Source: Hymenobacter edaphi (GTDB lineage Bacteria; Bacteroidota; Bacteroidia; Cytophagales; Hymenobacteraceae). Taken from it: 64,000 bases of DNA. The stretch covers positions 124,001-188,000 of the forward strand of contig NZ_QHKM01000008.1 in the NCBI RefSeq assembly GCF_003258365.1, written 5' to 3'. The notes below the pieces were generated by a model. The model ran no database searches and was not told where the DNA came from. It saw only the letters and a list, made by a program, of their open reading frames with translations. Positions 1-64,000 of the stretch are shown here, one piece after another; within the stretch, counting starts at the first letter, position 1; every line of letters starts with the position of its first letter. A program made the translations under genes and the position numbers.

Positions 1-753
1 GTAGTACTCGTAGTCGAGGATGTGCAGGTTCTGCACCACCGCCCGGTAGCTCAGCTGATGGCCCGAGAAGGTCACCATCTGGTCGAAAATGCTCAGCGCG
101 TCGCGCAGGCCGCCGTCGGCTTTCTGAGCAATGAGGTGCAGCGCGTCGTCCTCGGCCGTCACCTGCTCCTGGCCCGAAATGTAGCCCAGGTGCCCCACGA
201 TGTCGTCGAGCTTGATGCGGTTGAAGTCGAAGATCTGGCAGCGCGACAGAATCGTCGGAATGATCTTGTGCCGCTCGGTGGTGGCCAGGATGAAGATGGC
301 GTAGCCCGGCGGCTCCTCCAGCGTCTTCAGAAAGGCGTTGAAGGCCGCGTTCGAGAGCATGTGCACCTCGTCGATGATGTACACCTTGTAGCGGCCCTGC
401 TGCGGGGCGTAGCGCACCTGCTCCACCAGTGAGCGGATGTCCTCCACCGAGTTGTTGGAGGCCGCATCCAGCTCGTGCACGTTGAACGAGGCGCTCTGGT
501 TAAAGGCGCGGCAGGAGTCGCAGGTGTCGCAGGCCTCGGCCTCGGCCGTCAGGTTGGTGCAGTTGATGGTCTTGGCCAGGATGCGGGCGCAGGTGGTCTT
601 GCCCACCCCGCGCGGGCCGCAGAACAGGAATGCCTGGGCCAGGTGGCCGGTCACGATGGCGTTCTGCAGCGTGGTGGTTACGTGCTGCTGCCCAACCACG
701 CTGCGGAACGTGGCGGGACGGTATTTGCGGGCCGAAACGACAAAATTCTCCAT
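1..753 (-). CDS. dnaX: DNA polymerase III subunit gamma/tau, 5' part (runs off left edge)
   Basis: This is the clamp-loader ATPase of the replicative polymerase. The protein starts MENFVVSARKYRP at 753 and reads leftwards off the window, so only about 250 N-terminal residues are present. Visible features are the Walker A motif GPRGVGKTT, a zinc-binding cysteine cluster (C-T-N ... CDTCDSC), the DEVHML Walker B box, the sensor-1 region LATTERHKIIPTILSRCQ, and the following RuvB-like lid region. A Bacteroidota -7 box (TATCTTTG) lies 13 nt upstream of the ATG, which supports this start. The tau-specific C-terminus lies outside the window. Identification is secure. Confidence 0.97.
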   Translation of the reverse strand, partial: MENFVVSARKYRPATFRSVVGQQHVTTTLQNAIVTGHLAQAFLFCGPRGVGKTTCARILAKTINCTNLTAEAEACDTCDSCRAFNQSASFNVHELDAASNNSVEDIRSLVEQVRYAPQQGRYKVYIIDEVHMLSNAAFNAFLKTLEEPPGYAIFILATTERHKIIPTILSRCQIFDFNRIKLDDIVGHLGYISGQEQVTAEDDALHLIAQKADGGLRDALSIFDQMVTFSGHQLSYRAVVQNLHILDYEYY

Positions 754-1230
754 AACTCCTAGCCACAAAGATACCCCTAAAAGGCGGGCCGGGAAAGGAA
801 AGTTCGGCCGGTAGCGGCCCCCGCCCGCTCTGCCGATGCCAGGAGGCAGCGCCGAGTGAGCGGCCTACTTTGCGCGGCCCAAGCCCGTTGCTTATTCCGA
901 CTGGCACCGCCACGTTAAACCGTTACTGTTGGCCTTCCGCCACCGCGTCTGAGCTGCCGCGCCTCGAATAATTGCGTTCATGCCCTGCGCCTTGATGCAG
1001 TAGTCCAGCTAATGCGTTGCAGCAGCTCGTTTGCGGCAGCTCGTTTGCGGCAGATTTGCACAGCGTTGCTGATTTTTAGTAGGCACCAGTTCAACGCCAG
1101 CCAGCATATGTTGTAATTTTGCTAATTAAAATTTGTATTATAATATTGATTGCACTATATTATACCTGGATAGACAGGTTGCCCGCCGTGGTGGCGGGTG
1201 GCGACATCCCGGACCCCTAATCATTTCCCA
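754..1230. other. Divergent intergenic region, no gene recognised
   Basis: This spacer separates dnaX from the rightward membrane-protein gene. It holds the dnaX promoter, a two-copy 14-bp direct repeat around 1022-1052 (core CAGCTCGTTTGCGG), and a conspicuously AT-rich stretch at about 1105-1170 that probably carries the promoter of the rightward gene. Reading frames here look like shadows with no family resemblance, and no tRNA or other RNA gene was recognised. Confidence 0.5.
766..773 (-). promoter_or_regulatory. Bacteroidota -7 box for dnaX
   Basis: TATCTTTG on the minus strand matches the TAnnTTTG consensus exactly. It lies 13 nt upstream of the dnaX ATG, so the transcript leader would be very short. 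No clear TTTG -33 element was found at the usual distance. Confidence 0.5.
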
Positions 1231-1749
1231 ATGAACCCTACCTCTACGCTTTCCCGCGGGCTGCTGCTGGCCTATGTGCTGCTCACCTTTTATTGCCTGG
1301 GGGCCGCCATTTTCACCGAATGGGCCGAGCTGCGCAACGCGGCCGATGCCAGCTCTTACCTGAGTGCGGCCGATCTGGCGGCCTGGCAAATGGCCAGCAC
1401 CGACAACACCGCCCTGCTGCTAACCATTTTATCGGGCGTACAGACGGCCGCCCTGCTGGCCCTGGTCTGGCTGCTGCCCACTTCGGTGCCACGGGGTGTG
1501 CTGTGGGCCGCGCTGGCCTGCCACGTGGTAGTGTGGGGGCTGGGGCTGCTGGCCCGCCTGCCCGTGGGCAGCTTCGGCGGCGCCGACCCCGGCCTCGTCG
1601 ACCTGCTGGTGCGCAGCGGCTGGGGCCGCAAGCTGGTGCTGCTGATCGAAGCCCCGCTGGCCGCCTACATGGCCTTCCGCGCCTTCTGGCCGGCCCAGGC
1701 CGCCAGCCGTCCGGCCGCCGCACCCGGCAAAGCGCCGGTGCTCGGTTAA
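1231..1749 (+). CDS. Small integral membrane protein, unknown function
   Basis: The 172-residue protein has three or four hydrophobic segments: about 8-28, 62-84, 90-110, and a weaker one near 135-155. It begins with a short cytoplasmic-like N-terminus, MNPTSTLSRG, and ends in an Ala/Pro-rich tail. No catalytic motif is visible and I do not recognise the family. The ATG at 1231 was preferred to an in-frame start at 1198 because the hydrophobic N-terminus begins here and the upstream codons read as non-coding. A strong hairpin terminator follows at 1771. Confidence 0.75.
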   Translation: MNPTSTLSRGLLLAYVLLTFYCLGAAIFTEWAELRNAADASSYLSAADLAAWQMASTDNTALLLTILSGVQTAALLALVWLLPTSVPRGVLWAALACHVVVWGLGLLARLPVGSFGGADPGLVDLLVRSGWGRKLVLLIEAPLAAYMAFRAFWPAQAASRPAAAPGKAPVLG

Positions 1750-1770
1750 GGCCGGCCCGCACGCAAAGAC

Positions 1771-1825
1771 TTCCCGGAACGGGCGAATCGGCCGGGCCCG
1801 ATTCGCCCGTTCCGGGAAACTTTTT
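1771..1825 (+). terminator. Rho-independent terminator after the membrane-protein gene
   Basis: A 20-bp perfect inverted repeat (1771-1790 with 1799-1818, 8-nt loop) is followed by ACTTTTTA. It separates the membrane-protein transcript from the downstream tmRNA gene. Confidence 0.85.
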
Positions 1826-1858
1826 ACCCCCCTTCCACCGTTATTGCTCTGGTTGCGC

Positions 1859-1866
1859 TACCTTCG
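1859..1866 (+). promoter_or_regulatory. Probable -7 box of the tmRNA gene
   Basis: TACCTTCG matches the TAnnTTYG form. It sits about 40 nt upstream of the mature tmRNA 5' end, leaving room for a short leader that RNase P would remove. TTG triplets upstream (e.g. 1844) are closer than the usual -33 spacing, so the -33 assignment is uncertain. Confidence 0.4.
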
Positions 1867-2000
1867 CAGCCCGCTCCGCTCGGCGGGGCATCGTTCTTAC
1901 ACATTTGGGGCTGACCGGAATTGACAGCTCGTGCAAGTCACGAGTAAGCGTGTCGGGAGTTGGACGAATCTCCCGCTAAAAAATCATCCGAAAAATACCT

Positions 2001-2030
2001 GGCGACTACTCGTACGCCATGGCTGCCTAG
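2001..2030 (+). other. tmRNA tag-peptide reading frame GDYSYAMAA-stop
   Basis: GGC GAC TAC TCG TAC GCC ATG GCT GCC TAG encodes GDYSYAMAA and a stop; the Ala that precedes the tag comes from the charged tmRNA. The ending resembles other Bacteroidota tags (YAxAA), which serve as a protease degron. The frame sits in the expected place between the 5' tRNA-like half and the pseudoknot region. Confidence 0.93.
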
Positions 2031-2256
2031 TCTAGGTACTAAGCATTAGCCATCATCCCGCATCCGTCTTCCTTTTCACGGGTGAGTTCGGGGTGTCGAA
2101 AGCATTAGGATAGTCTGGGTGGCGCTGCGACGCCCAGGCGAAACTCTAGTAGATAAGGGTAACCTATAGGCCTGATGTGCGCCTCGGTTGCTTCGAAAAT
2201 TCAAGCATAGATACACACGTAGAAAGCTCGTCGTCTTCCTTGTCTGGACCAGGGTT

Positions 2257-2504
2257 CAAGATCGGACCTCCCACCCGGCGACGGATGGGTAATAAATCGG
2301 ATGAATTCAGGGAAAGCTACGTTGGGGGCTCTGCCGCCAATATGCCAATCCTGAGCCAAGCCGGCCGTACACGGCCGGAAGGTGCAGAGACTACCGGAGG
2401 GCTGAAGCGCCCTTAATAACCGGCTAGAGCGTCCGACTTCTCCTGCGAGGCAGGAGAAGAAGAGATAGTCCATGCCGCTGGGAAACCAGTGGAAATCAGT
2501 CAGG
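2257..2504 (+). mobile_element. Group I self-splicing intron inserted in the tmRNA T-loop
   Basis: This is a compact 248-nt ribozyme with no internal ORF. P1: exon GGGTT (2252-2256) pairs with the guide GACCT (2265-2269), giving the U·G pair at the 5' splice site. Other helices are P2 about 2270-2289, P3 2297-2303/2430-2436, P4 2306-2311/2350-2355, P6 2361-2367/2372-2378, P7 2389-2393/2466-2470 (GACTA/TAGTC), P8 2437-2445/2451-2459, and P9 2475-2481/2486-2492 with a GAAA loop. The intron ends in G2504. The core AATCCTGAGCCAAGCC and GGTGCAGAGACT closely resemble the tRNA-Leu(UAA) introns of cyanobacteria and plastids (subgroup IC3). Splicing itself is inferred from the structure. Confidence 0.95.
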
Positions 2505-2531
2505 CGACTCCCTGCAGCTCCACAACTCAAG

Positions 2532-2566
2532 AAAAGCCAATCTGCTCTGCAGGTTGGCTTTTTTAT
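2532..2566 (+). terminator. Rho-independent terminator of ssrA
   Basis: A 9-bp stem (AAAAGCCAA at 2532-2540 with TTGGCTTTT at 2554-2562) runs into a T-tract, starting 10 nt after the mature tmRNA end. It separates tmRNA transcription from the HNH gene. Confidence 0.88.
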
Positions 2567-2593
2567 TGCCCGTACCGATCCGTATTTACGGTT

Positions 2594-3151
2594 ATGGAAC
2601 GGTACGTAGACTTGGTTTGTGCGAGTTGTGGCAAGGCGTTCCAGCGACGCGAAGCCAAACGCAACCAGCGGCTGGGGCGCCAGGCGTACTGCACCCGCGC
2701 CTGCAGCGGACGGGCCAGCCGGGAGAATCTGCCCGCGTACGATCCGGCCGCTACCTATGTCATTGCCCGTCACGCCGCCAACTACCGTGACCGGTATACC
2801 GGCTTTCGGGAACACCTGCGACGGTGCTGTCGTCGAGGCCACGACGCTACGACTACGCTGGATGACTTGGTGCAGCAGTGGGAGAACCAGCAGGGAAAAT
2901 GCCCCTATACCGGGCTGACATTGGTGCAGCCTGGCCATCATGCTTGCAACGACGTGATACACACGGCCTCCCTGGACCGGATTGATAGCCGGCTTGGCTA
3001 CGTGGCGGGCAACGTTCAGTTCGTGAGCATGGCTATCAATTATGCCAAGAACACGCTTACCCACACGGAGATGGTAATGCTTTGCCGCGTCATTGCGCAA
3101 CACTGGCAATTGGAAAACCCCACTGCCGCGCTCGGATTGGAGGAAGCATAG
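2594..3151 (+). CDS. HNH-type endonuclease, possible homing partner of the tmRNA intron
   Basis: The 185-residue protein has an N-terminal CxxC...CxxxC zinc-finger-like region (CASCGKAF ... YCTRACSG, about residues 9-37). Its C-terminal half has a phage/homing-type HNH signature: CPYTG, then SLDRIDSRLGYVAGNVQFVS, in which D-R-x-D and the GN-V-Q motif are typical. The gene lies 71 nt downstream of the tmRNA 3' end, past a terminator, and outside the intron. The frame extends upstream into the tmRNA, so ATG 2594 is the first plausible start. Endonuclease family is well supported; a role in intron mobility is inferred only from position. No integrase is nearby. Confidence 0.8.
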   Translation: MERYVDLVCASCGKAFQRREAKRNQRLGRQAYCTRACSGRASRENLPAYDPAATYVIARHAANYRDRYTGFREHLRRCCRRGHDATTTLDDLVQQWENQQGKCPYTGLTLVQPGHHACNDVIHTASLDRIDSRLGYVAGNVQFVSMAINYAKNTLTHTEMVMLCRVIAQHWQLENPTAALGLEEA

Positions 3152-3194
3152 CGTCAACCAAACGAACGTTCGGGTCCGGGTTGGGGCAATTTTC

Positions 3195-3202
3195 TACCTT
3201 CG
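3195..3202 (+). promoter_or_regulatory. -7 box for the trans-sulfuration gene
   Basis: TACCTTCG lies 28 nt upstream of the ATG at 3231. A TTCG at about 3170 stands roughly 22 nt upstream as a possible -33 element. It matches the TAnnTTYG pattern found before several genes in this window. Confidence 0.45.
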
Positions 3203-3230
3203 TAGACTGCCACTTCCCCATCCCACCCCC

Positions 3231-4544
3231 ATGAAAGTAAAAGAACTGCGCAAGCAAGCGGAGCTCAACGGGCGCGCCCTGAAGCCCGAGAGCCTGATGA
3301 TGAGCTACGGCTTCAACCCCGAGTGGAGCGAAAACGCCATCAAGTGCCCCATCTTCCAGACGTCGACGTTTGTCTTCAGCAAGGCCGAGGAAGGTAAGGC
3401 CTTTTTCGAGCTGGCCTACGGCCTGCGGCAGGCCGACCCCGGCGAGGAAATGGGCCTGATCTATTCGCGCCTGAACAACCCCTCGCTGGAAATCCTGGAG
3501 GACCGCCTCACCCTCTGGGACGGCGCCGAGGACGCCGCCGCCTTTGCCTCGGGCATGGCGGCCATCAGCACCTCGCTGCTGGCTCTGCTCAAGCCCGGCG
3601 ACGTGGTGCTGCACGCCGAGCCCGTGTACGGCGGCACCGATTTCTTCCTGAAAAACGTGCTGCCGCGCTTCGGCATCACCGCCGAAAGCTTCTCGCCCAC
3701 GCTGCCGGCCGACGAGCTGCTGGCCCGCGCCGAAGCCCTGGGCGAGCGGCTGGCCGTCCTCTACGTGGAAACGCCCGCCAACCCCACCAACCACCTCGTC
3801 GACCTCGACGCCTGCGTGGCCGCTGCCCGCCGGGCCGGCTCGGCCGAGCGGCCCTGCCGCGTGGTGGTCGACAATACTTTTCTGGGCCCGGTGTTTCAGC
3901 ACCCGCTCAAGCACGGCGCCGACCTGATTATCTACTCCGCCACCAAGTTCCTGGGCGGCCACTCCGACCTGATTGCCGGCGCGGCCCTGGGCTCGAAGGC
4001 GCTGATGAAGGAAGTGCGGGCCATGCGCACGTTCATGGGCACCATGTGCGACCCGAACACCGGCTGGATGCTCATGCGCAGCCTCGAAACGCTGAAGCTG
4101 CGTATGGAGCGCGCCGCCCACTCGGCCCAGATTATTGCCGACTGGCTGCGCGAGCATCCGCAGGTGACGCGCACCTACTACCTCGGCCACCTGGAGCACG
4201 ACGCGGCCCAGCAGGATATCTACCGCCGCCAGTGCCTTTCGCCCGGCTCCATGATTTCCTTCGACATCCGCGGCGGCGAGGCCGAAGCCTTTGCCTTCCT
4301 CAACAGCCTGCAGCTCATCAAGCTGGCCGTGAGCTTGGGCGGCACCGAAAGCCTGGCCGAGCACCCGGCCACCATGACGCACTCCGACATCGAGCCGGCC
4401 ACCCAGCGCGAAATGGGCATCAGCAGCAGCATGGTGCGCCTGAGCATCGGCGTGGAAGACCCGCAGGACCTGATGGCCGACCTCGCCCAGGCCTTTGCCA
4501 GCGTGGAAATTCCCGCCGAAGCGCAGTACGACGCCATGATTTAG
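3231..4544 (+). CDS. Cys/Met metabolism PLP-dependent trans-sulfuration enzyme (cystathionine gamma-synthase/lyase family)
   Basis: This 437-residue fold-type I PLP enzyme acts in cystathionine, homocysteine or methionine metabolism. Visible motifs are the N-terminal YSRLNNPSLEILEDRL segment, ASGMAAIS (phosphate-binding loop), the aromatic/PLP stacking region PVYGGTDFF, VDNTF (Asp binding the pyridine N), and IIYSATKFLGGHSD with the Schiff-base lysine. The C-terminus has SLGGTESLAEHPATMTHS and VRLSIGVED. Sequence alone cannot separate synthase, gamma-lyase and sulfhydrylase activities, so no symbol is given. ATG 3231 gives a normal family length. A PLP beta-synthase gene lies 30 kb away at 33941. 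Confidence 0.93.
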   Translation: MKVKELRKQAELNGRALKPESLMMSYGFNPEWSENAIKCPIFQTSTFVFSKAEEGKAFFELAYGLRQADPGEEMGLIYSRLNNPSLEILEDRLTLWDGAEDAAAFASGMAAISTSLLALLKPGDVVLHAEPVYGGTDFFLKNVLPRFGITAESFSPTLPADELLARAEALGERLAVLYVETPANPTNHLVDLDACVAAARRAGSAERPCRVVVDNTFLGPVFQHPLKHGADLIIYSATKFLGGHSDLIAGAALGSKALMKEVRAMRTFMGTMCDPNTGWMLMRSLETLKLRMERAAHSAQIIADWLREHPQVTRTYYLGHLEHDAAQQDIYRRQCLSPGSMISFDIRGGEAEAFAFLNSLQLIKLAVSLGGTESLAEHPATMTHSDIEPATQREMGISSSMVRLSIGVEDPQDLMADLAQAFASVEIPAEAQYDAMI

Positions 4545-4570
4545 CCGCGCTGGCTGGTAAAGGAAGCCCA

Positions 4571-4653
4571 CGGTTCACCCCGCCGTCATTGCGAGCGAAG
4601 CAACCGCCGGAAGGCGTAGCCAATTCTTCCTCTCGCGGCACCACGGTAACACA
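4571..4653 (+). repeat. Dispersed REP-like element, half copy
   Basis: GGTTCACCCCGCCGTCATTG and the following CGAGCGAAGC match the left part of the element at 45905-46027. The next segment (ATTCTTCCTCTCGCGGCACCACGG) is a diverged version of the same element. The complementary right arm is missing here. Confidence 0.6.
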
Positions 4654-4701
4654 AGCACCGCCCGAAACTTGCATCTGCAGGTTTCGGGCGGTGCTGTTTT
4701 T
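4654..4701. terminator. Bidirectional terminator between convergent genes
   Basis: A 15-bp perfect stem (AGCACCGCCCGAAAC at 4654-4668, GTTTCGGGCGGTGCT at 4681-4695) with a 12-nt loop is followed by GTTTTT. It serves the rightward trans-sulfuration gene. On the opposite strand it could also end the leftward 4736-5098 transcript, although the T-tract there is poor. Confidence 0.85.
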
Positions 4702-4735
4702 GGTCAGTGCGGATTGTATCGGCGGTGCGGGTAGC

Positions 4736-5098
4736 TTACCGGCCGTTGTTGTCGGTTTCCAGCTCGCCGCCGATGCGCAGCAGCAACGTGCTGAGCTGGG
4801 AGAGGCCAAGCTTCCGGTCTTCGGGCGCGTGGGGCAGGATGTCGCTGATCTGGGCGCCGAGCATGCCCAGGGAGCGGCCGAGAGCAGGGCCGTCGAGGGG
4901 CTGGCTGGTGAGCAGGGACTGGAAGTTGCCAATTTCGCGGGCTATGTCCTGGAGTTCGGGAATGCCGCTTTGCAGGAATTGCTGCTGCCAGGCCTCGGTG
5001 GTGTCCATGGCCTGGCTGATGGGAAGGGACGTCAGGCCGCTTTGCAGGGCGTGGATGGTGTCGGCAAGCAGGTCGGCGGTGGTGGCGGAAGTAGCCAT
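4736..5098 (-). CDS. Conserved-looking small protein of unknown function
   Basis: The 120-residue soluble, mostly helical, Leu/Gln/Ser-rich protein lacks a signal peptide or known motif and is not recognised. It follows uvsE by only 15 nt on the same strand, so the two are probably co-transcribed. The start MATSATT gives a clean N-terminus, and the gene ends close to the shared terminator at 4654-4701. A link to DNA repair is suggested by position only. Confidence 0.7.
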   Translation of the reverse strand: MATSATTADLLADTIHALQSGLTSLPISQAMDTTEAWQQQFLQSGIPELQDIAREIGNFQSLLTSQPLDGPALGRSLGMLGAQISDILPHAPEDRKLGLSQLSTLLLRIGGELETDNNGR

Positions 5099-5113
5099 AG
5101 GGATTAGAGGGGC

Positions 5114-6028
5114 TCAGAGGGCAGGAGTGGAAACGGGGGCCAGGCGGCCCAAATCGGTGAGGATGGCGCAGGCGCGGTGGGCACTGGCTTCCTTGTCTTT
5201 GATTTCGAGCATGATATCGGCGTCGATGCCGCGCAGGTCTTCGAGGAAGCTGCGAAACAGGTCTTCCTGCATGGTGTTGGTGTGCTTGCCCTTCCGCTCC
5301 CCCAGGGCCTGCGAGCTGTAGTCAATCATCAGCGGGCCGTCGTGAGTGGGGTGCCAGGTGGCGGCGGCCAGCTGCACGGCCATGCTCATCGGCTCCCCGC
5401 TGTTCAGGCATTCGTGATGGAAGTTGTCGAAGAGCACGGGCACGCCCACCGCGTCGAACAGGCGCAGGCAGTCCTGCAGCGAGTACAGCCGGTCGTCGTT
5501 TTCGACGACGAGGCGGCGCTTCACCGCGTCGGGCAGGGTTTTGTAGGTGGCAATCCAGCGGGTGAGGGCCGATTCCCGGTCGCCGTAGAGGCCGCCGGCA
5601 TGAATCTGGAGCTTGGCCGTGCCGTCGAGGCCCATCAGGTCCAGCATCGAGCCCTGGTACACCAGCTCCTGCACGCTGCGCTGCACGATGCCGGCGTCGG
5701 GCGAGTTGAGCACCACGAACTGGTCGGGGTGAAAGGACACGCGCATGTCGTGGGCCTTTATATAGTCGCCAATGGCCCGGAACTCGGCCGCGAAATGCGT
5801 CTGCCAGGGAAAAGTGTTGATAGGGTGGGAGCCGAAGGGCACGAGGTTCGAGCCGATGCGGAAAAAGCGCAGGTTGTGCTGCACGTTGTACTGCAGAATG
5901 CGCAGCAGGCAGGCCAGGTTGTTCCGGACGGTTTGCTCCACCCGCTCGTCGGAGTACGACGCCAGGCGGAACGTGCTGGCCGTGGTGCAGTCGAGCGACT
6001 CGTTGACGCAGGGATACCCTATTCTCAT
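5114..6028 (-). CDS. uvsE: UV DNA damage endonuclease UvsE/UVDE
   Basis: This TIM-barrel endonuclease nicks 5' of UV photoproducts and some abasic sites. The 304-residue protein begins MRIGYPCVN, as the family does. It carries FHPDQFVVLNS, QIHAGGLYGDR, VVENDDR, VLFDNFHHECL and the HPTHDG metal-site motif; these supply the His/Glu/Asp metal ligands. EIKDKE near the C-terminus is also typical. Length is normal, and the gene is first in a probable two-gene unit with the small protein at 4736. It is the only dedicated UV-repair enzyme in the window; radC is nearby but divergent. Confidence 0.95.
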   Translation of the reverse strand: MRIGYPCVNESLDCTTASTFRLASYSDERVEQTVRNNLACLLRILQYNVQHNLRFFRIGSNLVPFGSHPINTFPWQTHFAAEFRAIGDYIKAHDMRVSFHPDQFVVLNSPDAGIVQRSVQELVYQGSMLDLMGLDGTAKLQIHAGGLYGDRESALTRWIATYKTLPDAVKRRLVVENDDRLYSLQDCLRLFDAVGVPVLFDNFHHECLNSGEPMSMAVQLAAATWHPTHDGPLMIDYSSQALGERKGKHTNTMQEDLFRSFLEDLRGIDADIMLEIKDKEASAHRACAILTDLGRLAPVSTPAL

Positions 6029-6095
6029 ATCAGGCCTTACGCCGCCGGGCCGCAGTGGGTTGGCCGCGGCAGCGCTGAGCAGCGCGAACGAGGGG

Positions 6096-6890
6096 CTACG
6101 GCTTCGGGGCCAGGGCGCCGGCGGGCGGCTGCACGGGCTGCACCGGCACCGCGGGCTGCGACGAGGGCAGCTGCCACGGCGCCGTGACGGGCCGGCGGGT
6201 GGAGTCCTGCTTTACTTCGTAACCTTTGTTGATGCGGAAATAGCGGTTGTAAGCACGGCGGCGGGCTATTTCGGCCTCGATACGTTTCTCTTCCTCGATT
6301 TCCTCCAGCTTACGCCGCTGGGCTCCTTCGCGTGAAAACTGGTCGTAGAGCAGGCTGATGGGGTTCTGCAGCGTGGCTACCGGGGCTTTGGGCGCGGTTG
6401 AGTCGACGGGAAACAGCGGCTGCGGGCGCGGGGCGCGCTTCACGGCATTGGGCGGCGGGGCCTGCCGGCGCACGTTGCGCAGGGCCCGGCTGATGGTGGC
6501 GTCGTCGGGGCGGCCTTCGCGGATGGTCACGCCGGTGAGCTGCACGCTGGCGCGCTCCAGCTTCACCTGCACGATAAGCTGGGAGAGGCCGGTGTTGCCC
6601 ATGGGCAGGCGGTAGGCCTGAAAGCCCACGGCCCGAAACTCCAGCGTGTCGGTGCTGTTGACGCGGATGTCGAAGTCGCCCTGCTCATCGGCCACCACGC
6701 CGCGGCGGGTGCTCAGGTTGAGGATGGTGGCGCCGGGCACGGGCTTGCGCGTCTGCCGCTCGCTCACCGAGCCGGTGACGCGCACCAAGCGTTTCTGAGC
6801 GGCGGCGGGCAGAGCCAGCCCCAGGCTCAGCAGCAGCAGCGCCGCCAAGCGGCCCCTAGTTGTGTTAAAGCAAATCAAACTGGCAATCAT
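6096..6890 (-). CDS. Exported CarboxypepD_reg-like domain protein
   Basis: The 264-residue protein has a signal peptide (hydrophobic core about residues 14-31, cleavage near AAAQ). A carboxypeptidase regulatory-like beta-sandwich follows at about 36-110 (VTGSVSERQTRKPVPGATI ... VVADEQGDFDI ... FRAVGF), a domain common in Bacteroidota envelope proteins. The middle has a charged helical stretch (RRKLEEIEEEKRIEAEIARRR), and the last 40 residues are Pro/Gln-rich. No TonB plug or barrel is present. It probably acts in the periplasm or outer membrane; no specific function can be assigned. Confidence 0.85.
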   Translation of the reverse strand: MIASLICFNTTRGRLAALLLLSLGLALPAAAQKRLVRVTGSVSERQTRKPVPGATILNLSTRRGVVADEQGDFDIRVNSTDTLEFRAVGFQAYRLPMGNTGLSQLIVQVKLERASVQLTGVTIREGRPDDATISRALRNVRRQAPPPNAVKRAPRPQPLFPVDSTAPKAPVATLQNPISLLYDQFSREGAQRRKLEEIEEEKRIEAEIARRRAYNRYFRINKGYEVKQDSTRRPVTAPWQLPSSQPAVPVQPVQPPAGALAPKP

Positions 6891-6946
6891 TCAGCGCAAC
6901 AACACCAAAACCGGCCACAAAGTAGGCAAGGCTCAGCGCAAGGAGC

Positions 6947-6983
6947 CAAAAAAACGCCGCTCCGTTGCGAACGAAGCGGCGTT
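6947..6983 (-). terminator. Terminator of the Thr/Ser-rich lipoprotein gene
   Basis: On the minus strand, AAACGCCGCTTCGTT pairs with AACGGAGCGGCGTTT and is followed by a long T-run. It ends transcription of 7010-7690 before the next leftward gene. Confidence 0.85.
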
Positions 6984-7009
6984 TGTGGAAAGAAAATCGA
7001 CCAACCGGC

Positions 7010-7690
7010 CTACATCTTCGATTTGTCGCCGTCAGCGGTTTTGGTTTTCACCTTACCGTTGTCCTTCACTTTGATCTTGTTGCCCTCGGCATCCTTGGCC
7101 TTCAGCTTATCGATGGCCATGCCGCTGCCCGAGCCGCCGCCCATGTCCGAAGTGGTGGTTTCCTCGGTCGTGGTAGTCGTGGTGGTGGTGCTCATATCCG
7201 ACGACATCGAGCCCTCCGAATCCATGGACGAGCCGTCCGACATGCTGTTGGACGTGGTCATGTAGCGGTCCTCCAGGTACTCGTCGCGGCTGGTTTCGTA
7301 GGCCGAGTACTGGGCCGGGTCGGTAAACACCGATTTCAGTTCCGTATCGGTTTCCGAATACACGTCGCGCATGGCGGCGGCCATGCCAGTGGTGTCGGTG
7401 GCGTACTGGTTATGCAGTTCGCCGAGGCGCTTCGAGCGGTTGTAATAAGCCGTGCGCACCTTGGCGCGGGTGGCTTCGTCGAGCTTCATCTTGGTGGCCA
7501 TGTCGCCCGAAATCCGGTCGGCGCGGCTGTTGTAATCGGCGTCGGAGTAGCCGCCCATGGCCGCGCTGCCGCTGCCGCTGGCATCGGCCGAGGTGGTATC
7601 GGTGGTGGCCGTATCGGCCGATTTATCCTGCGAGCAAGATGCCATCGTGAGCACACCGGCGCACGAGAGCAGCATGAGGTACTTTTTCAT
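7010..7690 (-). CDS. Ser/Thr/Asp-rich lipoprotein, unknown function
   Basis: The 226-residue protein starts MKKYLMLLSCAGVLTMASCSQDK. The lipobox is M-A-S-C with Cys19, followed by a negatively charged linker, which suggests lipidation. A helical domain (about 50-140) has YNSRADRISGDMATKMKLD and repeated Tyr/Asp residues. Then comes a low-complexity tract of Ser, Met and eight consecutive Thr, and a Lys-rich C-terminus (KDNGKVKTKTADGDKSKM). No known family was recognised. A 10-bp inverted repeat lies in the leader. Confidence 0.85.
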   Translation of the reverse strand: MKKYLMLLSCAGVLTMASCSQDKSADTATTDTTSADASGSGSAAMGGYSDADYNSRADRISGDMATKMKLDEATRAKVRTAYYNRSKRLGELHNQYATDTTGMAAAMRDVYSETDTELKSVFTDPAQYSAYETSRDEYLEDRYMTTSNSMSDGSSMDSEGSMSSDMSTTTTTTTTEETTTSDMGGGSGSGMAIDKLKAKDAEGNKIKVKDNGKVKTKTADGDKSKM

Positions 7691-7727
7691 GGGAATTGAA
7701 AGGTGTCTTGGGAGAAGTCAGAAACAG

Positions 7728-7759
7728 AACAGGACAAAACCCGGAGGAATTGTCCTGTT
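7728..7759 (-). promoter_or_regulatory. Inverted repeat in the lipoprotein-gene leader
   Basis: AACAGGACAA (7728-7737) and TTGTCCTGTT (7750-7759) form a perfect 10-bp palindrome with a 12-nt spacer, 38 nt upstream of the ATG at 7690. It could be an operator or an RNA hairpin. It could also end transcription from 7806-9053, but no T-run follows, so a regulatory site is the simpler reading. Confidence 0.4.
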
Positions 7760-7805
7760 GCTTTGTACGCCGCGGTACCGGAATCGTTACATTCTCCCGT
7801 GATTA

Positions 7806-9053
7806 TCAAGCTCGTCGCAGCTCAAACACCGTAATTTCGGGCAGGAAGCCCACCCGGCCGGGGTAGCCGATAAAGCCCAGCCCGGTGTTGACGTAGAGGT
7901 ACTGTTGCCCGCGCTGGTAGAGGCCCGCCCACTGCCGGTACACGTACTGCACCGGGCTCCACTTCATCCACGGCAGGTTCACGCCGAACTGCATGCCGTG
8001 GGTGTGCCCGCTCAGCGTCAGGTCAATGTCGGGGTACTGCTGCACCTGCCCGTCCCAGTGCGAGGGGTCGTGCGAGAGCAGGATCTTGAAGGGGGCCGTG
8101 GGGTCGGCGGCGGCGTGGGTTTTGGCCAGGTTGCCGTACTGCGCAAAGCCGCGGGCACCCCAGTTCTGCACGCCCAGGATGCTGATTTTCTCGCCGCCCC
8201 GCTCGATGACGCGGGCTTCGTCGAGCAGCAGCTGCCAGCCGATTTTGGCGTGGTTCTGCTTGATGCGCACCAGATTGGCGGCTTTGGCTTCGCGGCCGCC
8301 CAGCTCGTCCCAGTTCACGTAGTCGGCGTAGTCGTGGTTGCCGAGGATGGAGTAGATGGGCAGCTGGGACTTGATGCCGGCCAGCGTGTCGATGTGCTCC
8401 TCCACCTCGTGGGCGAAGTTGTTGACCAGGTCGCCGGTCATGAACACCAAATCGGCGCCCTGCTTATTGATCAGGTCCACGGCGCGCTGCAGAGGCTCCT
8501 TCGACTGAAACGAGCCGGTGTGCAGGTCCGAAATCTGCAGCAGCTTGAAGCCGTCGAAGGCCACGGGCAGGTTGGGAAAGCGCAGCACCACGCGCTTGAC
8601 GGTGTAATCGGTGCCACCCTTCACCATGCCCCAGAGCAAGGACACGAAGGGCACCGCGCCGGCCACCAGAGCCGCTTTGCTCAGAAACTCCGAGCGCGAA
8701 ATGGTCCGGCCGCCGGTGCTCTGCGTAGGCGGCGACATCAGCTGAAAGGCCCAGCGGCCCAGGCGGGTCACGTCTTCGAGCAGCAGCGGAATGACCACGA
8801 CCAGCTTGGCGGCAATCATGGCCAGCAGCAGGCCGCCGAAGTAGGCCTTGTAGGAGGCGTGCTCGCGGCGCGAATTCATGGCCCAGATGCCCAGGCCCCA
8901 GATAACGACCGTCAGCACCCAGTACAGGGCGGTGACGAGGCGGCGCGTGGCGGGTTCGGCGTGCTGCACCAGGGTGCGGACGGCCTGAAAGCCGTACCAT
9001 TCGCCGAACACGACAAACGCCAGAAAGAGAAACGGAAACAGACTTCTTGACAT
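7806..9053 (-). CDS. Membrane-anchored metallophosphoesterase
   Basis: The 415-residue protein has about four N-terminal transmembrane helices (residues 2-20, 38-58, 70-92 and 130-147), then a calcineurin-like phosphoesterase domain (about 165-415). Metal-binding motifs appear in order: DLHTG, GDLVNN, GNHDY, LSHDP and GHTHGMQFG. The arrangement is that of YkuE/YaeI-like membrane phosphoesterases, some of which act on phospholipid-type substrates; the substrate here is unknown. ATG 9053 gives a hydrophobic first helix directly. Separated from radC by a divergent promoter region. Confidence 0.93.
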   Translation of the reverse strand: MSRSLFPFLFLAFVVFGEWYGFQAVRTLVQHAEPATRRLVTALYWVLTVVIWGLGIWAMNSRREHASYKAYFGGLLLAMIAAKLVVVIPLLLEDVTRLGRWAFQLMSPPTQSTGGRTISRSEFLSKAALVAGAVPFVSLLWGMVKGGTDYTVKRVVLRFPNLPVAFDGFKLLQISDLHTGSFQSKEPLQRAVDLINKQGADLVFMTGDLVNNFAHEVEEHIDTLAGIKSQLPIYSILGNHDYADYVNWDELGGREAKAANLVRIKQNHAKIGWQLLLDEARVIERGGEKISILGVQNWGARGFAQYGNLAKTHAAADPTAPFKILLSHDPSHWDGQVQQYPDIDLTLSGHTHGMQFGVNLPWMKWSPVQYVYRQWAGLYQRGQQYLYVNTGLGFIGYPGRVGFLPEITVFELRRA

Positions 9054-9167
9054 AGACAGGGGGCAAACCGGCCGACCGGCATTAAGGTTCGGCCGGCGAA
9101 CTGCGCAGGTAGACGCGTGAGTCGGATTTTTACTTTACTTGAGAAGCCATAACAATTCCAGTGCCCT

Positions 9168-9911
9168 ATGAATTCGGTTGACATCCTGGCGGAGGAAGAA
9201 ACCCCGCGCAGCGCCTACCAAGTGCCCCAAAGCTTCAGCATCAAGAGCTGGGCCGAGGAAGACCGCCCCCGCGAAAAACTGCTGCTGAAAGGCCGCGCCG
9301 CCCTTTCCGACGCCGAGCTGATGGCCATTCTGCTCGGCTCGGGCACCACCAAATTGTCGGCCGTCGACGTGGCCAAGCTCATCCTGGCCAGCACCGGCAA
9401 CGACCTCAACGAGCTGGCCAAGCTCTCGGTGAAGGAGCTGATGCGCCACAAGGGCATTGGCGAGGCCAAGGCCATAACGATAGTGGCCGCGCTGGAGCTG
9501 GGCCGGCGCCGCAAGGAAACGGCCGCCGCGGAGCGCGTCACCATCACCTGCTCCACCGATATCTACAACCTGATCCGGCCCAATCTGCAGGACCTTCCGC
9601 ACGAGGAGTTCTGGGTGATTATGCTGAATCGGGCCAACGTGGTGATGCGCCACGAGAAAATCAGCAGCGGGGGCGTGGCCGGCACCGTGGCCGATCCGAA
9701 GATAATTTTCAAGCAGGCCCTGGAAAAGCTGGCCTCCTCGATTATCCTCGTCCACAACCACCCCAGCGGCAACCGCCAGCCCTCCGCCGCCGACATCATG
9801 CTCACCAAGAAGCTCAAGGAAGCCGGCGGTTTCCTCGACCTGCCCGTGCTCGACCACCTTATCTACACCGACCGCGGCTACTACAGCTTCGCCGATGAGG
9901 GGATTTTGTAG
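9168..9911 (+). CDS. radC: RadC family JAMM/MPN-domain protein
   Basis: The 247-residue protein has an N-terminal UPF0758 helix-hairpin-helix region (LMRHKGIGEAKAITIVAALELGRR, about residues 85-110). The JAB/MPN domain carries the metalloprotease-like motif VHNHPSGNRQPSAAD (H-x-H-P-S-G-N...S..D), with an upstream Glu in LPHEEFW. Length is normal. RadC is historically called a DNA-repair protein, but its biochemical role is unsettled. ATG 9168 fits the typical start, although the family often begins a little closer to KSWAEEDRPREKL. Confidence 0.95.
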   Translation: MNSVDILAEEETPRSAYQVPQSFSIKSWAEEDRPREKLLLKGRAALSDAELMAILLGSGTTKLSAVDVAKLILASTGNDLNELAKLSVKELMRHKGIGEAKAITIVAALELGRRRKETAAAERVTITCSTDIYNLIRPNLQDLPHEEFWVIMLNRANVVMRHEKISSGGVAGTVADPKIIFKQALEKLASSIILVHNHPSGNRQPSAADIMLTKKLKEAGGFLDLPVLDHLIYTDRGYYSFADEGIL

Positions 9912-9959
9912 CGGCGGTTCTGCAAGTCAGCGGCAGCCCGCTGCCAGTTGCGGCACCGC

Positions 9960-9967
9960 TACCTTTG
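9960..9967 (+). promoter_or_regulatory. -7 box immediately upstream of the DUF1684 gene
   Basis: TACCTTTG is an exact TAnnTTTG match ending only 4 nt before the ATG at 9972. Transcription would begin at or just after the start codon, implying a leaderless mRNA, unless the match is accidental. Confidence 0.4.
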
Positions 9968-9971
9968 CCGC

Positions 9972-10595
9972 ATGGCTTCTCTTTCTGCCCCCAAAATTCT
10001 GCTCGGCTTAGGTCTGGTATTCGTCGTTGGCTACGTGGCCACCGACCTCGTCTTCAGCGACGACCAGTACCTGCTCAAACTCAAGCAGGAGCGGAAGCAG
10101 AAAAACGAGCAGTTCCGCGGGCACCGCACCTCCCCGCTGCCCGAGGAGCTACACGAAAACTTCGACAGCCTGCGCTACTACGCGCCCCAGGCCATCTGGC
10201 GCATCAGCGCCGATCTGCAGCGCCTGCCGCCCGGCGACACCATCAGCCTGCCGCTCACCCAGGGCGGGGCCGATAAGTATACCCGCTACGCCCGCGTCAG
10301 CTTCGACTGGCAAAGCCACAAGCAGACCGTCACGCTGCTGCAGCGCGTGAGCAAGACCGACCCGACGCTGTTCGTGCCCTTCACCGACCGCACCAACGGC
10401 CACGGCAGCTACGGCGGCGGCCGCTACCTCGACGTGGAAATGCCCGGCGAGAATGACCGCCAAATCACCCTCGACTTCAACCGCACCTACAACCCGTACT
10501 GCGCCTACGGCGGCAATTTTTCCTGCCCCATGCCGCCCAAGGAAAACTGGCTGACCATCGAAATACCGGCCGGCGAGAAGAGCTATAAGGAGTAG
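9972..10595 (+). CDS. DUF1684 domain protein, membrane-anchored or exported
   Basis: The 207-residue protein has one N-terminal hydrophobic segment (about residues 8-26). It then has a DUF1684 domain whose signature is visible near the C-terminus: FNRTYNPYCAYGGNFSCP, then PPKENWLTIEIPAGEKSY. The family's function is not established. An in-frame ATG at 9948 would add eight residues; 9972 is preferred because the upstream residues are basic and atypical and the promoter box lies between the two starts. Confidence 0.88.
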   Translation: MASLSAPKILLGLGLVFVVGYVATDLVFSDDQYLLKLKQERKQKNEQFRGHRTSPLPEELHENFDSLRYYAPQAIWRISADLQRLPPGDTISLPLTQGGADKYTRYARVSFDWQSHKQTVTLLQRVSKTDPTLFVPFTDRTNGHGSYGGGRYLDVEMPGENDRQITLDFNRTYNPYCAYGGNFSCPMPPKENWLTIEIPAGEKSYKE

Positions 10596-10750
10596 CGGCT
10601 GGTGGTAGTACGACTCCAAGTCGCACTACCCGCCGTCGTTGAACGGCGGCCGGTGAACGGCCCCTGCGCCTTGCGCGGAACCCTCTGCGCCTTCGGCGGG
10701 CTAAAAACGTTGTTGTCACCCAGGAAAAGCATCATAGCCCCGCCGTGGTC

Positions 10751-10758
10751 TATCTTTG
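10751..10758 (+). promoter_or_regulatory. -7 box for pheT
   Basis: TATCTTTG (exact TAnnTTTG) lies 58 nt upstream of the pheT ATG. The spacer to the previous gene also carries two small hairpins (around 10606-10630 and 10630-10650). Confidence 0.5.
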
Positions 10759-10816
10759 CCTTTCCGCTGTCGTTGCCGGCCCTGGTCTGACAACTGACAA
10801 CCGACCCCTGACAACT

Positions 10817-13255
10817 ATGAAGATTTCCCTCGACTGGCTCCGCACGCTCTTCCCCACCGATAAAACGCCCGCCGATATTTCGGCTCTGCTCACCAGCTCC
10901 GGCCTCGAAGTGGAAGGCCTGGAAGAGCTGGAAAGCGTGCCCGGTGGCCTGCAGGGCGTGGTGCTGGGCACGGTGCTCACCCGCGAGAAGCACCCCGACG
11001 CTGATAAGCTAAGCGTGACCACCGTGGACGTGGGCGACGGCACCATCCGCAACATCGTGTGCGGCGCGCCCAACGTGGCAGCCGGCCAGCGCGTGGTGGT
11101 GGCCCTGGAAGGCGCCACCTTGCACCCCAGCACCGGGGAGCCGTTCAAGATCAAGAAGTCGAAAATCCGCGGCGCGGCCTCCGAGGGCATGCTCTGCGCC
11201 GAGGACGAAATCGGCCTGGGCCAGTCGCACGCCGGCATTATGGTGCTCGATACCGACCTGCCCAACGGCACGCCGGCCGCCCAGTACTTCGGTCTCACGT
11301 CCGACCACATCATCGAAATTGGGCTGACGCCCAACCGCGCCGACGCCGCCTCGCACTTCGGCGTGGCCCGCGACCTGCGCGCCCTGCTGCGCCAGCCCGT
11401 GCAGCTGCCCGATGTGAGCGGCTTTCATGCGCCTGCGGAAGCGCCGGCGGGCAACATTACCGTCGAAATTGAGGACGCCGAGGGCTGCCCGCGCTACGCC
11501 GGCCTGCTGCTGGACGGCGTGCAGGTAGGCCCCTCGCCGGAGTGGCTGCAGCGCCGCCTGCGCAGCATCGGCCTCGCGCCCATCAACAACGTGGTGGACG
11601 TGACCAACTTCGTGCTGCACGAGCTGGGCCAGCCCCTGCACGCCTTCGACGCCGACAAAATCGGCGGGCAGGGCATCCGGGTGCGCCGCGCCGGGGCGGG
11701 GGAGAAGCTCACCACCCTCGATGGCACCGACCGCACGCTCAAGGCCGAAGACCTCGTCATTGCCGACGCCACCGGCACCGCGCTGGCCCTGGCCGGCGTG
11801 TTCGGCGGCAAGTCGTCGGGCGTGACGGAGGGCAGCACCCGCGTACTGCTGGAAAGCGCCTACTTCGAGCCCGCCGTGGCCCGCAAGACCGCCCAGAACC
11901 ACCAGCTCAAAACCGACGCCTCCTTCCGCTTCGAGCGCGGCACCGATCCGCATATGGTGCCCCTGGCCCTGAAGCGCGCCGCCCTGCTGCTGCAGGACGT
12001 GGCCGGCGCCCGCGTGGCCGCCCCGGTGGTGGACGTGTACCCGCGCCACATCGAGCACACCGCAGTGCGCCTCAATCTGCCGCGGGTCGAGAAGCTCATC
12101 GGCCACTACATCGCGCCGGAGCGCATCCGCCAGATTCTCACCGACCTCGACATCCTCATCACCGAGGAAGGCACCACCGAAACCGGCGCCGCCGAGTGGC
12201 TGGTATCGGTGCCGCCCTACCGCGTCGACGTGACCCGCGAAGCCGACGTGGTGGAGGAAATCCTGCGCATCTACGGCTACGACCACGTGCCGCTGCGCAG
12301 CTTCAACGCCGCCGCGTTCCTGGCCAAGTTCCCCTCGCCCGACCCCGAAGTGCTGCGCCGCGACGTGAGCCAGCTGCTCAGCGGCCAGGGCTACTCCGAA
12401 ATCATCACCAACTCGCTGGTCAACTCCCGCTACTTCGAGACGCCCGAGCAGCCCGCCGCCGACCTGGTGCGCGTGCTCAACTACAACTCGGCCGACCTCG
12501 ACGTGATGCGCCCCTCGCTGTTGCACTCGGGCCTGGAAATCATCCGTCACAACGTCAACCGCCGGCAGCGCGACCTGAAGCTCTACGAGTTCGGCCGCAG
12601 CTACCACCGCCAGGACGACGGCAGCTACAAAGAAAAGCCCACGCTGGCCATCTACCTCACGGGCAACGTGCAGGCCGAGAGCTGGCAGCAGAAAGACGAG
12701 AAAACCGCCTACCACCACCTGGCCGGCGCGGTGCTGCAGGTGCTGCGCAGCCTGGGCTTCACGCCCTCGGGCCAGCAGCCCGTGCAGCACGCTTACCTGA
12801 ACGGGGGGCTCACGCTGCTCTTAAATAATCAGCCCGTCGTGCACCTTGGTAGCGTCTCGCCCAAGGTGCTCAAGCAGCTCGACGTGACCCAGCCCGTGTG
12901 GTACGCCGAGCTGGACTGGCAATGGCTGCTGCGCAAATACCGCGGCGCCCTCACCGCCCAGGAGCTGCCCAAGTTCCCGGAAGTCCGCCGCGACCTGTCC
13001 TTGGTAGTCGACCAGGCCGTGACCTTCGACCAGCTGCGCCAGATTGCCAGCAAGGCCGAGCGGAAGCTGCTGCGCGAGGTGAACGTGTTCGACGTGTATC
13101 AGGGCGAAAACCTGGGCGCCGGCAAGAAGTCCTACTCCCTCAGCTTCCTGCTGCAAGACCCGACGCAGACCCTCACCGACCAGGCCATCGACCAGGTGAT
13201 GCAGAAGCTCATGACCCAGTTCGAGCAGCAGGCCGGCGCCGTGATTCGCAAATAG
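10817..13255 (+). CDS. pheT: Phenylalanine--tRNA ligase beta subunit
   Basis: This 812-residue subunit, with PheS, charges tRNA-Phe. Domains in order: N-terminal region MKISLDWLRTLFPTD; EMAP/OB-type tRNA-binding domain (about 40-150); B3/B4 editing domain (about 210-390; HELGQPLHAFD ... GVFGGKSSGV); B5 domain (about 410-490); the catalytic-like core with LVNSRYF ... RPSLLHSGLE ... LYEFGRSY; and a C-terminal anticodon-binding FDX-ACB domain (FPEVRRDLSLVVD ... FLLQDPTQTLTD). ATG 10817 was chosen over 10745 because the conserved N-terminus begins there. pheS is not in the window. Confidence 0.97.
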   Translation: MKISLDWLRTLFPTDKTPADISALLTSSGLEVEGLEELESVPGGLQGVVLGTVLTREKHPDADKLSVTTVDVGDGTIRNIVCGAPNVAAGQRVVVALEGATLHPSTGEPFKIKKSKIRGAASEGMLCAEDEIGLGQSHAGIMVLDTDLPNGTPAAQYFGLTSDHIIEIGLTPNRADAASHFGVARDLRALLRQPVQLPDVSGFHAPAEAPAGNITVEIEDAEGCPRYAGLLLDGVQVGPSPEWLQRRLRSIGLAPINNVVDVTNFVLHELGQPLHAFDADKIGGQGIRVRRAGAGEKLTTLDGTDRTLKAEDLVIADATGTALALAGVFGGKSSGVTEGSTRVLLESAYFEPAVARKTAQNHQLKTDASFRFERGTDPHMVPLALKRAALLLQDVAGARVAAPVVDVYPRHIEHTAVRLNLPRVEKLIGHYIAPERIRQILTDLDILITEEGTTETGAAEWLVSVPPYRVDVTREADVVEEILRIYGYDHVPLRSFNAAAFLAKFPSPDPEVLRRDVSQLLSGQGYSEIITNSLVNSRYFETPEQPAADLVRVLNYNSADLDVMRPSLLHSGLEIIRHNVNRRQRDLKLYEFGRSYHRQDDGSYKEKPTLAIYLTGNVQAESWQQKDEKTAYHHLAGAVLQVLRSLGFTPSGQQPVQHAYLNGGLTLLLNNQPVVHLGSVSPKVLKQLDVTQPVWYAELDWQWLLRKYRGALTAQELPKFPEVRRDLSLVVDQAVTFDQLRQIASKAERKLLREVNVFDVYQGENLGAGKKSYSLSFLLQDPTQTLTDQAIDQVMQKLMTQFEQQAGAVIRK

Positions 13256-13261
13256 TGCGTT

Positions 13262-13376
13262 CGTTTTTCGTTATTGGTTTTTCGTTTTTCGGCCCGGCCG
13301 CTTTCCCGCACGAATAACCTGAACCGAGCCTCCGAATCGTCTCCCGCGAAAAACAAAAAACCAATAACGAAAAACG
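13262..13376. repeat. Long inverted repeat between pheT and the coiled-coil gene
   Basis: CGTTTTTCGTTATTGGTTTTT (13262-13282) is the exact reverse complement of 13356-13376, giving a 21-bp stem around a 73-nt loop. The arms are low-complexity T/A-rich sequence in a GC-rich region. It may act as a processing or attenuation hairpin, or be a small repeat element. Confidence 0.7.
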
Positions 13377-13383
13377 ACCCCCA

Positions 13384-13680
13384 ATGGCCTCACCCCAGCA
13401 GCTTGCCCAACTGGACCGCATGGAGCGGCAGGTAACCACGTTAGTGGCTGCCTATCAGCAGGTGCGCGAGGAGCTGGCCGATGCCCACACCACCATCCAG
13501 CAGCTGCAGGCCGAAGTGCGCGACCGGGACCGGCAGCTGCGGGAGCACCAGAACCAGGAAAATATTGTTAAACTTGCTAATACCATAGCCGCCGAACCGG
13601 CTACCGCAACCGAGCTGAAACAACGTCTCAACGAATACATCCGCGAACTAGATAAGTGCCTTGCCTATTTGAGGGAATAA
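13384..13680 (+). CDS. Small coiled-coil protein upstream of zapA
   Basis: The 98-residue protein is almost entirely predicted coiled coil (about residues 5-60: LDRMERQVTTLVAAYQQVRE onwards with heptads), followed by a short helical tail ending in ELDKCLAYLRE. It is soluble and lacks a signal peptide. Its place directly before zapA, 46 nt apart, suggests a Z-ring partner comparable with ZapB-type coiled coils. That is inferred from context, not homology. Confidence 0.8.
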   Translation: MASPQQLAQLDRMERQVTTLVAAYQQVREELADAHTTIQQLQAEVRDRDRQLREHQNQENIVKLANTIAAEPATATELKQRLNEYIRELDKCLAYLRE

Positions 13681-13726
13681 CCTGCACCACACCACCGACC
13701 CCACCCGAAACGCCTCTCGCCCGACC

Positions 13727-14017
13727 GTGACCGAACTATCCATCAAAATCCGCATTGCCGACCGCGACTACCCCCTGCGGGTGTCGCCGCAGGAAGAGGA
13801 GCGCCTCCGCCTGGCGGGCCGCCTTCTGAACGAGCGGATCAAGGAATTTCGCGAGCAGTACGGCATCCAGGACAAACAGGACCTGCTGGCCATGATTGCG
13901 CTGACCACTTTGGCCGACCGCATGAAGGCTTCTAAGGAAAAGGACGGTACCGACGCCGCGCTGACCGAACGCCTCGAACGCCTCGATCAGCTGCTCTCGT
14001 CGGTGGTGCTTGCCTGA
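13727..14017 (+). CDS. zapA: Cell division protein ZapA
   Basis: The 96-residue FtsZ-ring-associated protein starts at GTG with TELSIKIRIADRDYPLRV, the typical ZapA N-terminal strand. It continues with EERLRLAGRLLNERIKEF and a C-terminal coiled-coil helix (LTERLERLDQLLSSV). Length matches the family. It lies between the small coiled-coil gene and a structured spacer before rny, an order common in Bacteroidota. Confidence 0.9.
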   Translation: MTELSIKIRIADRDYPLRVSPQEEERLRLAGRLLNERIKEFREQYGIQDKQDLLAMIALTTLADRMKASKEKDGTDAALTERLERLDQLLSSVVLA

Positions 14018-14037
14018 CAATGAGCATAGATACTTGG
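14010..14037 (+). promoter_or_regulatory. Promoter-like element at the end of zapA
   Basis: TTG (14010-14012), an 18-nt spacer and TACTTGG (14031-14037) resemble a Bacteroidota -33/-7 pair. It would drive the structured spacer RNA independently of zapA. Confidence 0.35.
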
Positions 14038-14043
14038 CAGTGA

Positions 14044-14190
14044 GTGCCGAGCAGTCACGATTTGGGCCCGCGCCCCAGGCCAATAACCCTTCTGGCCGTC
14101 TGACCGCCCCGCCGCTCACGGCTGACTAACCCGAAAGGACCCTTGGGCAGACGGCCCGGTCCGGAAACCTGCCGTTGCGGCAGCCCATTC
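14044..14190 (+). ncRNA. Candidate structured RNA, possibly 6S-like (zapA-rny spacer)
   Basis: The 220-nt spacer between zapA and rny can fold into one elongated hairpin. GGCCGTCTG (14094-14102) pairs perfectly with CAGACGGCC (14148-14156). Outer short stems GGGC/GCCC and CAGG/CCTG flank unpaired regions, giving the rod-with-bubble shape of 6S RNA. A terminal CTGCCG-TTG-CGGCAG hairpin lies at 14169-14183. From memory, 6S RNA often neighbours zapA in bacteria. No primary-sequence signature was verified, so identity and ends are tentative. Confidence 0.4.
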
Positions 14191-14237
14191 GACGCAGGCT
14201 ATGGTGCTTGTTCCATCCTCCCCAACATCACCATACC

Positions 14238-15902
14238 ATGCCCGAAATAATATACATCGTGCTGGCCGCGGTCGTCGCCCTCGTCGTGGGCTTCTTCCTG
14301 GGCCGGCAGATGGCCGGAAAAGCCCGGCAGGACGTAGAAGCGCAGGCCCAGGGCCGCGCCGCTGAGCTCTTGCAGGAAGCCGAGGCCAAGGCCAACCGCC
14401 TCCGCGAGGAGCGCATCCAGCAGGCCAAAGACAAGGCCCGCCAGGTTCGGAACGAATCCGAGCAGGAAATCCGCCGCCTCCGCCAGGAAGCCGATCAGGA
14501 CCTGAGCCAGCGCCGCGAAGTGGTGGTGCAGCAGGAAGCCAGCGTGAAGCAGCTCACCCAGGCCACCCAGCGCCAGCTGGAGCAGGTGCAGCGCAAGGAA
14601 AAGGAGCTGGACACGCTGCGCGAGAAGGTTTCCAACGAGGCCCAGCGCCAGCAGGAGAAATTCGAGGCCCAGGAAGAAAAGCGCCGCCTGCACCACGAGC
14701 AGCTGGCCGCCCAGCTGCAGGAAGACCAGGAAGCCGCCGACGCCCTGCGCCACCAGCTGCAGCAGCAGCTCGAAACCATTGCCGGCCTCACCGCCGCCGA
14801 AGCCCGCGAGCAGCTGGTAGAGTCGCTGAAAAACGAAGCCCAGATTCAGGCCTCGTCCTTCATCAAGGACACCGTGGCCCAGGCCCGCCTCACGGCCACC
14901 AAGGATGCTAAGAAAGTGGTGCTGGAAACCATTCAGCGCACCGCCGCCGAGCACGCCATCGAGAACTGCGTGTCGGTGTTCAACATCGAATCGGACGACG
15001 TTAAGGGCAAAATCATCGGCCGCGAGGGGCGCAACATCCGCGCCCTGGAAGCCGCTACCGGCGTCGAAATCATCGTCGACGACACGCCCGAGGCCATCAT
15101 CATCTCGGGCTTCGACCCGGTGCGCCGCGAAATTGCCCGCCTGTCCCTGCACCTGCTGGTGAAGGACGGCCGCATTCACCCGGCCCGCATCGAGGAAATC
15201 GTGGCCAAGACCCGCAAGAACATCGAGGAGGAAATCGTCGAAATCGGCGAGCGGACCATCGTTGACCTGGGCATTCACGGCCTGCACCCCGAGCTGATCA
15301 AGATGGTGGGCCGCATGCGCTTCCGCTCGTCGTACGGGCAGAACCTGCTGCAGCACAGCCGCGAAGTAGCCAACCTCTGCGCCACCATGGCCGCCGAGCT
15401 GGGCCTGAACGTGAAGCACGCCAAGCGCGCCGGTCTCTTGCACGACATCGGCAAGGTCAGCGCCGAGGAGCCCGAGCTGCCCCACGCCATCCTGGGCATG
15501 GAGCTGGCCAAGAAGTACAAGGAGCACCCCGACGTGGTCAACGCCATCGGCGCCCACCACGACGAGATGGAAATGACGGCCCTGATTTCGCCCATCATCC
15601 AGGCCTGCGACGCCATCAGCGGCTCGCGCCCCGGCGCCCGCCGCGAGATGATGGAAAGCTACATCAAGCGCCTCAAGCAGTTGGAAGAAACCGCCAACGC
15701 CTTCAAGGGCGTCAACCAGTGCTACGCCATCCAGGCCGGCCGCGAGCTGCGCGTCATCGTGGATGCCGAAAACGTGACCGACGACCGCGCCCAGGAGCTG
15801 TCCAGCGAGATTTCGCAGAAAATCGAGAAGGAAATGCAGTACCCCGGCCAGATCAAAGTCACGGTTATCCGCGAAATGCGCGCCGTGGCCTACGCCAAGT
15901 AA
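14238..15902 (+). CDS. rny: Ribonuclease Y
   Basis: This 554-residue membrane-anchored endoribonuclease initiates mRNA decay. It has an N-terminal transmembrane helix (residues 3-24, [19 protein letters not shown]), a long coiled coil rich in Gln/Glu/Arg (about 30-200), a KH domain ([20 protein letters not shown]), and an HD domain (HSREVANL ... LLHDIGKV ... AHHDE). The C-terminus [15 protein letters not shown] is family-typical. An in-frame start at 14175 was rejected because ATG 14238 immediately precedes the membrane helix. A terminator follows. Confidence 0.97.
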
Positions 15903-15926
15903 GGCAGGAGCTTGCCGCCCAACGCG

Positions 15927-15963
15927 CCGCCGCTTGTCCTTCGGGGCAGGCGGCGGCTTTTGT
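15927..15963 (+). terminator. Terminator of rny
   Basis: GCCGCCGC (15927-15934) pairs with GCGGCGGC (15951-15958) and is followed by TTTTG. Confidence 0.8.
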
Positions 15964-16116
15964 TTGCTGTAAAGTCTGATTTCCGGTCAGCTTCCAGCTC
16001 CTATTCACGCGCCCAATGCGGGCAGGGCGCTGAAAGGCTGATTCCGGCCGCGGTGAGCGGGGCCGGCAGAATCAGGAATACCCGCCGAATGGTGTAGGGC
16101 CCGCACACCGCCGCCT

Positions 16117-16124
16117 TACCTTGG
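16117..16124 (+). promoter_or_regulatory. -7 box for lipoprotein gene 16163
   Basis: TACCTTGG (seven of eight to TAnnTTTG) lies 38 nt upstream of the ATG. Confidence 0.4.
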
Positions 16125-16162
16125 TGGCAGGCCGGTCGGCATCACAGTCGATTGGCAGCCCC

Positions 16163-16891
16163 ATGAAACAGCGAGTAGTACGTTGCCTGCTGACCGTGAC
16201 CAGCCTGGGCACCTGCATCAGCAGCTGCACGACCTACGTGCCCACGCTCACTCCCACGCCCCTGCTGCAGCACGGCGGGCAGGTAGAAGCCGGTGCATCA
16301 TTTCACCCCATCAGCCAGGCCGAAGCTTACGTAGCCTACTCGCCGGTCAAGCACCTGCTTCTCGTTGTGAACGGCGCCCAACGGTGGAATATGCCCACCG
16401 GCGACACCAGGATCAAGGCGACGCAGGGCGACGTGGCTGTCGGTGGGTATGGCACCTTCGGCAACAACCGCTGGTACCTCGGTGGCCTGGCTGGTTACGG
16501 CGGCGCGCAGTCGTTCTACCGGTTTTACGTGCCTGACTCACCCCTTAAGGAATACCGGTCGCGCTATGCCCGCCCGTACGGCCAATTGTGGCTGGCCCGG
16601 CAAACCACGGGCCTCGCCTACGGTGCCGCCCTGCGGGCGACCAGCCTGCACTTCACCCGCCTCACCTTCAACGACCAGCCAGTACAGCAATCCGTGCCTC
16701 ACCTGTACGCGGCTCCCTCCCTGTTTGTGCGCTGGGGCCAGGGCGCCGTGCAAGGCCATGCCCAGGTAGGCGTGTCCACTCCTTTAGGCAGCGCGTTCAG
16801 CGGCCGGGAAACCGACCTGTATGCGTCGGAACTAGTGCTTGGGGTGGGCGTAGTGTTCAGCCCTCATCTGCGTCGACCCAAGGCGCAGTAA
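16163..16891 (+). CDS. Lipoprotein with predicted outer-membrane beta-sheet fold, paralogue family member 1
   Basis: The 242-residue protein has a lipoprotein signal (lipobox near ISSC, Cys about 22). It then carries the family motif Y-V-P-T-L-T-P-T-P-L-L-Q-H-G-G-Q-V-E and AYSPVKHLLLVVNGA. Alternating hydrophobic/aromatic strands and Gly-Gly-Tyr-Gly turns (GGLAGYGGA) suggest an antiparallel barrel-like fold. Related genes lie at 22686, 23523 and 29409. Function is unknown. ATG 16163 was chosen because it starts the signal peptide. Confidence 0.82.
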   Translation: MKQRVVRCLLTVTSLGTCISSCTTYVPTLTPTPLLQHGGQVEAGASFHPISQAEAYVAYSPVKHLLLVVNGAQRWNMPTGDTRIKATQGDVAVGGYGTFGNNRWYLGGLAGYGGAQSFYRFYVPDSPLKEYRSRYARPYGQLWLARQTTGLAYGAALRATSLHFTRLTFNDQPVQQSVPHLYAAPSLFVRWGQGAVQGHAQVGVSTPLGSAFSGRETDLYASELVLGVGVVFSPHLRRPKAQ

Positions 16892-16950
16892 CCAACCCTA
16901 TAGTGCCACGCCTGTAAGTTGTGGCACTACTGCGTTTAAGCTGCCACAGT

Positions 16951-17004
16951 AAGCACGCCCCCGGCCCGCCGCAGCAGCCGTTGCGGCGGGCCGGGGGCGT
17001 GCTT
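16951..17004. terminator. Strong bidirectional terminator between convergent lipoprotein genes
   Basis: A 23-bp perfect stem (16951-16973 with 16982-17004, AAGCACGCCCCCGG... core) has an 8-nt loop and a T-run at its right edge. The A-start gives a short T-run on the opposite strand, which also suits the convergent gene ending at 17011. Confidence 0.88.
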
Positions 17005-17010
17005 TTACTC

Positions 17011-18087
17011 TCACATTTCCTGCCACCACCATTTCCGCGCCGCGTCTAGCGGATCGAAGAGGCGTAACGGGTCCGTTAGCCGGTCACGATGCACCTGTGC
17101 GGCTGGGCGGGGCCGCATCCGCAGGTTATCGTCGGTTAGGGGCGTAACCCAGGTGCCCAGCGTGTCGATGATGCCATACCGATTGCCTACGCGGACGATG
17201 GCCCGGCCCTGCCAAAAAGAAGTAGCGTCGGTGAACTCGCCGACAAACGCCGGCTGGCCGTTGAGCCGGTAGTAGCGGACGGCGCTGCTCTCCGGATACC
17301 AGGGCTTCCCGGTCGCGTTGGACGTAGGCCGGCGCGGTGGGGCATTGCGGCGGCGAAGCAGCCGGGCGTCGTCTGCCAGGCTCAACGGCCCCGATCCGAA
17401 GGGTATAATCTCATGCCCGAGCGAATCAATCAGGCCGTAGGTGAGCTGGTAGGTAATATCCCAGCTCATCGACGGGAGCCGGTAGGGGGCGCAACTGTCG
17501 GCCCGCACCGCCCAGATAGCATTGGGGGCAATGGCATGCAGACATAGGTAACGCGGCGGCGTGAGGCGCTGACCGTTCCGGCCCAGTACGCCTATTTTGC
17601 GCTCATCATCGTCTACTTGCAATAGGCCATAGCGGGCCAAGCCGGAATAGGTTACTGCTATATCCTCGGGCAACCGTTCCGCAGCAGTTTGCGGAGTCGA
17701 GTACGCCAGATGCCCAGAGCCGATACCTAGCAGGTGAGAAAACTCGAAATCGGTAAGACGCTTGCCCCGCGCATCAAACAAGGCCAACAGGGCGCCGTGC
17801 CGGTAGCGGGTTTCTGTACCTTTTGCCCGGGCACCGTGGGAGCCTTGCACCAATACGCTGGCCTCGGGGCGGAGGCGGTTGACTTCCCGCACAGCGAAAA
17901 AAGGCGCCTGGACATCGGGTAGCCCGGTAGCTTGCTCGATCAGAATCCGGCTGAGTGGTTCTGCTTCGTACCGGTGTCCTCGCGTATCAGCGGACGGCGG
18001 CAACCCGCTTGCAGTGGGCACCTGCCCAGCACAGGACGTCAGAACAGCCATTGCGCCAATGAGTCCGTGTAACAGCTGTTTGTGCAT
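17011..18087 (-). CDS. Lipoprotein with degenerate WG-type repeats
   Basis: The 358-residue protein starts MHKQLLHGLIGAMAVLTSCAG, with lipobox L-T-S-C and Cys19. The body contains YGLIDSLGHEIIPF (about 225) and GRAIVRVGNRYGIIDTLGTWV (about 300). These match the WG-repeat pattern (YG-IID--G-x-x-x-P), although only two copies are recognisable. WG proteins are surface or periplasmic in Bacteroidota and lack a defined biochemical role. Codon use is somewhat less GC-rich than in its neighbours. Confidence 0.75.
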   Translation of the reverse strand: MHKQLLHGLIGAMAVLTSCAGQVPTASGLPPSADTRGHRYEAEPLSRILIEQATGLPDVQAPFFAVREVNRLRPEASVLVQGSHGARAKGTETRYRHGALLALFDARGKRLTDFEFSHLLGIGSGHLAYSTPQTAAERLPEDIAVTYSGLARYGLLQVDDDERKIGVLGRNGQRLTPPRYLCLHAIAPNAIWAVRADSCAPYRLPSMSWDITYQLTYGLIDSLGHEIIPFGSGPLSLADDARLLRRRNAPPRRPTSNATGKPWYPESSAVRYYRLNGQPAFVGEFTDATSFWQGRAIVRVGNRYGIIDTLGTWVTPLTDDNLRMRPRPAAQVHRDRLTDPLRLFDPLDAARKWWWQEM

Positions 18088-18188
18088 ATCATGCGTTGTT
18101 ACAATTGACGGATAGCTGGTAAAGATAACGTTGTCTCAGTGCGGGCTCCGGGCTCTGGGCCCGGGTAGGCACCGCGAAGCGCCCGGCC

Positions 18189-19004
18189 TTAGTCCACGTC
18201 CTCGCAGTCGAAGCGCGTTACTTTCCCGAACAGCTTCTCAAACGCCACCCAGGGCTGCTGCTCGTCGGCCACAGCCACGTACTGCCGCTGCTCGTTGGCG
18301 CAGTTCCACCAGCCGAACAGCATCAGCTCCAGGCGGGCGTAGCGCAGGTGCTCAGCCGACGCAAATTGCTGCTGGTATTTAGCCTCCAGATGCTCCGGGG
18401 CCCCGTTGTTCTTCTTCTGCGCCTCCACCAGTTCCCGCCAGGCTTGCAGCAGCTGCAGCGTGTCGGCCGAGGCCAGGGCCTGCACGTAGCGCTGGCAGCG
18501 GCCGGCCCGCGGGGCTTGTCGCAGCAGCTCGGGCTGGAAATAGGCCTGCAAGGTGAGCTTGCGCAGCTGGTACATTTCCGCCTCTTCCTGCTGGCGAAGC
18601 TTTTTCAGCCGTTGCCAGTAAGGCAGCGGCACCACCTGCAGGGCCTGCAGCGCGGCGCGCTCTTGCCGGTGCTGCGTTTCCAGCCGCTGCAGGCGGGTGT
18701 TGATGGAGTCGGGCGCGAGCTGCTCCAGCTCCCAAATCGACTCCTGGTAGGCCGCCGTCGCGTAGGGAAACGTCACCAGCTGGTACGAGTCGTGCAGCTG
18801 CTGCTGGGTGTACTGGCCCGCCCGGAAATACCCGTGGTAGCGGCAGGCATCGTCCTCCCAGCTGAAGCGCTGCCGCGCCGTATCGGGGGCGGCGGCGGGC
18901 GGGGCGCTGGCAGTTGGCGGGGTCGGCTGCTCGGCGGGCTGGTCGGGCGAGGAGCAGGCCGCGGCCAGCAGCAGCGCGGGGAAGAAAGCGGCGAAACGTG
19001 TCAA
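18189..19004 (-). CDS. Lipoprotein of unknown function, helical
   Basis: The 271-residue protein has a signal peptide with lipobox A-A-A-C (Cys17), a Pro/Ala/Thr linker to about 45, then a mostly helical body with Gln/Leu/Arg-rich segments (LQRLETQHRQERAALQALQ; LKKLRQQEEAEMYQLRKL). Conserved-looking Trp and Cys residues (WWNCANEQRQY) are near the C-terminus. No family is recognised. It lies 60 nt downstream of glpK on the same strand and could share its transcript. Confidence 0.75.
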   Translation of the reverse strand: MTRFAAFFPALLLAAACSSPDQPAEQPTPPTASAPPAAAPDTARQRFSWEDDACRYHGYFRAGQYTQQQLHDSYQLVTFPYATAAYQESIWELEQLAPDSINTRLQRLETQHRQERAALQALQVVPLPYWQRLKKLRQQEEAEMYQLRKLTLQAYFQPELLRQAPRAGRCQRYVQALASADTLQLLQAWRELVEAQKKNNGAPEHLEAKYQQQFASAEHLRYARLELMLFGWWNCANEQRQYVAVADEQQPWVAFEKLFGKVTRFDCEDVD

Positions 19005-19064
19005 CGGCGTCGGGGGTAAGGGCCTGGCAAGTTAGCGCCCCGCGGAGTTGGTTCCGCAGCCGGC

Positions 19065-20570
19065 TTACCCGCCCGCATCCGCGGCCCAGTAGCGCACGGC
19101 CCGCACCGATCGGTGCCACTGCGCCACGCTCGCCTCCACGGCGGCGCGGTCGGCCTGGGGCGCAAAGGTGGTGTCGGCCGGGCTCAGTGCCTGCAGCTCG
19201 TTCAGCCCGCTCCAGTAGCCCACGGCCAGGCCGGCGAGGTAGGCCGCGCCCAGGGCGGTGGTTTCGAGCAGGCGCGGGCGCAGCACCCGGGCGCCCAGCA
19301 CGTCGGCCTGCACCTGCATCAGCAGCCCGTTGGCCGCCGCCCCGCCATCCACGCGCAGCTCCCGGATGGGCAGGTGCGCGTCGGCCTCCATGGCCCGCAG
19401 CACGTCCAGCGTCTGAAAGGCAATGGCCTCCACGGCCGCCCGCGCCACGTGGGCCGCCGTGCTGGCGCGCGTCAGGCCGAAGAGGGTGCCGCGGGCGTGC
19501 GCGTCCCAGTGCGGGGCGCCCAGGCCCGCAAACGCCGGCACGAAGCACACCCCGCCGCTGTCGGGCACCTGCCGGGCCAGCGCCTCCACCTCGGCCGCCG
19601 AGCGGATGATGCCCAGCTGGTCGCGCAGCCACTGCACCACGGCGCCGGCCATAAAAATGCTGCCCTCCAGCGCGTACTGCGTCTGCCCGCCGATCTGCCA
19701 GGCCACCGTCGTCAGCAGGTTGTGCTGGGAAAGCCGCGGCTCCCCGCCGATGTTCATCAGCAGAAAGCAGCCCGTGCCGTAGGTGTTCTTGACCATACCC
19801 GGCTGGGTGCATTGCTGCCCGAACAGGGCCGCCTGCTGGTCGCCGGCAATGCCCGCCAACGGGATTTTGGAGGCAAACACGGTGGTTTTCGTCTCCCCGT
19901 ACACCTCGCTGGAGGCGCGCACCACGGGCAGCATCGAGGGCGGAATGTCGAACAGCCGGAGCAGCTCCTCGTCCCACTGCAGCGAGTGAATGTTCAGCAG
20001 CATGGTGCGCGAAGCGTTGCTCACGTCCGTTACGTGCAGCCCGCCCTGGGTGAAGTTCCAGATCAGCCAGCTGTCGACGGTGCCGAAGGCCAGCTCCCCG
20101 GCCTCGGCCTGCCGCCGGGCCCCGGGCACGTTGTCGAGAATCCAGCGCACCTTGCTGGCCGAAAAGTAGGCGTCGAGCACCAGCCCGGTCTTCTGCCGGA
20201 TCAGCGCCTCGTGCCCGGCGGCGCGCAGCCCGTCGCAGAAGGCGGCCGTGCGGCGGTCCTGCCACACGATGGCGTTGTAGATGGGCCGGCCGGTGCCGCG
20301 GTGCCACACAATGGTGGTTTCGCGCTGGTTGGTGATGCCGATGGCGGCAATGCTGCGGCCGTTCTGCCCGGCCTTTACCGTGGCCTCGGCCGCCACGCCC
20401 GCCTGCGTCGCCCAGATTTCCAGCGGGTCGTGCTCCACCCAGCCCGGCTGCGGAAACAGCTGGGTGAATTCCTTCTGCGCCTGCGCCACGATCTGGCCCT
20501 GCCGGTCAAACAGGATGGCGCGGGAGCTGGTGGTGCCCTGGTCGAGGGCCAGAATGTACTGCTGGGGCAT
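19065..20570 (-). CDS. glpK: Glycerol kinase
   Basis: This 501-residue FGGY-family kinase phosphorylates glycerol to glycerol 3-phosphate with ATP. It begins [16 protein letters not shown] (phosphate loop). It also has [62 protein letters not shown] and the C-terminal [11 protein letters not shown] and [13 protein letters not shown]. Length is normal. It is transcribed with glpD just upstream on the same strand but separated by a 278-nt spacer with a palindromic repeat, so co-regulation may be loose. No glycerol facilitator gene is present here. Confidence 0.97.
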
Positions 20571-20635
20571 GGCGGGAAGGGTGAAAGGGCGGCTGGAGTT
20601 GGTAAAGAAAGGCGTCTGTCAGCAAACCAGACCGA

Positions 20636-20837
20636 CATCCTGAGCCTTGGCGAAGGGCCTTTCGCGCACCCGGCCCCGCCGCTACCCGTGAAGGGCCGGC
20701 ACTTTTGGGAAAAGCGCAGCCACGATGAGGCCCGGCCACCGAGCCCGAACGATTAGGCGTTGGTGGCTACGCTTTTCGGTCGGTGCAGGGTTGAAGGAAG
20801 GCCCTGCGTCCTCGCTTGATGCGCGACATGCTCAGGA
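20636..20837. repeat. Imperfect palindromic element between glpD and glpK
   Basis: CATCCTGAGC (20636-20645) and GCTCAGGATG (20828-20837) form the ends. Inner segments GCGAAGGGCC and GGCCCTGCGTCCTCGC are partly complementary. The terminal sequence resembles REP-like elements frequent in many bacterial genomes. No ORF lies inside. Confidence 0.55.
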
Positions 20838-20848
20838 TGACGGCCTGT

Positions 20849-22447
20849 TTAACCTGGCAGCTGATACTGCCGCGCCAGCTCGGTAAATGCCGCCACCTGC
20901 GTCCGTTGCCAAGCTTCGTCGTGGCCCAGCTCGGCGGCCAGCAGGGCCGCCACGGCCGGCGCCGCCCGCCCGGCCGCGGCCGCGTCGAGGAACAGCAGGC
21001 GTACGCGGCGGGCCAGCACGTCCTCCACGGTGCGGGCCAGCTCGTGGCGCGCCGCCCACACCACCTCGGCCCGCACAAACTCCGCCTCCGGCACCAGGCG
21101 CTGCCGCAACTCCGGCTGCTCCTGCATCAGCAGCTGCAGGGCCGGCAGGTCATTGCCGTACACGTACAGGTGGCTGCCCCGGTCGGTTTCGGGCGTGGGC
21201 CGGGCGCCGTGAATGGCCAGACTGGCCGTCCGGCTGGGCTGCGGCGGCAGCTTGCCCCGCCGGATGGCCTCGTCAATGGTGTCCTCGCCCATGCGGCGGT
21301 AGGTGGTCCACTTGCCGCCGGTGATGGTGATGAGCCCCGCCGCCGACACCAGGATTTTGTGGCTGCGCGAAATTTCCTTGGTCTGGTTCTGGCCGTTTTG
21401 CGGGGCGGCCAGGGGGCGTAGCCCGGCGAAGACGCTCAGCGCATCACTGCGCCGGGGCGGGTGGGCCAGGTAGCGGCCCGCCGTGCGCAGAATGAAGTCG
21501 ATTTCCTCGTCCAGAGCCCGGGGCTCGGGGCTGGCCGCGTCGAGCGGGGTATCGGTGGTGCCGAGCACCACGCGCCCGTGCCAGGGCACGGCGAAGAGCA
21601 CGCGGCCGTCGTCGGTGCTGGGAATCATCAGCGCGTCGTCGCCGGGCAGAAAGCGGCGGTCGACCACGATGTGCACGCCCTGGCTGGGCCGCACCAGCCG
21701 GGGAGCGGCGGGCTCGTCCATGCGCAGCACCTCGTCGACGAAGATGCCGGTGGCGTTGACCACGACTTTGGCCCGCAGCTCGTAGCTGCGGCCGGTTTCC
21801 GCATCGGTGGCCCGCACGCCGCTGACCTGGCCCCGGGCATCCTTCAGCAGCCCCTGCACGGCACAGTGGTTCAGCGCCGTGCCGCCGTGGTCGACAATAG
21901 TCTGGGCCAGGTTCACGGCCAGGCGGGCGTCGTCGAACTGCCCGTCGTGGTAGAGCACGCCGCCGCGCAGGCCCGCGGGGCGCAGGTTGCCCAGGCGGCG
22001 CAGCGCCTCCGCGCGGCCGATGGCGTGCGAGGCGCCCAGGCTCAGGCGGCCGGCCAGCAGGTCGTACAGTTTCAGCCCGAGCGTGTAGAACGGGCCGCCC
22101 CACCAGGTGTAGCTCGGGATGATAAAGCACTGATTACGGACCAGGTGCGGGGCATTTCGCAGCAGCAGGCCGCGCTCGTGCAAGGCCTCGCGCACCAGGC
22201 CCACGTCGCCCTGGGCCAGGTAGCGCACCCCGCCGTGCACCAGCTTGGTGCTGCGGCTGCTGGTGCCCTTGGCGAAGTCGTCGCGCTCCAGCAGCAGCGT
22301 GCGGAAGCCCCGGCTGAGGCCGTCGAGGGCCACGCCCAAGCCCGTGGCCCCGCCGCCGATGACAATCAGGTCCCAGTCGGGCTGGGCGGTGAGCGGGTGC
22401 AGCAGCGTGTCCCGATGAAAGGCGGCAGGATCGGGCGAAGGCGTCAT
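20849..22447 (-). CDS. glpD: Glycerol-3-phosphate dehydrogenase (FAD, respiratory)
   Basis: This 532-residue flavoenzyme oxidises glycerol 3-phosphate to dihydroxyacetone phosphate, feeding the quinone pool at the inner membrane. It has the N-terminal dinucleotide motif VIGGGATGLGVALDGLSRG, then ERDDFAKGTSSRSTKLVHGGVRYL, a family hallmark. NATGIFVDEV, GRVVLGTTDTP and TITGGKWTTYRRMGED follow, with a C-terminal helical DAO_C-like domain from about 400. Together with glpK it forms a glycerol utilisation pair. Confidence 0.96.
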   Translation of the reverse strand: MTPSPDPAAFHRDTLLHPLTAQPDWDLIVIGGGATGLGVALDGLSRGFRTLLLERDDFAKGTSSRSTKLVHGGVRYLAQGDVGLVREALHERGLLLRNAPHLVRNQCFIIPSYTWWGGPFYTLGLKLYDLLAGRLSLGASHAIGRAEALRRLGNLRPAGLRGGVLYHDGQFDDARLAVNLAQTIVDHGGTALNHCAVQGLLKDARGQVSGVRATDAETGRSYELRAKVVVNATGIFVDEVLRMDEPAAPRLVRPSQGVHIVVDRRFLPGDDALMIPSTDDGRVLFAVPWHGRVVLGTTDTPLDAASPEPRALDEEIDFILRTAGRYLAHPPRRSDALSVFAGLRPLAAPQNGQNQTKEISRSHKILVSAAGLITITGGKWTTYRRMGEDTIDEAIRRGKLPPQPSRTASLAIHGARPTPETDRGSHLYVYGNDLPALQLLMQEQPELRQRLVPEAEFVRAEVVWAARHELARTVEDVLARRVRLLFLDAAAAGRAAPAVAALLAAELGHDEAWQRTQVAAFTELARQYQLPG

Positions 22448-22685
22448 AGCGGCGGCGAAAGGGAGCGTCAGGCCTACAACGGTAAAACCGGCGCCGCGGC
22501 TGCCCGCAAAGGCCCCGCGCTGTGTGCTGGCCTCCCTGCCGCCGGTCCGGCCGGGTGACGGGCGGAGCGGTGAAAAGTCAGATTGCGGGAATAATTACTG
22601 CGAAATCGGGCTCGGGAAGTTGTAGGTTCGCCTCGTCCCCGTATTTCTTTCCCACCGTCGGCCGCCCGGCCTGATACCGTTATTT

Positions 22686-23429
22686 ATGAAGCCTATTTAC
22701 TACGGCTGGGCCCTGGGCCTGGCCACCCTCGCGTCGGGCTGCTCCGTGTACGCCCCGCTGATTCCGGCCACGCCGCTGCTGGAGCACGCCGGCGAAGTGG
22801 AGCTGCAGGCCGGCCTGCACACGCCCTCGGCCGTAACGGGCAGCGTGAGCTACTCGCCGCTGCCGCACCTGCTGCTCACGGCCACCGGGGCGGCCAACCT
22901 CAACCGCGGCGATACCACCTACTTCCGCTACCGCCACGCCGAGGTGGGCGCGGGCTACTACACCGTGCTGGGCGGGCGCACCTACCTGGGGCTGCTGGGC
23001 GGCTACGGGCGCACCCACAGCAGCCGCGGCTACCTGGAGCTGGGCTCCGGCTTTCTGTTTTTCCCGGCAAGAAACCCGCTGCAGTACGAAGCGCGCTACA
23101 ACCGCTACTTCGCCCAGGCCTACCTGGCCTCGGTGGGTAACGAGGTGGTGAGCTGGGGCGGCACCCTGCGCGCCACCGCCGTCGACTTCAGCCGCCTGAC
23201 GCGCAACGACGAGCCCGTAACCCAGGCCGCCCGCGTGTATCTGGAGCCCAGCGCGTTTCTGCGCATCGGCAGGTCGACTTCGCCCTGGCAGGGCTTCGGG
23301 GCCATCGGCTGGTCGGTGCCGCTGCGCACCCAGCGCCTCGACAGCGACCCTACCCTCTCGCTGCACACCCTGCTGCTGAGCGGGGGCGTGGTGCTGCGCC
23401 CGAAGTGGCTGGGGCAGGGTCGAGAATAA
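22686..23429 (+). CDS. Lipoprotein with predicted beta-sheet fold, paralogue family member 2
   Basis: The 247-residue protein has a lipoprotein signal (lipobox A-S-G-C, Cys19) followed directly by SVYAPLIPATPLLEHAGEVE, the family signature. VSYSPLPHLLLTATGA matches the VAYSPV-HLLL segment of the 16163 protein. The rest alternates aromatic strands and Gly turns (LLGGYGRTHSS; YNRYFAQAYL; SWGGTLRATAVDFSRLTRND). It is followed by family member 3 on the same strand, 93 nt away. A candidate -7 box TAGGTTCG lies at 22623. Confidence 0.82.
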   Translation: MKPIYYGWALGLATLASGCSVYAPLIPATPLLEHAGEVELQAGLHTPSAVTGSVSYSPLPHLLLTATGAANLNRGDTTYFRYRHAEVGAGYYTVLGGRTYLGLLGGYGRTHSSRGYLELGSGFLFFPARNPLQYEARYNRYFAQAYLASVGNEVVSWGGTLRATAVDFSRLTRNDEPVTQAARVYLEPSAFLRIGRSTSPWQGFGAIGWSVPLRTQRLDSDPTLSLHTLLLSGGVVLRPKWLGQGRE

Positions 23430-23522
23430 CCATTATGCTACTTTGCCTCGTCCCAGCTTGGCAATCAATACCACCATAACAGGCTCTGACGAATAGCTCC
23501 TTCGTTATTCTAACTACTATTG

Positions 23523-24332
23523 ATGACTACACAACTACTCTTATGTAGCGGGCTACTGCTGCTGACGGGCTGTGCCATTTACACACCGCTACAGCCTCCG
23601 GCGCCGCTTATCGACGGGCCACAGCAAGTGGAAATGAGCGGTAGCCTCCGCTCATTGGGGCCGCTGGAAGGCGCCGTTGCGTATTCACCCGTCCAGCACG
23701 TGCTGCTACGCGGGGTCATTGGGGGCGGTACCGCCACCGGCACCGATACCCGGGATTCTATCACGCAACCGGCCTTGTTCCGGACGCGGCAGTGGGAGGC
23801 CAGCCTTGGCACCTACTGGCGCCCTGGTCCGGCGGTGCTCCTCGGGGGCTTTGCCGGCTACGGCCGCGGTCGGGGCGCGCATGATTATCTACGGCGCAGC
23901 GGACAACGCGGAGTGTGGTTTCAGCCCGGGCCCGATTCGGTGTGGGCCTACCGCTACGAAGCGCAGTACCGCCGCTTGTTTGCGGAAGCATACGTGCACT
24001 GGCGAACGGAGCCATTCTTCTCGGGAGGCGCTTCTTACCGCATCAATCACGTGCGTTTCAGCCGCTACACAAACGACGGGGCCGCCATCGGCTTTCGGCA
24101 GATGTGGCGGCACGAACCAGTGGTGTTTTTGCGCATGGGCGAAGAAGAAGGACTGGAAGACTGGATTGCTGGTCAGCTCTCCTTGGGCTGTACTTTTGCG
24201 CCCGGTTTCCACACTCCGACGGAACGGGCTGGCAACCGCGACCTTGCCGAAGCCCGCAAGACGCTGCCGTTTGTAACGGTGAGCGTTATGCTGCGCCCGC
24301 ACCAGATATGGCGCCGGTTTCAGTCGAGATAA
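23523..24332 (+). CDS. Lipoprotein with predicted beta-sheet fold, paralogue family member 3
   Basis: The 269-residue protein starts MTTQLLLCSGLLLLTGCAIYTPLQPPAPLID, with lipobox L-T-G-C and the family Y-x-P-L--P-x-P-L-I signature. AVAYSPVQHVLLRG, FAGYGRG, YEAQYRRLFAEAYVHW and ASYRINHVRFSRYTND match member 2 segment by segment. A TTG at 23520 is in frame, but ATG 23523 is preferred. Codons are less GC-rich than in member 2, so this is not a recent duplicate. It is convergent with 24355. Confidence 0.82.
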   Translation: MTTQLLLCSGLLLLTGCAIYTPLQPPAPLIDGPQQVEMSGSLRSLGPLEGAVAYSPVQHVLLRGVIGGGTATGTDTRDSITQPALFRTRQWEASLGTYWRPGPAVLLGGFAGYGRGRGAHDYLRRSGQRGVWFQPGPDSVWAYRYEAQYRRLFAEAYVHWRTEPFFSGGASYRINHVRFSRYTNDGAAIGFRQMWRHEPVVFLRMGEEEGLEDWIAGQLSLGCTFAPGFHTPTERAGNRDLAEARKTLPFVTVSVMLRPHQIWRRFQSR

Positions 24333-24354
24333 TCCGAAGCCCGGGGCCGCACGT

Positions 24355-25158
24355 TCAGCGCCCCAGCGCCAGCCCGATGCGCAGGTTCAGGCGCAGCCGA
24401 AACGCCAGCTGTTCGAGGCTGGCCGTGGGGTCGGGGGTGAGCAAGAAGGGAATGCCCAGGTTGAAATCGACGAAGCCGTAGGGGCCCAGGCGGCGCTGCA
24501 GGCCGTACTGCAGCATGGCCGTGGCCCGCGCCACCTGCCCCGACTCGTAGTAGTTGTAGAACGGCGAGAGGTTGGAAAAGCGGCCCAGGCCGGCGCCCAA
24601 GCCCAGGCCCAGGTAGTTGGCCGAAAAGTTACTAGCACTTTTGCCCTTGCGGATGCGCTGGTTCAGGTTGTAGTAGTAGCGGCCGGCCACCTGCACCCGG
24701 GCCGTCAGCACGGTGCGCATCCGCTGGTCGAGCGAGTCGCGGTAGTAGCGGAACACGTCGGGGCTTATTTCGCCCAGCACCGACCACTCCGTGCCGATTT
24801 TCCGCTCGTAGGCCAGGTGCGCCCCGTAGCGCACCCGGAAATAGGAGCCCTCGTTGTCGAACCCGAAACCGAAGTTGTTCAGCCCCAGCTTCCACAGCTG
24901 CCGCTCCTCCACCTGCAGGCGCGTGAGGCGGGTGTAAGCGTTCTGGGGCGGTGTGCCCACGGGCGGGCCCAGCGGCGCGGGCATGGTTTCCTCGTCGTAG
25001 CTGATGCGCGACGAGTCGACGGCGGGCTTGGTCTGGGCCCGGGCCGCCGCGCTGCCCAACAGCAACAGGAGCAGCAGCAGCCACGCGCCAACGGGCCGCG
25101 GGCGGAAGGCAGGGTATAAGCAAGTCAGCATAGCGCAGAAAAGCGGGAGCGGGGTCAT
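24355..25158 (-). CDS. Exported outer-membrane-like protein at the end of the sigma-factor operon
   Basis: The 267-residue protein has an N-terminal signal segment (hydrophobic stretch of eight Leu, cleavage near ARAQ, about 42). A Tyr/Phe/Gly-rich body follows (FGFGFDNEGSYFRVRYGAHLAYERKIG; YYYNLNQRIRKG; YLGLGLGAGLGRFSNLSPFYNYY), and the sequence ends in LRLNLRIGLALGR, consistent with a small beta-barrel. Its ATG overlaps the stop of the upstream gene (ATGA, 25155-25158), so it is translationally coupled to the anti-sigma operon. An alternative Met lies ten residues in. Confidence 0.8.
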   Translation of the reverse strand: MTPLPLFCAMLTCLYPAFRPRPVGAWLLLLLLLLGSAAARAQTKPAVDSSRISYDEETMPAPLGPPVGTPPQNAYTRLTRLQVEERQLWKLGLNNFGFGFDNEGSYFRVRYGAHLAYERKIGTEWSVLGEISPDVFRYYRDSLDQRMRTVLTARVQVAGRYYYNLNQRIRKGKSASNFSANYLGLGLGAGLGRFSNLSPFYNYYESGQVARATAMLQYGLQRRLGPYGFVDFNLGIPFLLTPDPTASLEQLAFRLRLNLRIGLALGR

Positions 25159-26096
25159 CGTTTGATGATGAGCGGAGGAGCCTGGAGCGTAACTGGAGCC
25201 AGGGACGTCACGGCCCGGATCAGCGGCAAGCGGCCATTCGAGCTGGTGCGCAGCGTCTGCTGGTTGCCCTGGCGGCGCACCTGCCCGCTCAGGGCGGGCG
25301 GCACCGTGAGGGTGCTGCGGCTGGTGCTCAGCACGTAGTCGAACTGGTCGGGGTGGGCCACGGTCAGCTTCACCTCGGTGCGTTCCGCGTCGATGGTGGC
25401 CGAGCGCAGCTCCGCGGTGGGCTCCAAGGTCACGCTGCCGAAGCGGTTGCGGATGGCGTAGCTGCCGCCGGCGGCCTGCAGGTTCACGGCCGAGCGGTCG
25501 GCGTTGCAGCTCAGGGCCAGGTTGGTGTTCGTGCCGTTGATGTCGGCCAGGCGCACGTTGACGAGCAGGCTGCCGCGCAAGTCCTGCAGGGTTACCTGCC
25601 CAAAGTCCTGCTCCAGCTGCTGCCGGCCCGTCAGGCCCGTGAGCGTGGTGTGGCCGTAGGCATTGACTACTTCCAGGGCGTTGTCGGCGGGCATGAGCAC
25701 GGTGTACTCGGCGCGCAGGTCGCTCTGCACGGCCGGCGCGCCAGGCGTTACGGCGAAGTAGTTCACCAGCTCGATGAGCGTGCCCGTTTTCTCAATCTGG
25801 TAGCGGGCCACCGGCAGGTCTCGTTCGGCCACGTCGCGCTCGGGGTGGCGCGACACGAGGCGTAGCACCACCCGCAGCGTGGGCTTGTCCCAGGCCTGCA
25901 CCCGCAGCGTGGCTTTTTCGGCCCGGATGCGCACCAGCGTGCTCACCGGGCAGGCCAGCGTCTGCTCCACGGTGCGGGCCACCACCTGCACTTTCACCTG
26001 GGCGCGGGCGCCACCGGCCAGCCCCGCCAGCAAGTACAGCGTCAGCAGCCAGGCCCCGAGCCCGGCGCCGCGCGCTGCCCGTAGGAAGTTCCTCAT
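25155..26096 (-). CDS. Exported adhesin-like/DUF4097-type beta-repeat protein
   Basis: The 313-residue protein has a signal peptide (MRNFLRAARG ... GARAQ, cleavage about 33). A repetitive beta-strand body follows: VNAYGHTTLTGLTGRQ, DFGQVTLQDLRGSLLVNVRLADINGTN, NRFGSVTLEPTAELRSATIDAERTEVKLT. These short strand repeats resemble the putative-adhesin/DUF4097 beta-helices often paired with sigma/anti-sigma genes in Bacteroidota. ATGA overlaps occur on both sides. The frame extends far upstream to 26498, but the ATG overlapping the anti-sigma stop is clearly the start. Confidence 0.8.
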   Translation of the reverse strand: MRNFLRAARGAGLGAWLLTLYLLAGLAGGARAQVKVQVVARTVEQTLACPVSTLVRIRAEKATLRVQAWDKPTLRVVLRLVSRHPERDVAERDLPVARYQIEKTGTLIELVNYFAVTPGAPAVQSDLRAEYTVLMPADNALEVVNAYGHTTLTGLTGRQQLEQDFGQVTLQDLRGSLLVNVRLADINGTNTNLALSCNADRSAVNLQAAGGSYAIRNRFGSVTLEPTAELRSATIDAERTEVKLTVAHPDQFDYVLSTSRSTLTVPPALSGQVRRQGNQQTLRTSSNGRLPLIRAVTSLAPVTLQAPPLIIKR

Positions 26097-26920
26097 GAGA
26101 TAAGCAGCTGAATCAGCTCGCGGGTGACGGTGGCCTTTTGCGTGGTCACGCGGGCCTGGTTTTGCTCCAGCTCGGGCGAGGTGCCGAAGCGCTGGGCATC
26201 CTTTTGCAGGCGCTGCTCCTCGGCTTCCAGCTCGGCCAGCTCGGTGCGCAGCTCCTGAAACTCCGTCGTCTGGCACACGGTGGGCAGCGAGGTGCAGTGC
26301 GCGTCGATGAAGGCCACGCCCTGGGCCTGCAGCGGGTCGAAGGCCGTGCCGGCGAAGGTGGCCGTGGCGGCCTGATCGGCCGGCAGCACTTCCTCGCCGT
26401 AGCTGATGGTTTCGGTGGCGGCGGTGGTTTCGGGCGCGGTGGTGCTCACGCGAGCTACTTCGGTTGGGGCGGCCGAGGGCAGCGGGCGCTGCCACCACAC
26501 CAGGGCCAGCACCAGCACCGCCGCGGCGGCCGTGGTGGCCCAGTGCCAGGGCTGCGTCAGCCAGCGGTGCGTCACGCCGGGCTGCTGCAGCGGCTGCACC
26601 GGTTCAGCCGGCATTTCGGCGGCCGGCGTGGCGTGCAGCGGCACGATGTCGGCTTCGGTTTCGGTGGCGGAGCGGAGGCTAAACGGCGCCGGGGCGGCGG
26701 CTTCGTGGTCGAGGCGGCCCACGATGACGGCCCACAGGTCGTCGTCGGGCTCGTGGGCGGGCAGCTCGGGCAGGGCACGGCTCACCGCCGCGTCGGTATC
26801 GATATGGGCGCTGATGCGCGTCCAGAGCGCGTCGTCGGGCTCGTGCTGGGGCAGGCTGTGCAGAGCCCGCCGCAGGTGCTCCTGGCCGGGTTCGGCGGGC
26901 AGGTCGGGGAAGTGGCTCAT
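26093..26920 (-). CDS. Probable membrane anti-sigma factor
   Basis: The 275-residue protein follows the ECF sigma gene with an ATGA overlap, the usual place for its anti-sigma factor. The N-terminal 75 residues contain two copies of a short motif (SLPQHEPDDALWTRISAHID; ELPAHEPDDDLWAVIVGRLD). One transmembrane helix is at about 127-145 (WATTAAAAVLVLALVWW). The periplasmic part ends in a coiled-coil-like segment (LRTELAELEAEEQRLQKDAQR). No zinc-binding HxxxCxxC motif is seen, so it is not a classical ZAS type. Function rests on context and topology. Confidence 0.8.
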   Translation of the reverse strand: MSHFPDLPAEPGQEHLRRALHSLPQHEPDDALWTRISAHIDTDAAVSRALPELPAHEPDDDLWAVIVGRLDHEAAAPAPFSLRSATETEADIVPLHATPAAEMPAEPVQPLQQPGVTHRWLTQPWHWATTAAAAVLVLALVWWQRPLPSAAPTEVARVSTTAPETTAATETISYGEEVLPADQAATATFAGTAFDPLQAQGVAFIDAHCTSLPTVCQTTEFQELRTELAELEAEEQRLQKDAQRFGTSPELEQNQARVTTQKATVTRELIQLLIS

Positions 26921-27465
26921 GCGTACAAATGGTGGAGTTTGACTTGCAGCATCTTCTTGGCGTGGAAGAGCTGCGACTTGCTGGTGCCCTCCGAAATGCC
27001 GAGCAGCTCGGCTACTTCGCGGTGCATGTAGCCCTCAATTTCGATCAGGCAGAACACCGCCCGGTAGCCGGCCGGCAACTCGCCGATGGCTTTTTCGAGG
27101 GCTTCGCCCGTAAGGTTGTCGTGCCAGGCCACCAGCGGCTCGGGGTGGCGCTCCTGGTCGTACACTTCCATACGCTGCTCACGCCGGAGCACGCGCAGGG
27201 CGCTGCGCACCACGATGGTCTTGATCCAAGCGCCCAAGGCCGATTCGCCCCGGAAGCTCTCAATCTGCCGAAACACGTCGACGAAGGCCTCCTGCAGCGC
27301 GTCCTGGGCCAGGTCCCGGTCGCGCAGGATGCGCAGGGCCGAGGAAAACATGGCCGATTTATAGCGCTGGTAGAGGCGGTACTGCGAGGCGCGGTCCTGC
27401 GCCCGGCAGCCGGCCAGCAGCAGTTGTTCTTCGGTAGGGGCGTCGGAGGCGGGCAAGGGAATCAC
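26917..27465 (-). CDS. ECF-type RNA polymerase sigma factor
   Basis: The 182-residue protein has sigma region 2 (about 25-95: YQRYKSAMFSSALRILRDRDLAQDALQEAFVDVF, then SFRGESALGAWIKTIVVR) and region 4 (about 125-178: AIGELPAGYRAVFCLIEIEGYMHREVAELLGISEGTSKSQLFHAKKML, with the helix-turn-helix). It heads a four-gene ATGA-coupled operon with an anti-sigma factor and two exported proteins, suggesting control of an envelope response. The regulon is unknown. Confidence 0.93.
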   Translation of the reverse strand: MIPLPASDAPTEEQLLLAGCRAQDRASQYRLYQRYKSAMFSSALRILRDRDLAQDALQEAFVDVFRQIESFRGESALGAWIKTIVVRSALRVLRREQRMEVYDQERHPEPLVAWHDNLTGEALEKAIGELPAGYRAVFCLIEIEGYMHREVAELLGISEGTSKSQLFHAKKMLQVKLHHLYA

Positions 27466-27503
27466 GGCAGACGGGCTTTGGCGGAAAGTGACGCCTGCTC
27501 CCG

Positions 27504-27511
27504 CAAAGGTT
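27504..27511 (-). promoter_or_regulatory. -7-like box for the sigma-factor operon
   Basis: AACCTTTG on the minus strand (seven of eight to TAnnTTTG) lies 38 nt upstream of the sigma-factor ATG. An autoregulated ECF promoter elsewhere cannot be excluded. Confidence 0.35.
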
Positions 27512-27535
27512 GGCTGTCCACCCGAAAAATACCAT

Positions 27536-27893
27536 CACATCATCGGGGGAGGCAGAGCTTGCGGGCGCCAGATGCCGCCCCCCGCCCAGGGGAAGCAAGG
27601 TTTCGGGCGCAAGACGTCTTTCCCGCGGTTGGGGGCGGCATCTGGCGCCCGAAACCTTGCTTCCCGTCGCCGATGATGATGAATTTCCCCTGAAAGATGC
27701 CCTTCCCACGGTTAGGAGCGGCATCTTTCGCCCGAAACCTTGCCTGCCGACTACTCGGAACGGCATCTTTCGGCGGCCTCCTGGACTGCAGAGACGCGTC
27801 GCTGCGTCTGCGCGCCCGCGCCGCGTGGACATCGTGTGGGCGAATTTCCACGCGGACGTTGGTCGTTCAACGACGCGCCGCAACGATGCGGCT
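27536..27893. repeat. Repeat-rich spacer: several copies of a 44-bp unit in both orientations
   Basis: Two clear direct copies (27622-27665 and 27705-27748) share CCC-CGGTT-GG-GCGGCATCT, then CGCCCGAAACCTTGC. A third partial copy starts near 27751. Inverted fragments lie at about 27561-27583 (GGCGCCAGATGCCG) and 27588-27628 (GGAAGCAAGGTTTCGGGCGC). Together they can form large hairpins. The last 110 bases contain a second small palindrome (AGAGACGCGTCGCTGCGTCT). ORFs crossing this spacer are repeat artefacts. No gene was recognised between the sigma operon and the oxidoreductase. Confidence 0.75.
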
Positions 27894-29297
27894 CTACTGC
27901 GGCGCCCGCAGCTTGGCAAAGACGTTGTTGAGCGCCTCGGCCCAGGTGGGGTGGGCCAGCACCATGTTCTGCAGCTGCTGGTACTTCAGGCGCCCGGCCA
28001 TGGCAATCTGCAGCATGCTCATGATTTCGCCGCCCTGCTCGCTGAGCACGGCCGCGCCCAGCAGCCGGTCGTCTGCCCCGACGAGCACCTTCAGAAAGCC
28101 GGCAGGGGCTTCCGTTTCGCGGGCCCGCCCGATGTGGTACACCGGCAGCTTGCCCACGCGGTAGGCCACGCCCTGCGCCGCGGCGTCTTTTTCCGAGAGG
28201 CCCACGCGCCCCAGCTGCGGCTCCGTAAACACCACGTAGGGCACCGGGCGCGCGGCCGTGCGGCGCCGCCGGCCGTGCAGCAGCCGGTCGCGCACGATGC
28301 GGTAGTCGTCGTAGCTGATGTGGGTGAACTGCGGGCCGCCCTTCACGTCGCCCAGGGCGTACACGCCCGGTACGCCGGTGCGCAGCTCGTCGTCGGCCCG
28401 GATGTAGCCGTGCTCGTCGGTGTCGATGCCGGCCAGGTCCAGGCCCAGCGACGCCGTATTGGGCTGCCGGCCCGCGGCTACCAGTAAGTGCGAGCCGCGC
28501 AGGCGCCGTTCGCCCTGCCGCGTATCGGCCGTGAGCGTGAGGGTGCCATCGGCCCCGCGCGACACCCGCCGGGCCCGGGCGCCGAGCACAAACTCGATGC
28601 CCTCGGCTTCCAGGAGCTGCTGCAGCTCCAGCTGCACGTCCTCGTCCTCGCGGCTCATGATGCGCGTTTCGGTATCGACGATGGTCACGCGCGCGCCGAA
28701 GCGGCGGTACATCTGCCCGAACTCCACCCCGATGTAGCTGCCGCCGAGAATGATCAGGTGTTCGGGCAGCTCCGCGAGGTCCAGCAGCGTTTCGTTGGTC
28801 AGCGCCCCCACCTCCCGAATGCCCTCGATATCGGGCCAGGCGGCCACCGTGCCGGTGTTGATGAAGATGAGCGGGGCCGTAAGCTTCTGCGCCTCGATTT
28901 CGCGGTTGGGCGTCAGCATCAGCGTACGCGGGCCCACAAACGCCGCGTGGCCGTGCAGCACCTTGATGCCCGGGTGCTCCAGCGTCAGGTTTTTGCGGAT
29001 GCCCTCGCGGTGCAGCTCCACCAGGCGGTTTTTGCGGCCGATGACGGCGGGCATGTCCACCTCCGGCGCGGCCACGCGCAGGCCCAGCGCGCCGGCCGTG
29101 CGGATGGCGTGGGCGCGGTGCGCGGCCGCCAGCAGGGCCTTGGTGGGCGAGCAGCCGTAGTTGATGCAGGAGCCGCCGAGGTGGCGGCTTTCGATGAGGG
29201 CCACGCGGCGGCCGGCGTCGGCCAGGGCATAGGCCAGCGGATTGCCAGCCTGGCCGGAGCCGATGATGATAGCGTCGAAACGCTGGGATTCAGTCAT
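27894..29297 (-). CDS. FAD-dependent pyridine nucleotide-disulfide oxidoreductase (mercuric reductase-like)
   Basis: This 467-residue flavoprotein has the FAD motif IIIGSGQAGNPLAYALADAG, the redox-active pair in GGSCINYGCSPTK (Cys44, Cys49), the NAD motif LIILGGSYIGVEFGQMY, and the second FAD motif YALGDVKGG. The C-terminal dimerisation domain has AHPTWAEAL, with the family His. There is no N-terminal HMA domain and no C-terminal CC pair, so it is not a canonical MerA. Dihydrolipoamide dehydrogenase-like or generic disulfide reductase activity is possible. ATG 29297 (MTESQRFD) is preferred over the 20-codon upstream extension. Confidence 0.9.
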   Translation of the reverse strand: MTESQRFDAIIIGSGQAGNPLAYALADAGRRVALIESRHLGGSCINYGCSPTKALLAAAHRAHAIRTAGALGLRVAAPEVDMPAVIGRKNRLVELHREGIRKNLTLEHPGIKVLHGHAAFVGPRTLMLTPNREIEAQKLTAPLIFINTGTVAAWPDIEGIREVGALTNETLLDLAELPEHLIILGGSYIGVEFGQMYRRFGARVTIVDTETRIMSREDEDVQLELQQLLEAEGIEFVLGARARRVSRGADGTLTLTADTRQGERRLRGSHLLVAAGRQPNTASLGLDLAGIDTDEHGYIRADDELRTGVPGVYALGDVKGGPQFTHISYDDYRIVRDRLLHGRRRRTAARPVPYVVFTEPQLGRVGLSEKDAAAQGVAYRVGKLPVYHIGRARETEAPAGFLKVLVGADDRLLGAAVLSEQGGEIMSMLQIAMAGRLKYQQLQNMVLAHPTWAEALNNVFAKLRAPQ

Positions 29298-29408
29298 ATT
29301 GGGGGGTGGTTGGGCCGAGGCTGCCCCGCGGGGCACTTGCGGCCCCCGGCCTTCCATACAACGAAACGCCGCTTCGGGCGTTGCTTACCCGTCTCATCCG
29401 CAGTTTTC

Positions 29409-30143
29409 ATGGCCCTCCGACGCTACTTGCCCCTGGGGGCGCTGCCGCTGCTGAGCAGCTGCGCGTCCATCTACTTTCCGCCGCCCGCCGCCGCGCCCAT
29501 GCTCACTCAGAAGGGCGAGTTCAGCGGCGGCCTGCACACCAACTGGAAGGCCAACGTATCGGCCCAGGGCGCCTACGCCGTCGGCGAGCATATCGGGCTG
29601 ATCGGCACGGCCTCGTTTCTGCACAACAACGGCAAACGCAAGCTCTACGAGCAGGATTTCGGCGAGCTGGGCGTGGGCTACCACACCCGCTTCGGCGAGG
29701 ACCAGAGCCGCATCCTGGAAGTGTACGCCGGCGCGGGCTTCGGCCACGGCAAGCGCGTGGAGCGCAACCGCGCCGCCGACGTGACGCAAACCGTGGAAGC
29801 GCGCATGGAGAAGTACTTCGCGCAGGTGAACTACACCAAGAAGAAGCGCGAGCAGTTCGATTTCCTGGGCCGCACCTGGCAGTTTCGCTACGGCGCCGCC
29901 CTGCGCCTGAGCTACCTCAACACGCCCGAGCTGATCCTGAACGGGCAGCGCATTCCGGGCGAAGACAACATTTTCTTCGAGCCCGTCAGCTACACCCGCA
30001 TCGGCCTGATCGGGCCGCTGAAGTTTCAGGCCATGAGCGGGTGGAACTTCGGGCTGAAAAACCGCAAGTACCTCACCGCCGGCAACTCCGTGTTCAGCAT
30101 GGGCCTGATCATCAACGTGGGCGGCGACGGGAAAGGGGAGTAG
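29409..30143 (+). CDS. Lipoprotein with predicted beta-sheet fold, paralogue family member 4 (divergent)
   Basis: The 244-residue protein has a signal peptide with lipobox L-S-S-C (Cys18), then ASIYFPPPAAAPMLTQKGEFSGGL, a divergent form of the Y-x-P--x-P-x-L---G-E motif. GAYAVGEHIGLIGTASF aligns with the VAYSPV-HLLL segment. The later body (YHTRFGED; EVYAGAGFGHG; YFAQVNY; YGAALRLSYLN; GLKNRKY) suggests a small outer-membrane barrel. It is divergent from the oxidoreductase and convergent with 30145, with only one base between. Confidence 0.8.
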   Translation: MALRRYLPLGALPLLSSCASIYFPPPAAAPMLTQKGEFSGGLHTNWKANVSAQGAYAVGEHIGLIGTASFLHNNGKRKLYEQDFGELGVGYHTRFGEDQSRILEVYAGAGFGHGKRVERNRAADVTQTVEARMEKYFAQVNYTKKKREQFDFLGRTWQFRYGAALRLSYLNTPELILNGQRIPGEDNIFFEPVSYTRIGLIGPLKFQAMSGWNFGLKNRKYLTAGNSVFSMGLIINVGGDGKGE

Positions 30144-30144
30144 G

Positions 30145-31227
30145 CTAGAGTTCCTCCACCTCCAGCTCCAGCTCGTAGTTGTAGGGCGTGAACTCGCGCT
30201 TCGGAAAGCGGCTTTTCAGGTCCTGGTAGTAGGCCACCACGCTCTGCCAGCGCCCGGCGCGGTAGGCCCACGCATAACAGGCTCCGAAGGAAGGCGCCGT
30301 GAGCTGCGCAAGGGCCGGAAACTCGTGGCGCAGCACCAGGCGCGTGGCTTCCGTGGCGGCGGGCTGCACCTCTACGTAACTATTGACGCGGGTGCTTGGG
30401 GCTGAACCTTTGAGCTTCTGCGGATCGAATTCGGGAGCCGCTGTGGGGTTGTGCTTCCGGTAGAGCAGCGTGCGGTTGCGCACGAAGGTTTCCGCCGCCG
30501 AGCCCGTCAGCCCGTTGGCCACGATGAACACGCCCGCGGCCGGCAGGCGCAGCTCCGCATCGGCTACGGGCAGGCGCAGCCAGCCGCCCTCGTGCTCCTC
30601 GGATAGCGCGGGCGTAATTTCCCAGCTCGCCGGCAGCAGCGCCGTGGCCGGGGCACCGTCGGGGCCGGGAGCCAGCAACTGCACCTGCAGGCGGCCTTCG
30701 GGAAAGCGGCGCAGGTCGCGCAGCAAATCGGCCGGGCCCTGCGGCGCGCGGGAGCCCAGCCGAAGGCGCACGGCCCGGATGCGGTAGCTGCGCGTGGCAT
30801 CGGCCGGGCGGTAGAGCATGGCTACCTGCTCAGTGGGCGTGAGGCTGTTGGCAAACGCGTCGTAGGGCCAGCGCGCCTTGCCGGGCGCCCGCCACACCAG
30901 CTGGCGCGGCTGGGCCCGCACGCGCACGTTGGGCAGGGCCACGGCCTGCGGCGTGAGCCAGAGCGTGTCGGCAGCCGGGGCGGGCTGCCACTGCCGCGGC
31001 TGGTAGCCCACGTGGCTGAGCTGCAGCTGTGCCGGCCGGGCCGGCAGCTCGAACCGGCCCGCTTCGTCGGTGCGCAGGGTGCGGCCGGCGGCCTGCACGG
31101 TGGCGGCGGGCAGGGCGGCGCGGGTGCGGGCATCGGCCACCACGCAGCGGTACGACTGGGCGAGGGCCGGGGCCACAGACAGAAAGAAGAGCCCCAACGT
31201 TATGCGGGCAGGGCGGGAACAGGGCAT
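30145..31227 (-). CDS. Exported CarboxypepD_reg-like protein (paralogue of 31325)
   Basis: The 360-residue protein has a signal peptide (cleavage near ALAQ, about 24). The carboxypeptidase regulatory-like domain spans about 25-100 (YRCVVADARTRAALPAATVQAAG ... LQLSHVGY ... LPNVRV). A roughly 240-residue C-terminal domain follows (YRIRAVRLRLGS; LPAAGVFIVANGLTG; YVEVQPA). The same two-part layout occurs in the next gene. Known members of this domain family are envelope proteins; no enzymatic motif is present. Confidence 0.83.
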   Translation of the reverse strand: MPCSRPARITLGLFFLSVAPALAQSYRCVVADARTRAALPAATVQAAGRTLRTDEAGRFELPARPAQLQLSHVGYQPRQWQPAPAADTLWLTPQAVALPNVRVRAQPRQLVWRAPGKARWPYDAFANSLTPTEQVAMLYRPADATRSYRIRAVRLRLGSRAPQGPADLLRDLRRFPEGRLQVQLLAPGPDGAPATALLPASWEITPALSEEHEGGWLRLPVADAELRLPAAGVFIVANGLTGSAAETFVRNRTLLYRKHNPTAAPEFDPQKLKGSAPSTRVNSYVEVQPAATEATRLVLRHEFPALAQLTAPSFGACYAWAYRAGRWQSVVAYYQDLKSRFPKREFTPYNYELELEVEEL

Positions 31228-31324
31228 CAGCGGGGGATATTTAGTAGCAGAACTGAGGGGGCACCAACTTCTTGCGGCAGGCAGATGAGCGCTGCCTGTG
31301 GCGCTGCAACGCCGCCCGCCGGGC

Positions 31325-32260
31325 CTATTCCACGCTCACCGTCACTACCGGCACCAGGCTTCCGGCCCTGCTTTCCAGCCACGCATGCGTGCGGGGGCTG
31401 TAGCGCCAAAACCGACAGCCGGCAATGTTGGACCGGCCACTGAGCAGCATGGGAAATGCCGAAGCCGCGACCTTGCGTTTCAGGCCTGTTTTCGTTGAAA
31501 TGAAAGCCAGCATTTCTCCCTCGTCCGGCCCGCTGTTATTGATGCCCAATTCATCGGGATTGGTAGGGGTAAATCCCAATACCACCGCAAATCCGTGCTG
31601 CGGGGCGACAATATTTTCGCTGGATAAATCAAATACCAATTGCCCATTTTTATCAGGGTGCATCTGGCGGGCTGGCACTTCGATTACTTTGGTCAGTAAA
31701 TTACCTTCGATAGGAGCCAAATTATTATTCAGCGGCGCCAGCCGAATAAATAAATTACCCTCCGCAATAGCGCGCTTGTTGCCTAATTGCAAGCCAATGC
31801 GCCGCAGAGAGGTGCCCGCCGGTATTACCGCTTCCGTAAAAGCTACGGCATCCGCCTGATCAGAGGCAACCATTGAGCTGTTGCGGTCAGGTTTGCCGGA
31901 GGTAATTACGCGCAGCTTTGCGGGTGCTGAATTGGCCACTACGGCTACTTCGGGCAGCGTGAACGTTTCGGGCTCCAGCAACACCGTATCGACCACTGCG
32001 TTGCCGGCTACCTGCAGGGGCGGCGACGTTTTATAGCCGATGTGCGAGACGCGCAGCACGCGGGGGCGTCCCAGGGTTGCCTGTCCTTGCTGATCGGTAA
32101 CTATTTGCTTGGCAGGCTCTTCGCTGACAATGGTGGCTCCTGGCAAGGGCTTGCGTTCGGCCGCATCCAGTACATGAACGTTGTATTGGGCAAGCGCCGG
32201 AACCGGCGCTAGCAAACCGATAATTGCGGCGCTGAGAATACGTGCCTGTTCAGGCTTCAT
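31325..32260 (-). CDS. Exported CarboxypepD_reg-like protein, AT-richer than neighbours
   Basis: The 311-residue protein has a signal peptide (cleavage near ALAQ, about 25) and a CarboxypepD_reg-like domain (about 26-105: YNVHVLDAAERKPLPGATIV ... LRVSHIGYKT ... FTLPEVAVV). The C-terminal domain resembles that of 30145 (TSLRRIGLQLGNKRAIAEGN; LFIRLAPL; GFAVVLGF). Codon choice is visibly less GC-rich in the middle of the gene (AAT, AAA, TTA codons), suggesting different history. It sits 98 nt upstream of 30145 on the same strand, so co-transcription is possible. Confidence 0.83.
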   Translation of the reverse strand: MKPEQARILSAAIIGLLAPVPALAQYNVHVLDAAERKPLPGATIVSEEPAKQIVTDQQGQATLGRPRVLRVSHIGYKTSPPLQVAGNAVVDTVLLEPETFTLPEVAVVANSAPAKLRVITSGKPDRNSSMVASDQADAVAFTEAVIPAGTSLRRIGLQLGNKRAIAEGNLFIRLAPLNNNLAPIEGNLLTKVIEVPARQMHPDKNGQLVFDLSSENIVAPQHGFAVVLGFTPTNPDELGINNSGPDEGEMLAFISTKTGLKRKVAASAFPMLLSGRSNIAGCRFWRYSPRTHAWLESRAGSLVPVVTVSVE

Positions 32261-32271
32261 AATTCGCTATA

Positions 32272-32305
32272 AATGAGCCGCTGCTTGGGTAAGCAGCGGC
32301 TCATG
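32272..32305 (-). terminator. Hairpin between the small peptide gene and 31325-32260
   Basis: TGAGCCGCTGCTT pairs with AAGCAGCGGCTCA around a 4-nt loop. On the minus strand it is followed by TTTAT, a weak T-run. It lies 12 nt upstream of the next gene's ATG, so it may act as an attenuator rather than a full stop. Confidence 0.65.
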
Positions 32306-32310
32306 CTTAT

Positions 32311-32574
32311 TTATTTGTAGCAGGTAAACTCCCGGGTCTCGGAGTCTACGCTGAAGTAGAAGAAGTACTGCTGACGGTGGCAGGTTTTGCGGCCCGTATT
32401 GGGGTCACATACCCCGCACGACCAACCGCTCCAGCCAAAAGCCTTTTCCTCTTCTTCAGTAGGAGTTTCGGTAGGCGTTTCTTCCGAAAGAACACCCTGG
32501 GCCAGCGTACGGGAAGATACTGCTGCAACAGCTATGCCAGCTACCACCAACAGGTAGCGCAATTTTCTTTTCAT
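32311..32574 (-). CDS. Small exported Cys-containing peptide
   Basis: The 87-residue precursor has a clear signal peptide (MKRKLRYLLVVAGIAVAAVSSRTLAQ). A Thr/Glu-rich acidic linker (SEETPTETPTEEEEKAF) and a 40-residue C-terminal module with four Cys (SCGVCDPN..RKTC....FTCYK) plus Trp/Tyr/Phe follow. The spacing allows two disulfides. I do not recognise the family. The layout resembles small secreted peptides with leader, propeptide and Cys-module. It lies in the AT-richer patch and is followed by a hairpin. Confidence 0.72.
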   Translation of the reverse strand: MKRKLRYLLVVAGIAVAAVSSRTLAQGVLSEETPTETPTEEEEKAFGWSGWSCGVCDPNTGRKTCHRQQYFFYFSVDSETREFTCYK

Positions 32575-32684
32575 TGTAAATACGATAAGTCCACAATGCC
32601 TACTCTAATTGCCGCTTTTCGGCGTCCGCGGGCTAGCGGGACAAACATAATTGAGAAAATCCAACAAAATGAATACTTGGGCTG

Positions 32685-32725
32685 AAAAAAAGCCGGAGTG
32701 GATATGATCCGCTCCGGCTTTTGCA
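32685..32725 (-). terminator. Terminator of sucD
   Basis: AAAAGCCGGAGTGGAT pairs with ATCCGCTCCGGCTTTT; on the minus strand a T-run follows. It ends the sucD transcript 22 nt after the stop codon. Confidence 0.85.
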
Positions 32726-32746
32726 ATAAAAGCGTCCGCTAATTGC

Positions 32747-33640
32747 TTACGCTTCCACTTTGTCGCCGTTCAGCACGCGCAGCATGGTGTCGCCGATTTC
32801 GGCCGGCGAATCCACCACGTGGATGCCGCACTCGCGCATGATGGCCATTTTGGCCGCGGCCGTGTCGTCGGCCCCGCCGACGATGGCACCGGCGTGGCCC
32901 ATGCGGCGGCCGGGAGGCGCCGTCTGGCCGGCGATGAAGCCCACGACGGGTTTCTTGTTGCCGGTTTCCTTGATCCAGCGGGCGGCTTCGGCTTCCATGC
33001 CGCCGCCGATTTCGCCGATCATCACGATGCCCTCGGTTTCGGGGTCGTTCATGAGCAGCTCCACGGCTTCCTTGGTGGTGGTGCCGATGATGGGGTCACC
33101 GCCGATGCCGATGGCCGTGGTCTGGCCCAGGCCGGCCTTGGTCAGCTGGTCTACGGCCTCGTAGGTCAGCGTGCCCGATTTCGACACGATGCCGATTTTG
33201 CCTTTCGAGAAGATAAAGCCAGGCATGATGCCCACTTTGCACTCACCGGCCGTCATTACGCCGGGGCAGTTCGGGCCGATCATGCGCAGGCCTTCGCGGC
33301 CTTTCAGGTACTCCTTCACCGCAATCATGTCCTTGGTCGGAATGCCTTCGGTGATGGTGACGATAACCTTGATGCCCGCGTCGGCGGCCTCCATGATGGC
33401 GTCGGCGGCAAAAGCCGGGGGCACGAAGATGATGCTGGTGTCGGCGCCGGCCTCGCGCACGGCGTCGGCCACGGTGTTGAACACGGGCCGGCCCAGGTGG
33501 GTCTGGCCGCCTTTGCCGGGCGTTACGCCGCCAACGACGTTGGTGCCGTAGTCAATCATCTGCTGGGCGTGGAACGAGCCTTCGGAGCCCGTAAAACCCT
33601 GCACAATCACTTTCGAGTCCTTATTGACCAGTACGCTCAT
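32747..33640 (-). CDS. sucD: Succinate--CoA ligase, ADP/GDP-forming, alpha subunit
   Basis: This 297-residue TCA-cycle subunit interconverts succinyl-CoA and succinate with substrate-level phosphorylation. It has the CoA-binding Rossmann N-terminus ([18 protein letters not shown]), [18 protein letters not shown], and the phosphorylated His in GHAGAIV. Length is normal. The beta subunit sucC is not adjacent, as is often the case in Bacteroidota. An exact -7 box lies 56 nt upstream. Confidence 0.97.
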
Positions 33641-33696
33641 GTGGGAAGTGAGTGAAGATATTTCGGTGGGATGACCCGCCTACGGCGAGTCGGCGG

Positions 33697-33704
33697 CAAA
33701 GGTA
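33697..33704 (-). promoter_or_regulatory. -7 box for sucD
   Basis: TACCTTTG on the minus strand, an exact TAnnTTTG match, lies 56 nt upstream of the sucD ATG. Confidence 0.5.
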
Positions 33705-33911
33705 GGCTTTTCGGCGGGCGGGAAAATGGTGAGATTGTGAAATTGTGAAATAGTGAAGCGCCGGGGCATCTGACGCGGGGCGCGGACAGCCTGCGTGCGG
33801 CGGAGTAGTTGGGGCGGGGCTGGCAATTGAGGCGGCCACGTCGCGCTTCAGGCGCAGGCACAAGCTTACGCGGGTGAACAGGTTTGGGCCCGAGACGAAC
33901 GACCGTTTTCC
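33705..33911. other. Divergent sucD/cysteine-synthase spacer
   Basis: Between the two divergent promoters I see a short near-repeat (GTGAGATTGTGAAATTGTGA and the following AATAGTGAA; about 33729-33757) and otherwise GC-rich non-coding sequence. A TTTG at 33883-33886 may be the -33 element for the rightward gene, though the 25-nt spacing is long. Confidence 0.4.
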
Positions 33912-33919
33912 TACCTTTG
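33912..33919 (+). promoter_or_regulatory. -7 box for the cysteine/cystathionine synthase gene
   Basis: TACCTTTG is an exact TAnnTTTG match 21 nt upstream of the ATG at 33941. Confidence 0.5.
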
Positions 33920-33940
33920 TGGTTTCCCAATCTCCCTCCC

Positions 33941-34921
33941 ATGTACCTCAATAACATCGTCGAAGCCATCGGCAACACGCCGCTGGTGAAGCTCAATAGC
34001 ATAACCAAAGGCATTCCCGGCACCATCCTGGCCAAAGTCGAGTACTTCAACCCCGGCAACTCGGTGAAGGACCGCATGGCCATCCGCATGGTGGAGGACG
34101 CCGAAAAGGCGGGCCTGCTCAAGCCCGGCGGCACCATCATCGAGGGCACCAGCGGCAACACCGGCATGGGCCTCGCGCTGGCCGCCATTGCCAAGGGCTA
34201 CCAGTGCATCTTCGTGATGTCGGACAAGCAGAGCAAGGAAAAGCAGGACATCCTCAAAGCCGTGGGCGCCCAGGTGGTCGTCTGCCCCGTCGACGTGGCT
34301 CCGGACGACCCCCGCTCGTACTACTCGGTGGCGCGGCGCCTGAACCAGGAAACGCCCAACTCCTTTTACCCCAATCAGTACGACAACCTCTCGAACGCGG
34401 CCGCGCACTACGAAACCACCGGCCCCGAGCTGTGGCAGCAGACCGAGGGCCGCATCACGCACTGGGCGGCGGGTGTGGGCACGGGCGGCACCATCTGCGG
34501 CGTGAGCAAGTACCTGAAGGAGCAGAACCCCAACGTTTACACCCTGGGCCTCGATACGTACGGCTCGGTCTTCAAGAAATATAAGGAAACCGGTATTTTC
34601 GACGTCAACGAAATCTATCCTTATAAGACCGAAGGCATCGGCGAAGACATTCTGCCCAAGAACGTGGATTTCGACCTCATCGACCAGTTCATCAAAGTAG
34701 GCGATAAGGAAGCAGCCCTGATGACGCGCCGCCTGGCCAAGGAAGAGGGCCTGTTCGTGGGCTGGTCGTGCGGCTCGGCCGTGCACGGCGCCCTGGAATA
34801 CGCCAAGGAAAACCTGAAAGCCGACGACACGATGGTTATCCTGCTGCCCGACCACGGCACGCGCTACCTGGGCAAAGTCTACAACGACGAGTGGATGCGC
34901 GCCCAAGGGTGGTTGGACTAA
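33941..34921 (+). CDS. PLP-dependent cysteine synthase/cystathionine beta-synthase family enzyme
   Basis: This 326-residue fold-type II PLP enzyme has the Schiff-base lysine in NPGNSVKDRMA, the phosphate/substrate loop EGTSGNTGMGLA, the glycine-rich GVGTGGTICG loop and the SCGSAVHGAL segment near the C-terminus. It lacks the C-terminal CBS domain pair. Residues such as PYKTEGIGEDILP resemble cystathionine beta-synthase more than CysK. Together with the trans-sulfuration enzyme at 3231 it could form a homocysteine-to-cysteine route; the exact substrate is unresolved. ATG 33941 follows an exact promoter box. Confidence 0.92.
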   Translation: MYLNNIVEAIGNTPLVKLNSITKGIPGTILAKVEYFNPGNSVKDRMAIRMVEDAEKAGLLKPGGTIIEGTSGNTGMGLALAAIAKGYQCIFVMSDKQSKEKQDILKAVGAQVVVCPVDVAPDDPRSYYSVARRLNQETPNSFYPNQYDNLSNAAAHYETTGPELWQQTEGRITHWAAGVGTGGTICGVSKYLKEQNPNVYTLGLDTYGSVFKKYKETGIFDVNEIYPYKTEGIGEDILPKNVDFDLIDQFIKVGDKEAALMTRRLAKEEGLFVGWSCGSAVHGALEYAKENLKADDTMVILLPDHGTRYLGKVYNDEWMRAQGWLD

Positions 34922-34990
34922 ATTTAGTAACTTAGTAGTCCCGACTGCACGCGTGGCCGGAATTCCTGTTCACTTAACCAGGCCAATTTC

Positions 34991-35407
34991 ATGTCTCGCA
35001 AGCTGAACCAAGTCGTCCTGATTGACGACAACGAAACCACGAGTTTCCTGAACAACCGGCTGTTGCAGCGGCTGGACCTGGCCGAGCACATCCTCTCGTT
35101 CACCAACGCCGAGCAGGCTTTTTACCAGCTCTGGAGCCCGCAGGCCATTGCCGAAGCGCAGGTGCCCGAGTTGGTGTTCGTCGACCTGAAGATGCCCGGC
35201 ATGGACGGCTTCGAGTTTCTGAACCAGTACAGCCGCCTCTCGCCGGAGGTGCGCGAAAAGACCGTCATGGCCGTGCTCACCACCTCCATGCACTCGGCCG
35301 ACACCTCGCGCGTGGCCCAGTACGAAGGCGTGGAGTACCTGGCCAAGCCGCTCACCGAGGAAAAGATGCAGAAGCTGTTCGACAAGCGCTTCTCGATGGC
35401 CAACTAA
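34991..35407 (+). CDS. Single-domain response regulator
   Basis: The 138-residue receiver domain alone has the acidic pair DDN near the N-terminus (VVLIDDNETT), the phosphoacceptor Asp in LVFVDLKMPGMDGFEF, Thr/Ser in VLTTSMH, and Lys in YLAKPLTEEK. There is no output domain. It resembles the receiver at 55197 (both have DD(D/N)xTTxFLN and xxMPGMDGxxFL), which is paired with a histidine kinase; no kinase is adjacent here. A strong terminator follows. Confidence 0.93.
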   Translation: MSRKLNQVVLIDDNETTSFLNNRLLQRLDLAEHILSFTNAEQAFYQLWSPQAIAEAQVPELVFVDLKMPGMDGFEFLNQYSRLSPEVREKTVMAVLTTSMHSADTSRVAQYEGVEYLAKPLTEEKMQKLFDKRFSMAN

Positions 35408-35420
35408 GCCACGACTACTA

Positions 35421-35468
35421 CCAACAAAAAAGGGCCGCCCGGCAAACCGGGCGGCCCTTTTTTGTTGG
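35421..35468. terminator. Strong bidirectional-type terminator after the response regulator
   Basis: AACAAAAAAGGGCCGCCCGG pairs with its exact complement ending TTTTTTGTT, with an A/T flank on each side of a GC stem (35424-35465). Confidence 0.9.
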
Positions 35469-35537
35469 GTTCACTCAGGGCCCGTGGACAGTAATCGAAA
35501 AAGCTATTTTGAGGCTTTCTAGGTCGACAAGCTTAGC

Positions 35538-35613
35538 ATGACGTTCTTTCTGCTTGTTGTCCACACAGCCTAGAACGTCATGTCGAGCGCAGCCGAGACA
35601 TGACGTTCTAATT
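35538..35613. repeat. Dispersed palindromic repeat (GTCATnCCGAGCG family)
   Basis: GCATGACGTTCT, TAGAACGTCATGTCGAGCGC and AGCCGAGACATGACGTTCTA form nested inverted repeats. The core AACGTCAT-xCGAGCGxAGxCGAG is shared with 44865-44994 and 47458-47580. No ORF. Confidence 0.65.
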
Positions 35614-35635
35614 GGCTCGACTGCCAAACCGGCAC

Positions 35636-37300
35636 TTACGCCAGCACCGATACAAACTCAAACTTCTCGCCGTCGAACAAGCCTTTGTCGCTGAGCTTGA
35701 GGGCCGGAATAACCAGCAGGGCCATAAACGACAAGGTCATGAACGGGGCGCCCAAGGGGCTGCCGAGCTGCTTGGCCAGCTGGTCGACGGCGGTGTAGGC
35801 CTCGGCCACGGCGTAGCCCTCCGCGTCCGACATCAGGCCCGCCACCGGCAGCGGCAGCAGCAGCGCTTCCCCGTCGTCGCCCACGGCGGCCAGCCCGCCC
35901 TTGGCTTCGATGACGAGGTTGACGGCACGGGCCAGGGCCTCGTCGGAGCAGCCCACGGCGGTGATGTTGTGCGAGTCGTGGCCCACGCTGCTGGCCAGGG
36001 CCCCGCGCTTCAGCCCGAAACCGCGGATAAAGCCCACGGCGGGTGCGACGCCGGCTTCGTAGCGGTTCACCACGGTCAGCTTCAGCACGTCATTGGCCAC
36101 GTCGGGCACCAGCTGGCCGTGCTGCACGGGCACCGCGGCCGGGTCGGCGGCGGTGATGAGCTGGCCGTCGTAGCAGCGGATGGCGCGCACCATGGCGGCC
36201 GTAGCGGCGGCGTCGGGGGCGGGCAGGGCAAAGTCCTGGGGCTGCACCGGGCGGGCGTGGAAGTTGTTGGGCGCCTGGTGCGCGGCGGTGGGCAGCCGGG
36301 TGCGGCCGTGTTCGGCCACCAGCGCGCCGCGCAGGTAGGTTTGCTGCACCCGGAAGTCCTGCAGGTTGTCGACCACGATAAAATCGGCCGCGTCGCCGGG
36401 GCGCAGTTGGCCCACGGCCAGGCGGTAGTGGGCCACCGGGTTCAGGCAGGCCGCTTGCAGCACCTTCCACACGTCGATGCCCCGCGCCACGGCCCGCCGC
36501 ACCAAGGCGTCGATGTGCCCCAGCACGAGCGAATCGGGGTGCTTGTCGTCGGAGCAGAACATGATCCGGGCCGCATGATCGGGCAGCAAGTCCACCAAAG
36601 CCTCGAAGTTGCGGGCGGCCGAGCCCTCGCGGATGAGAATGTGCATACCGGCGGCCAGCTTGTCGAGGGCCTCGTCGGCGGTGAAGCACTCGTGGTCGGT
36701 GCTCAGGCCGGCGGCGGCGTAGCGGCGGGCGTCGTCGCCGCGCAGGCCGGGGGCGTGGCCGTCGGCGGGGCGGTTGTACTGCCGGGCCAGCGCGATTTTG
36801 CGCAGCACGTCCGCGTCGCCGTCCAGCACGCCGGGCCAGTTCATCATTTCGGCCAGGTAGCCGATTTCGGGGCGCTGAAACAGCTGCTCGATGTCGTCGG
36901 CGGTGATGGTGGCGCCGGCGGTTTCGAAAATGGTGGCCGGCACGCACGACGGGGCCCCGAAGCAGAAGTGAAACGGCGACTGGCGGGCGTTGTCGAGCAT
37001 AAATTCCACGCCGGCCACGCCGAGCACGTTGCCGATTTCGTGCGGGTCCGACACCGTGGCCACGGTGCCGTGCACCACCGCCAGGCGGGCAAACTCGGCC
37101 GGCACCAGCAGGGAGCTTTCCACGTGCACGTGGGCATCGACGAAGCCCGGCAGGGCGTAGGGCAGGGCCGGGTCGGCCGCCGCGCCGCCCTCGTACTCAA
37201 TGGCGGCTATGCGGCCGGCGGCCACGCGGATGGTGGCGGGGCGCACCGTTTGGGCGGGAATGTCGACGACGTTGGCGCGCAGAGAAAAATCAGCGGACAT
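35636..37300 (-). CDS. ade: Adenine deaminase
   Basis: This 554-residue amidohydrolase converts adenine to hypoxanthine and ammonia in purine salvage. Metal-binding DAHVHVESS (about residue 55) and TVATVSDPHEIGNV are followed by MNWPGVL, DGHAPGLRG, STDHECF, FCSDDKHPD, and the C-terminal SVGHDSHNITAVGCSD, all family motifs. Length is typical for the Ade family. ATG 37300 (MSADFSLRANVVD) gives the standard N-terminus. It is divergent from the small lipoprotein at 37390. Confidence 0.95.
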   Translation of the reverse strand: MSADFSLRANVVDIPAQTVRPATIRVAAGRIAAIEYEGGAAADPALPYALPGFVDAHVHVESSLLVPAEFARLAVVHGTVATVSDPHEIGNVLGVAGVEFMLDNARQSPFHFCFGAPSCVPATIFETAGATITADDIEQLFQRPEIGYLAEMMNWPGVLDGDADVLRKIALARQYNRPADGHAPGLRGDDARRYAAAGLSTDHECFTADEALDKLAAGMHILIREGSAARNFEALVDLLPDHAARIMFCSDDKHPDSLVLGHIDALVRRAVARGIDVWKVLQAACLNPVAHYRLAVGQLRPGDAADFIVVDNLQDFRVQQTYLRGALVAEHGRTRLPTAAHQAPNNFHARPVQPQDFALPAPDAAATAAMVRAIRCYDGQLITAADPAAVPVQHGQLVPDVANDVLKLTVVNRYEAGVAPAVGFIRGFGLKRGALASSVGHDSHNITAVGCSDEALARAVNLVIEAKGGLAAVGDDGEALLLPLPVAGLMSDAEGYAVAEAYTAVDQLAKQLGSPLGAPFMTLSFMALLVIPALKLSDKGLFDGEKFEFVSVLA

Positions 37301-37362
37301 AAAGCGGGAAGAGGAAGCTAAAAGCGGGGGCGGCGGCGTTAGAGCAGCCGGGCAAAGAAGGT

Positions 37363-37370
37363 TATCTTTG
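37363..37370 (+). promoter_or_regulatory. -7 box for the small lipoprotein gene
   Basis: TATCTTTG, an exact TAnnTTTG match, lies 19 nt upstream of the GTG at 37390. Confidence 0.5.
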
Positions 37371-37389
37371 GCTGAAAATCCAGTTATCG

Positions 37390-37551
37390 GTGAAAAAGAC
37401 GCTGACCCTGCTGCTCACGGTGCTCACGCTGGCCGCCTCGGTGCCCAGCCTTACCAGTTGCGCCCGGCGCACGCCCCAGCAGAAAAAAACCGCCTCCTTC
37501 AAGCGCAAAGCCCGCGGCGGCCACGTGCCCTGTCCCTGCGACAGTCACTAG
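37390..37551 (+). CDS. Tiny lipoprotein, 53 residues
   Basis: A GTG-started frame encodes a lipoprotein signal of about 22 residues (KKTLTLLLTVLTLAASVPS, then lipobox L-T-S-C, Cys24). A short basic mature part of about 30 residues follows, ending in HVPCPCDSH with a Cys-Pro-Cys motif. An exact -7 promoter box is just upstream, and the next gene begins 28 nt downstream. The codon pattern is GC-rich at third positions, as in the neighbours. Function is unknown; the CxC tail might bind metal. Confidence 0.62.
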   Translation: MKKTLTLLLTVLTLAASVPSLTSCARRTPQQKKTASFKRKARGGHVPCPCDSH

Positions 37552-37579
37552 GTTGCTTGCTTATTTTCGACGTGATTTA

Positions 37580-38269
37580 ATGGCTATGCTTTACCGTTTG
37601 ATAACCGGTCGGGGGCTGCGCGGCGGCTGCGTACTGGCTTTGCTTGCCGGCCTGCCGGCCGCTGCTCTGGCGCAAAACGTTGGCGGGGCCGTGGTGGGGC
37701 TGCTGCGGGCCACTTCGGACAAAGAAGGGTGGGGCACCGCCAACGATTTTTATTTCCGGCGGGGCAAAGGGCGCTACCAACTCGCCGGCGCCGAATGGCA
37801 GACCGACCGCGTGGCCGTCAACAACGTGCAAATAGCCGTTGGGGGTGGGCGGGAGCCGCAGACGTACTACCTGAACGATGTGCGGCAGGTCGTCATCGGG
37901 GCCGACTCCTTCGTAACGGTGTTCGACGTGCGGCGCTGGAGCCAGCCGCAAGCCGCCCCGACGCTGGTGCTGGGCAAGCGGGCGTGGCGCCGACCCCAGG
38001 TCGAACTGTTCACGGTGAACACCTTTGCCGGTGAAATACCCCTGCTGCGCTTCCCCGATCAGACCGCCGTGGCCTTGCCGCTCAAGCAAAAAGATTATCA
38101 GCAAGCCATGTTGGCCCTCGTTGGCGACTACTCCGCGTTGGCCACGCAGCTACGCACCGGGCAGCTGGATGCTTCTCATACGGCCCAAATTCTGGAAACG
38201 TACCTGCGCTGGAAGCCCGCTGGCTTCAACCCCACGACCTTGCTGGCGGCCTGGCCAGCGGTAAAATAG
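37580..38269 (+). CDS. Secreted protein, tandem family member A
   Basis: The 229-residue protein has a signal peptide (cleavage near ALAQ, about 32). Shared family landmarks are a Gly/Lys strand (FRRGKGRYQLAGAEWQ), YYLNDVRQVVIGADSFVTV, RPQVELFTVN, LLRFPDQTAVALPLKQKDYQQAMLALVGD, and the C-terminal HTAQILETYLRWKPAGFNPTT. Members B, C and D follow. Function is unknown; periplasmic or surface location is expected. ATG 37580 was chosen over a TTG at 37553 because it starts the signal peptide. Confidence 0.82.
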   Translation: MAMLYRLITGRGLRGGCVLALLAGLPAAALAQNVGGAVVGLLRATSDKEGWGTANDFYFRRGKGRYQLAGAEWQTDRVAVNNVQIAVGGGREPQTYYLNDVRQVVIGADSFVTVFDVRRWSQPQAAPTLVLGKRAWRRPQVELFTVNTFAGEIPLLRFPDQTAVALPLKQKDYQQAMLALVGDYSALATQLRTGQLDASHTAQILETYLRWKPAGFNPTTLLAAWPAVK

Positions 38270-38353
38270 CCCGTTACCGGTGCTTTGCCGGGTGCTGCCT
38301 GTCAATGCCGGTCGGACCCTTTTTTTAGCTGATTTTCTTCATTCCTTTTCTAC

Positions 38354-39013
38354 ATGCGTCAACTACTACGCCCGGTTTGTTCGGTGCTGTTATTCTTGGG
38401 GCTGAGCACCGCCAGCCACGCCCAGGTGGGCCTGATCATCGCCGCCGCCCGCCTCGGCGTGGCCGCCGCCACCCTGGCCAACGCCGATATGCAGTACACC
38501 TGCAAAGGCCCCGGCAGCTACCAGCTAAATAGTGCCGACTGGCAGCCGGCCCCCATCGTGCTGACCAACGGCAATCTGACCGCCGGCAAAGGCAAGGAGG
38601 CCAAGCAGTTCGGGCTCGATGAAGTCCGGCAGGTAGTGGTGCGCACCGATACGTTCGTGGTGGTGCGCAACGTGAAGTTTCCGGGCGCCAACGCCATTTC
38701 GGCCGCGCCCGCGCTGGGCCGGCGCACCTGGCGCCACGCGCAGGTGGAGCTGTTCAACTACTACGCCGCCGCCGGGGCGCTGCCCATGCTCCGCTTCCCC
38801 GACGGCAAGGTGCTGGTGCTGCCCCTGAAGCCCAAGGACTTCCGCGCCGCCATGCTCAAGCTCGTCGGCGACCAGCCCCGGCTGGCCGAGCAACTGCGCG
38901 GCAACGAGCTGGAGCCTGAGCACACCCGTCTGATCCTCGACGCCTACCTGCGCTGGAAGCCCACCGGCTTCGATACCACGGCCAGCTTCGCCAACGACCA
39001 ACCCGGCAACTAA
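38354..39013 (+). CDS. Secreted protein, tandem family member B
   Basis: The 219-residue protein has a signal peptide (cleavage near SHAQ, about 23). It shares with member A the sequence order GPGSYQLNSADWQ, FGLDEVRQVVVRTDTFVVV, WRHAQVELFNYY, LRFPDGKVLVLPLKPKDFRAAMLKLVGD and HTRLILDAYLRWKPTGFDTT. A TANADMQYTCKG segment after the signal is similar to member D. It is separated from C by only 9 nt, so the two are likely co-transcribed. Confidence 0.83.
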   Translation: MRQLLRPVCSVLLFLGLSTASHAQVGLIIAAARLGVAAATLANADMQYTCKGPGSYQLNSADWQPAPIVLTNGNLTAGKGKEAKQFGLDEVRQVVVRTDTFVVVRNVKFPGANAISAAPALGRRTWRHAQVELFNYYAAAGALPMLRFPDGKVLVLPLKPKDFRAAMLKLVGDQPRLAEQLRGNELEPEHTRLILDAYLRWKPTGFDTTASFANDQPGN

Positions 39014-39022
39014 CCGTCTATC

Positions 39023-39640
39023 ATGCATTTGCTACTGCGAAGCCTGCTGACCGCCGCGGCGGCCGGGCTGCTGAGCCTGCCCGCCCTGGCGCAGGCCCCC
39101 ATGGCCATGCCCGGCGACGTGCCCCGGATCAAAATTATCCGCAACCACCGGCCCGGCCACTTCCAGCTGGCCGACGGCCGCTGGCAGGCCGGCGAGCTGT
39201 ACTACGACGGCGGCGAGTGGGTGAGCGTGCGCCAGCCCGGCGTCGACGGCCGGCGCGAGTACCTGCCCCAGGACCTGCGGCGCTTCGTCATCAAAGCCGA
39301 CACTTTCGGCGTGGTGGACGGCTACGGCCCGGCCGACCGGCAGGGCAGCACCGGCGTCTTCGGCCAGGAGCTGTACCGCACGCCCTTCCACACCCTGTTC
39401 AGCTACCGCGAATCCGAGGGCAGCATGGCCGTGACCCTGGTGCAGCCGGTGGGCGGCGCGGCCGTGAGCGTTCCGCAGGGCCGCAAGTCCTTCACCACGG
39501 TTATGCTGCGCGTGTTCGGCGACTGTCCGGCCCTGGCCGAGGACATTCGGCGCGGCAAGCTTGGGCCCCAGCACCTGAAGCGCATCATGGCCACGTACGC
39601 GCAGTGGCGCCGGACCGGCGGGGCGGCTGATAAATCGTAA
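39023..39640 (+). CDS. Secreted protein, tandem family member C (divergent)
   Basis: The 205-residue protein has a signal peptide (cleavage near ALAQ, about 24). The order of strands parallels A and B: GHFQLADGRWQAGELYY, REYLPQDLRRFVIKADTFGVVDG, a QELYRTPFHTLFSY stretch in place of QVELF, AVSVPQGRKSFTTVMLRVFGD, and QHLKRIMATYAQWRRTGG in place of LRWKPTGF. Key family positions are partly lost, so it has diverged further than B and D. Confidence 0.8.
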   Translation: MHLLLRSLLTAAAAGLLSLPALAQAPMAMPGDVPRIKIIRNHRPGHFQLADGRWQAGELYYDGGEWVSVRQPGVDGRREYLPQDLRRFVIKADTFGVVDGYGPADRQGSTGVFGQELYRTPFHTLFSYRESEGSMAVTLVQPVGGAAVSVPQGRKSFTTVMLRVFGDCPALAEDIRRGKLGPQHLKRIMATYAQWRRTGGAADKS

Positions 39641-40022
39641 CGGGCTTTCGGGCAGGGTCTTGCTCTCGGGGCAGCGCCGACTTCGCGCGAATGCGCCGAT
39701 GCGTACGTGGCGCTTTCCCGCCCGGCTACCCGGGTGCGTAGGCCGGCGCAGCGAGTAAATGGCTGAAATCCAGTTGACTTGGTGCTTCTGGAGTCAGAAG
39801 GGATAAGTTTGCTCCGCTGACCTACGACACAGATGGTGGAGCGGTAGCTGTGCCGAAAGCCCGCCGGCCTCGCCGCCGCAGCCCGCTTCGCCCACGACCA
39901 GCCCGGCCACTGCACACCGGGCGCTAAGTCAGGCTTTTTCTGAGGCAGAGCCGGCCGGGGGCTGCGGCGCCGTCGGCTGTTCTCCCGTTGTCACTGATTT
40001 TTTTTCCTTCATACCGTTTTTT
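39641..40022. other. Spacer between members C and D, with a remnant
   Basis: The 382-nt spacer is GC-rich and non-coding except for a short stretch near 39853-39912 that matches the 3' end of member B in degenerate form. The last 60 nt (TTTTTTTTCC near 40005) are T-rich, like the leader of member B (TTTTTTTAGC near 38320), and may carry the promoter of D. Confidence 0.5.
39853..39912 (+). pseudogene. Remnant of a fifth tandem family copy (3' end)
   Basis: GAAAGCCCGCCGGCCTCGCC, then CGCTTCGCCCACGACCAGCC and CGGCCAC, matches the end of member B (GAAGCCCACCGGCTTCGATA; AGCTTCGCCAACGACCAACC; CGGCAAC). The conserved element codes for the C-terminal KPTGFDTTASFANDQPGN region of member B. The frame is broken and no upstream coding part was recognised, so it is probably a decayed duplicate. 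Confidence 0.6.
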
Positions 40023-40700
40023 ATGTCGTTGCTTTCTCGGCGCCCGGTGTTGCTGGTGGTGCTGTGCCTGTCCGCCAGCTATGCACGGGCGCAGGCCGGA
40101 TTAATCGTGGCCGCCGTCCGGGCCGCTACCAATGTGGTTTCGATTGCCACGGCCGACCGCCAGTTTGCCCGCAAAGGCAAGGGCACGTACCAGCTCAGCG
40201 CCAACGGCCAGTGGCAGACGGCGCCGCTGCTGCTCACCGGCGAAGGGCTGCGCGCCGGCTCGGGCAAAACCGAGCAGACCTACCCGCTGGGGGAGGTTCG
40301 GCAGGTCGCGTTCGGCCGCGACACCTTTGCCGTGGTGCAGGCCGTGCAGTTTCCGCCGCCGGCCGATGCCAAAGCCGCCGCGCTGGCGCCGCCCGATGCT
40401 ATTGTGGGGTACCGGGTCTGGCGCCACCCGCAGGTGGAGCTGCTGGAGTTCAGCAGCACGGCGGGGCCGGTCACGGTGCTGCGCTTTCCCAATCAGGTGG
40501 CGCTGGCCCTGCCCACGGAGCGCACGGCCTTTCAGCAAACCATGCTGACGGTCATCGGCGACCATCCCAAACTGGGGCCACAATTGCGCAACGGGCAATA
40601 CGACCCGATTCACACCCGGGCGCTGCTGGAGTACTACCTGCGCGACAATCCTGCCGGTTTTGCGTTAATTACCAATTCAGGCGCCGCGCCCGCTCACTAA
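40023..40700 (+). CDS. Secreted protein, tandem family member D
   Basis: The 225-residue protein has a signal peptide (cleavage near ARAQ, about 25). It shares GLIVAAVRAATNVVSIATAD with member B's post-signal segment, then GKGTYQLSANGQWQ, YPLGEVRQVAFGRDTFAVV, WRHPQVELLEFS, LRFPNQVALALPTERTAFQQTMLTVIGD and HTRALLEYYLRDNPAGF. It is closest to member B. Function is unknown; it is not a lipoprotein. Confidence 0.83.
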   Translation: MSLLSRRPVLLVVLCLSASYARAQAGLIVAAVRAATNVVSIATADRQFARKGKGTYQLSANGQWQTAPLLLTGEGLRAGSGKTEQTYPLGEVRQVAFGRDTFAVVQAVQFPPPADAKAAALAPPDAIVGYRVWRHPQVELLEFSSTAGPVTVLRFPNQVALALPTERTAFQQTMLTVIGDHPKLGPQLRNGQYDPIHTRALLEYYLRDNPAGFALITNSGAAPAH

Positions 40701-40722
40701 CGCTGCCTTTTTCGACTTTCCC

Positions 40723-41115
40723 ATGCCCGACGAAAATCCCTTAGCCCACCTGCACCAAGCCGCCGAAGCCGTGCGGCAGCAACTTCCCGCCGATGACTTC
40801 AACGAAGCCGGCGTGCAGCGCCTGACGGCCTTTATCGAGGAGCAGCGCCCCCTGCTCACCCGCGACAACGTGCAGGGCGTGGTGCTGGCCCTCGGCGCTT
40901 TTCTGGGGGAGTGCCTGGTGCGAAGCTACCAGGGCGAGTGGGCCTCCGGGCCCGACGGCACCACCGGCGTCGGCTTTCAGGGCACGCGCTTCTACAACCC
41001 CTTCTACCGCGTGATGCTGCAGTTCGACAACGGCCTCAAGGATTCCGTCGCCGAGTTCTACGCTTCCATCCCGCAGCGGCTGGCCGAACCGCTGCCCAAG
41101 CGCGGCTGGATCTGA
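40723..41115 (+). CDS. Small soluble protein, paralogue pair member 1
   Basis: The 130-residue protein is related to the next gene. Both have HxAAEAVRQQL near the start, FIE-Q-R, ALG-FLGEC--RS--G-W (here LGAFLGECLVRSYQGEW), a Gly-rich strand, and (S/H)GL--SV--FY-S-P-RLA near the end. No signal peptide or catalytic motif is visible, and I do not recognise the family. It follows the tandem secreted family after 22 nt and precedes a hairpin terminator. Confidence 0.78.
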   Translation: MPDENPLAHLHQAAEAVRQQLPADDFNEAGVQRLTAFIEEQRPLLTRDNVQGVVLALGAFLGECLVRSYQGEWASGPDGTTGVGFQGTRFYNPFYRVMLQFDNGLKDSVAEFYASIPQRLAEPLPKRGWI

Positions 41116-41172
41116 AGAAACTGCGCAAGATTGAAATTGCACTTTCTTAAAAATATCTTATTTGATTCTCAT

Positions 41173-41198
41173 AAAAAGCCTCGCAAGAGGTTTTTTTA
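41173..41198 (+). terminator. Terminator after small paralogue 1
   Basis: AAAGCCTC and GAGGTTTTTTT flank a 4-nt loop, and the stem runs into a T-tract. Confidence 0.75.
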
Positions 41199-41302
41199 TT
41201 GCCTGTTCTGATGCATTCGGTCGAAAATTTTGTAACTACGTTATCAGCCCGCTGCGGGTTGATGATTCTTTCGTTCCTTCAATTTCTCCACCACCTACTG
41301 CC

Positions 41303-41728
41303 ATGGAAGAGCTGCGAGCCGCTGCCGAAGCCGTGCGGCAACAACTGAACGTACCCGCCTTTGACGAAGCCGCCGTGCGGGTCCTGATGGATTTTATTGA
41401 AACCCAGCGCGAAGCCCTGGGTGCTGTCGATAGGCCCAACGTAGTCAACGCGTTAGGCTGCTTTCTGGGGGAGTGCATCATCCGCTCCTTCGGCGGCAGC
41501 TGGGAAGCCAATACGGCCGGGGTTATGGGTATCCAGCTCGGAGGCCATACCTTTGTGCGGCCGTTCGAGCATGTGGACCGCCAATTGACGCACGGACTCA
41601 CCGAATCGGTGGTCGGGTTTTACCAGTCGGTACCCGAGCGCCTGGCTTCGGCCCCGCCCGCCCGTCGGTTGACGTGGATTCCGCTGCCGCTTCCCGCGAC
41701 GACGGCCCGCCGACCGCTCAATAGATGA
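41303..41728 (+). CDS. Small soluble protein, paralogue pair member 2, overlapping cmk
   Basis: The 141-residue paralogue of 40723 has RAAAEAVRQQLNVPAFDEAAV, ALGCFLGECIIRSFGGSWEA, and HGLTESVVGFYQSVPERLA. The final 20 residues (Pro/Arg-rich) are unlike its relative. Its stop overlaps the cmk ATG (ATGA), so translation is coupled to cytidylate kinase. ATG 41303 was chosen because similarity to the paralogue starts there; the upstream frame to 41162 crosses the preceding terminator. Confidence 0.78.
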   Translation: MEELRAAAEAVRQQLNVPAFDEAAVRVLMDFIETQREALGAVDRPNVVNALGCFLGECIIRSFGGSWEANTAGVMGIQLGGHTFVRPFEHVDRQLTHGLTESVVGFYQSVPERLASAPPARRLTWIPLPLPATTARRPLNR

Positions 41729-42429
41729 AAAATATCGTCATAGCCATCGACGGCTACTCTTCCTGCGGCAAAAGCACCACGGCGAAGGCCGTTGCCGCCG
41801 AACTTGGCTATGCGTACATCGACACTGGGGCCATGTACCGCGGCGTCACCCTGTATCTGCTCGAACACGGCATCGGGTTCGAGGACCTTGCCCGCGTGGA
41901 AGAAGCCCTGCACCAGATGCAGATCAGCTTCAAGCGCAACCGCCGCACCGGCCGCAACGAGCTGTGCCTCGACGGAACCATCCGGGAGGATGAAATCCGG
42001 CAGATGCGCATTTCCAACGCCGTGAGCGAGGTATCGGGCATCGTGGCCGTGCGCCACGCCATGGTGCGCCAGCAGCAGCGCATGGCCCGCAAGCGCGGCG
42101 TGGTGATGGACGGCCGCGACATCGGCACCACCGTGTTTCCGGACGCGGAGGTGAAAATCTTCATGACCGCCGACGTGCACACCCGCGCCATGCGCCGGCA
42201 GGTGGAGCTGGCCGACAAGGGCGAGCAGGTGCCGCTGGACGACATCGTGCAGAACCTGCAGAAGCGCGACTATCTCGACTCGACCCGCACCGAAAGCCCG
42301 CTGCGCCGCGCCCCCGACGCGGTGCTGCTCGATACCTCGCACATCACCCTCGACGAGCAGGTGGATTTCGTGCTGGAGCGCGTCTCGTCGGTGCTGGTGG
42401 ACGGGCTGCGCGCGGCCGAAAACGGCTGA
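41725..42429 (+). CDS. cmk: Cytidylate kinase
   Basis: This 234-residue P-loop kinase phosphorylates CMP/dCMP to the diphosphate with ATP. The P-loop is AIDGYSSCGKSTTA, followed by YIDTGAMYRGVTL, the NMP-binding/insert region, ISNAVSEVS, VVMDGRDIGTTVFP, and the lid/C-terminal helices with RDYLDSTRTESPLRRA. Length is normal. It overlaps the preceding gene by four bases. ispH follows after one gene, a neighbourhood seen in many bacteria. Confidence 0.96.
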   Translation: MKNIVIAIDGYSSCGKSTTAKAVAAELGYAYIDTGAMYRGVTLYLLEHGIGFEDLARVEEALHQMQISFKRNRRTGRNELCLDGTIREDEIRQMRISNAVSEVSGIVAVRHAMVRQQQRMARKRGVVMDGRDIGTTVFPDAEVKIFMTADVHTRAMRRQVELADKGEQVPLDDIVQNLQKRDYLDSTRTESPLRRAPDAVLLDTSHITLDEQVDFVLERVSSVLVDGLRAAENG

Positions 42430-42438
42430 TACGGGCGT

Positions 42439-43209
42439 ATGTGGGCCTGGCTGACCCGGTGGCTGCGGCCCGCGGCCCCATTACGGCCGCCGGCTCAGCC
42501 GGCGACTTTTGTTGATCCTGCGGTCTACGGGAAATGGCGCGAGGCCAACCGGCGGCCGCTGTGGCTGCCCGTTACGCAGGAAGGGCAGCTTCCGGGCTCC
42601 GCTAGCCGTTTCGGGGGCGCGCCGGATTTGGCGGCGGATGAGGTTTGGCCCCGGTGCCCGCACTGCCGGGCCACCATGCCCCTGTTTCTGCAGCTGGATG
42701 TAGCCTCCCTGCCCGCTGGGGCGCCCATGCAGGTGGAATCAGGAGCGGGGCTGGTGCAGTTGTTCGGGTGTACAAACTGCGGGGCGCTATCCGAAGATGG
42801 CTCGGCCGTGGCCCGCCTGCTGCCGCCCGCGGCCCGGCAACCCGCCTTGATGGGCCACGATACGCCACTGCTGACGCCGCGCAGCATCGTGGGCTGGCAG
42901 CGCTACGAGCAACGGCCCACCGGGAGCGAATGGGACGGCGACGACCTGCCCGACGACGAGCCCGAAGAGGCGCAAGCGCCCTGGGAAGACCACCACGGCT
43001 ACGGCCGCGACATGCTCGGCGGCTGGCCCAGCTGGGTACAGTACGCCGAGTACCCGCCCTGTCCGGTGTGCCAGCGGCCGCAGCGGCTGCTATTTCAAAT
43101 TGCGTCGGAGGAAGGCCTGGATTTTATGTTCGGCGACGTGGGAACTGCGTATCTGTTGTATTGTTCTCATCACGCTGATCAGCTGGCCTTCAGCTGGCAG
43201 TGTACTTGA
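42439..43209 (+). CDS. DUF1963/YwqG-like protein with zinc-type Cys pairs
   Basis: The 256-residue protein has SASRFGGAPDL, EVWPRCPHC, MPLFLQLDVASLP, GLVQLFGCTNCG and GGWPSWVQYAEYPPCPVCQ, which fit the DUF1963 pattern of a GGxPxL start, an F-x-Q-L-D strand and an aromatic cleft. Three CxxC pairs could bind zinc. Biochemical role is not known. It lies 9 nt after cmk and 46 nt before ispH, so it may share a transcript. Confidence 0.8.
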   Translation: MWAWLTRWLRPAAPLRPPAQPATFVDPAVYGKWREANRRPLWLPVTQEGQLPGSASRFGGAPDLAADEVWPRCPHCRATMPLFLQLDVASLPAGAPMQVESGAGLVQLFGCTNCGALSEDGSAVARLLPPAARQPALMGHDTPLLTPRSIVGWQRYEQRPTGSEWDGDDLPDDEPEEAQAPWEDHHGYGRDMLGGWPSWVQYAEYPPCPVCQRPQRLLFQIASEEGLDFMFGDVGTAYLLYCSHHADQLAFSWQCT

Positions 43210-43222
43210 GCTGCCACGGCGG

Positions 43223-43249
43223 TTGCTAACGGTCTTTTCCCGAACTTTG
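43223..43249 (+). promoter_or_regulatory. Possible promoter of ispH
   Basis: TTG at 43223 and GAACTTTG at 43242-43249 (seven of eight to TAnnTTTG) with a 16-nt gap. The -7-like box ends 6 nt before the ispH ATG, so it would yield a very short leader. Confidence 0.35.
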
Positions 43250-43255
43250 CAGGAC

Positions 43256-44143
43256 ATGAACGTCACCATCGATAAGAACTCCGGGTACTGTTTTGGCGTC
43301 GAGTACGCTATTCAGATGGCCGAGGACGAGTTGCAGGACTCCCAGGAGCTGTACTGCCTGGGCGACATCGTGCACAACCGCATGGAAGTGGAGCGCCTGC
43401 ACCAGCGGGGCCTGCGCATCATCGACCGGGAGCAGCTGGCGCAGCTGCACGACTGCAAGGTGCTCATCCGGGCCCACGGCGAGCCGCCCGAAACCTACCA
43501 GCTGGCCCTGCAGAACAACATCGAGCTGATCGACGCCTCCTGCCCGGTGGTGCTCAAGCTGCAGAACCGCGTCAAGCACGCCTTCGACGCCACCACGCGC
43601 CAGGACGGGCAAATCGTCATCTACGGGCAGCCCGGCCACGCCGAGGTGGCGGGCCTCGCGGGCCAGACCGGCAACCGCGCCCTCATCGTGATGACCGAGC
43701 AGGACCTGGACCAGATTGACTTCCGGCGGCCGGTGACGCTGTTCAGCCAGACCACCAAGAGCACCGCGGGCTTTTACCGCATGAAACAGCTCATCGAGGA
43801 GCGCATCGTGGCGGCGGGCGGTGAGCTGGCAAGCTTCGACGCCAACGACTCCATCTGCCGGCAGGTATCGAACCGGGAGCCGCAGCTGCGCAAATTCGCC
43901 GTGGAGCACGACGTTATCGTGTTCGTGAGCGGGCGCAAAAGCTCTAACGGCAAGGCGCTGTTTCAGGTGGTGAACCAGACCAATCCGCGCAGCTACTTCG
44001 TGGAAAACGAGCAGGAGCTGCTGGACGAATGGTTTGAGGGCGCGGCCTCCGTGGGCATCTGCGGGGCCACCAGTACGCCCATGTGGCTGATGCAGCGCGT
44101 GGCCGACCGCATTGCCGAAATCGGGGAGGCCGTGGCGCTGTAG
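43256..44143 (+). CDS. ispH: 4-hydroxy-3-methylbut-2-enyl diphosphate reductase
   Basis: This 295-residue Fe-S enzyme performs the last step of the MEP isoprenoid pathway. The three cluster cysteines appear as GYCFGVEYAI (Cys12), DASCPVV and DSICRQVSNRE. Substrate-binding motifs include RAHGEPPE, QPGHAEV, SQTTKST, SGRKSSNG and CGATSTP. The family start MNVTIDKNSGYC fixes ATG 43256 rather than the long upstream extension to 43100. Confidence 0.97.
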   Translation: MNVTIDKNSGYCFGVEYAIQMAEDELQDSQELYCLGDIVHNRMEVERLHQRGLRIIDREQLAQLHDCKVLIRAHGEPPETYQLALQNNIELIDASCPVVLKLQNRVKHAFDATTRQDGQIVIYGQPGHAEVAGLAGQTGNRALIVMTEQDLDQIDFRRPVTLFSQTTKSTAGFYRMKQLIEERIVAAGGELASFDANDSICRQVSNREPQLRKFAVEHDVIVFVSGRKSSNGKALFQVVNQTNPRSYFVENEQELLDEWFEGAASVGICGATSTPMWLMQRVADRIAEIGEAVAL

Positions 44144-44145
44144 CG

Positions 44146-44168
44146 GGCCGCCGCTTCGCGAAGCGGCC
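44146..44168 (+). terminator. Hairpin after ispH
   Basis: A GGCCGCCGCTTCGCGAAGCGGCC near-palindrome lies directly after the stop codon without a clear T-run. It may be a weak terminator or an mRNA-stabilising hairpin. Confidence 0.5.
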
Positions 44169-44253
44169 TGATCGTTCGGGCCGTCAGGTGCTGCCTCACT
44201 GCCGGAACGTTCGCCGGGTTGTTGTTCGAGAATACGCGAAGTGAAGCTTCGCG

Positions 44254-44261
44254 CTACATTC
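44254..44261 (+). promoter_or_regulatory. -7-like box for the DUF502 gene
   Basis: TACATTCG (TAnnTTYG form) lies 35 nt upstream of the ATG at 44297. Confidence 0.35.
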
Positions 44262-44296
44262 GCCTGGCTTCGGCCGGGCGTTTTTGCTTGCTGCTT

Positions 44297-44839
44297 ATGA
44301 TCAAAAAAATACTCGGCTACTTTCTGCGCGGGCTGCTGATTCTGGCCCCCATTGCGCTGACGGTTTACATCCTCTTCGCCTTCTTTCACTGGCTCGACGC
44401 CATTTTCGACATCAACGGCATTCCGGGCCTGGGCCTGGCCGTGATGGTGGTGCTGCTGACGGTGCTCGGCTTTATCGGCTCGCAGGTGCGGCCGTTTATC
44501 GTACTCGGGGAGCGGATTCTGAACCGCCTGCCCGTCATCAACATCCTCTACAGCAGCATCAAGGACATATTCGACGCCTTGCTGGGCGAGGAGCAGAAGT
44601 TCAACTGCCCGGTGCTGGTGAAGGTGTTTGCCCAGACCGAGTGCTACAAGCTGGGCTTCGTGACCCAGGACACCATGCAGGCCATCAACCGCCCCGACCT
44701 GACGGCCGTGTACTTCCCCGACTCTTACAACTTCAGCGGGGAGCTGCTGCTGGTGCCCCGCGAAAACGTGACCTTCCTCGACCTGCCCAGCTCCCAGGTG
44801 ATGAAGTTCGTGGTGTCGGGCGGCGTGGCCAAGCTGTAG
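44297..44839 (+). CDS. DUF502 membrane protein
   Basis: The 180-residue protein has two N-terminal transmembrane helices (about 8-28 and 45-65). PVINILYSSIKDIFDALLGE, VLVKVFAQTECYKLGFVTQD, AVYFPDSYNFSGELLLVPRENV and the DLPSSQVMKFVVSGGV ending are all standard for DUF502. The function of the family is not defined. ATG 44297 begins the first helix. Confidence 0.9.
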   Translation: MIKKILGYFLRGLLILAPIALTVYILFAFFHWLDAIFDINGIPGLGLAVMVVLLTVLGFIGSQVRPFIVLGERILNRLPVINILYSSIKDIFDALLGEEQKFNCPVLVKVFAQTECYKLGFVTQDTMQAINRPDLTAVYFPDSYNFSGELLLVPRENVTFLDLPSSQVMKFVVSGGVAKL

Positions 44840-44864
44840 AGGTAATTAGGCGGAAGGCCAACAT

Positions 44865-44994
44865 AGAACGTCATTCCGAGCGAAGTCGAGGAATCTCGCG
44901 TGCTGACTTCAGATAGTATAATCTTCGTTCAACGAAGGGTTTACTATTCAGATAAACACGCGGGATTCCTCGACTTCGCTCGGAATGACGTTCT
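44865..44994. repeat. 130-bp near-perfect palindrome (MITE-like) of the GTCATTCCGAGCG family
   Basis: Perfect 31-bp terminal inverted repeats at 44865-44895 and 44964-44994 begin AGAACGTCATTCCGAGCG. The pairing continues inwards through CGCGTG/CACGCG, AGTA/TACT and CTTCGTT/AACGAAG, so almost the whole element folds as one hairpin. No ORF. It is the most complete copy of a family also found at 35538 and 47458. Confidence 0.85.
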
Positions 44995-45026
44995 GCTTGC
45001 CCCTTATTACCATCCGACGCCGTAGG

Positions 45027-45078
45027 CACCTCATCACCTCATCACCTCATCACCTCATCACCTCATCACCTCATCACC
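45027..45078. repeat. 8-bp tandem repeat CACCTCAT, six copies
   Basis: Six exact units plus a partial CACC end 7 nt before the ATG of the alpha/beta hydrolase. Arrays like this can change length by polymerase slippage. Its position in the leader could alter promoter spacing or translation; no direct evidence for phase variation can be seen in a single sequence. Confidence 0.9.
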
Positions 45079-45085
45079 CAAACCC

Positions 45086-45901
45086 ATGTTCGTAGAATCG
45101 GGCCGGACGCGGCTGCACTACCAGGTTTATGGCCGCGGGCCGCTGCCGGTGCTGGCGTTTCACGGCTACGGGCAGCACGAAAGCCACTGGCGCCACGTGG
45201 CCGCGCTGCTGGGCGAGCGGGTGACGGTGTATGCCTTCGACCTGTTCTACCACGGCCGCAGCCGCCTGGCCAAAGCCGATGCGCCCATCACCAAAAGGCG
45301 ACTAACGGAGCTGCTGACACAGTTTCTGGCCGAGCAGGGCATTGAGTCGTTCGGGCTGCTGGCCTTCAGCATGGGCGCCAAATTCGCGCTGACGCTGGTG
45401 GAGGCCCTGCCCGAGCGGGTGGCGCACCTCTGGCTGGTGGCCCCCGACGGCATCCGCACGCAGTTCTGGTACTCGCTGGCCACCTACCCGCCCTGGATGC
45501 GCGGGGTGCTGGGCCGGGCCGTACTGCGCCCCCGGCGCCTGCTCAGCCTCATCGACGCACTGGGGCAGCGCCGCCTGGTCGATTCGGGGCTGGTGCGCTT
45601 TGCCCAGTGGCAGCTCGACAGCCGCGAAAAGCGCCTGCGCGTGTACCGCAGCTGGACGGGCTTCCGCCACCTCACCTTCGACACCCGGCGGCTGGCCCGG
45701 CTGCTGAACCAGCGCCCGACGCCCGTCACCTTCTTCCTGGGCAAGTACGACCGGGTGATTCCGCACGCCGGGCTGCGCGAGTTCATCAGCTCGCTCACCG
45801 CCGCCCATACCGTGCTGCTCGACGCTGGCCACGGCGGCCTGCTCCACGACGTGGCTGGCTACCTGCGCCGCCACCCCGAAGAGCTTCGCGGGGCCGCCTG
45901 A
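45086..45901 (+). CDS. Alpha/beta hydrolase
   Basis: The 271-residue protein has VLAFHGYGQHESHWRHVAALL (oxyanion region), the nucleophile elbow AFSMGAKFAL with Ser (the usual G before x-S-x-G is Ala/Phe here), the acid GKYDRVIPH and the base GHGGLLHD. The fold matches esterase/lipase-like or C-C hydrolases; substrate is unknown. The first ATG after an 8-bp tandem array was used. It stands alone between repeats and a convergent macrodomain gene. Confidence 0.88.
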   Translation: MFVESGRTRLHYQVYGRGPLPVLAFHGYGQHESHWRHVAALLGERVTVYAFDLFYHGRSRLAKADAPITKRRLTELLTQFLAEQGIESFGLLAFSMGAKFALTLVEALPERVAHLWLVAPDGIRTQFWYSLATYPPWMRGVLGRAVLRPRRLLSLIDALGQRRLVDSGLVRFAQWQLDSREKRLRVYRSWTGFRHLTFDTRRLARLLNQRPTPVTFFLGKYDRVIPHAGLREFISSLTAAHTVLLDAGHGGLLHDVAGYLRRHPEELRGAA

Positions 45902-45904
45902 TGG

Positions 45905-46027
45905 CGGTTCACCCCGCCGTCATTGCGAGCGAAGCGAAGCAATCTGGCCTCTCGTGGCACTACGGCTCAACTGGCACAACCCAAAAAACGCACGTTGGGC
46001 AGGACCGATTTCTTCGCTCGCAATGAC
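45905..46027. repeat. REP-like element with 16-bp terminal inverted repeats
   Basis: GTCATTGCGAGCGAAG (45919-45934) and CTTCGCTCGCAATGAC (46012-46027) are exact complements. The left flank GGTTCACCCCGCC recurs at 4571 and, inverted, at 48787. Length and terminal repeats are MITE-like; no coding potential. Confidence 0.8.
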
Positions 46028-46047
46028 AGTCAGGCGAATCGGCTGCT

Positions 46048-46608
46048 CTACGATTCCTCGTTCAACTCCTGCTCGTAGAGCCGGTAGGTTTCCTCGTTGA
46101 AGGCCACCAGCACCACGGTTTCGGGCTGGGCGTGCGTGGCCAGGAACGCCCGCACCGTTTGTACGGCAATGCGGGCCGCTTCGGCCTTAGGGTAGCCGTA
46201 GATGCCGGTGCTGATGCCGGGGAAGGCTACGCTGCCCAGCTGGTGCTCGGCGGCCAGCTGCAGGGAGTTGCGGTAGCAGTCGGCCAGCAGCTCCGGCTCG
46301 CGCTTGTGGCCGCCATTCCACACCGGGCCCACGGTGTGGATGACGTAGCGCGCCGGCAGCCGCCCGCCGGTGGTGATGACGGCCTGACCGGTGGGCAGGC
46401 CCTTGCCGTAGTGCCCGGCCCGCAGCTGGCGACAGGCTTCCAGGATTTCGGGGCCGCCGGCGCGGTGAATGGCCCCGTCGACGCCCCCGCCGCCGAGCAG
46501 CGAGGAGTTGGCGGCGTTGACGATGGCGTCGGGGTCGAGCCGGGTGATGTCGGCCTGGGCCAGCAGGATGCGGCCGAAGGCCTGGCGGGCGGAGTAGGGC
46601 AGGGGCAT
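46048..46608 (-). CDS. Macrodomain protein (ADP-ribose hydrolase type)
   Basis: The 186-residue single-domain protein has the MacroD signature: [26 protein letters not shown] (about residues 27-53), [24 protein letters not shown] and the C-terminal [12 protein letters not shown] helix. Characterised relatives remove ADP-ribose from proteins or deacetylate O-acetyl-ADP-ribose; the N-A-A-N and G-I-S-T-G-I-Y-G motifs are intact, so activity is likely. It is convergent with the hydrolase and has no obvious partner. Confidence 0.94.
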
Positions 46609-46701
46609 AGCAGCAGGGGTAAAATAGGAGGGAAGCGTTGCGGCTCGTCGGCCTTTTTAGACGGTTCGGCCCCGCAAGGTTGCCATTTGGGCAAGGTTTT
46701 A

Positions 46702-46732
46702 TTGGCGCCGGGGGCCACAGCGGCTACGTTTG
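46702..46732 (+). promoter_or_regulatory. Bacteroidota promoter of the first 2TM gene
   Basis: TTG at 46702-46704, a 20-nt spacer and TACGTTTG at 46725-46732 give one of the best -33/-7 pairs in the window. The ATG is 25 nt downstream. Confidence 0.6.
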
Positions 46733-46756
46733 ACTCAACCTAACCGCCTGACCACC

Positions 46757-47050
46757 ATGGAAACGCCCGCCAACCTCGATTCCCAGCTGTGGCGCCTTGC
46801 CCAAAGCCGCGCCCACTTCAAAGCCCAACTGCTGCGCTACGTGCTGGTGTGCGCCCTGCTGTGGACCATCTGGTACGTCACCGGCCACCACTTCTACGGC
46901 AGCGGCCTGCCCTGGCCGGCCTGGGTGACGCTGTTCTGGGGCCTGGGCCTGGCCAGCAAGGGCGCCACCTGCTACGGCCTGTGGGGCACTGCCTCGTGGA
47001 CGGAGCGCGAGTACCAGGAGCTGCGGCGCCAGCAGCAGGCCCGGCAGTAA
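46757..47050 (+). CDS. 2TM domain protein, tandem copy 1
   Basis: The 97-residue protein has W-R-L-A--R--FK--LL-Y, then helix 1 (YVLVCALLWTIWYVTG) and helix 2 (WPAWVTLFWGLGLASKG). It ends SWTEREYQELRRQQQ. This is the 2TM domain common in Bacteroidota, often fused to or located near histidine kinases; its role is unclear. Its nearest relative is the next gene. Confidence 0.85.
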   Translation: METPANLDSQLWRLAQSRAHFKAQLLRYVLVCALLWTIWYVTGHHFYGSGLPWPAWVTLFWGLGLASKGATCYGLWGTASWTEREYQELRRQQQARQ

Positions 47051-47120
47051 CGGCGCCGCCCGCTGCTTGCCCGAACATCAGCCTCTGCCTATATTTAACG
47101 ACACCTCACCGCCTTTCGCC

Positions 47121-47426
47121 ATGCAACCCCTCGACCGTGACCCCCACCTGTGGCGCATTGCCCGGGCCCGCGCCAAATTCAAGTCTCACCTGGTAACCTA
47201 CCTGCTGGTCAACGCGCTGCTGTGGGCCATTTGGTACTTCACCGACGGCCTCTCCCGACACCACCACCACGGCTTTGGGGTGCCTTGGCCGGTGTGGCCG
47301 ACGCTGTTCTGGGGCCTGGGCGTGGCCATTCAGGGCCTGAGCACCTACGGCTTCGTGAGCGAGCAGAGCTGGTCGGAGCGCGAGTACCAGCAGCTGCTGC
47401 GCGACCGGGAAGCCGGCCGCCTGTAG
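47121..47426 (+). CDS. 2TM domain protein, tandem copy 2
   Basis: The 101-residue paralogue of 46757 starts MQPLDRDPHLWRIARARAKFKSHLVTYLLVNALLWAIWY. A His-rich loop (SRHHHHGFGVPWPVW) and helix 2 (TLFWGLGVAIQGLSTY) follow, and it ends SWSEREYQQLLRDRE. It shares the spacing of aromatic residues with copy 1. ATG 47121 is preferred to an upstream start at 47067 that would add a polar, non-homologous N-terminus. Confidence 0.85.
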   Translation: MQPLDRDPHLWRIARARAKFKSHLVTYLLVNALLWAIWYFTDGLSRHHHHGFGVPWPVWPTLFWGLGVAIQGLSTYGFVSEQSWSEREYQQLLRDREAGRL

Positions 47427-47457
47427 GCGCCTGATAGGCCGGTAGCCGCAACTCGGA

Positions 47458-47580
47458 AGAACGTCATGCCGAGCGTAGCCGAGGCAGCCAGCGGGCTGAC
47501 GTTGAGCGGCAGCCATTGAACGCCATGCAGAGCCCCGCATGGCGTTAATTGTCTGGCGAGATGCCTCGGCAGGGCCGGGC
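47458..47580. repeat. Dispersed palindromic repeat, diverged copy
   Basis: GAACGTCATGCCGAGCGTAG, then CCGAGGCA at the left and GATGCCTCGGCAGGGCC at the right, are partly complementary. A small internal hairpin (ACGCCATGCAGAG / CCGCATGGCGT) lies at about 47520-47545. The core matches 44865 and 35538. Confidence 0.6.
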
Positions 47581-47653
47581 TGATTTTACAGCCTGATTGC
47601 CCCGCCGGTCCGGCCCCGCGCAACCTTCGCCGGGCTGCGGCAGTTGCAGCGGT

Positions 47654-48760
47654 ATGATGCGCCAACTTCTTCCTCTGCTGCTGCTGCTGCCGCTGGCCGG
47701 CTCGCGCCCGGCCGCGCCCGCCGATAACCTCGCCTCCATCAAGCTGCCGACGGGCTTCCGCATCAGCTACTACGCCCAGCGCGTGGGCGGGGCCCGCTCC
47801 CTGGCCCTGGGCCCCGATGGCACCGTGTACGTGGGCACCCGCGGCGACAAGGTGTACGCCCTGCCCGACCGCAACAAGGACCACAAAGCCGACGAAATCA
47901 TCACCGTGGCCGCGGGCCTGAACGAGCCCAACGGGGTGGCCGTGCGCAACGGCGCGCTGTACGTGGGCGAAATCAGCCGCATCCTGCGCTTCGACAACAT
48001 TGCCGGCACGCTGCGCCAGAAGCCCAAGCCGGCCGTGGTGTACGACCAGCTGCCCGACAAGGAGCACCACGGCTGGAAGTACATCAGCTTCGGGCCCGAC
48101 GGCAAGCTGTACGTGCCCGTGGGCGCGCCCTGCAACGTGTGCCTGCCCGAAGAACCCATCTTCGCCACCATCAACCGCCTGAACCCCGACGGCACCGGCC
48201 TCGAAACCGTGGCCTACGGCGTGCGCAACTCGGTGGGCTTCGACTGGAGCCCGGTGGACAAGGCCCTCTGGTTTACCGACAACGGCCGGGACATGCTCGG
48301 CGACGACCGGCCCGCCGACGAGCTGAACCGCGCCCCCGCCGCCGGCCTGCACTTCGGCTTCCCGTTCGTGTTCCAGGGCGACATCCTCGACCCGCAATTC
48401 GGCAGGGGCAAGCAAACGAGCACCTACACCGCGCCCGCCCAGAAGCTGGGCGCGCACGTGGCCGCGCTGGGCATGAAGTTCTACACCGGCAAGATGTTCC
48501 CGGCCCAGTACCGCAACCAGATTTTTATCCCTGAGCACGGCTCCTGGAACCGCAGCAGCAAAAGCGGCTACCGCATCACGCTGGTGACGGTGGATGCCTC
48601 CGGCAAGAAAGCCACCGGCTACCAGACCTTCGCCTCGGGCTGGCTGCAGGGCCAGCAGTCGTGGGGGCGGCCAGTGGCCCTGCTCGTCATGCCCGACGGG
48701 GCCCTGCTCGTGTCCGACGACCAGAACGACTGCGTGTACCGCATCAGCTACGGGGGCTAA
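47654..48760 (+). CDS. Exported PQQ-dependent sugar dehydrogenase/sorbosone dehydrogenase-like beta-propeller
   Basis: The 368-residue protein has a signal peptide (MMRQLLPLLLLLPLAGSRPAAPA). Six-bladed propeller motifs follow: GARSLALGPDGTVYVGTRG, GLNEPNGVAVRNGALYVGEI, KEHHGWKYISFGPDGKLYVPVGAP, INRLNPDGTG, GVRNSVGFDW, WFTDNGRD, PADELNRA, IFIPEHGSWNR and PDGALLVSDDQNDCVYRI. These are typical of the GSDH/sorbosone dehydrogenase family. Whether it binds PQQ cannot be decided from sequence. ATG 47654 (or 47657) starts the signal. Confidence 0.9.
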   Translation: MMRQLLPLLLLLPLAGSRPAAPADNLASIKLPTGFRISYYAQRVGGARSLALGPDGTVYVGTRGDKVYALPDRNKDHKADEIITVAAGLNEPNGVAVRNGALYVGEISRILRFDNIAGTLRQKPKPAVVYDQLPDKEHHGWKYISFGPDGKLYVPVGAPCNVCLPEEPIFATINRLNPDGTGLETVAYGVRNSVGFDWSPVDKALWFTDNGRDMLGDDRPADELNRAPAAGLHFGFPFVFQGDILDPQFGRGKQTSTYTAPAQKLGAHVAALGMKFYTGKMFPAQYRNQIFIPEHGSWNRSSKSGYRITLVTVDASGKKATGYQTFASGWLQGQQSWGRPVALLVMPDGALLVSDDQNDCVYRISYGG

Positions 48761-48786
48761 GGAGAAGCGGCTCGGGTGGCCGCGCT

Positions 48787-48822
48787 TCGCTCGCAATGTC
48801 AGCGGGGTGAACCGGCCGCGCC
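48787..48822 (-). repeat. REP-like fragment (inverted copy)
   Basis: GCTTCGCTCGCAATGTCAGC and GGGGTGAACCGG are the reverse complement of the GGTTCACCCCG-CATTGCGAGCGAAGC element seen at 4571 and 45905. Only this half is present. Confidence 0.65.
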
Positions 48823-48904
48823 CTGATGTGCCGTGGCGCTTGCGCCCGAAAAAAATACCCGCCCGTTGCCGGGCCTCTGCCCGCCGTGCCCGTATTTTGC
48901 TCCC

Positions 48905-49384
48905 GTGAAAAAGGCTTCCTCCCGCCGTCCCCCCAAGCGTATCGTTGGCCGCCGCGAGCTGGTCGACTTTCCGCAGTTTCAGCTGCGCGGTGTGGAAGCC
49001 AAGGTGGACACGGGCGCCTTCACCGGAGCCATTCACTGCTCCACCATCTACGTAGACACGCTGCCCGACGGGCGGCCCCTGCTGCGCGTGCTCCTGCTCG
49101 ATGACGCCCACCCCGCCTTCGACGGCACGCCGCTGCAATTCGCGGAGTTTTCCCTGCGCGACATCCGCTCGTCCAACGGGGAGGTGCAGGAGCGCTACGT
49201 CATTCGCACGGCCATTCGGCTGTTCGGGGAGGATTTCGACGCCGAATTTTCCCTTTCCGACCGCTCCGACATGAAGTACCCCGTACTGATCGGGCGCGCC
49301 CTGCTGCGCCGCGCCCGGCTGGTGGTGGATGTGGCCCGCCGCAACGTGTCCTACAAAAGCCAGCACCGCCCGATTCCGGACTGA
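48905..49384 (+). CDS. Retropepsin-like aspartic protease of the ATP-dependent zinc protease family (RimB-like)
   Basis: The 159-residue protein has [32 protein letters not shown]. The D-T-G-A catalytic motif is that of retropepsin-like RimB proteins. [43 protein letters not shown] and the FVVDV-type C-terminus (here [11 protein letters not shown]) match the family, which despite its database name is a single-domain pepsin-type protein. GTG 48905 is preferred to the extension from 48833, which is Pro/Cys-rich and not conserved. rimK follows after 55 nt. Confidence 0.86.
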
Positions 49385-49439
49385 GACCCACCCGCGCCGT
49401 CCGGCTTATTTCCTCTCCCTGCATCTTCTCCCTGCCTAT

Positions 49440-50393
49440 ATGAAGCTGGCGATTCTCTCGCGTGAGCCCAAACTATATTCCACCCGGCGCCTGGTGGAGG
49501 CCGCCGAGCTGCGCGGCCACCAGGTCGAGGTCATCGACCACCTGCTCTGCAACCTGGTGTTGGAAAAAAGCACGCCCGGCATCATCTACGAAGGCCGCCG
49601 CCTCGAAGGCTTCGACGCGGTGATTCCGCGCATCGGGGCCTCCGTCACGTTCTACGGCACGGCCGTGGTGCGGCAGTTCGAGATGATGAAAGTGCGCACG
49701 GCCATCGAAAGCCAGGCCATTGTGCGCTCCAGGGACAAGCTGCGCTCCATGCAGATCCTGGCCCGGGCCGGCGTGGGCATGCCCAAAACAGCCTTCACCA
49801 ACTACTCCGACGAGGTGCCCGAAATGATCCGGCAGGTGGGCGGCGCCCCGGTCATCATCAAGCTGCTGGAGGGCACCCAGGGCCTGGGCGTGGTGCTGGC
49901 CGAAACGGAAAAAGCCGCCCAGTCGGTCATCGAGGCCTTCCACAACCTCAAGGCCCGCATCATCGTGCAGGAGTTTATTGCCGAAAGCAAGGGCGCCGAC
50001 CTGCGCGCCTTCGTGGTCAACGGCGAAGTGGTGGGGGCCATGAAGCGGCAGGGCAAGGAGGGCGAGTTTCGCTCGAACCTGCACCGCGGCGGCACCGGCA
50101 TGCTGGTGAAGCTGAGCCGGGCCGAAAAAGCCGCCGCCCTGCTGGCCACCAAGGCCCTGGGCCTCGGCATTGCCGGCGTGGACATGCTGCAGAGCAAGCG
50201 CGGCCCGCTGGTGCTGGAGGTGAATTCCTCGCCCGGCCTGGAGGGCATCGAAAAAGCCACCGGCCTCGACATTGCCGGCAAAATCATCGAGTACACCGCC
50301 GAGCTGGCCTCCCGGAAGAAACCCAAGAAGAAGCCCGCCGCCAAGTCGGCCAAGGCCCTGCCCGACACGCAGTCGGACGAGCCGCGGGTGTAG
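49440..50393 (+). CDS. rimK: RimK-family ATP-grasp glutamate ligase
   Basis: This 317-residue ATP-grasp enzyme adds glutamates to a protein C-terminus (ribosomal protein S6 in E. coli). It starts [36 protein letters not shown]-grasp motifs are [53 protein letters not shown], and the metal/phosphate region [31 protein letters not shown] Lys/Ala/Pro-rich tail of about 30 residues extends beyond the usual end. Its neighbour 48905 is a RimB-like protease. Confidence 0.95.
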
Positions 50394-50461
50394 CCCGGGC
50401 GCCTGGCTGGGTTACGTTCGGGCCGGGCGGCGGATCAACGGGTAGTCCAACCGCCTCCCGT

Positions 50462-51304
50462 ATGCGCGCGTCTGCCTGCTGCCGCTTGTCGTTCCTGCTG
50501 CTGTGGCCCCTCCTGATGGGCTGCGACGGGAAGGAATCGGCCGAGACCTACCACTTTGTCAACGCCCCGACGGCGCACCGGGTGAACCTGGCGCGCCTGC
50601 TGGGTGAGCGGCTCACGCTCGTATCGGCCACCGACACGCTGGAGCTGCGGGTGCGTTTCGAGCGCGCCACGCGCACGAGTATGGTACTGAATGCCCGCAG
50701 CGGCGACACGCTGATGCGGGGCTGGGTGACGCGCCACCGCCGCCTGTACTATTTCGCCGAGCCGCTGCGCGACTCCACGTACTGGATCCACGCCTGGCGC
50801 CGCACCAGCGGCATGGTGCAGGGCCTGACGGACGATGCCGCCCAGATGCTGGCCCTGCGAGCGGCCACTGATGCGGGCCGGCTGCCCCCGGCGCTGGTGC
50901 TGCCCGTGCTGCGCGCCGATACGCTGTTTACCAAACGGCTGCGCTACGAAGCCGCGGCGCTGCGGCCGGTGTTTGAGGCGCTGGTCGACAGCTGCCCGCC
51001 CTACCGCCTGCAGACGGCCGCCCCGGCCCGCCTGGCCGCTGGTGAGGCGGGGGCAGCCGCGCTGATCGGGGAGGTGTATCCCAACCCCGCGCCCGCCGGT
51101 GGCCTGGTCCACGTGCGCACCGGTGGGGCCGCGGAAGTGTCCTACACGCTGCTGGACGCCCAGGGCCGCCGCTGGCGCCGGGGGCAGCAGTTGCGCGCTT
51201 CGTTCACGCTGCCACTGGAAAATGTGCCGGCCGGCACCTACCTGCTGCGCCTGACCGAGCCCGCCAGCGGCCGGACCGCCACCCGCCACCTGGTGGTGGA
51301 ATAA
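50462..51304 (+). CDS. Exported protein with T9SS C-terminal sorting domain and a lipobox-like signal
   Basis: The 280-residue protein has a signal with L-M-G-C (Cys21), which looks like a lipobox. The middle region (about 30-190) is unrecognised. The C-terminal 75 residues are a type A sorting domain: GEVYPNPAPAGGLVHV, SYTLLDAQGRRWRRG, LPLENVPAGTYLLRL and a basic end. A lipobox and a T9SS tail together are unusual. It lies between rimK and the desuccinylase-like gene and ends in a shared terminator, so it may not belong to their pathway. Confidence 0.8.
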   Translation: MRASACCRLSFLLLWPLLMGCDGKESAETYHFVNAPTAHRVNLARLLGERLTLVSATDTLELRVRFERATRTSMVLNARSGDTLMRGWVTRHRRLYYFAEPLRDSTYWIHAWRRTSGMVQGLTDDAAQMLALRAATDAGRLPPALVLPVLRADTLFTKRLRYEAAALRPVFEALVDSCPPYRLQTAAPARLAAGEAGAAALIGEVYPNPAPAGGLVHVRTGGAAEVSYTLLDAQGRRWRRGQQLRASFTLPLENVPAGTYLLRLTEPASGRTATRHLVVE

Positions 51305-51335
51305 CCGCCCGGCCCGCGAACTGCGGAATATTCGA

Positions 51336-51384
51336 GAAATTAAAGGCCGCCGAGCCCGCTCCGGGCCCGGCGGCCTTTAATTTC
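51336..51384. terminator. Terminator after the T9SS cargo gene
   Basis: GAAATTAAAGGCCGCCGAGC with CCC pairs with GGGCCCGGCGGCCTTTAATTTC around a short loop. Adjacent A/T-rich ends suit both strands. Confidence 0.85.
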
Positions 51385-51398
51385 TACCTGCTCCGCCC

Positions 51399-52394
51399 TT
51401 GTCCGACACTCCGCCTATTGCCCCGCTGCCCGGCCCCGCCGACTTCTGCCTCAACGGCCTCACCATCGGCCCCGGCGAGCAGGTGCTCACCCGCCTGATC
51501 ATCGCCAAACTGCCCTCCGGCACCGTTATCGACGTGCCGGTGCACGTGTTTAGGAGCCCCGAGCCCGGCCCCACGGTACTGCTGATGGCCGGTATGCACG
51601 GCGACGAAGTGAACGGCATCGAAACCATCCGGCGCATGATCCGGCGCGGGCAGCTGCAGAAGCCTTTGCGGGGCAGCATCATTGCCATTCCCATCCTGAA
51701 CATCTACGGCTTCCTGAACTTCTCGCGCGAGGTGCCCGACGGCAAGGACGTAAACCGCTCCTTTCCCGGCTCGCCACGCGGCTCGGTGGCCAGCCGGGTG
51801 GCCCACCGCTTCATGCGCGAAATCATGCCGCTGGTCGATTACGGCATCGATTTTCACACCGGCGGGGCGGCCCGCTCCAACCACCCGCAGGTGCGCTGCC
51901 TGCTCGGCATCGATGCCGAAACCGATGCGCTGGCGGCCGCGTTTGCCGCGCCCTTCACCCTGCACGCCGAGCTGCGGCCCGGCTCGCTGCGCGAGGCGGC
52001 CATGCGCCAGGGGCGGCGCATCATCGTGTACGAAACCGGGGAGTCGCTGCGGCTCGATGAGCACGGCATCGAGCTGGCTTCGGCCGGCACCTTCCGCTTT
52101 CTGCAGCACCTGGGCATGCTGGCCGATGCGCCCGAACCCACCCAGGCCACCGTGGTGTGCCGCCGCCATACCTGGCTGCGGGCCAAATACTCGGGGCTGT
52201 TCCGCACCAGCCTCAAAACCGGGCAGTACCTGGAGAAAGGCCAGGAATACGGCATCGTGGCCGACCCCTACGGCGAAATGGCCGTGCGCTTGGAGTCGCC
52301 CATCAGCGGCTACATCATCGGGCTGAACCACATGCCGGTGGTCAATCAGGGCGACGCGCTGCTGCACGTGGCCGTGGAGGTGACGACCGGGTAG
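51399..52394 (+). CDS. Succinylglutamate desuccinylase/aspartoacylase family zinc carboxypeptidase-like protein
   Basis: The 331-residue AstE/AspA-type M14-related hydrolase starts with TTG (LSDTPPIAP). Zinc ligands are visible in MAGMHGDEVNGIE (His, Glu) and IDFHTGGAARSN (His). VNRSFPGSPRGSVASRVAHRF and the C-terminal beta-sandwich (LKTGQYLEKGQEYGIVADPYGE ... SPISGYIIGLNHMPVVNQGDALLHV) follow. Members near rimK genes have been proposed to remove glutamate-type modifications; that is inference here. It lies one gene downstream of rimK. Confidence 0.88.
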   Translation: MSDTPPIAPLPGPADFCLNGLTIGPGEQVLTRLIIAKLPSGTVIDVPVHVFRSPEPGPTVLLMAGMHGDEVNGIETIRRMIRRGQLQKPLRGSIIAIPILNIYGFLNFSREVPDGKDVNRSFPGSPRGSVASRVAHRFMREIMPLVDYGIDFHTGGAARSNHPQVRCLLGIDAETDALAAAFAAPFTLHAELRPGSLREAAMRQGRRIIVYETGESLRLDEHGIELASAGTFRFLQHLGMLADAPEPTQATVVCRRHTWLRAKYSGLFRTSLKTGQYLEKGQEYGIVADPYGEMAVRLESPISGYIIGLNHMPVVNQGDALLHVAVEVTTG

Positions 52395-52569
52395 GCGCAC
52401 CCGCCGGCGCCGGCAGCGCTGTGGTAAAAAAATAGGTCAGGCCGGTGGCGAAGCCACTCGAACGGCGCTAGTATTAGGGGCTTAAAGGGGCTGCGCCCCC
52501 AACGATGCTGCTCGGGTGCCTCCCGTTCGGCCCTTCACTTCAAATTAGGAATCAATTAACGAACTCGTT

Positions 52570-55074
52570 ATGGTCAACGCTTACCGTCAAATTATTGCCC
52601 GCTCGGGGCGCGCCAACCGCCGGGGGCGCTTGCTGCTGAGCCTATTGCTGTGGCTGCTCGTGGCTGCCGCTGCCCGGGCCCAGGCCCCGGCCATGCAGGT
52701 GGCGGCGGGCGGCGGCCATTCCCTGAGCCTGCACACCGACGGCACTCTGTGGGCCTGGGGCGACAATAGCCTTGGGCAGCTGGGCAACGGGCAAGCGGCC
52801 GTCTCCCAGTTCAGTCCCGTGCAAACGGGCGTCGGGGCGGTCTGGCAGTTCGTCAGCGCGGGCCAGACGCATACGGTGGCGATTCGCCAGGACGGCACGC
52901 TCTGGGCCTGGGGCGCCAACAATGCCGGCCAGCTCGGCGACGGCACCACCACCACCCGCCCGACACCGGTGCAAATCGGCACGACTGCCACGTGGCAAAG
53001 CGTCAGCGCGGGCACCGACTACACCGCGGCGGTGCGAACCGACGGCACGCTCTGGGCCTGGGGCAGCAACATGGACGGACAGCTTGGCGACGGGACGACC
53101 ACCAATCGTCTGGCCCCGGTGCAAATTGGCACGACTGCCACGTGGCGCAGCGTCAGCGCGGGCGTTTTTCACACGCTGGCCCTGCGGCAGGACGGCACTC
53201 TGTGGGCCTGGGGCTACAACGCCTTCGGCCAGCTCGGCGACGGCACCACCACCACCCGCACCAGCCCGGGGCAGGTGGGCGCCGGCACGGCCTGGCAAAC
53301 GGTCAGCGCCGGGGGCGCCCACTCCGTTGCGCTGCGCACCGATGGCTCGTTGTGGACCTGGGGTAACAACACCTACTGGCAGCTGGGCATCGCGGCCACT
53401 GCCGATCAGCTGGTGCCGGTGCGCTTCGGCACTGCGGCGGCCACCTGGCGCAGCGCCAGCGCGGGCGGTAGCTTCACGGTGGCCGTGCATACCAATGGCA
53501 CGGTGTGGGACTGGGGCATCGACGGCGTGGGCTGGATGAGCACGCCCTTCGCCCCTGACTACTCGCCCAAGCAGATCGGGGTCGATGCTACTTGGCAGCG
53601 CGTCAGCGCCGGCTACGCCCACGCGCTGGCCGTGCGCCAGGACGGCAGCGTGTGGGCCTGGGGCAGCAACTACGAGGGGCAGATAGCCCGGACGGCCCGT
53701 TCGTTCCGCGCCTCGCTTTCCCCGGCGCAGGTCGGGGCGGATACCAACTGGCAGCGCGCCAGCGCCGGCGACCAGTCCAGCACGGCCGTGCGTACCGATG
53801 GCACCCTGTGGACCTGGGGCAGCAACCGGTACGGGCAGCTCGGCGGCCCTTCCACCACCGGGCTGCCCGGCCCGCGGCAGGTGGGCGCGGCCACCACCTG
53901 GCAGCGCGCGGAGGCCGGCGCCTCGCACGTGACGGCCCTGCGGACCGACGGCACGCTCTGGACCTGGGGCAATAACGCCAACGGCCAGCTCGGCGACGGC
54001 ACGACCGGCTCCCAGCGCGACGCCCCCGCGCAGGTGGGCACCGTCGCCAGTTGGCAAAGCAGCAGCGCCGGGCTGAGCCACACCGTCGGGGTGCGGGCCG
54101 ATGGCAGCTTATGGACCTGGGGCAGCAACACGGACGGGCAGCTCGGCGACGGCACCACCACGCGGCGCAGCAGCCCGGTGCGGGTGGGCACGGCCAGCAC
54201 CTGGCGGAGCGCCAGCGCCGGGCTGAGCCACACCGTCGGGGTGCGGGCCGATGGCAGCTTATGGGCCTGGGGCAGCAACGGGGCCGGCGAGCTGGGCGAC
54301 GGCACCACCACCCCGCGCACCAGCCCGGTGCAGATCGGGGCCGGGGCCACGTGGCAAAGCGCCAGTGCCGGCAAGAACTTTACCGTAGCGCTGCGCACCG
54401 ATGGCACGCTCTGGGCCTGGGGCTACAACAGCAACGGCCAGCTGGGCGACGGCACCATCATCCGGCGCAGTACCCCCGTGCAAATCGGTGCGGCCACCAC
54501 CTGGCTGAGCATTAGCGCTGGCCAGAACTTCGCGCTGGCCCTGCGCCAGGATGGTACTCTCTGGGCCTGGGGCGACAACTCTTACGGGCAACTCGGCGAC
54601 GGCACCACGACCAACCGCCTCACCCCCGTGCAGATCGGCAGCGGCACCACGTGGCGCAGCGTCAGCGGCGGCTACTCGCACGCGCTGGCCGTGCGCCAGG
54701 ATGGCACGCTCTGGGCCTGGGGCAGCAATGGCAGTGTCGGGAAACTGGGGTATCCCGATGTGTTTGAGCAGCCCCAGCAGGTGCTGCCGAACACCCCCCT
54801 GGCCACGGCGGCGGCCCGTTTGGCCGGCGCGAGCTTCACCCTGTACCCCACGGTGCTGGCGGCCGGGCAGGCCTTGCACTACCAGCTGCACGCCCGCGCC
54901 GCAGCCGGGGCCGAACTGGCGGTGTACTCGCTCACCGGCCGGCACGTCGCTACGCACCGCCTCGCGGCCGCTGGGGGAATTGTGCCGGTCGGCGCGCTGC
55001 CCGCCGGCTGGTACCTGGCCCGCCTGCGCCTGCCCGACGGCCGCACGGCCACCAGCCGATTCCTGGTGCGCTAA
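52570..55074 (+). CDS. Exported RCC1-repeat protein with T9SS sorting domain (copy 1)
   Basis: The 834-residue protein has a signal peptide (cleavage near ARAQ, about 38). Fourteen RCC1-type repeats of about 50 residues follow ([27 protein letters not shown]). Fourteen is twice the seven blades of a RCC1 propeller, so two propellers are likely. A C-terminal type A sorting domain follows ([19 protein letters not shown] ... [25 protein letters not shown]). Within repeats 10 and 11 a 51-nt segment is exactly duplicated at 54064 and 54214. Likely a cell-surface protein; ligand unknown. Confidence 0.9.
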
Positions 55075-55101
55075 GGCCGCCACGCCAGACGCGCTCTAAC
55101 C

Positions 55102-55142
55102 AAGCGGCGGCTCCTTCCCGGTAGGAAAGGAGCCGCCGCTTC
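55102..55142. terminator. Terminator after RCC1 protein copy 1
   Basis: AAGCGGCGGCTCCTT pairs with AAGGAGCCGCCGCTT around a short loop. It serves the rightward RCC1 gene and perhaps the leftward response regulator ending at 55197. Confidence 0.8.
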
Positions 55143-55196
55143 GTATTGGCCCACCAATGGGGCTGGCCTGCCTGGCAGCAGGCCGGGGGCGGGGCC

Positions 55197-55607
55197 TTAC
55201 TCGTCGGGCAGCCGGCGCTGAAAGTGCAGCTGCAGCAGCGTGTCAATCTTTTCCCGGTCCAGGGGTTTGCTGATAAGGCCCGCAATGGGCAGCTCGTTGA
55301 TGCGGGCCAGGGCGCTGCCGTCCATGTAGGTGGTCAGCATCACGATGACGGTGGCGTCCTGCTGCTCCTGGGGCAGGCGCAGGTAGGCTTCCAGAAACTG
55401 GATGCCGTCCATGCCGGGCATGTTCACGTCGAGCAGCAGCAGCGAAGGCACGTAGGGCGGCGGCTGGGTGAGCAGGGCCAGGGCCTCCTCGCCGTTGTGG
55501 GCCACGCGCACCTGGTGGGTCACGTCGAGCTTTTTGAGTAGGTGCTCGTTGAGGAAATTGGTGGTGTCGTCGTCGTCGACGAGCAGAATGTGGGGCAGCT
55601 TTTCCAT
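55197..55607 (-). CDS. Single-domain response regulator paired with the PAS kinase
   Basis: The 136-residue receiver has ILLVDDDDTTNFLNEHLLKKLDV, the phosphoacceptor in LLLLDVNMPGMDGIQFL, MLTTYMD and LISKPLDREK. No DNA-binding output is present. It starts 7 nt after the kinase stop on the same strand (ATG 55607), so the two form a two-component unit. It is related to the orphan receiver at 34991. Confidence 0.94.
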   Translation of the reverse strand: MEKLPHILLVDDDDTTNFLNEHLLKKLDVTHQVRVAHNGEEALALLTQPPPYVPSLLLLDVNMPGMDGIQFLEAYLRLPQEQQDATVIVMLTTYMDGSALARINELPIAGLISKPLDREKIDTLLQLHFQRRLPDE

Positions 55608-55614
55608 ATAAAGT

Positions 55615-58593
55615 CTAGTCGGGGGAAGTACGCGGGAGGGTAACGGTGAAAATGGAGCCCAGGCCCGGCCAGCTGCGCACCGCAATGGTGCCATCGGCGT
55701 TTTCCACGATGCGCTTGAGCATGTAGAGGCCCACGCCCGAGCCGTCGACGTGGGAGTGCAGGCGCCGAAACAGGGTGAACAGCTTACCCTGTTGCTGCTC
55801 GGTCAGCCCCAGGCCGTTGTCCTGCACCGTCAGCACCACCTGCCCGGGCAGGCAGTGGGCACGCAGGTGTACGAGGGGCGGGCGCTCGGGGTGGCGGTAC
55901 TTGAGGGCGTTGCTGAGCAGGTTGTAGATGATGCTGCGCAGGTTTTTGGCCGCGAAATACACGGTAGGGCAGGCGTCCAGGTCGAGCATGAGGTGGGCGC
56001 GGGTGGTTTCGATGAGCGAGGCCAGGTCCAGGCGCACGTCGTCGACGAGGGCGGCCAGCGGCACCAGCTCGGCCGGCTGGGCGTGCTGCAGGCGCGACAC
56101 GTCGGTGAGGTGGCCCACCGTCTGCTGGAAGCGGGCCACGGCGCCCTGCATCAAGCCCAGCAGGTGCAGCACCATGGGCTCGGCGGTGTCGGCGGGCAGG
56201 TAGTCGCGCAGCGCGTCGAGCAGGCCCTCGATGTTGGCAATGGGCGCTTTCAGGTCGTGCGAGGCCGTGTACACGAAGGTGTCCAGGTCGGTATTGATGC
56301 GCGTGAGCTGGGCGTTGGTGTCGTTCAGCTCCTCGTTGGCGGCCTGCAGCTCCTCGTTGAGGGCCTGCACCTGCCGGCGGGCCTGCACCTTGTCGGTCAC
56401 GTCGAGAATAAAGGCCAGAATGCCCGTGACCTGCTGCTGCTCGTCGAACAGCGGCTGGTAGAGGAAATCCACGTAGCGCTGCTCGGGGCGGCGGGTACGC
56501 CGGTCGTAGAGGGCGGCCGGCACGTCGGTGCCCACAAACGGCTCCCCGGTGGCGTATACCCGGTCGAGCAGCTCGATGAAGCCCTGCCCGACCACCTCCG
56601 GAAACACCGCGGCCACGGTGCTGCCCAGCGTGGTGCGGTCGGCCGACAGCGCCTGGTAGAACTCGTTGAAGAAACTAAAGCGGTGCTCGGGGCCGCTGAG
56701 CGTGGCAATGGAGGCCGGCACCAGGCGCAGAATCTGGCTGAGCAGCCCCTGCTGCACCCGCAGCTGCTCGCGCTGCGCCTCGGCGTCGGCCAGGGCATCG
56801 GCCAGCTGCCGGGTACGCTCCTGCACGCGGGTTTCCAGCTCCTGGTTGAGCTGCTCCAGCTGCCGGCGGGCCTGCACCTGCTCGGTTACCTCGTTGGCCA
56901 CTACCATGGCCCCGTCGATGCGGCCGTCGGCCTGGTACACGGGCACGTACACAAAGTCCCAGTACACGGTGTCGCGGCGGCCTTCGCGCTCGTGCACGGC
57001 TTCCATGGCGTGGGCCACGTGGGGCACGCCGGTGGCCATTACCTCGTCGAGCAGTTCTTCGTAGCCCATGCCGGCCACCTCGGGCAGGGCCTCGAACAGG
57101 CCCCGCCCCACAATCTGGTCCTGGGTACGCCCCCACAGTCGGCACACGGTGGGGTTGGCCAGCTCGATAACGTAGCGCGGCCCGCGGTACACGGCAATGG
57201 CAATGGGCGCCTGCTCGAACACGCGCTGCAGCTCGCCGCGCTGCCGCTCGGCTTCGGCGCGGGCCGCCTGGGCCTCGTGGGTGCGCTCCTGCACGCGGGT
57301 TTCCAGCTCCTGGTTGAGCTGCTCCACCTGCCGGCGGGCCTGCACCTGCTCGGTCACGTCCACCGCGAAAACCAGGATGCCGGTCTGGCCCTGCTCGTCC
57401 CGCATGGGCTGGTACACAAAGTCGAAGTAGCGGGGCTGCAGCGTGCCGGTGGCGGCCTCGTGCAGCTGCACGAGCAGCTCCTGGCCGATAAACGGCTCCC
57501 CGGTGGCGTACACCCGGTCGAGCAGCTCGATGATGCCCTGATCCACCAGCTCGGGCATGACCTCGGCCACCGACTGCCCCAGCCGGACGCGGTAGTCAAT
57601 CAGGCCCTGGTACAGGTCGTTGGCGAAGGAGAAGCGGTGCTCGGGGCCGCTGAGCGTGGCAATGGCGGCCGGTACCTGCCGCAGAATGCGGCTGAGCAGT
57701 TGCTGCTGCTCTTCCAGCTGCCGGGTACGCTTCTGCACGCGGGCTTCCAGTTTCTGGTTGAGCTGCTCCAGCTGCCGGCGGGCCTGCACCTGCTCGGTTA
57801 CGTCCACCGACACATCGATGACGCCGAGCACCTGGCCCTGCGCGTCGTAGAGTGGCTGGTACACGAAGTTGTGGTAGGTGGTCTGCAGGCGGCCGTCGCG
57901 CAGCATGGTGGCCGGCGTTTCGGTGCCCGTTACGGGCACTCCGGTGCTGAGCACCTGCTGCAGTAGCGCATCGAAGCCCTGGCCCTGCACCTCGGGCAGC
58001 GCCTGCAGCAGCGGCCGGCCCAGCACCTGCTCGACCGGGCGACCCAGGGTGGCGGCCATCTGCTCGTTGGCGGCCGTGATGCGCAGCTCCTCGCCCTGAA
58101 ACAGCCCGATGGCCACCGGGGCCTGGGCCAGCAGGGCTTGCAGCAGGTTTCGTTCGCGCTCGGCCTCGGCGCGGGCCGCTTGTTCGCGGGCCTGGCTGTC
58201 GCGCAGGGCCTGCTCCTCGCCGGCCAGGCTGCCCGGCCCGAAGCTGACCAGCAGCCCGTCGCCCACGCGGCGGGCGGCCAGCCGGTAAGCATCGGCGCCG
58301 TCTTCGGCCGGGTAGTGCTGGGGGCCGTCGGTGAGCAGCGCATCCCGGTGGAAGGCCCAGAGGCCGGTGGCCTCGCCGTCGGGAAACTGCTGGCGGTACG
58401 TGGCGGCTGGGCGGGCGGGCAGGCGCAGCAGCCGCTGGGCGGCGGGATTCAGGTAGCCGAACACCAGATCCGTGACTTGCCCGGCCTCGTCGCGCACGGG
58501 CTGGTAATACACGATGCCGGAAACCGATAAGTCGAGTAAAGCAGCAAAGAACTCGTCGGGCGGTGCCAGCAGGGGCAAGTCAGCAGGAAGCAT
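55615..58593 (-). CDS. Soluble multi-PAS sensor histidine kinase
   Basis: This 992-residue kinase has no transmembrane helix. Domains in order: a divergent N-terminal PAS (about 10-120), four PAS modules (about 145-270, 300-420, 460-580, 630-750) joined by nearly identical coiled coils (TEQVQARRQLEQLNQ-LE-RVQ-RT), then HisKA with phospho-His (YTASHDLKAPIANIEGLL). HATPase_c follows with NLLSNALKYRHPERPP, DNGLGLTEQQQGKLFTLF and GSGVGLYMLKRIVEN. The linkers are also near-identical in DNA. ATG 58593 is preferred over an upstream Arg-rich extension and follows a -7 box at 58625. Confidence 0.95.
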   Translation of the reverse strand: MLPADLPLLAPPDEFFAALLDLSVSGIVYYQPVRDEAGQVTDLVFGYLNPAAQRLLRLPARPAATYRQQFPDGEATGLWAFHRDALLTDGPQHYPAEDGADAYRLAARRVGDGLLVSFGPGSLAGEEQALRDSQAREQAARAEAERERNLLQALLAQAPVAIGLFQGEELRITAANEQMAATLGRPVEQVLGRPLLQALPEVQGQGFDALLQQVLSTGVPVTGTETPATMLRDGRLQTTYHNFVYQPLYDAQGQVLGVIDVSVDVTEQVQARRQLEQLNQKLEARVQKRTRQLEEQQQLLSRILRQVPAAIATLSGPEHRFSFANDLYQGLIDYRVRLGQSVAEVMPELVDQGIIELLDRVYATGEPFIGQELLVQLHEAATGTLQPRYFDFVYQPMRDEQGQTGILVFAVDVTEQVQARRQVEQLNQELETRVQERTHEAQAARAEAERQRGELQRVFEQAPIAIAVYRGPRYVIELANPTVCRLWGRTQDQIVGRGLFEALPEVAGMGYEELLDEVMATGVPHVAHAMEAVHEREGRRDTVYWDFVYVPVYQADGRIDGAMVVANEVTEQVQARRQLEQLNQELETRVQERTRQLADALADAEAQREQLRVQQGLLSQILRLVPASIATLSGPEHRFSFFNEFYQALSADRTTLGSTVAAVFPEVVGQGFIELLDRVYATGEPFVGTDVPAALYDRRTRRPEQRYVDFLYQPLFDEQQQVTGILAFILDVTDKVQARRQVQALNEELQAANEELNDTNAQLTRINTDLDTFVYTASHDLKAPIANIEGLLDALRDYLPADTAEPMVLHLLGLMQGAVARFQQTVGHLTDVSRLQHAQPAELVPLAALVDDVRLDLASLIETTRAHLMLDLDACPTVYFAAKNLRSIIYNLLSNALKYRHPERPPLVHLRAHCLPGQVVLTVQDNGLGLTEQQQGKLFTLFRRLHSHVDGSGVGLYMLKRIVENADGTIAVRSWPGLGSIFTVTLPRTSPD

Positions 58594-58624
58594 TGAGCAG
58601 AACAACCCGGAAGCAATGGGTGGA

Positions 58625-58632
58625 TAAAGGTA
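58625..58632 (-). promoter_or_regulatory. -7-like box for the PAS kinase operon
   Basis: TACCTTTA on the minus strand (seven of eight to TAnnTTTG) lies 32 nt upstream of the kinase ATG. Confidence 0.4.
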
Positions 58633-58984
58633 GCAGTACGGAATGTGGCGTCGCCGGACTATATGCAACCGCAAAACGAATAACCGCGCGCCCGGCCCGC
58701 CGCGAACAACACGGCCAGCCAAGCTCGGCGGGCGGGCGCCTGCGTTTGAAGCCGACTAATATACGACGCCGCGCCCAGCGCCGCAGACCGGGCGGGCGCG
58801 GCGGGGCCGGAAAGGCAGCGGGCGCGGCGCGGGGGCGGCCCCAAGGTATCCTGCGAAGCTCAGCGGGCCGTCGGGCAATAGTCCGCCTCCCGGCCCGCTG
58901 GCCAGGGTCGATACGGAATGCGGTGTTCCTTGGCTCCGCAGCGCCGAAGTGGCCCCGCGCAGCCGCCCAAATGCCGCCGCGCCG
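58633..58984. other. GC-rich spacer between the S9 peptidase and the PAS kinase
   Basis: Extremely GC-rich non-coding DNA. GCGCCCGGCCCGCCG (about 58687) and CGGCGGGCGGGCGC (about 58727) can pair as a long hairpin that may end the peptidase transcript, although no T-run follows. No gene is supported. Confidence 0.4.
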
Positions 58985-60889
58985 CTAATTGGCCGGCTGC
59001 AGGTAGCGGTTCAGAAAGGTAAGCGTCGACTCGTAAGCCCGCTGCTCGTTGGCGCGCTTGGCGAAGCCGTGGCCCTCGTCCTCAAACACCACGTACTCCA
59101 CGGCCCCGCCCTTCTTTTTCACCGCCGCCACGATGTCGTCCGACTCGGGCTTGATGACGCGCGGGTCGTTGGCCCCCTGAATCACCAGCAGGGGCCGCTC
59201 GATGCGCCCGGCGTGGAACAGGGGCGAGGTAGCCTGCAGCCGCTCGATTTCCGTGGTCGGGTCGCCGATTTCCTGGTACAGCGCCTGCCGCTGCGCTTCC
59301 CAGTACGGCGGAATGCTCTGCAGCGTGCGTACCCAGTTCGACACGCCGAAGATGTCGACGCCGGCCGCGAAGCGCTGCGGGGCGAAGGTGAGGGCCGCCA
59401 GCGTCATGTAGCCGCCGTAGGAGCCGCCGAGGATGGCCACCCGGGTGGTGTCCACGTAGCCCAAAGAGGCGAGGTACTTTTTGGCGGCCAGGCAGTCCCA
59501 GAGCGGCTCGCGGCCGTGCTTCCGGTCGTCGGCGGCGAAGAAGGTTTTGCCGTAGCCCGAGGAGCCGCGGTTGTTCACGCGCAGTACCACGTAGCCGTTG
59601 TTGGCCAGGTACTGGGCCAGCGGGAAGTAGTTCGGCGTCGACTGCCCGCCGGGCCCGCCGTGCACCTCCACCACCGCCGGCAGCTTGGTTTTGCCCGGGC
59701 GGGTGCCCAGCGGCGTGTAGAGCAGGGCCGGTATTTCCAGCCCATCGAAGCTTTTGTAGCGAATGGTTTTGGTGTCGACCAGATCATCGGCGCTGATGGC
59801 CGGGTTGAGCGTCTGCGTGAGGCGGGTGGTGCGCCGGGTGGCGAAGTTGTAGACGTACAGGTCCGAGGGGTTTCGGTCGCCGTTGACGTAGTAGGCCAGC
59901 AGCATGTCGGAAGGGGAGAAGCTCACCCCGCTGATGTTGCCGCTGGGCGGGGCCGGCAGCTCCACGGGCCGCCCGCTGATGGCGTCGTAGAGGCGGATGC
60001 TGGTGCGGCCGTCTTCGTTGAACATGGTGAGGCGATACTGCCCGGTGCGCGAAAAGCCAGTGTACACCGCGTCCCACTTGCTTTGCTCCACCGTCTGGCG
60101 CGGGCCGCCGCTGAGCGGGTAGCGCACCACGTAGCTGAACTCGGCCCCGTCGTCGGTGGTGGCGTAGAGGTAGCGGTTGCTGGGGTCGAAGGCCATCGGG
60201 TTGTTGCTCACGCTGCCCTGGTGCTGGCTCACCGCTTTCAGCTCCTTCGAGGCCACGTTGTACAGGTACACATCCGAATCAAGCGTGGTGGCGGTTTTCT
60301 GCAGGGCCACCCACCGCTCGTCGTCCGACACGGCCGCCGGGTCGAAGCCCTGCTCGTTCTTGAACAGCAGGGTGCGCTGCAAGGAGGGCACGGCGTAGCG
60401 GTACACGTCCATGAACTTCGGGTCGCGCTCATTCGACAGCACGTAGAAAGCCTTGTTGTCGCGGCGCCAGGCCAGGAATTCGGCCCGCAGCTTGGCCCCC
60501 GGCGTCAGGTCGCGCTCCGCGCCGTCGGCCTCGCGCAGGTAGAGGTGGAAGTTCTCGTCGCCGCCCTGGTCGTGGCGGTAGAGGATGCGGCCATCGGGCA
60601 GGTAGGTAACGGCGTAGAGGCTTTCCCTGGTGCTGGCGCTCAACGGCGTGGCCGCGCCGCCGCCTACAGGCACGGTGTAAAGGTTGAAGATGCCCGTCTG
60701 GTTTGAGGAGTAGAGCACCTGCTGCTCGTCGGGCGAGAAGGCCCGGCCGCTGAGGCGGGTAGTGGTCATAAACTGCTCGATGCTGTAGCGCTTGGGCACA
60801 GCGGCGGCCGGGCGCTTTTTCTGCTGGGCCGGGGCTGCCAGCGCCAGCAGCAGCCCGCCGGCCAGTAACAGGGGGGAGAAGTGTTTCAT
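58985..60889 (-). CDS. Exported S9-family prolyl oligopeptidase-type serine peptidase
   Basis: The 634-residue protein has a signal peptide ([22 protein letters not shown]). An N-terminal beta-propeller (about 40-370) has WD40-like/DPP4-type strands. The C-terminal alpha/beta hydrolase domain carries the nucleophile in [10 protein letters not shown], the acid in QGANDPRV and the base in [19 protein letters not shown] is the oxyanion region. This matches acylaminoacyl/dipeptidyl peptidases of the S9 family in the periplasm, cutting short peptides. Confidence 0.95.
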
Positions 60890-61148
60890 GGGCTTGGTTG
60901 CGGAAAAGGGGCTGGACGAGGCGCGGCCGGCAGCGTGAGAATCTATCTGGCTTGCCTTGTATTAATATAGTATAATTTGCTTATAGTTCAATTGGCTCCC
61001 GGCCTAATGGGTGCGCGGTATCCCGGGCTGCGCGCCAGGCGAAACAAACCCGCCCGCGCAAACGGCCGGGGAATTAGCTCACGGTAACCGGTTTGATCAG
61101 CAGGAGCGGTATGTTTACCTGCTATTCTTCATCCTCAGCATTACTCGT
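60890..61148. other. Divergent spacer between S9 peptidase and RCC1 copy 2
   Basis: It contains an AT-rich run around 60955-60985 (TATTAATATAGTATAATTTG) that resembles a promoter region, with TTG about 60954 and TAATTTG near 60973, firing rightwards towards the RCC1 gene. The rest is GC-rich with no other feature. Confidence 0.4.
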
Positions 61149-63599
61149 ATGGTACACCTTTGTCGCCGGCTTTTTCACTACAGTTGCCTGATCGGTTGCC
61201 TGCTGGTGGCCGCAGTGGCGTCCGGGCAGGCGCAGCCCGCAGCGGCCGTAACCCTGGACGCCGGCCAGGAATACACCATGGTCCTGCGCGCCGACGGTAC
61301 GCTCTGGGCGTGCGGCGATAATTACGCGGGCCAGCTCGGCGACGGTACCACCATCCGCCGCTTTGAGCCGGTGCCCGTGCGTGGCGGCGCCACCTGGCGC
61401 AGCATCAGTGCTGCAGACCGTACAACCTTCGCCATTCGGACGGATGGCACGCTGTGGGGCTGGGGCGAAAACTCGTGGGGCCAGCTCGGCGACGGCACCA
61501 CGACCAGCCGCAGCACGCCCGGGCAGGTGGGCACCGCCACCAACTGGCTGAGCGTTGCCACAAGCTCGGGCCACACCGTCGGCATCCGCACGGACGGCAC
61601 CCTGTGGGCCTGGGGCTTCAACGGTGGTGGTCGGTTGGGCGACGGCACCACCACCGACCGCCTCACGCCGGTACAAATCGGTTCGGCGACCAATTGGCAG
61701 AGCGTCAGCATCGGCGGCGGCAGCACCCTGGCCATCCGTACGGACGGCACACTCTGGGCTTGGGGGTGGAATTACCACGGTGTGCTCGGCGACGGTACCA
61801 CGACCAGCCGCAGCACGCCCGGGCAGGTGGGCACGGCCACCAACTGGCGGGCCGTCAGCGCGGGATACAAGCACGTAGCCGCCCTGCGCGCCGACGGCAC
61901 GCTCTGGACCTGGGGCACCAATAACAACGGGCAGCTCGGCGACGGCTCCACCACCGACCGCCTGACGCCCGGGCAGGTGGGCACGGCCACCAGCTGGCAG
62001 CTGATCAGCGCCGACTCGCACACGCTGGCGGTGAAAGCCGACGGCACGCTCTGGGCCTGGGGCTTCAACTACTCCGGGCAGGTGGGCGACGCGACCCGGA
62101 CCAACCGCCTCGTACCCGTCCAGGTGGTGACGGCCGGCGGCTGGCGCGTCGTCAGTGCCGGCGCCCGCCACTCCCTGGCCCTGCGCGCCGACGGCACGCT
62201 CCTGGGCTGGGGCGAGAATCATTACGGCCAACTCGGTACGGTGGAACGCTCATTGCAGCAGAACTCGGCGCCCGTGCGCGTCGGCGCGGCAACCACTTGG
62301 CGCAGCGTCAGCGCCGGGGTCAATCATTCGCTGGCCGTGCGCGCCGATGGCACCCTATGGAGTTGGGGGCAAAACCTGTTCAACCAGCTGGGCGACGGCA
62401 CGACCACCGACCACTACCCCCCAACGCAGGTGGGCACGGCCGCCGACTGGGAAAGCAGCAGCGCCGGCGAGGGTCACTCGGGGGCGGTGAAAACCGATGG
62501 CAGCCTGTGGGCCTGGGGTAGCAACTATTCCGGCCAATTGGGCATTGGGGCGGCCGCGGCCAGCCCCATGCCGGCCCGGGTGGGCACCGCGCAGAACTGG
62601 CAGAGCGTGGAGGCCGGGCAGAGCAGTACGCTGGCCATCCGCCGCGACGGTACGCTCTGGGCCTGGGGCAACAACGGGTATGGTCAGCTCGGCGACGGCA
62701 CCACGACCAACCGCAACACGCCCACGCAGGTGGGCACGGCCACCGACTGGCTGAGCGTATCCAACAACGGTACGCCTACGCTGGCGCTGCGCACGGATGG
62801 CTCGTTGTGGAGCTGGGGCGCCTTTGGGCAACCGGGCAGCTACACCACGCCCGCCCGCGTCGGCACCGCCAGCTGGCGGGCGGCGGCGGCCGGCAGCCAC
62901 TATTCGCTGGCCGTACGCGCCGACGGCACGCTCTGGGCCTGGGGCGACAATACCTACGGGCAGCTCGGCGACGGTACCACGACCAGCCGCAGCACGCCCG
63001 GGCAGGTGGGCGCCGCCACCAACTGGCAGAGCATTAGCGCTTACCCCGACTTCGGGTCCGAATTTGCGGCCGCCCTGCGCCAAGACGGTACGCTCTGGAA
63101 TTGGGGGGCTAACTCCTACGGGCAGCTCGGCGACGGCACGCTCACGGCGCACCCGACCCCGACTCAGCTCGGAACGGCCACCTGGCGGCAGATCAGCACC
63201 GGCCGCGCCCACACCCTGGCCATTCACCAGGATGGCACGCTGTGGGCCTGGGGCGACAATACCTACGGGCAGCTGGGCTACCACCCCAACTACTTCGACG
63301 TCCCGCACCCCCTCAGCTGGGCGCCGCTGGCTGCGGCCACGGCCCGCGCTGCGGTTTCCTTCGCCGCCTACCCCACCGTGCTCGACGCCGGCCAACCCCT
63401 GCGCTACGTCCTTGCCGCCCCCGTGGCCGGGGCCGAGCTGACGGTGTACTCGCTGGCGGGCCGCCGCGTAGCCACGTACGCCCTGCCGCCGGCCGCCACC
63501 GGGGCGGTGCCGCTGCGCCCGCTGCCGGCCGGCTGGTACCTGGCCCGCCTGCGCTACCCCGACGGCCGTACGGCCGCGGCCCGCGTGGCCGTGCGCTAA
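61149..63599 (+). CDS. Exported RCC1-repeat protein with T9SS sorting domain (copy 2)
   Basis: The 816-residue protein has a signal peptide (VHLCRRLFHYSCLIGCLLVAAVASGQAQ) and fourteen RCC1-type repeats with the same [18 protein letters not shown] pattern as 52570. A C-terminal type A sorting domain follows (SFAAYPTVLDAGQPLRYVL ... [25 protein letters not shown]). The sorting domains of the two copies are very similar. ATG 61149 begins the signal peptide; an extension to 61011 is Pro/Arg-rich and unlikely. Confidence 0.9.
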   Translation: MVHLCRRLFHYSCLIGCLLVAAVASGQAQPAAAVTLDAGQEYTMVLRADGTLWACGDNYAGQLGDGTTIRRFEPVPVRGGATWRSISAADRTTFAIRTDGTLWGWGENSWGQLGDGTTTSRSTPGQVGTATNWLSVATSSGHTVGIRTDGTLWAWGFNGGGRLGDGTTTDRLTPVQIGSATNWQSVSIGGGSTLAIRTDGTLWAWGWNYHGVLGDGTTTSRSTPGQVGTATNWRAVSAGYKHVAALRADGTLWTWGTNNNGQLGDGSTTDRLTPGQVGTATSWQLISADSHTLAVKADGTLWAWGFNYSGQVGDATRTNRLVPVQVVTAGGWRVVSAGARHSLALRADGTLLGWGENHYGQLGTVERSLQQNSAPVRVGAATTWRSVSAGVNHSLAVRADGTLWSWGQNLFNQLGDGTTTDHYPPTQVGTAADWESSSAGEGHSGAVKTDGSLWAWGSNYSGQLGIGAAAASPMPARVGTAQNWQSVEAGQSSTLAIRRDGTLWAWGNNGYGQLGDGTTTNRNTPTQVGTATDWLSVSNNGTPTLALRTDGSLWSWGAFGQPGSYTTPARVGTASWRAAAAGSHYSLAVRADGTLWAWGDNTYGQLGDGTTTSRSTPGQVGAATNWQSISAYPDFGSEFAAALRQDGTLWNWGANSYGQLGDGTLTAHPTPTQLGTATWRQISTGRAHTLAIHQDGTLWAWGDNTYGQLGYHPNYFDVPHPLSWAPLAAATARAAVSFAAYPTVLDAGQPLRYVLAAPVAGAELTVYSLAGRRVATYALPPAATGAVPLRPLPAGWYLARLRYPDGRTAAARVAVR

Positions 63600-63672
63600 C
63601 TGCCGCCCGGCGGCGCTGCAAGCCGGGCCGCCGGGCGGCGCTTCTACGCCGGGCCGTGGCCGGAGCCCGCCG

Positions 63673-63714
63673 GCCCGGCGTTGCCGCCCGGCCGGCGGCC
63701 ACGCCGGGCGTTTT
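63673..63714 (+). terminator. Terminator after RCC1 copy 2
   Basis: GCCCGGCGT (63673-63681) pairs with ACGCCGGGC (63701-63709) and is followed by GTTTT. Several more GC-rich hairpins precede it between 63602 and 63660. Confidence 0.65.
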
Positions 63715-63779
63715 GCCAAATCAGCGCATCTTTGCCGGATAGGGCCACGCCAGGCCCGCTTTTGTCGCGTTCTGCCCGC

Positions 63780-64000
63780 ATGAAAAACTCCCCGCTTCAA
63801 CTCGCCCTCAACGCCGTCCTGCTGCTTGCCGTCGGGGTGCTGTTCTACCTGCACTTTGCCAGTAAGCCCGCCACTTCCGCCCCGGCCGTGGCCACCACCG
63901 CCCCCGCTCCGCCGCCCATGACGGCCCCCGACTCAGCCGCTGATGCTGACGATGCGCCGGCTGCCGCAGAAGAGGCCAAGCCCGCCGCGCCCGCGCCGGC
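63780..64000 (+). CDS. Start of an exported protein, probably OmpH/Skp-like (runs off right edge)
   Basis: Seventy-three residues are visible: one hydrophobic segment (LALNAVLLLAVGVLFYLHF, about 7-25), then an Ala/Pro-rich low-complexity region. The N-terminus resembles OmpH-family proteins of Bacteroidota from memory, but the diagnostic helical domain lies outside the window. A CATCTTTG box (7/8 to TAnnTTTG) lies at 63727, 45 nt upstream of the ATG. Confidence 0.6.
   Translation, partial: MKNSPLQLALNAVLLLAVGVLFYLHFASKPATSAPAVATTAPAPPPMTAPDSAADADDAPAAAEEAKPAAPAP

Follow-up and report, generated by a model that had tools for sequence, protein, structure and literature searches.

The sole tmRNA gene (ssrA) over Rfam's cut-off in the Hymenobacter edaphi genome is split in its T-loop by a 248-nt group I intron and is followed, in the same sense, by an ORF for an HNH-type endonuclease whose viral relatives sit mostly beside tmRNA genes. 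In our preferred reading, to which we give a probability of about two in three, a tmRNA-dedicated homing endonuclease mobilises itself together with T-loop introns, and the host cassette was gained laterally. The intron alone is a further example of the tmRNA T-loop introns already published; the adjacent ORF, absent from the initial annotation, is the more novel part. Coordinates refer to the window, i.e., the whole stretch of 64,000 nucleotides that was analysed.

The tmRNA model of Rfam (RF00023) matched positions 1907–2276 of the forward strand with 71.7 bits (cut-off 47), and a search of the genome found no second ssrA over that cut-off besides the gene at 1907–2522. ARAGORN called no tmRNA in the window, nor in the uncut segment 1850–2600; once 2257–2504 had been removed from this segment, it called a tmRNA with the tag GDYSYAMAA. 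The 5' exon (1907–2256, forward strand) carries the tag frame with its stop codon at 2001–2030 (forward strand; letters checked) and ends at the TT of the T-loop. The 3' exon (2505–2522, forward strand; letters checked) supplies the remaining T-loop, the 3' strand of the T-stem, the acceptor strand CAGCTCC, which pairs with GGGGCTG at 1907–1913, and the discriminator A; CCA is not encoded. Joined together, the exons rebuild the T-stem, T-loop and acceptor, and the break falls at TT|CGACT (position 3). Thus, the Rfam match and the ARAGORN call on joined exons bear out the initial annotation of a host tmRNA with acceptor pairing and tag frame. A terminator-like hairpin followed by a T run was seen, by eye only, 3' of the gene (2534–2564, forward strand). 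Farther along the window, on the reverse strand, lies a DUF805b RNA element (32597–32632, 39.4 bits).

The exact boundaries of the insertion were read from an empty site in a sister genome of the same genus (G202), where the tmRNA is uninterrupted and reads CAGGGTTCGACTCCCTG. The G202 locus (L048) matches window positions 1103–2257 and 3152–4522, and the two matching pieces lie 137 bases apart there. The intron is therefore absent from it, as is most of the stretch from the end of the tmRNA to ~3151; the endonuclease ORF (2594–3151) is missing as well. Together with the ARAGORN call, this empty site confirms the claim that the T-arm is separated by 248 nt. Moreover, the 5' exon of the window is 96.3% identical to that of G202 and 79.0% identical to that of Hymenobacter sp. 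ASUV-10 (G016); between the introns of the window and G016, identity is 84.6%. With an exon close to that of G202 and an intron close to that of G016, the interrupted gene is the resident gene of the host. Given the patchy distribution described below, lateral gain of the intron and the ORF is more likely than repeated loss.

The group I model (RF00028) matched 2232–2492 of the forward strand with 79.5 bits (E 1.5e-18; cut-off 50), so that both Rfam models score far above their cut-offs, and no further match to it was found elsewhere in the genome. The intron itself spans 2257–2504 (forward strand) and ends with a terminal G; no endonuclease gene was recognised inside it. P1 (2252–2269, forward strand) is formed by exon GGGUU (2252–2256) and guide GACCU (2265–2269), giving five base pairs closed by a U.G. 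In addition, UCG at 2262–2264 is able to pair with CGA, the first bases of exon 2 (2505–2507), as a possible P10; the helix names P1 and P3–P10 are assigned by analogy with group I introns in general.

The catalytic core, from P3 to P7 (2287–2471, forward strand), was delimited with an alignment (A3) of seven cores from the window, G016 and five crAss-like phages, its covariation and the model built on it (R1), which gives the window core 195.9 bits with the window itself among the rows building the model. Changes on both sides were observed in 22 of the 37 drawn pairs, a number reached by none of 500 shuffles and by no slid version of the structure (maximum 8). Overall, 96.1% of the cells pair in the drawn structure versus 31.3–48.6% in slid versions, an advantage favoured by the structure having been drawn from the window sequence. 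The P7 pairs are invariant across the seven cores and carry no covariation information. The identification of the T-loop insert as a group I intron was thereby upheld by covariance models, splice-site pairings and the empty site; the U.G at the 5' splice site, the terminal G and the core helices that had been described are intact, and the core contains covarying pairs.

Judging from these features, the intron should self-splice and yield a working tmRNA. Since the genome holds one ssrA and one SmpB gene, it is plausible that ribosome rescue depends on splicing. Three RF-1-domain proteins are encoded as well; the third (G000, the window genome, contig C41:1309–1677, 65.2 bits) is a candidate ArfB-like rescue factor that might serve as a backup for tmRNA.

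The downstream ORF (2594–3151, forward strand) encodes 185 aa and is proposed, from its translation, PHROGs matches and structure model, to be a free-standing homing endonuclease of HNH type. Searches of PHROGs matched endonuclease families at E 8.3e-21 and 5.4e-14, the latter labelled endonuclease VII. NCBIfam and PDB sequence searches gave no match, and Pfam gave no HNH match and nothing below E 0.14, that match being unrelated. An AlphaFold2 model built with 44 relatives reached a mean pLDDT of 88.0 and a pTM of 0.64; in a fold search of the PDB, PacI (3ldy) was the sole match below 1e-3 (E 2.4e-4, TM 0.52 by target length, 23% identity), T4 endonuclease VII appeared at E 1.5, and Cas9 HNH domains were weakly matched. 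Invariant residues include C9, C12, C33, C37, D128, Y136 and N140, with the motif DRID..GY..GN; where an HNH motif normally begins with His, Arg is present. Membership of the DHHRN (Endo VII) class was considered and rejected, as the protein reads ASLDRIDS..GY..GN with no DHDH motif.

Among 204 genomes of the family, the ORF protein was found in two, the window genome and G016, both of which carry the endonuclease gene after the split tmRNA and in the same orientation. RF00028 matched in 13 of the 204, and the match lies in tmRNA only in these same two, so that host co-occurrence of intron and enzyme amounts to two cases, a small sample. At the RF00028 loci of the other 11 genomes no tmRNA exceeded the cut-off; by eye, nine of these introns lie within a tRNA reading CAU (L011–L014, L016, L018–L021), several being overlapped by HNH-like ORFs (e.g., L020 1165–1563), and two (L015, L017) occur in another context. 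A tmRNA over the cut-off was detected in 198 of the 204 genomes, five more giving weak matches and one none.

Across the class (395 genomes surveyed), the ORF protein was present in the window genome only, and R1 matched 11 genomes, the strongest besides the window being G204, G574 and G215. G204 has a tmRNA intron at position 3, with no relative of the ORF protein within the 3.2-kb locus; universal coupling of intron and enzyme was therefore rejected. In the same locus (L192), a 391-aa ORF lies downstream on the opposite strand, carries VVECKTTK and looks PD-(D/E)XK nuclease-like by eye. G574 and G215 were rejected as tmRNA introns since they occur, by eye, in tRNA-like contexts.

The best named relatives of the ORF protein belong to crAss-like phages (36.6–45.3% identity). 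The phage DNA closest to the intron also comes from crAss-like phages, then from the psbA introns of cyanophages and from Flavobacterium phages, and plasmids gave no match to it. Scanning viral contigs, we analysed 80 of the 109 loci holding relatives of the enzyme (51 clusters at ~90%). An intact tmRNA lies beside the enzyme gene in 44/80, called by ARAGORN in 25 loci and by RF00023 in 19 further ones, and a related group I intron (R1 match) occurs in 27/80; Rfam scans covered the 28 loci lacking both an ARAGORN tmRNA and an R1 match, as well as 19 of the 27 R1 loci. Two of the remaining loci gave partial tmRNA matches and seven none. By eye, a permuted tmRNA lies downstream of the enzyme gene in L061 and L067; in L076, L079 and L104 the contig starts so close to this gene that a tmRNA might be missing beyond the edge; L107, situated in a tRNA array, and L115 show no tmRNA. 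Linkage to tmRNA as called by software thus amounts to 69/80 (44 intact and 25 rebuilt split genes), and to 75/80 when the truncated L082 and L087, the two partial matches and the two cases seen by eye are added.

The five-pair T-stem was rebuilt from the exon halves in 25 of the 26 viral intron loci tested, the exception, L082, being cut off, and also in the window, G016, cr6_1 and cr128_1; in L087, outside this set, the 3' half was seen. By eye, the break in the 25 rebuilt tmRNAs falls at position 3 in 14 and at position 2 in 11. The idea of a single T-loop position for this enzyme clade was rejected, as both occur. In 11 of these 25 loci (truncated L082 and L087 omitted), the enzyme gene lies within the intron in antisense orientation; it follows the tmRNA in the other 14, antisense in 11 and, as in the window, sense in three (L063, L065, L066). 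Beside the 44 intact tmRNAs the gene is sense in 40, at a gap of 2–115 nt (median 46). Endonuclease gene and intron match overlap tail to tail in cr6_1 and cr128_1, with the T-arm halves on either side, which places the gene antisense inside an intron of ~870 nt. If a seven-base loop is assumed, cr6_1, L063 and L087 have A in place of G immediately before exon 2.

Several other arrangements were encountered in the viral contigs. L054 (cr56_1), L135, L061 and L067 hold, by eye, circularly permuted tmRNA-like genes with no intron, the endonuclease gene lying beside or between the two pieces; being split or permuted, some phage tmRNA genes are missed by ARAGORN. Upstream of tmRNA-like T-arm pieces of crAss-like phages, RAGATH RNAs (RAGATH-7-assoc, -20 and -22) were matched in L055 (4827–4948), L054 (5792–5889) and L058 (2545–2745), and might belong to the phage tmRNA genes. 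GOLLD RNA occurs on the opposite strand near the tmRNA–endonuclease locus in L062, L063, L064, L065 and L076. Endonuclease genes of another, classic HNH type lie antisense in tmRNA introns of L058, L059 and L060 (cr1_1, cr118_1 and cr4_1) and of L143–L145, at T-loop position 7 in L058 and 8 in the others (by eye); enzyme type may thus track T-loop position.

As control queries, two single proteins yielded two loci each, so four distant relatives were aligned and the alignment served as the query; an HNH protein from Hymenobacter tRNA introns found no viral relative. In the distant sister clade so obtained, ARAGORN called a tmRNA in none of 29 loci, and none of the 20 loci examined with Rfam had a match over the cut-off. 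Like for like, ARAGORN alone gives 25/80 in the main set versus 0/29 in the sister clade. Some sister-clade relatives are located within polymerase genes or between them, like intron endonucleases. In a tree of 54 proteins, one per cluster (L076 and L115, of <150 aa, excluded), the window and G016 proteins are sisters (100/99). They group at 94/89, below the tool's star, with L062–L065, four phage proteins whose genes follow a tmRNA in sense orientation, an intron being present in two cases and absent in two; this placement is uncertain owing to deviating composition. The intron label requires five changes on the tree.

Taken together, these data probably point, with slightly less assurance than for the reading as a whole, to a phage endonuclease family that is dedicated to tmRNA and moves itself and T-loop introns among phage tmRNAs and into host ssrA. 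From the genomic patterns we infer splicing, cleavage, the cut site and the direction of transfer. A group I intron would have entered the host ssrA, where its self-splicing would leave a working tmRNA, and the downstream ORF would be a free-standing HNH-type homing endonuclease of this family. The enzyme would cut tmRNA genes that lack the intron, at the T-loop or close to it, and repair of the break from the donor would copy in intron and enzyme gene together, the donor being protected since the intron would split the cut site. The cassette would then have reached the host chromosome laterally, most likely from phages. The absence of both parts from G202, their presence in the same two host genomes and the tmRNA linkage in phages favour this pair. 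Several observations count against it: the enzyme gene lies beside an intron-free tmRNA in 44 viral loci, which the intron thus does not protect; the introns occur at position 2 or 3, with no single exact site; G204 has the intron without the enzyme, L107 and L115 have the enzyme but show no tmRNA, and the first HNH His is Arg.

The same 44 loci speak for independent homing, in which the enzyme homes next to tmRNA genes by itself and cuts elsewhere in the tmRNA or its 3' flank, the introns are separate passengers co-copied when the donor has them, and cut site and insertion site differ. The five changes of the intron label and the enzyme-free intron of G204 also speak for it. However, all 27 viral introns match one intron model, the 25 rebuilt ones occupy T-loop sites no more than one nucleotide apart, 11 loci have the enzyme gene within the intron, and, in the six cases seen by eye, positions 7 and 8 go with a different HNH type. 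We regard independent homing as unlikely, though it is the most serious competitor of the coupled homing proposed above.

Two further explanations bear on the host locus. tmRNA genes are common integration sites, according to the available text of PMC11915505, and an unrelated phage gene could have landed at this hot spot next to an ORF-less tmRNA intron with no functional link between them; this is improbable, as the same pair recurs in two genera and 27/80 viral loci, against 0/29 in the sister-clade control. Still harder to sustain is a broken gene, in which the intron has lost the ability to splice and left a dead tmRNA, or in which misassembly produced the split. The single ssrA and the third RF-1-domain protein, which might back up rescue, speak for it; yet the core helices, the 5' splice-site U.G and the terminal G are intact, the 5' exon is 96.3% identical to that of the sister, G016 has the same arrangement and SmpB is kept, and we consider such decay very improbable.

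If coupled homing is correct, collaborative homing takes in an RNA gene as well as a cellular chromosome, and the RNA of ribosome rescue is a selfish-DNA target common to phages and hosts. A dedicated endonuclease targeting the T-loop may also explain why tmRNA introns crowd in one loop. Moreover, the locus would provide a marker for phage–host intron exchange, and a single protein and a single plasmid would suffice to test the origin of tmRNA introns.

In the available text of PMC11915505, 883 intron-form tmRNAs are reported, all interrupted in the T-loop, at positions 2, 3, 7 and 8, which substantiates the statement in the initial annotation that such introns are known in other bacteria; position 3 is reported there from class Bacteroidia only. 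The window intron resembles them in being a T-loop group I intron with U before it, a terminal G, position 3 and the same class, and most of them likewise have no internal endonuclease gene. As far as that text goes, LAGLIDADG genes occur inside 23/844 introns, a neighbouring HNH gene is not mentioned and no intron >700 bp is listed, whereas the phage introns here reach ~870 nt. tmRNA genes were reported in 402 of 18,146 phage genomes in the available text of PMC9004378. Collaborative homing has been described (PMC6083498, PMC3984707, PMC10448857), and the word tmRNA is absent from the available parts of these papers. Among the papers listed in the literature searches, none described a homing endonuclease linked to tmRNA; these searches covered few subscription papers and no preprints, so that this is weak evidence of absence.

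The nearest parallel is F-CphI/psbA of cyanophage S-PM2 where, in the portion of PMC6083498 available, a free-standing endonuclease gene likewise adjoins a gene with an intron; a 59-nt stretch (79.7%) is common to the window intron and the psbA intron of S-PM2. Unlike in the F-CphI system as presented there, the target here is an RNA gene and host-chromosome cases are present. Moreover, F-CphI carries the DHHRN (Endo VII) motif, described in the same text as DHDH-type between CX2-4C and CX2C, and its cleavage was demonstrated, whereas the window protein has no such motif and its cleavage is putative. PacI, the closest fold, is an HNH restriction endonuclease whose biology differs from that of the proposed homing enzyme. 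Overall, an intron paired with a tmRNA-dedicated endonuclease would extend collaborative homing, strongly as a genomic association read from sequences and with a mechanism that we propose.
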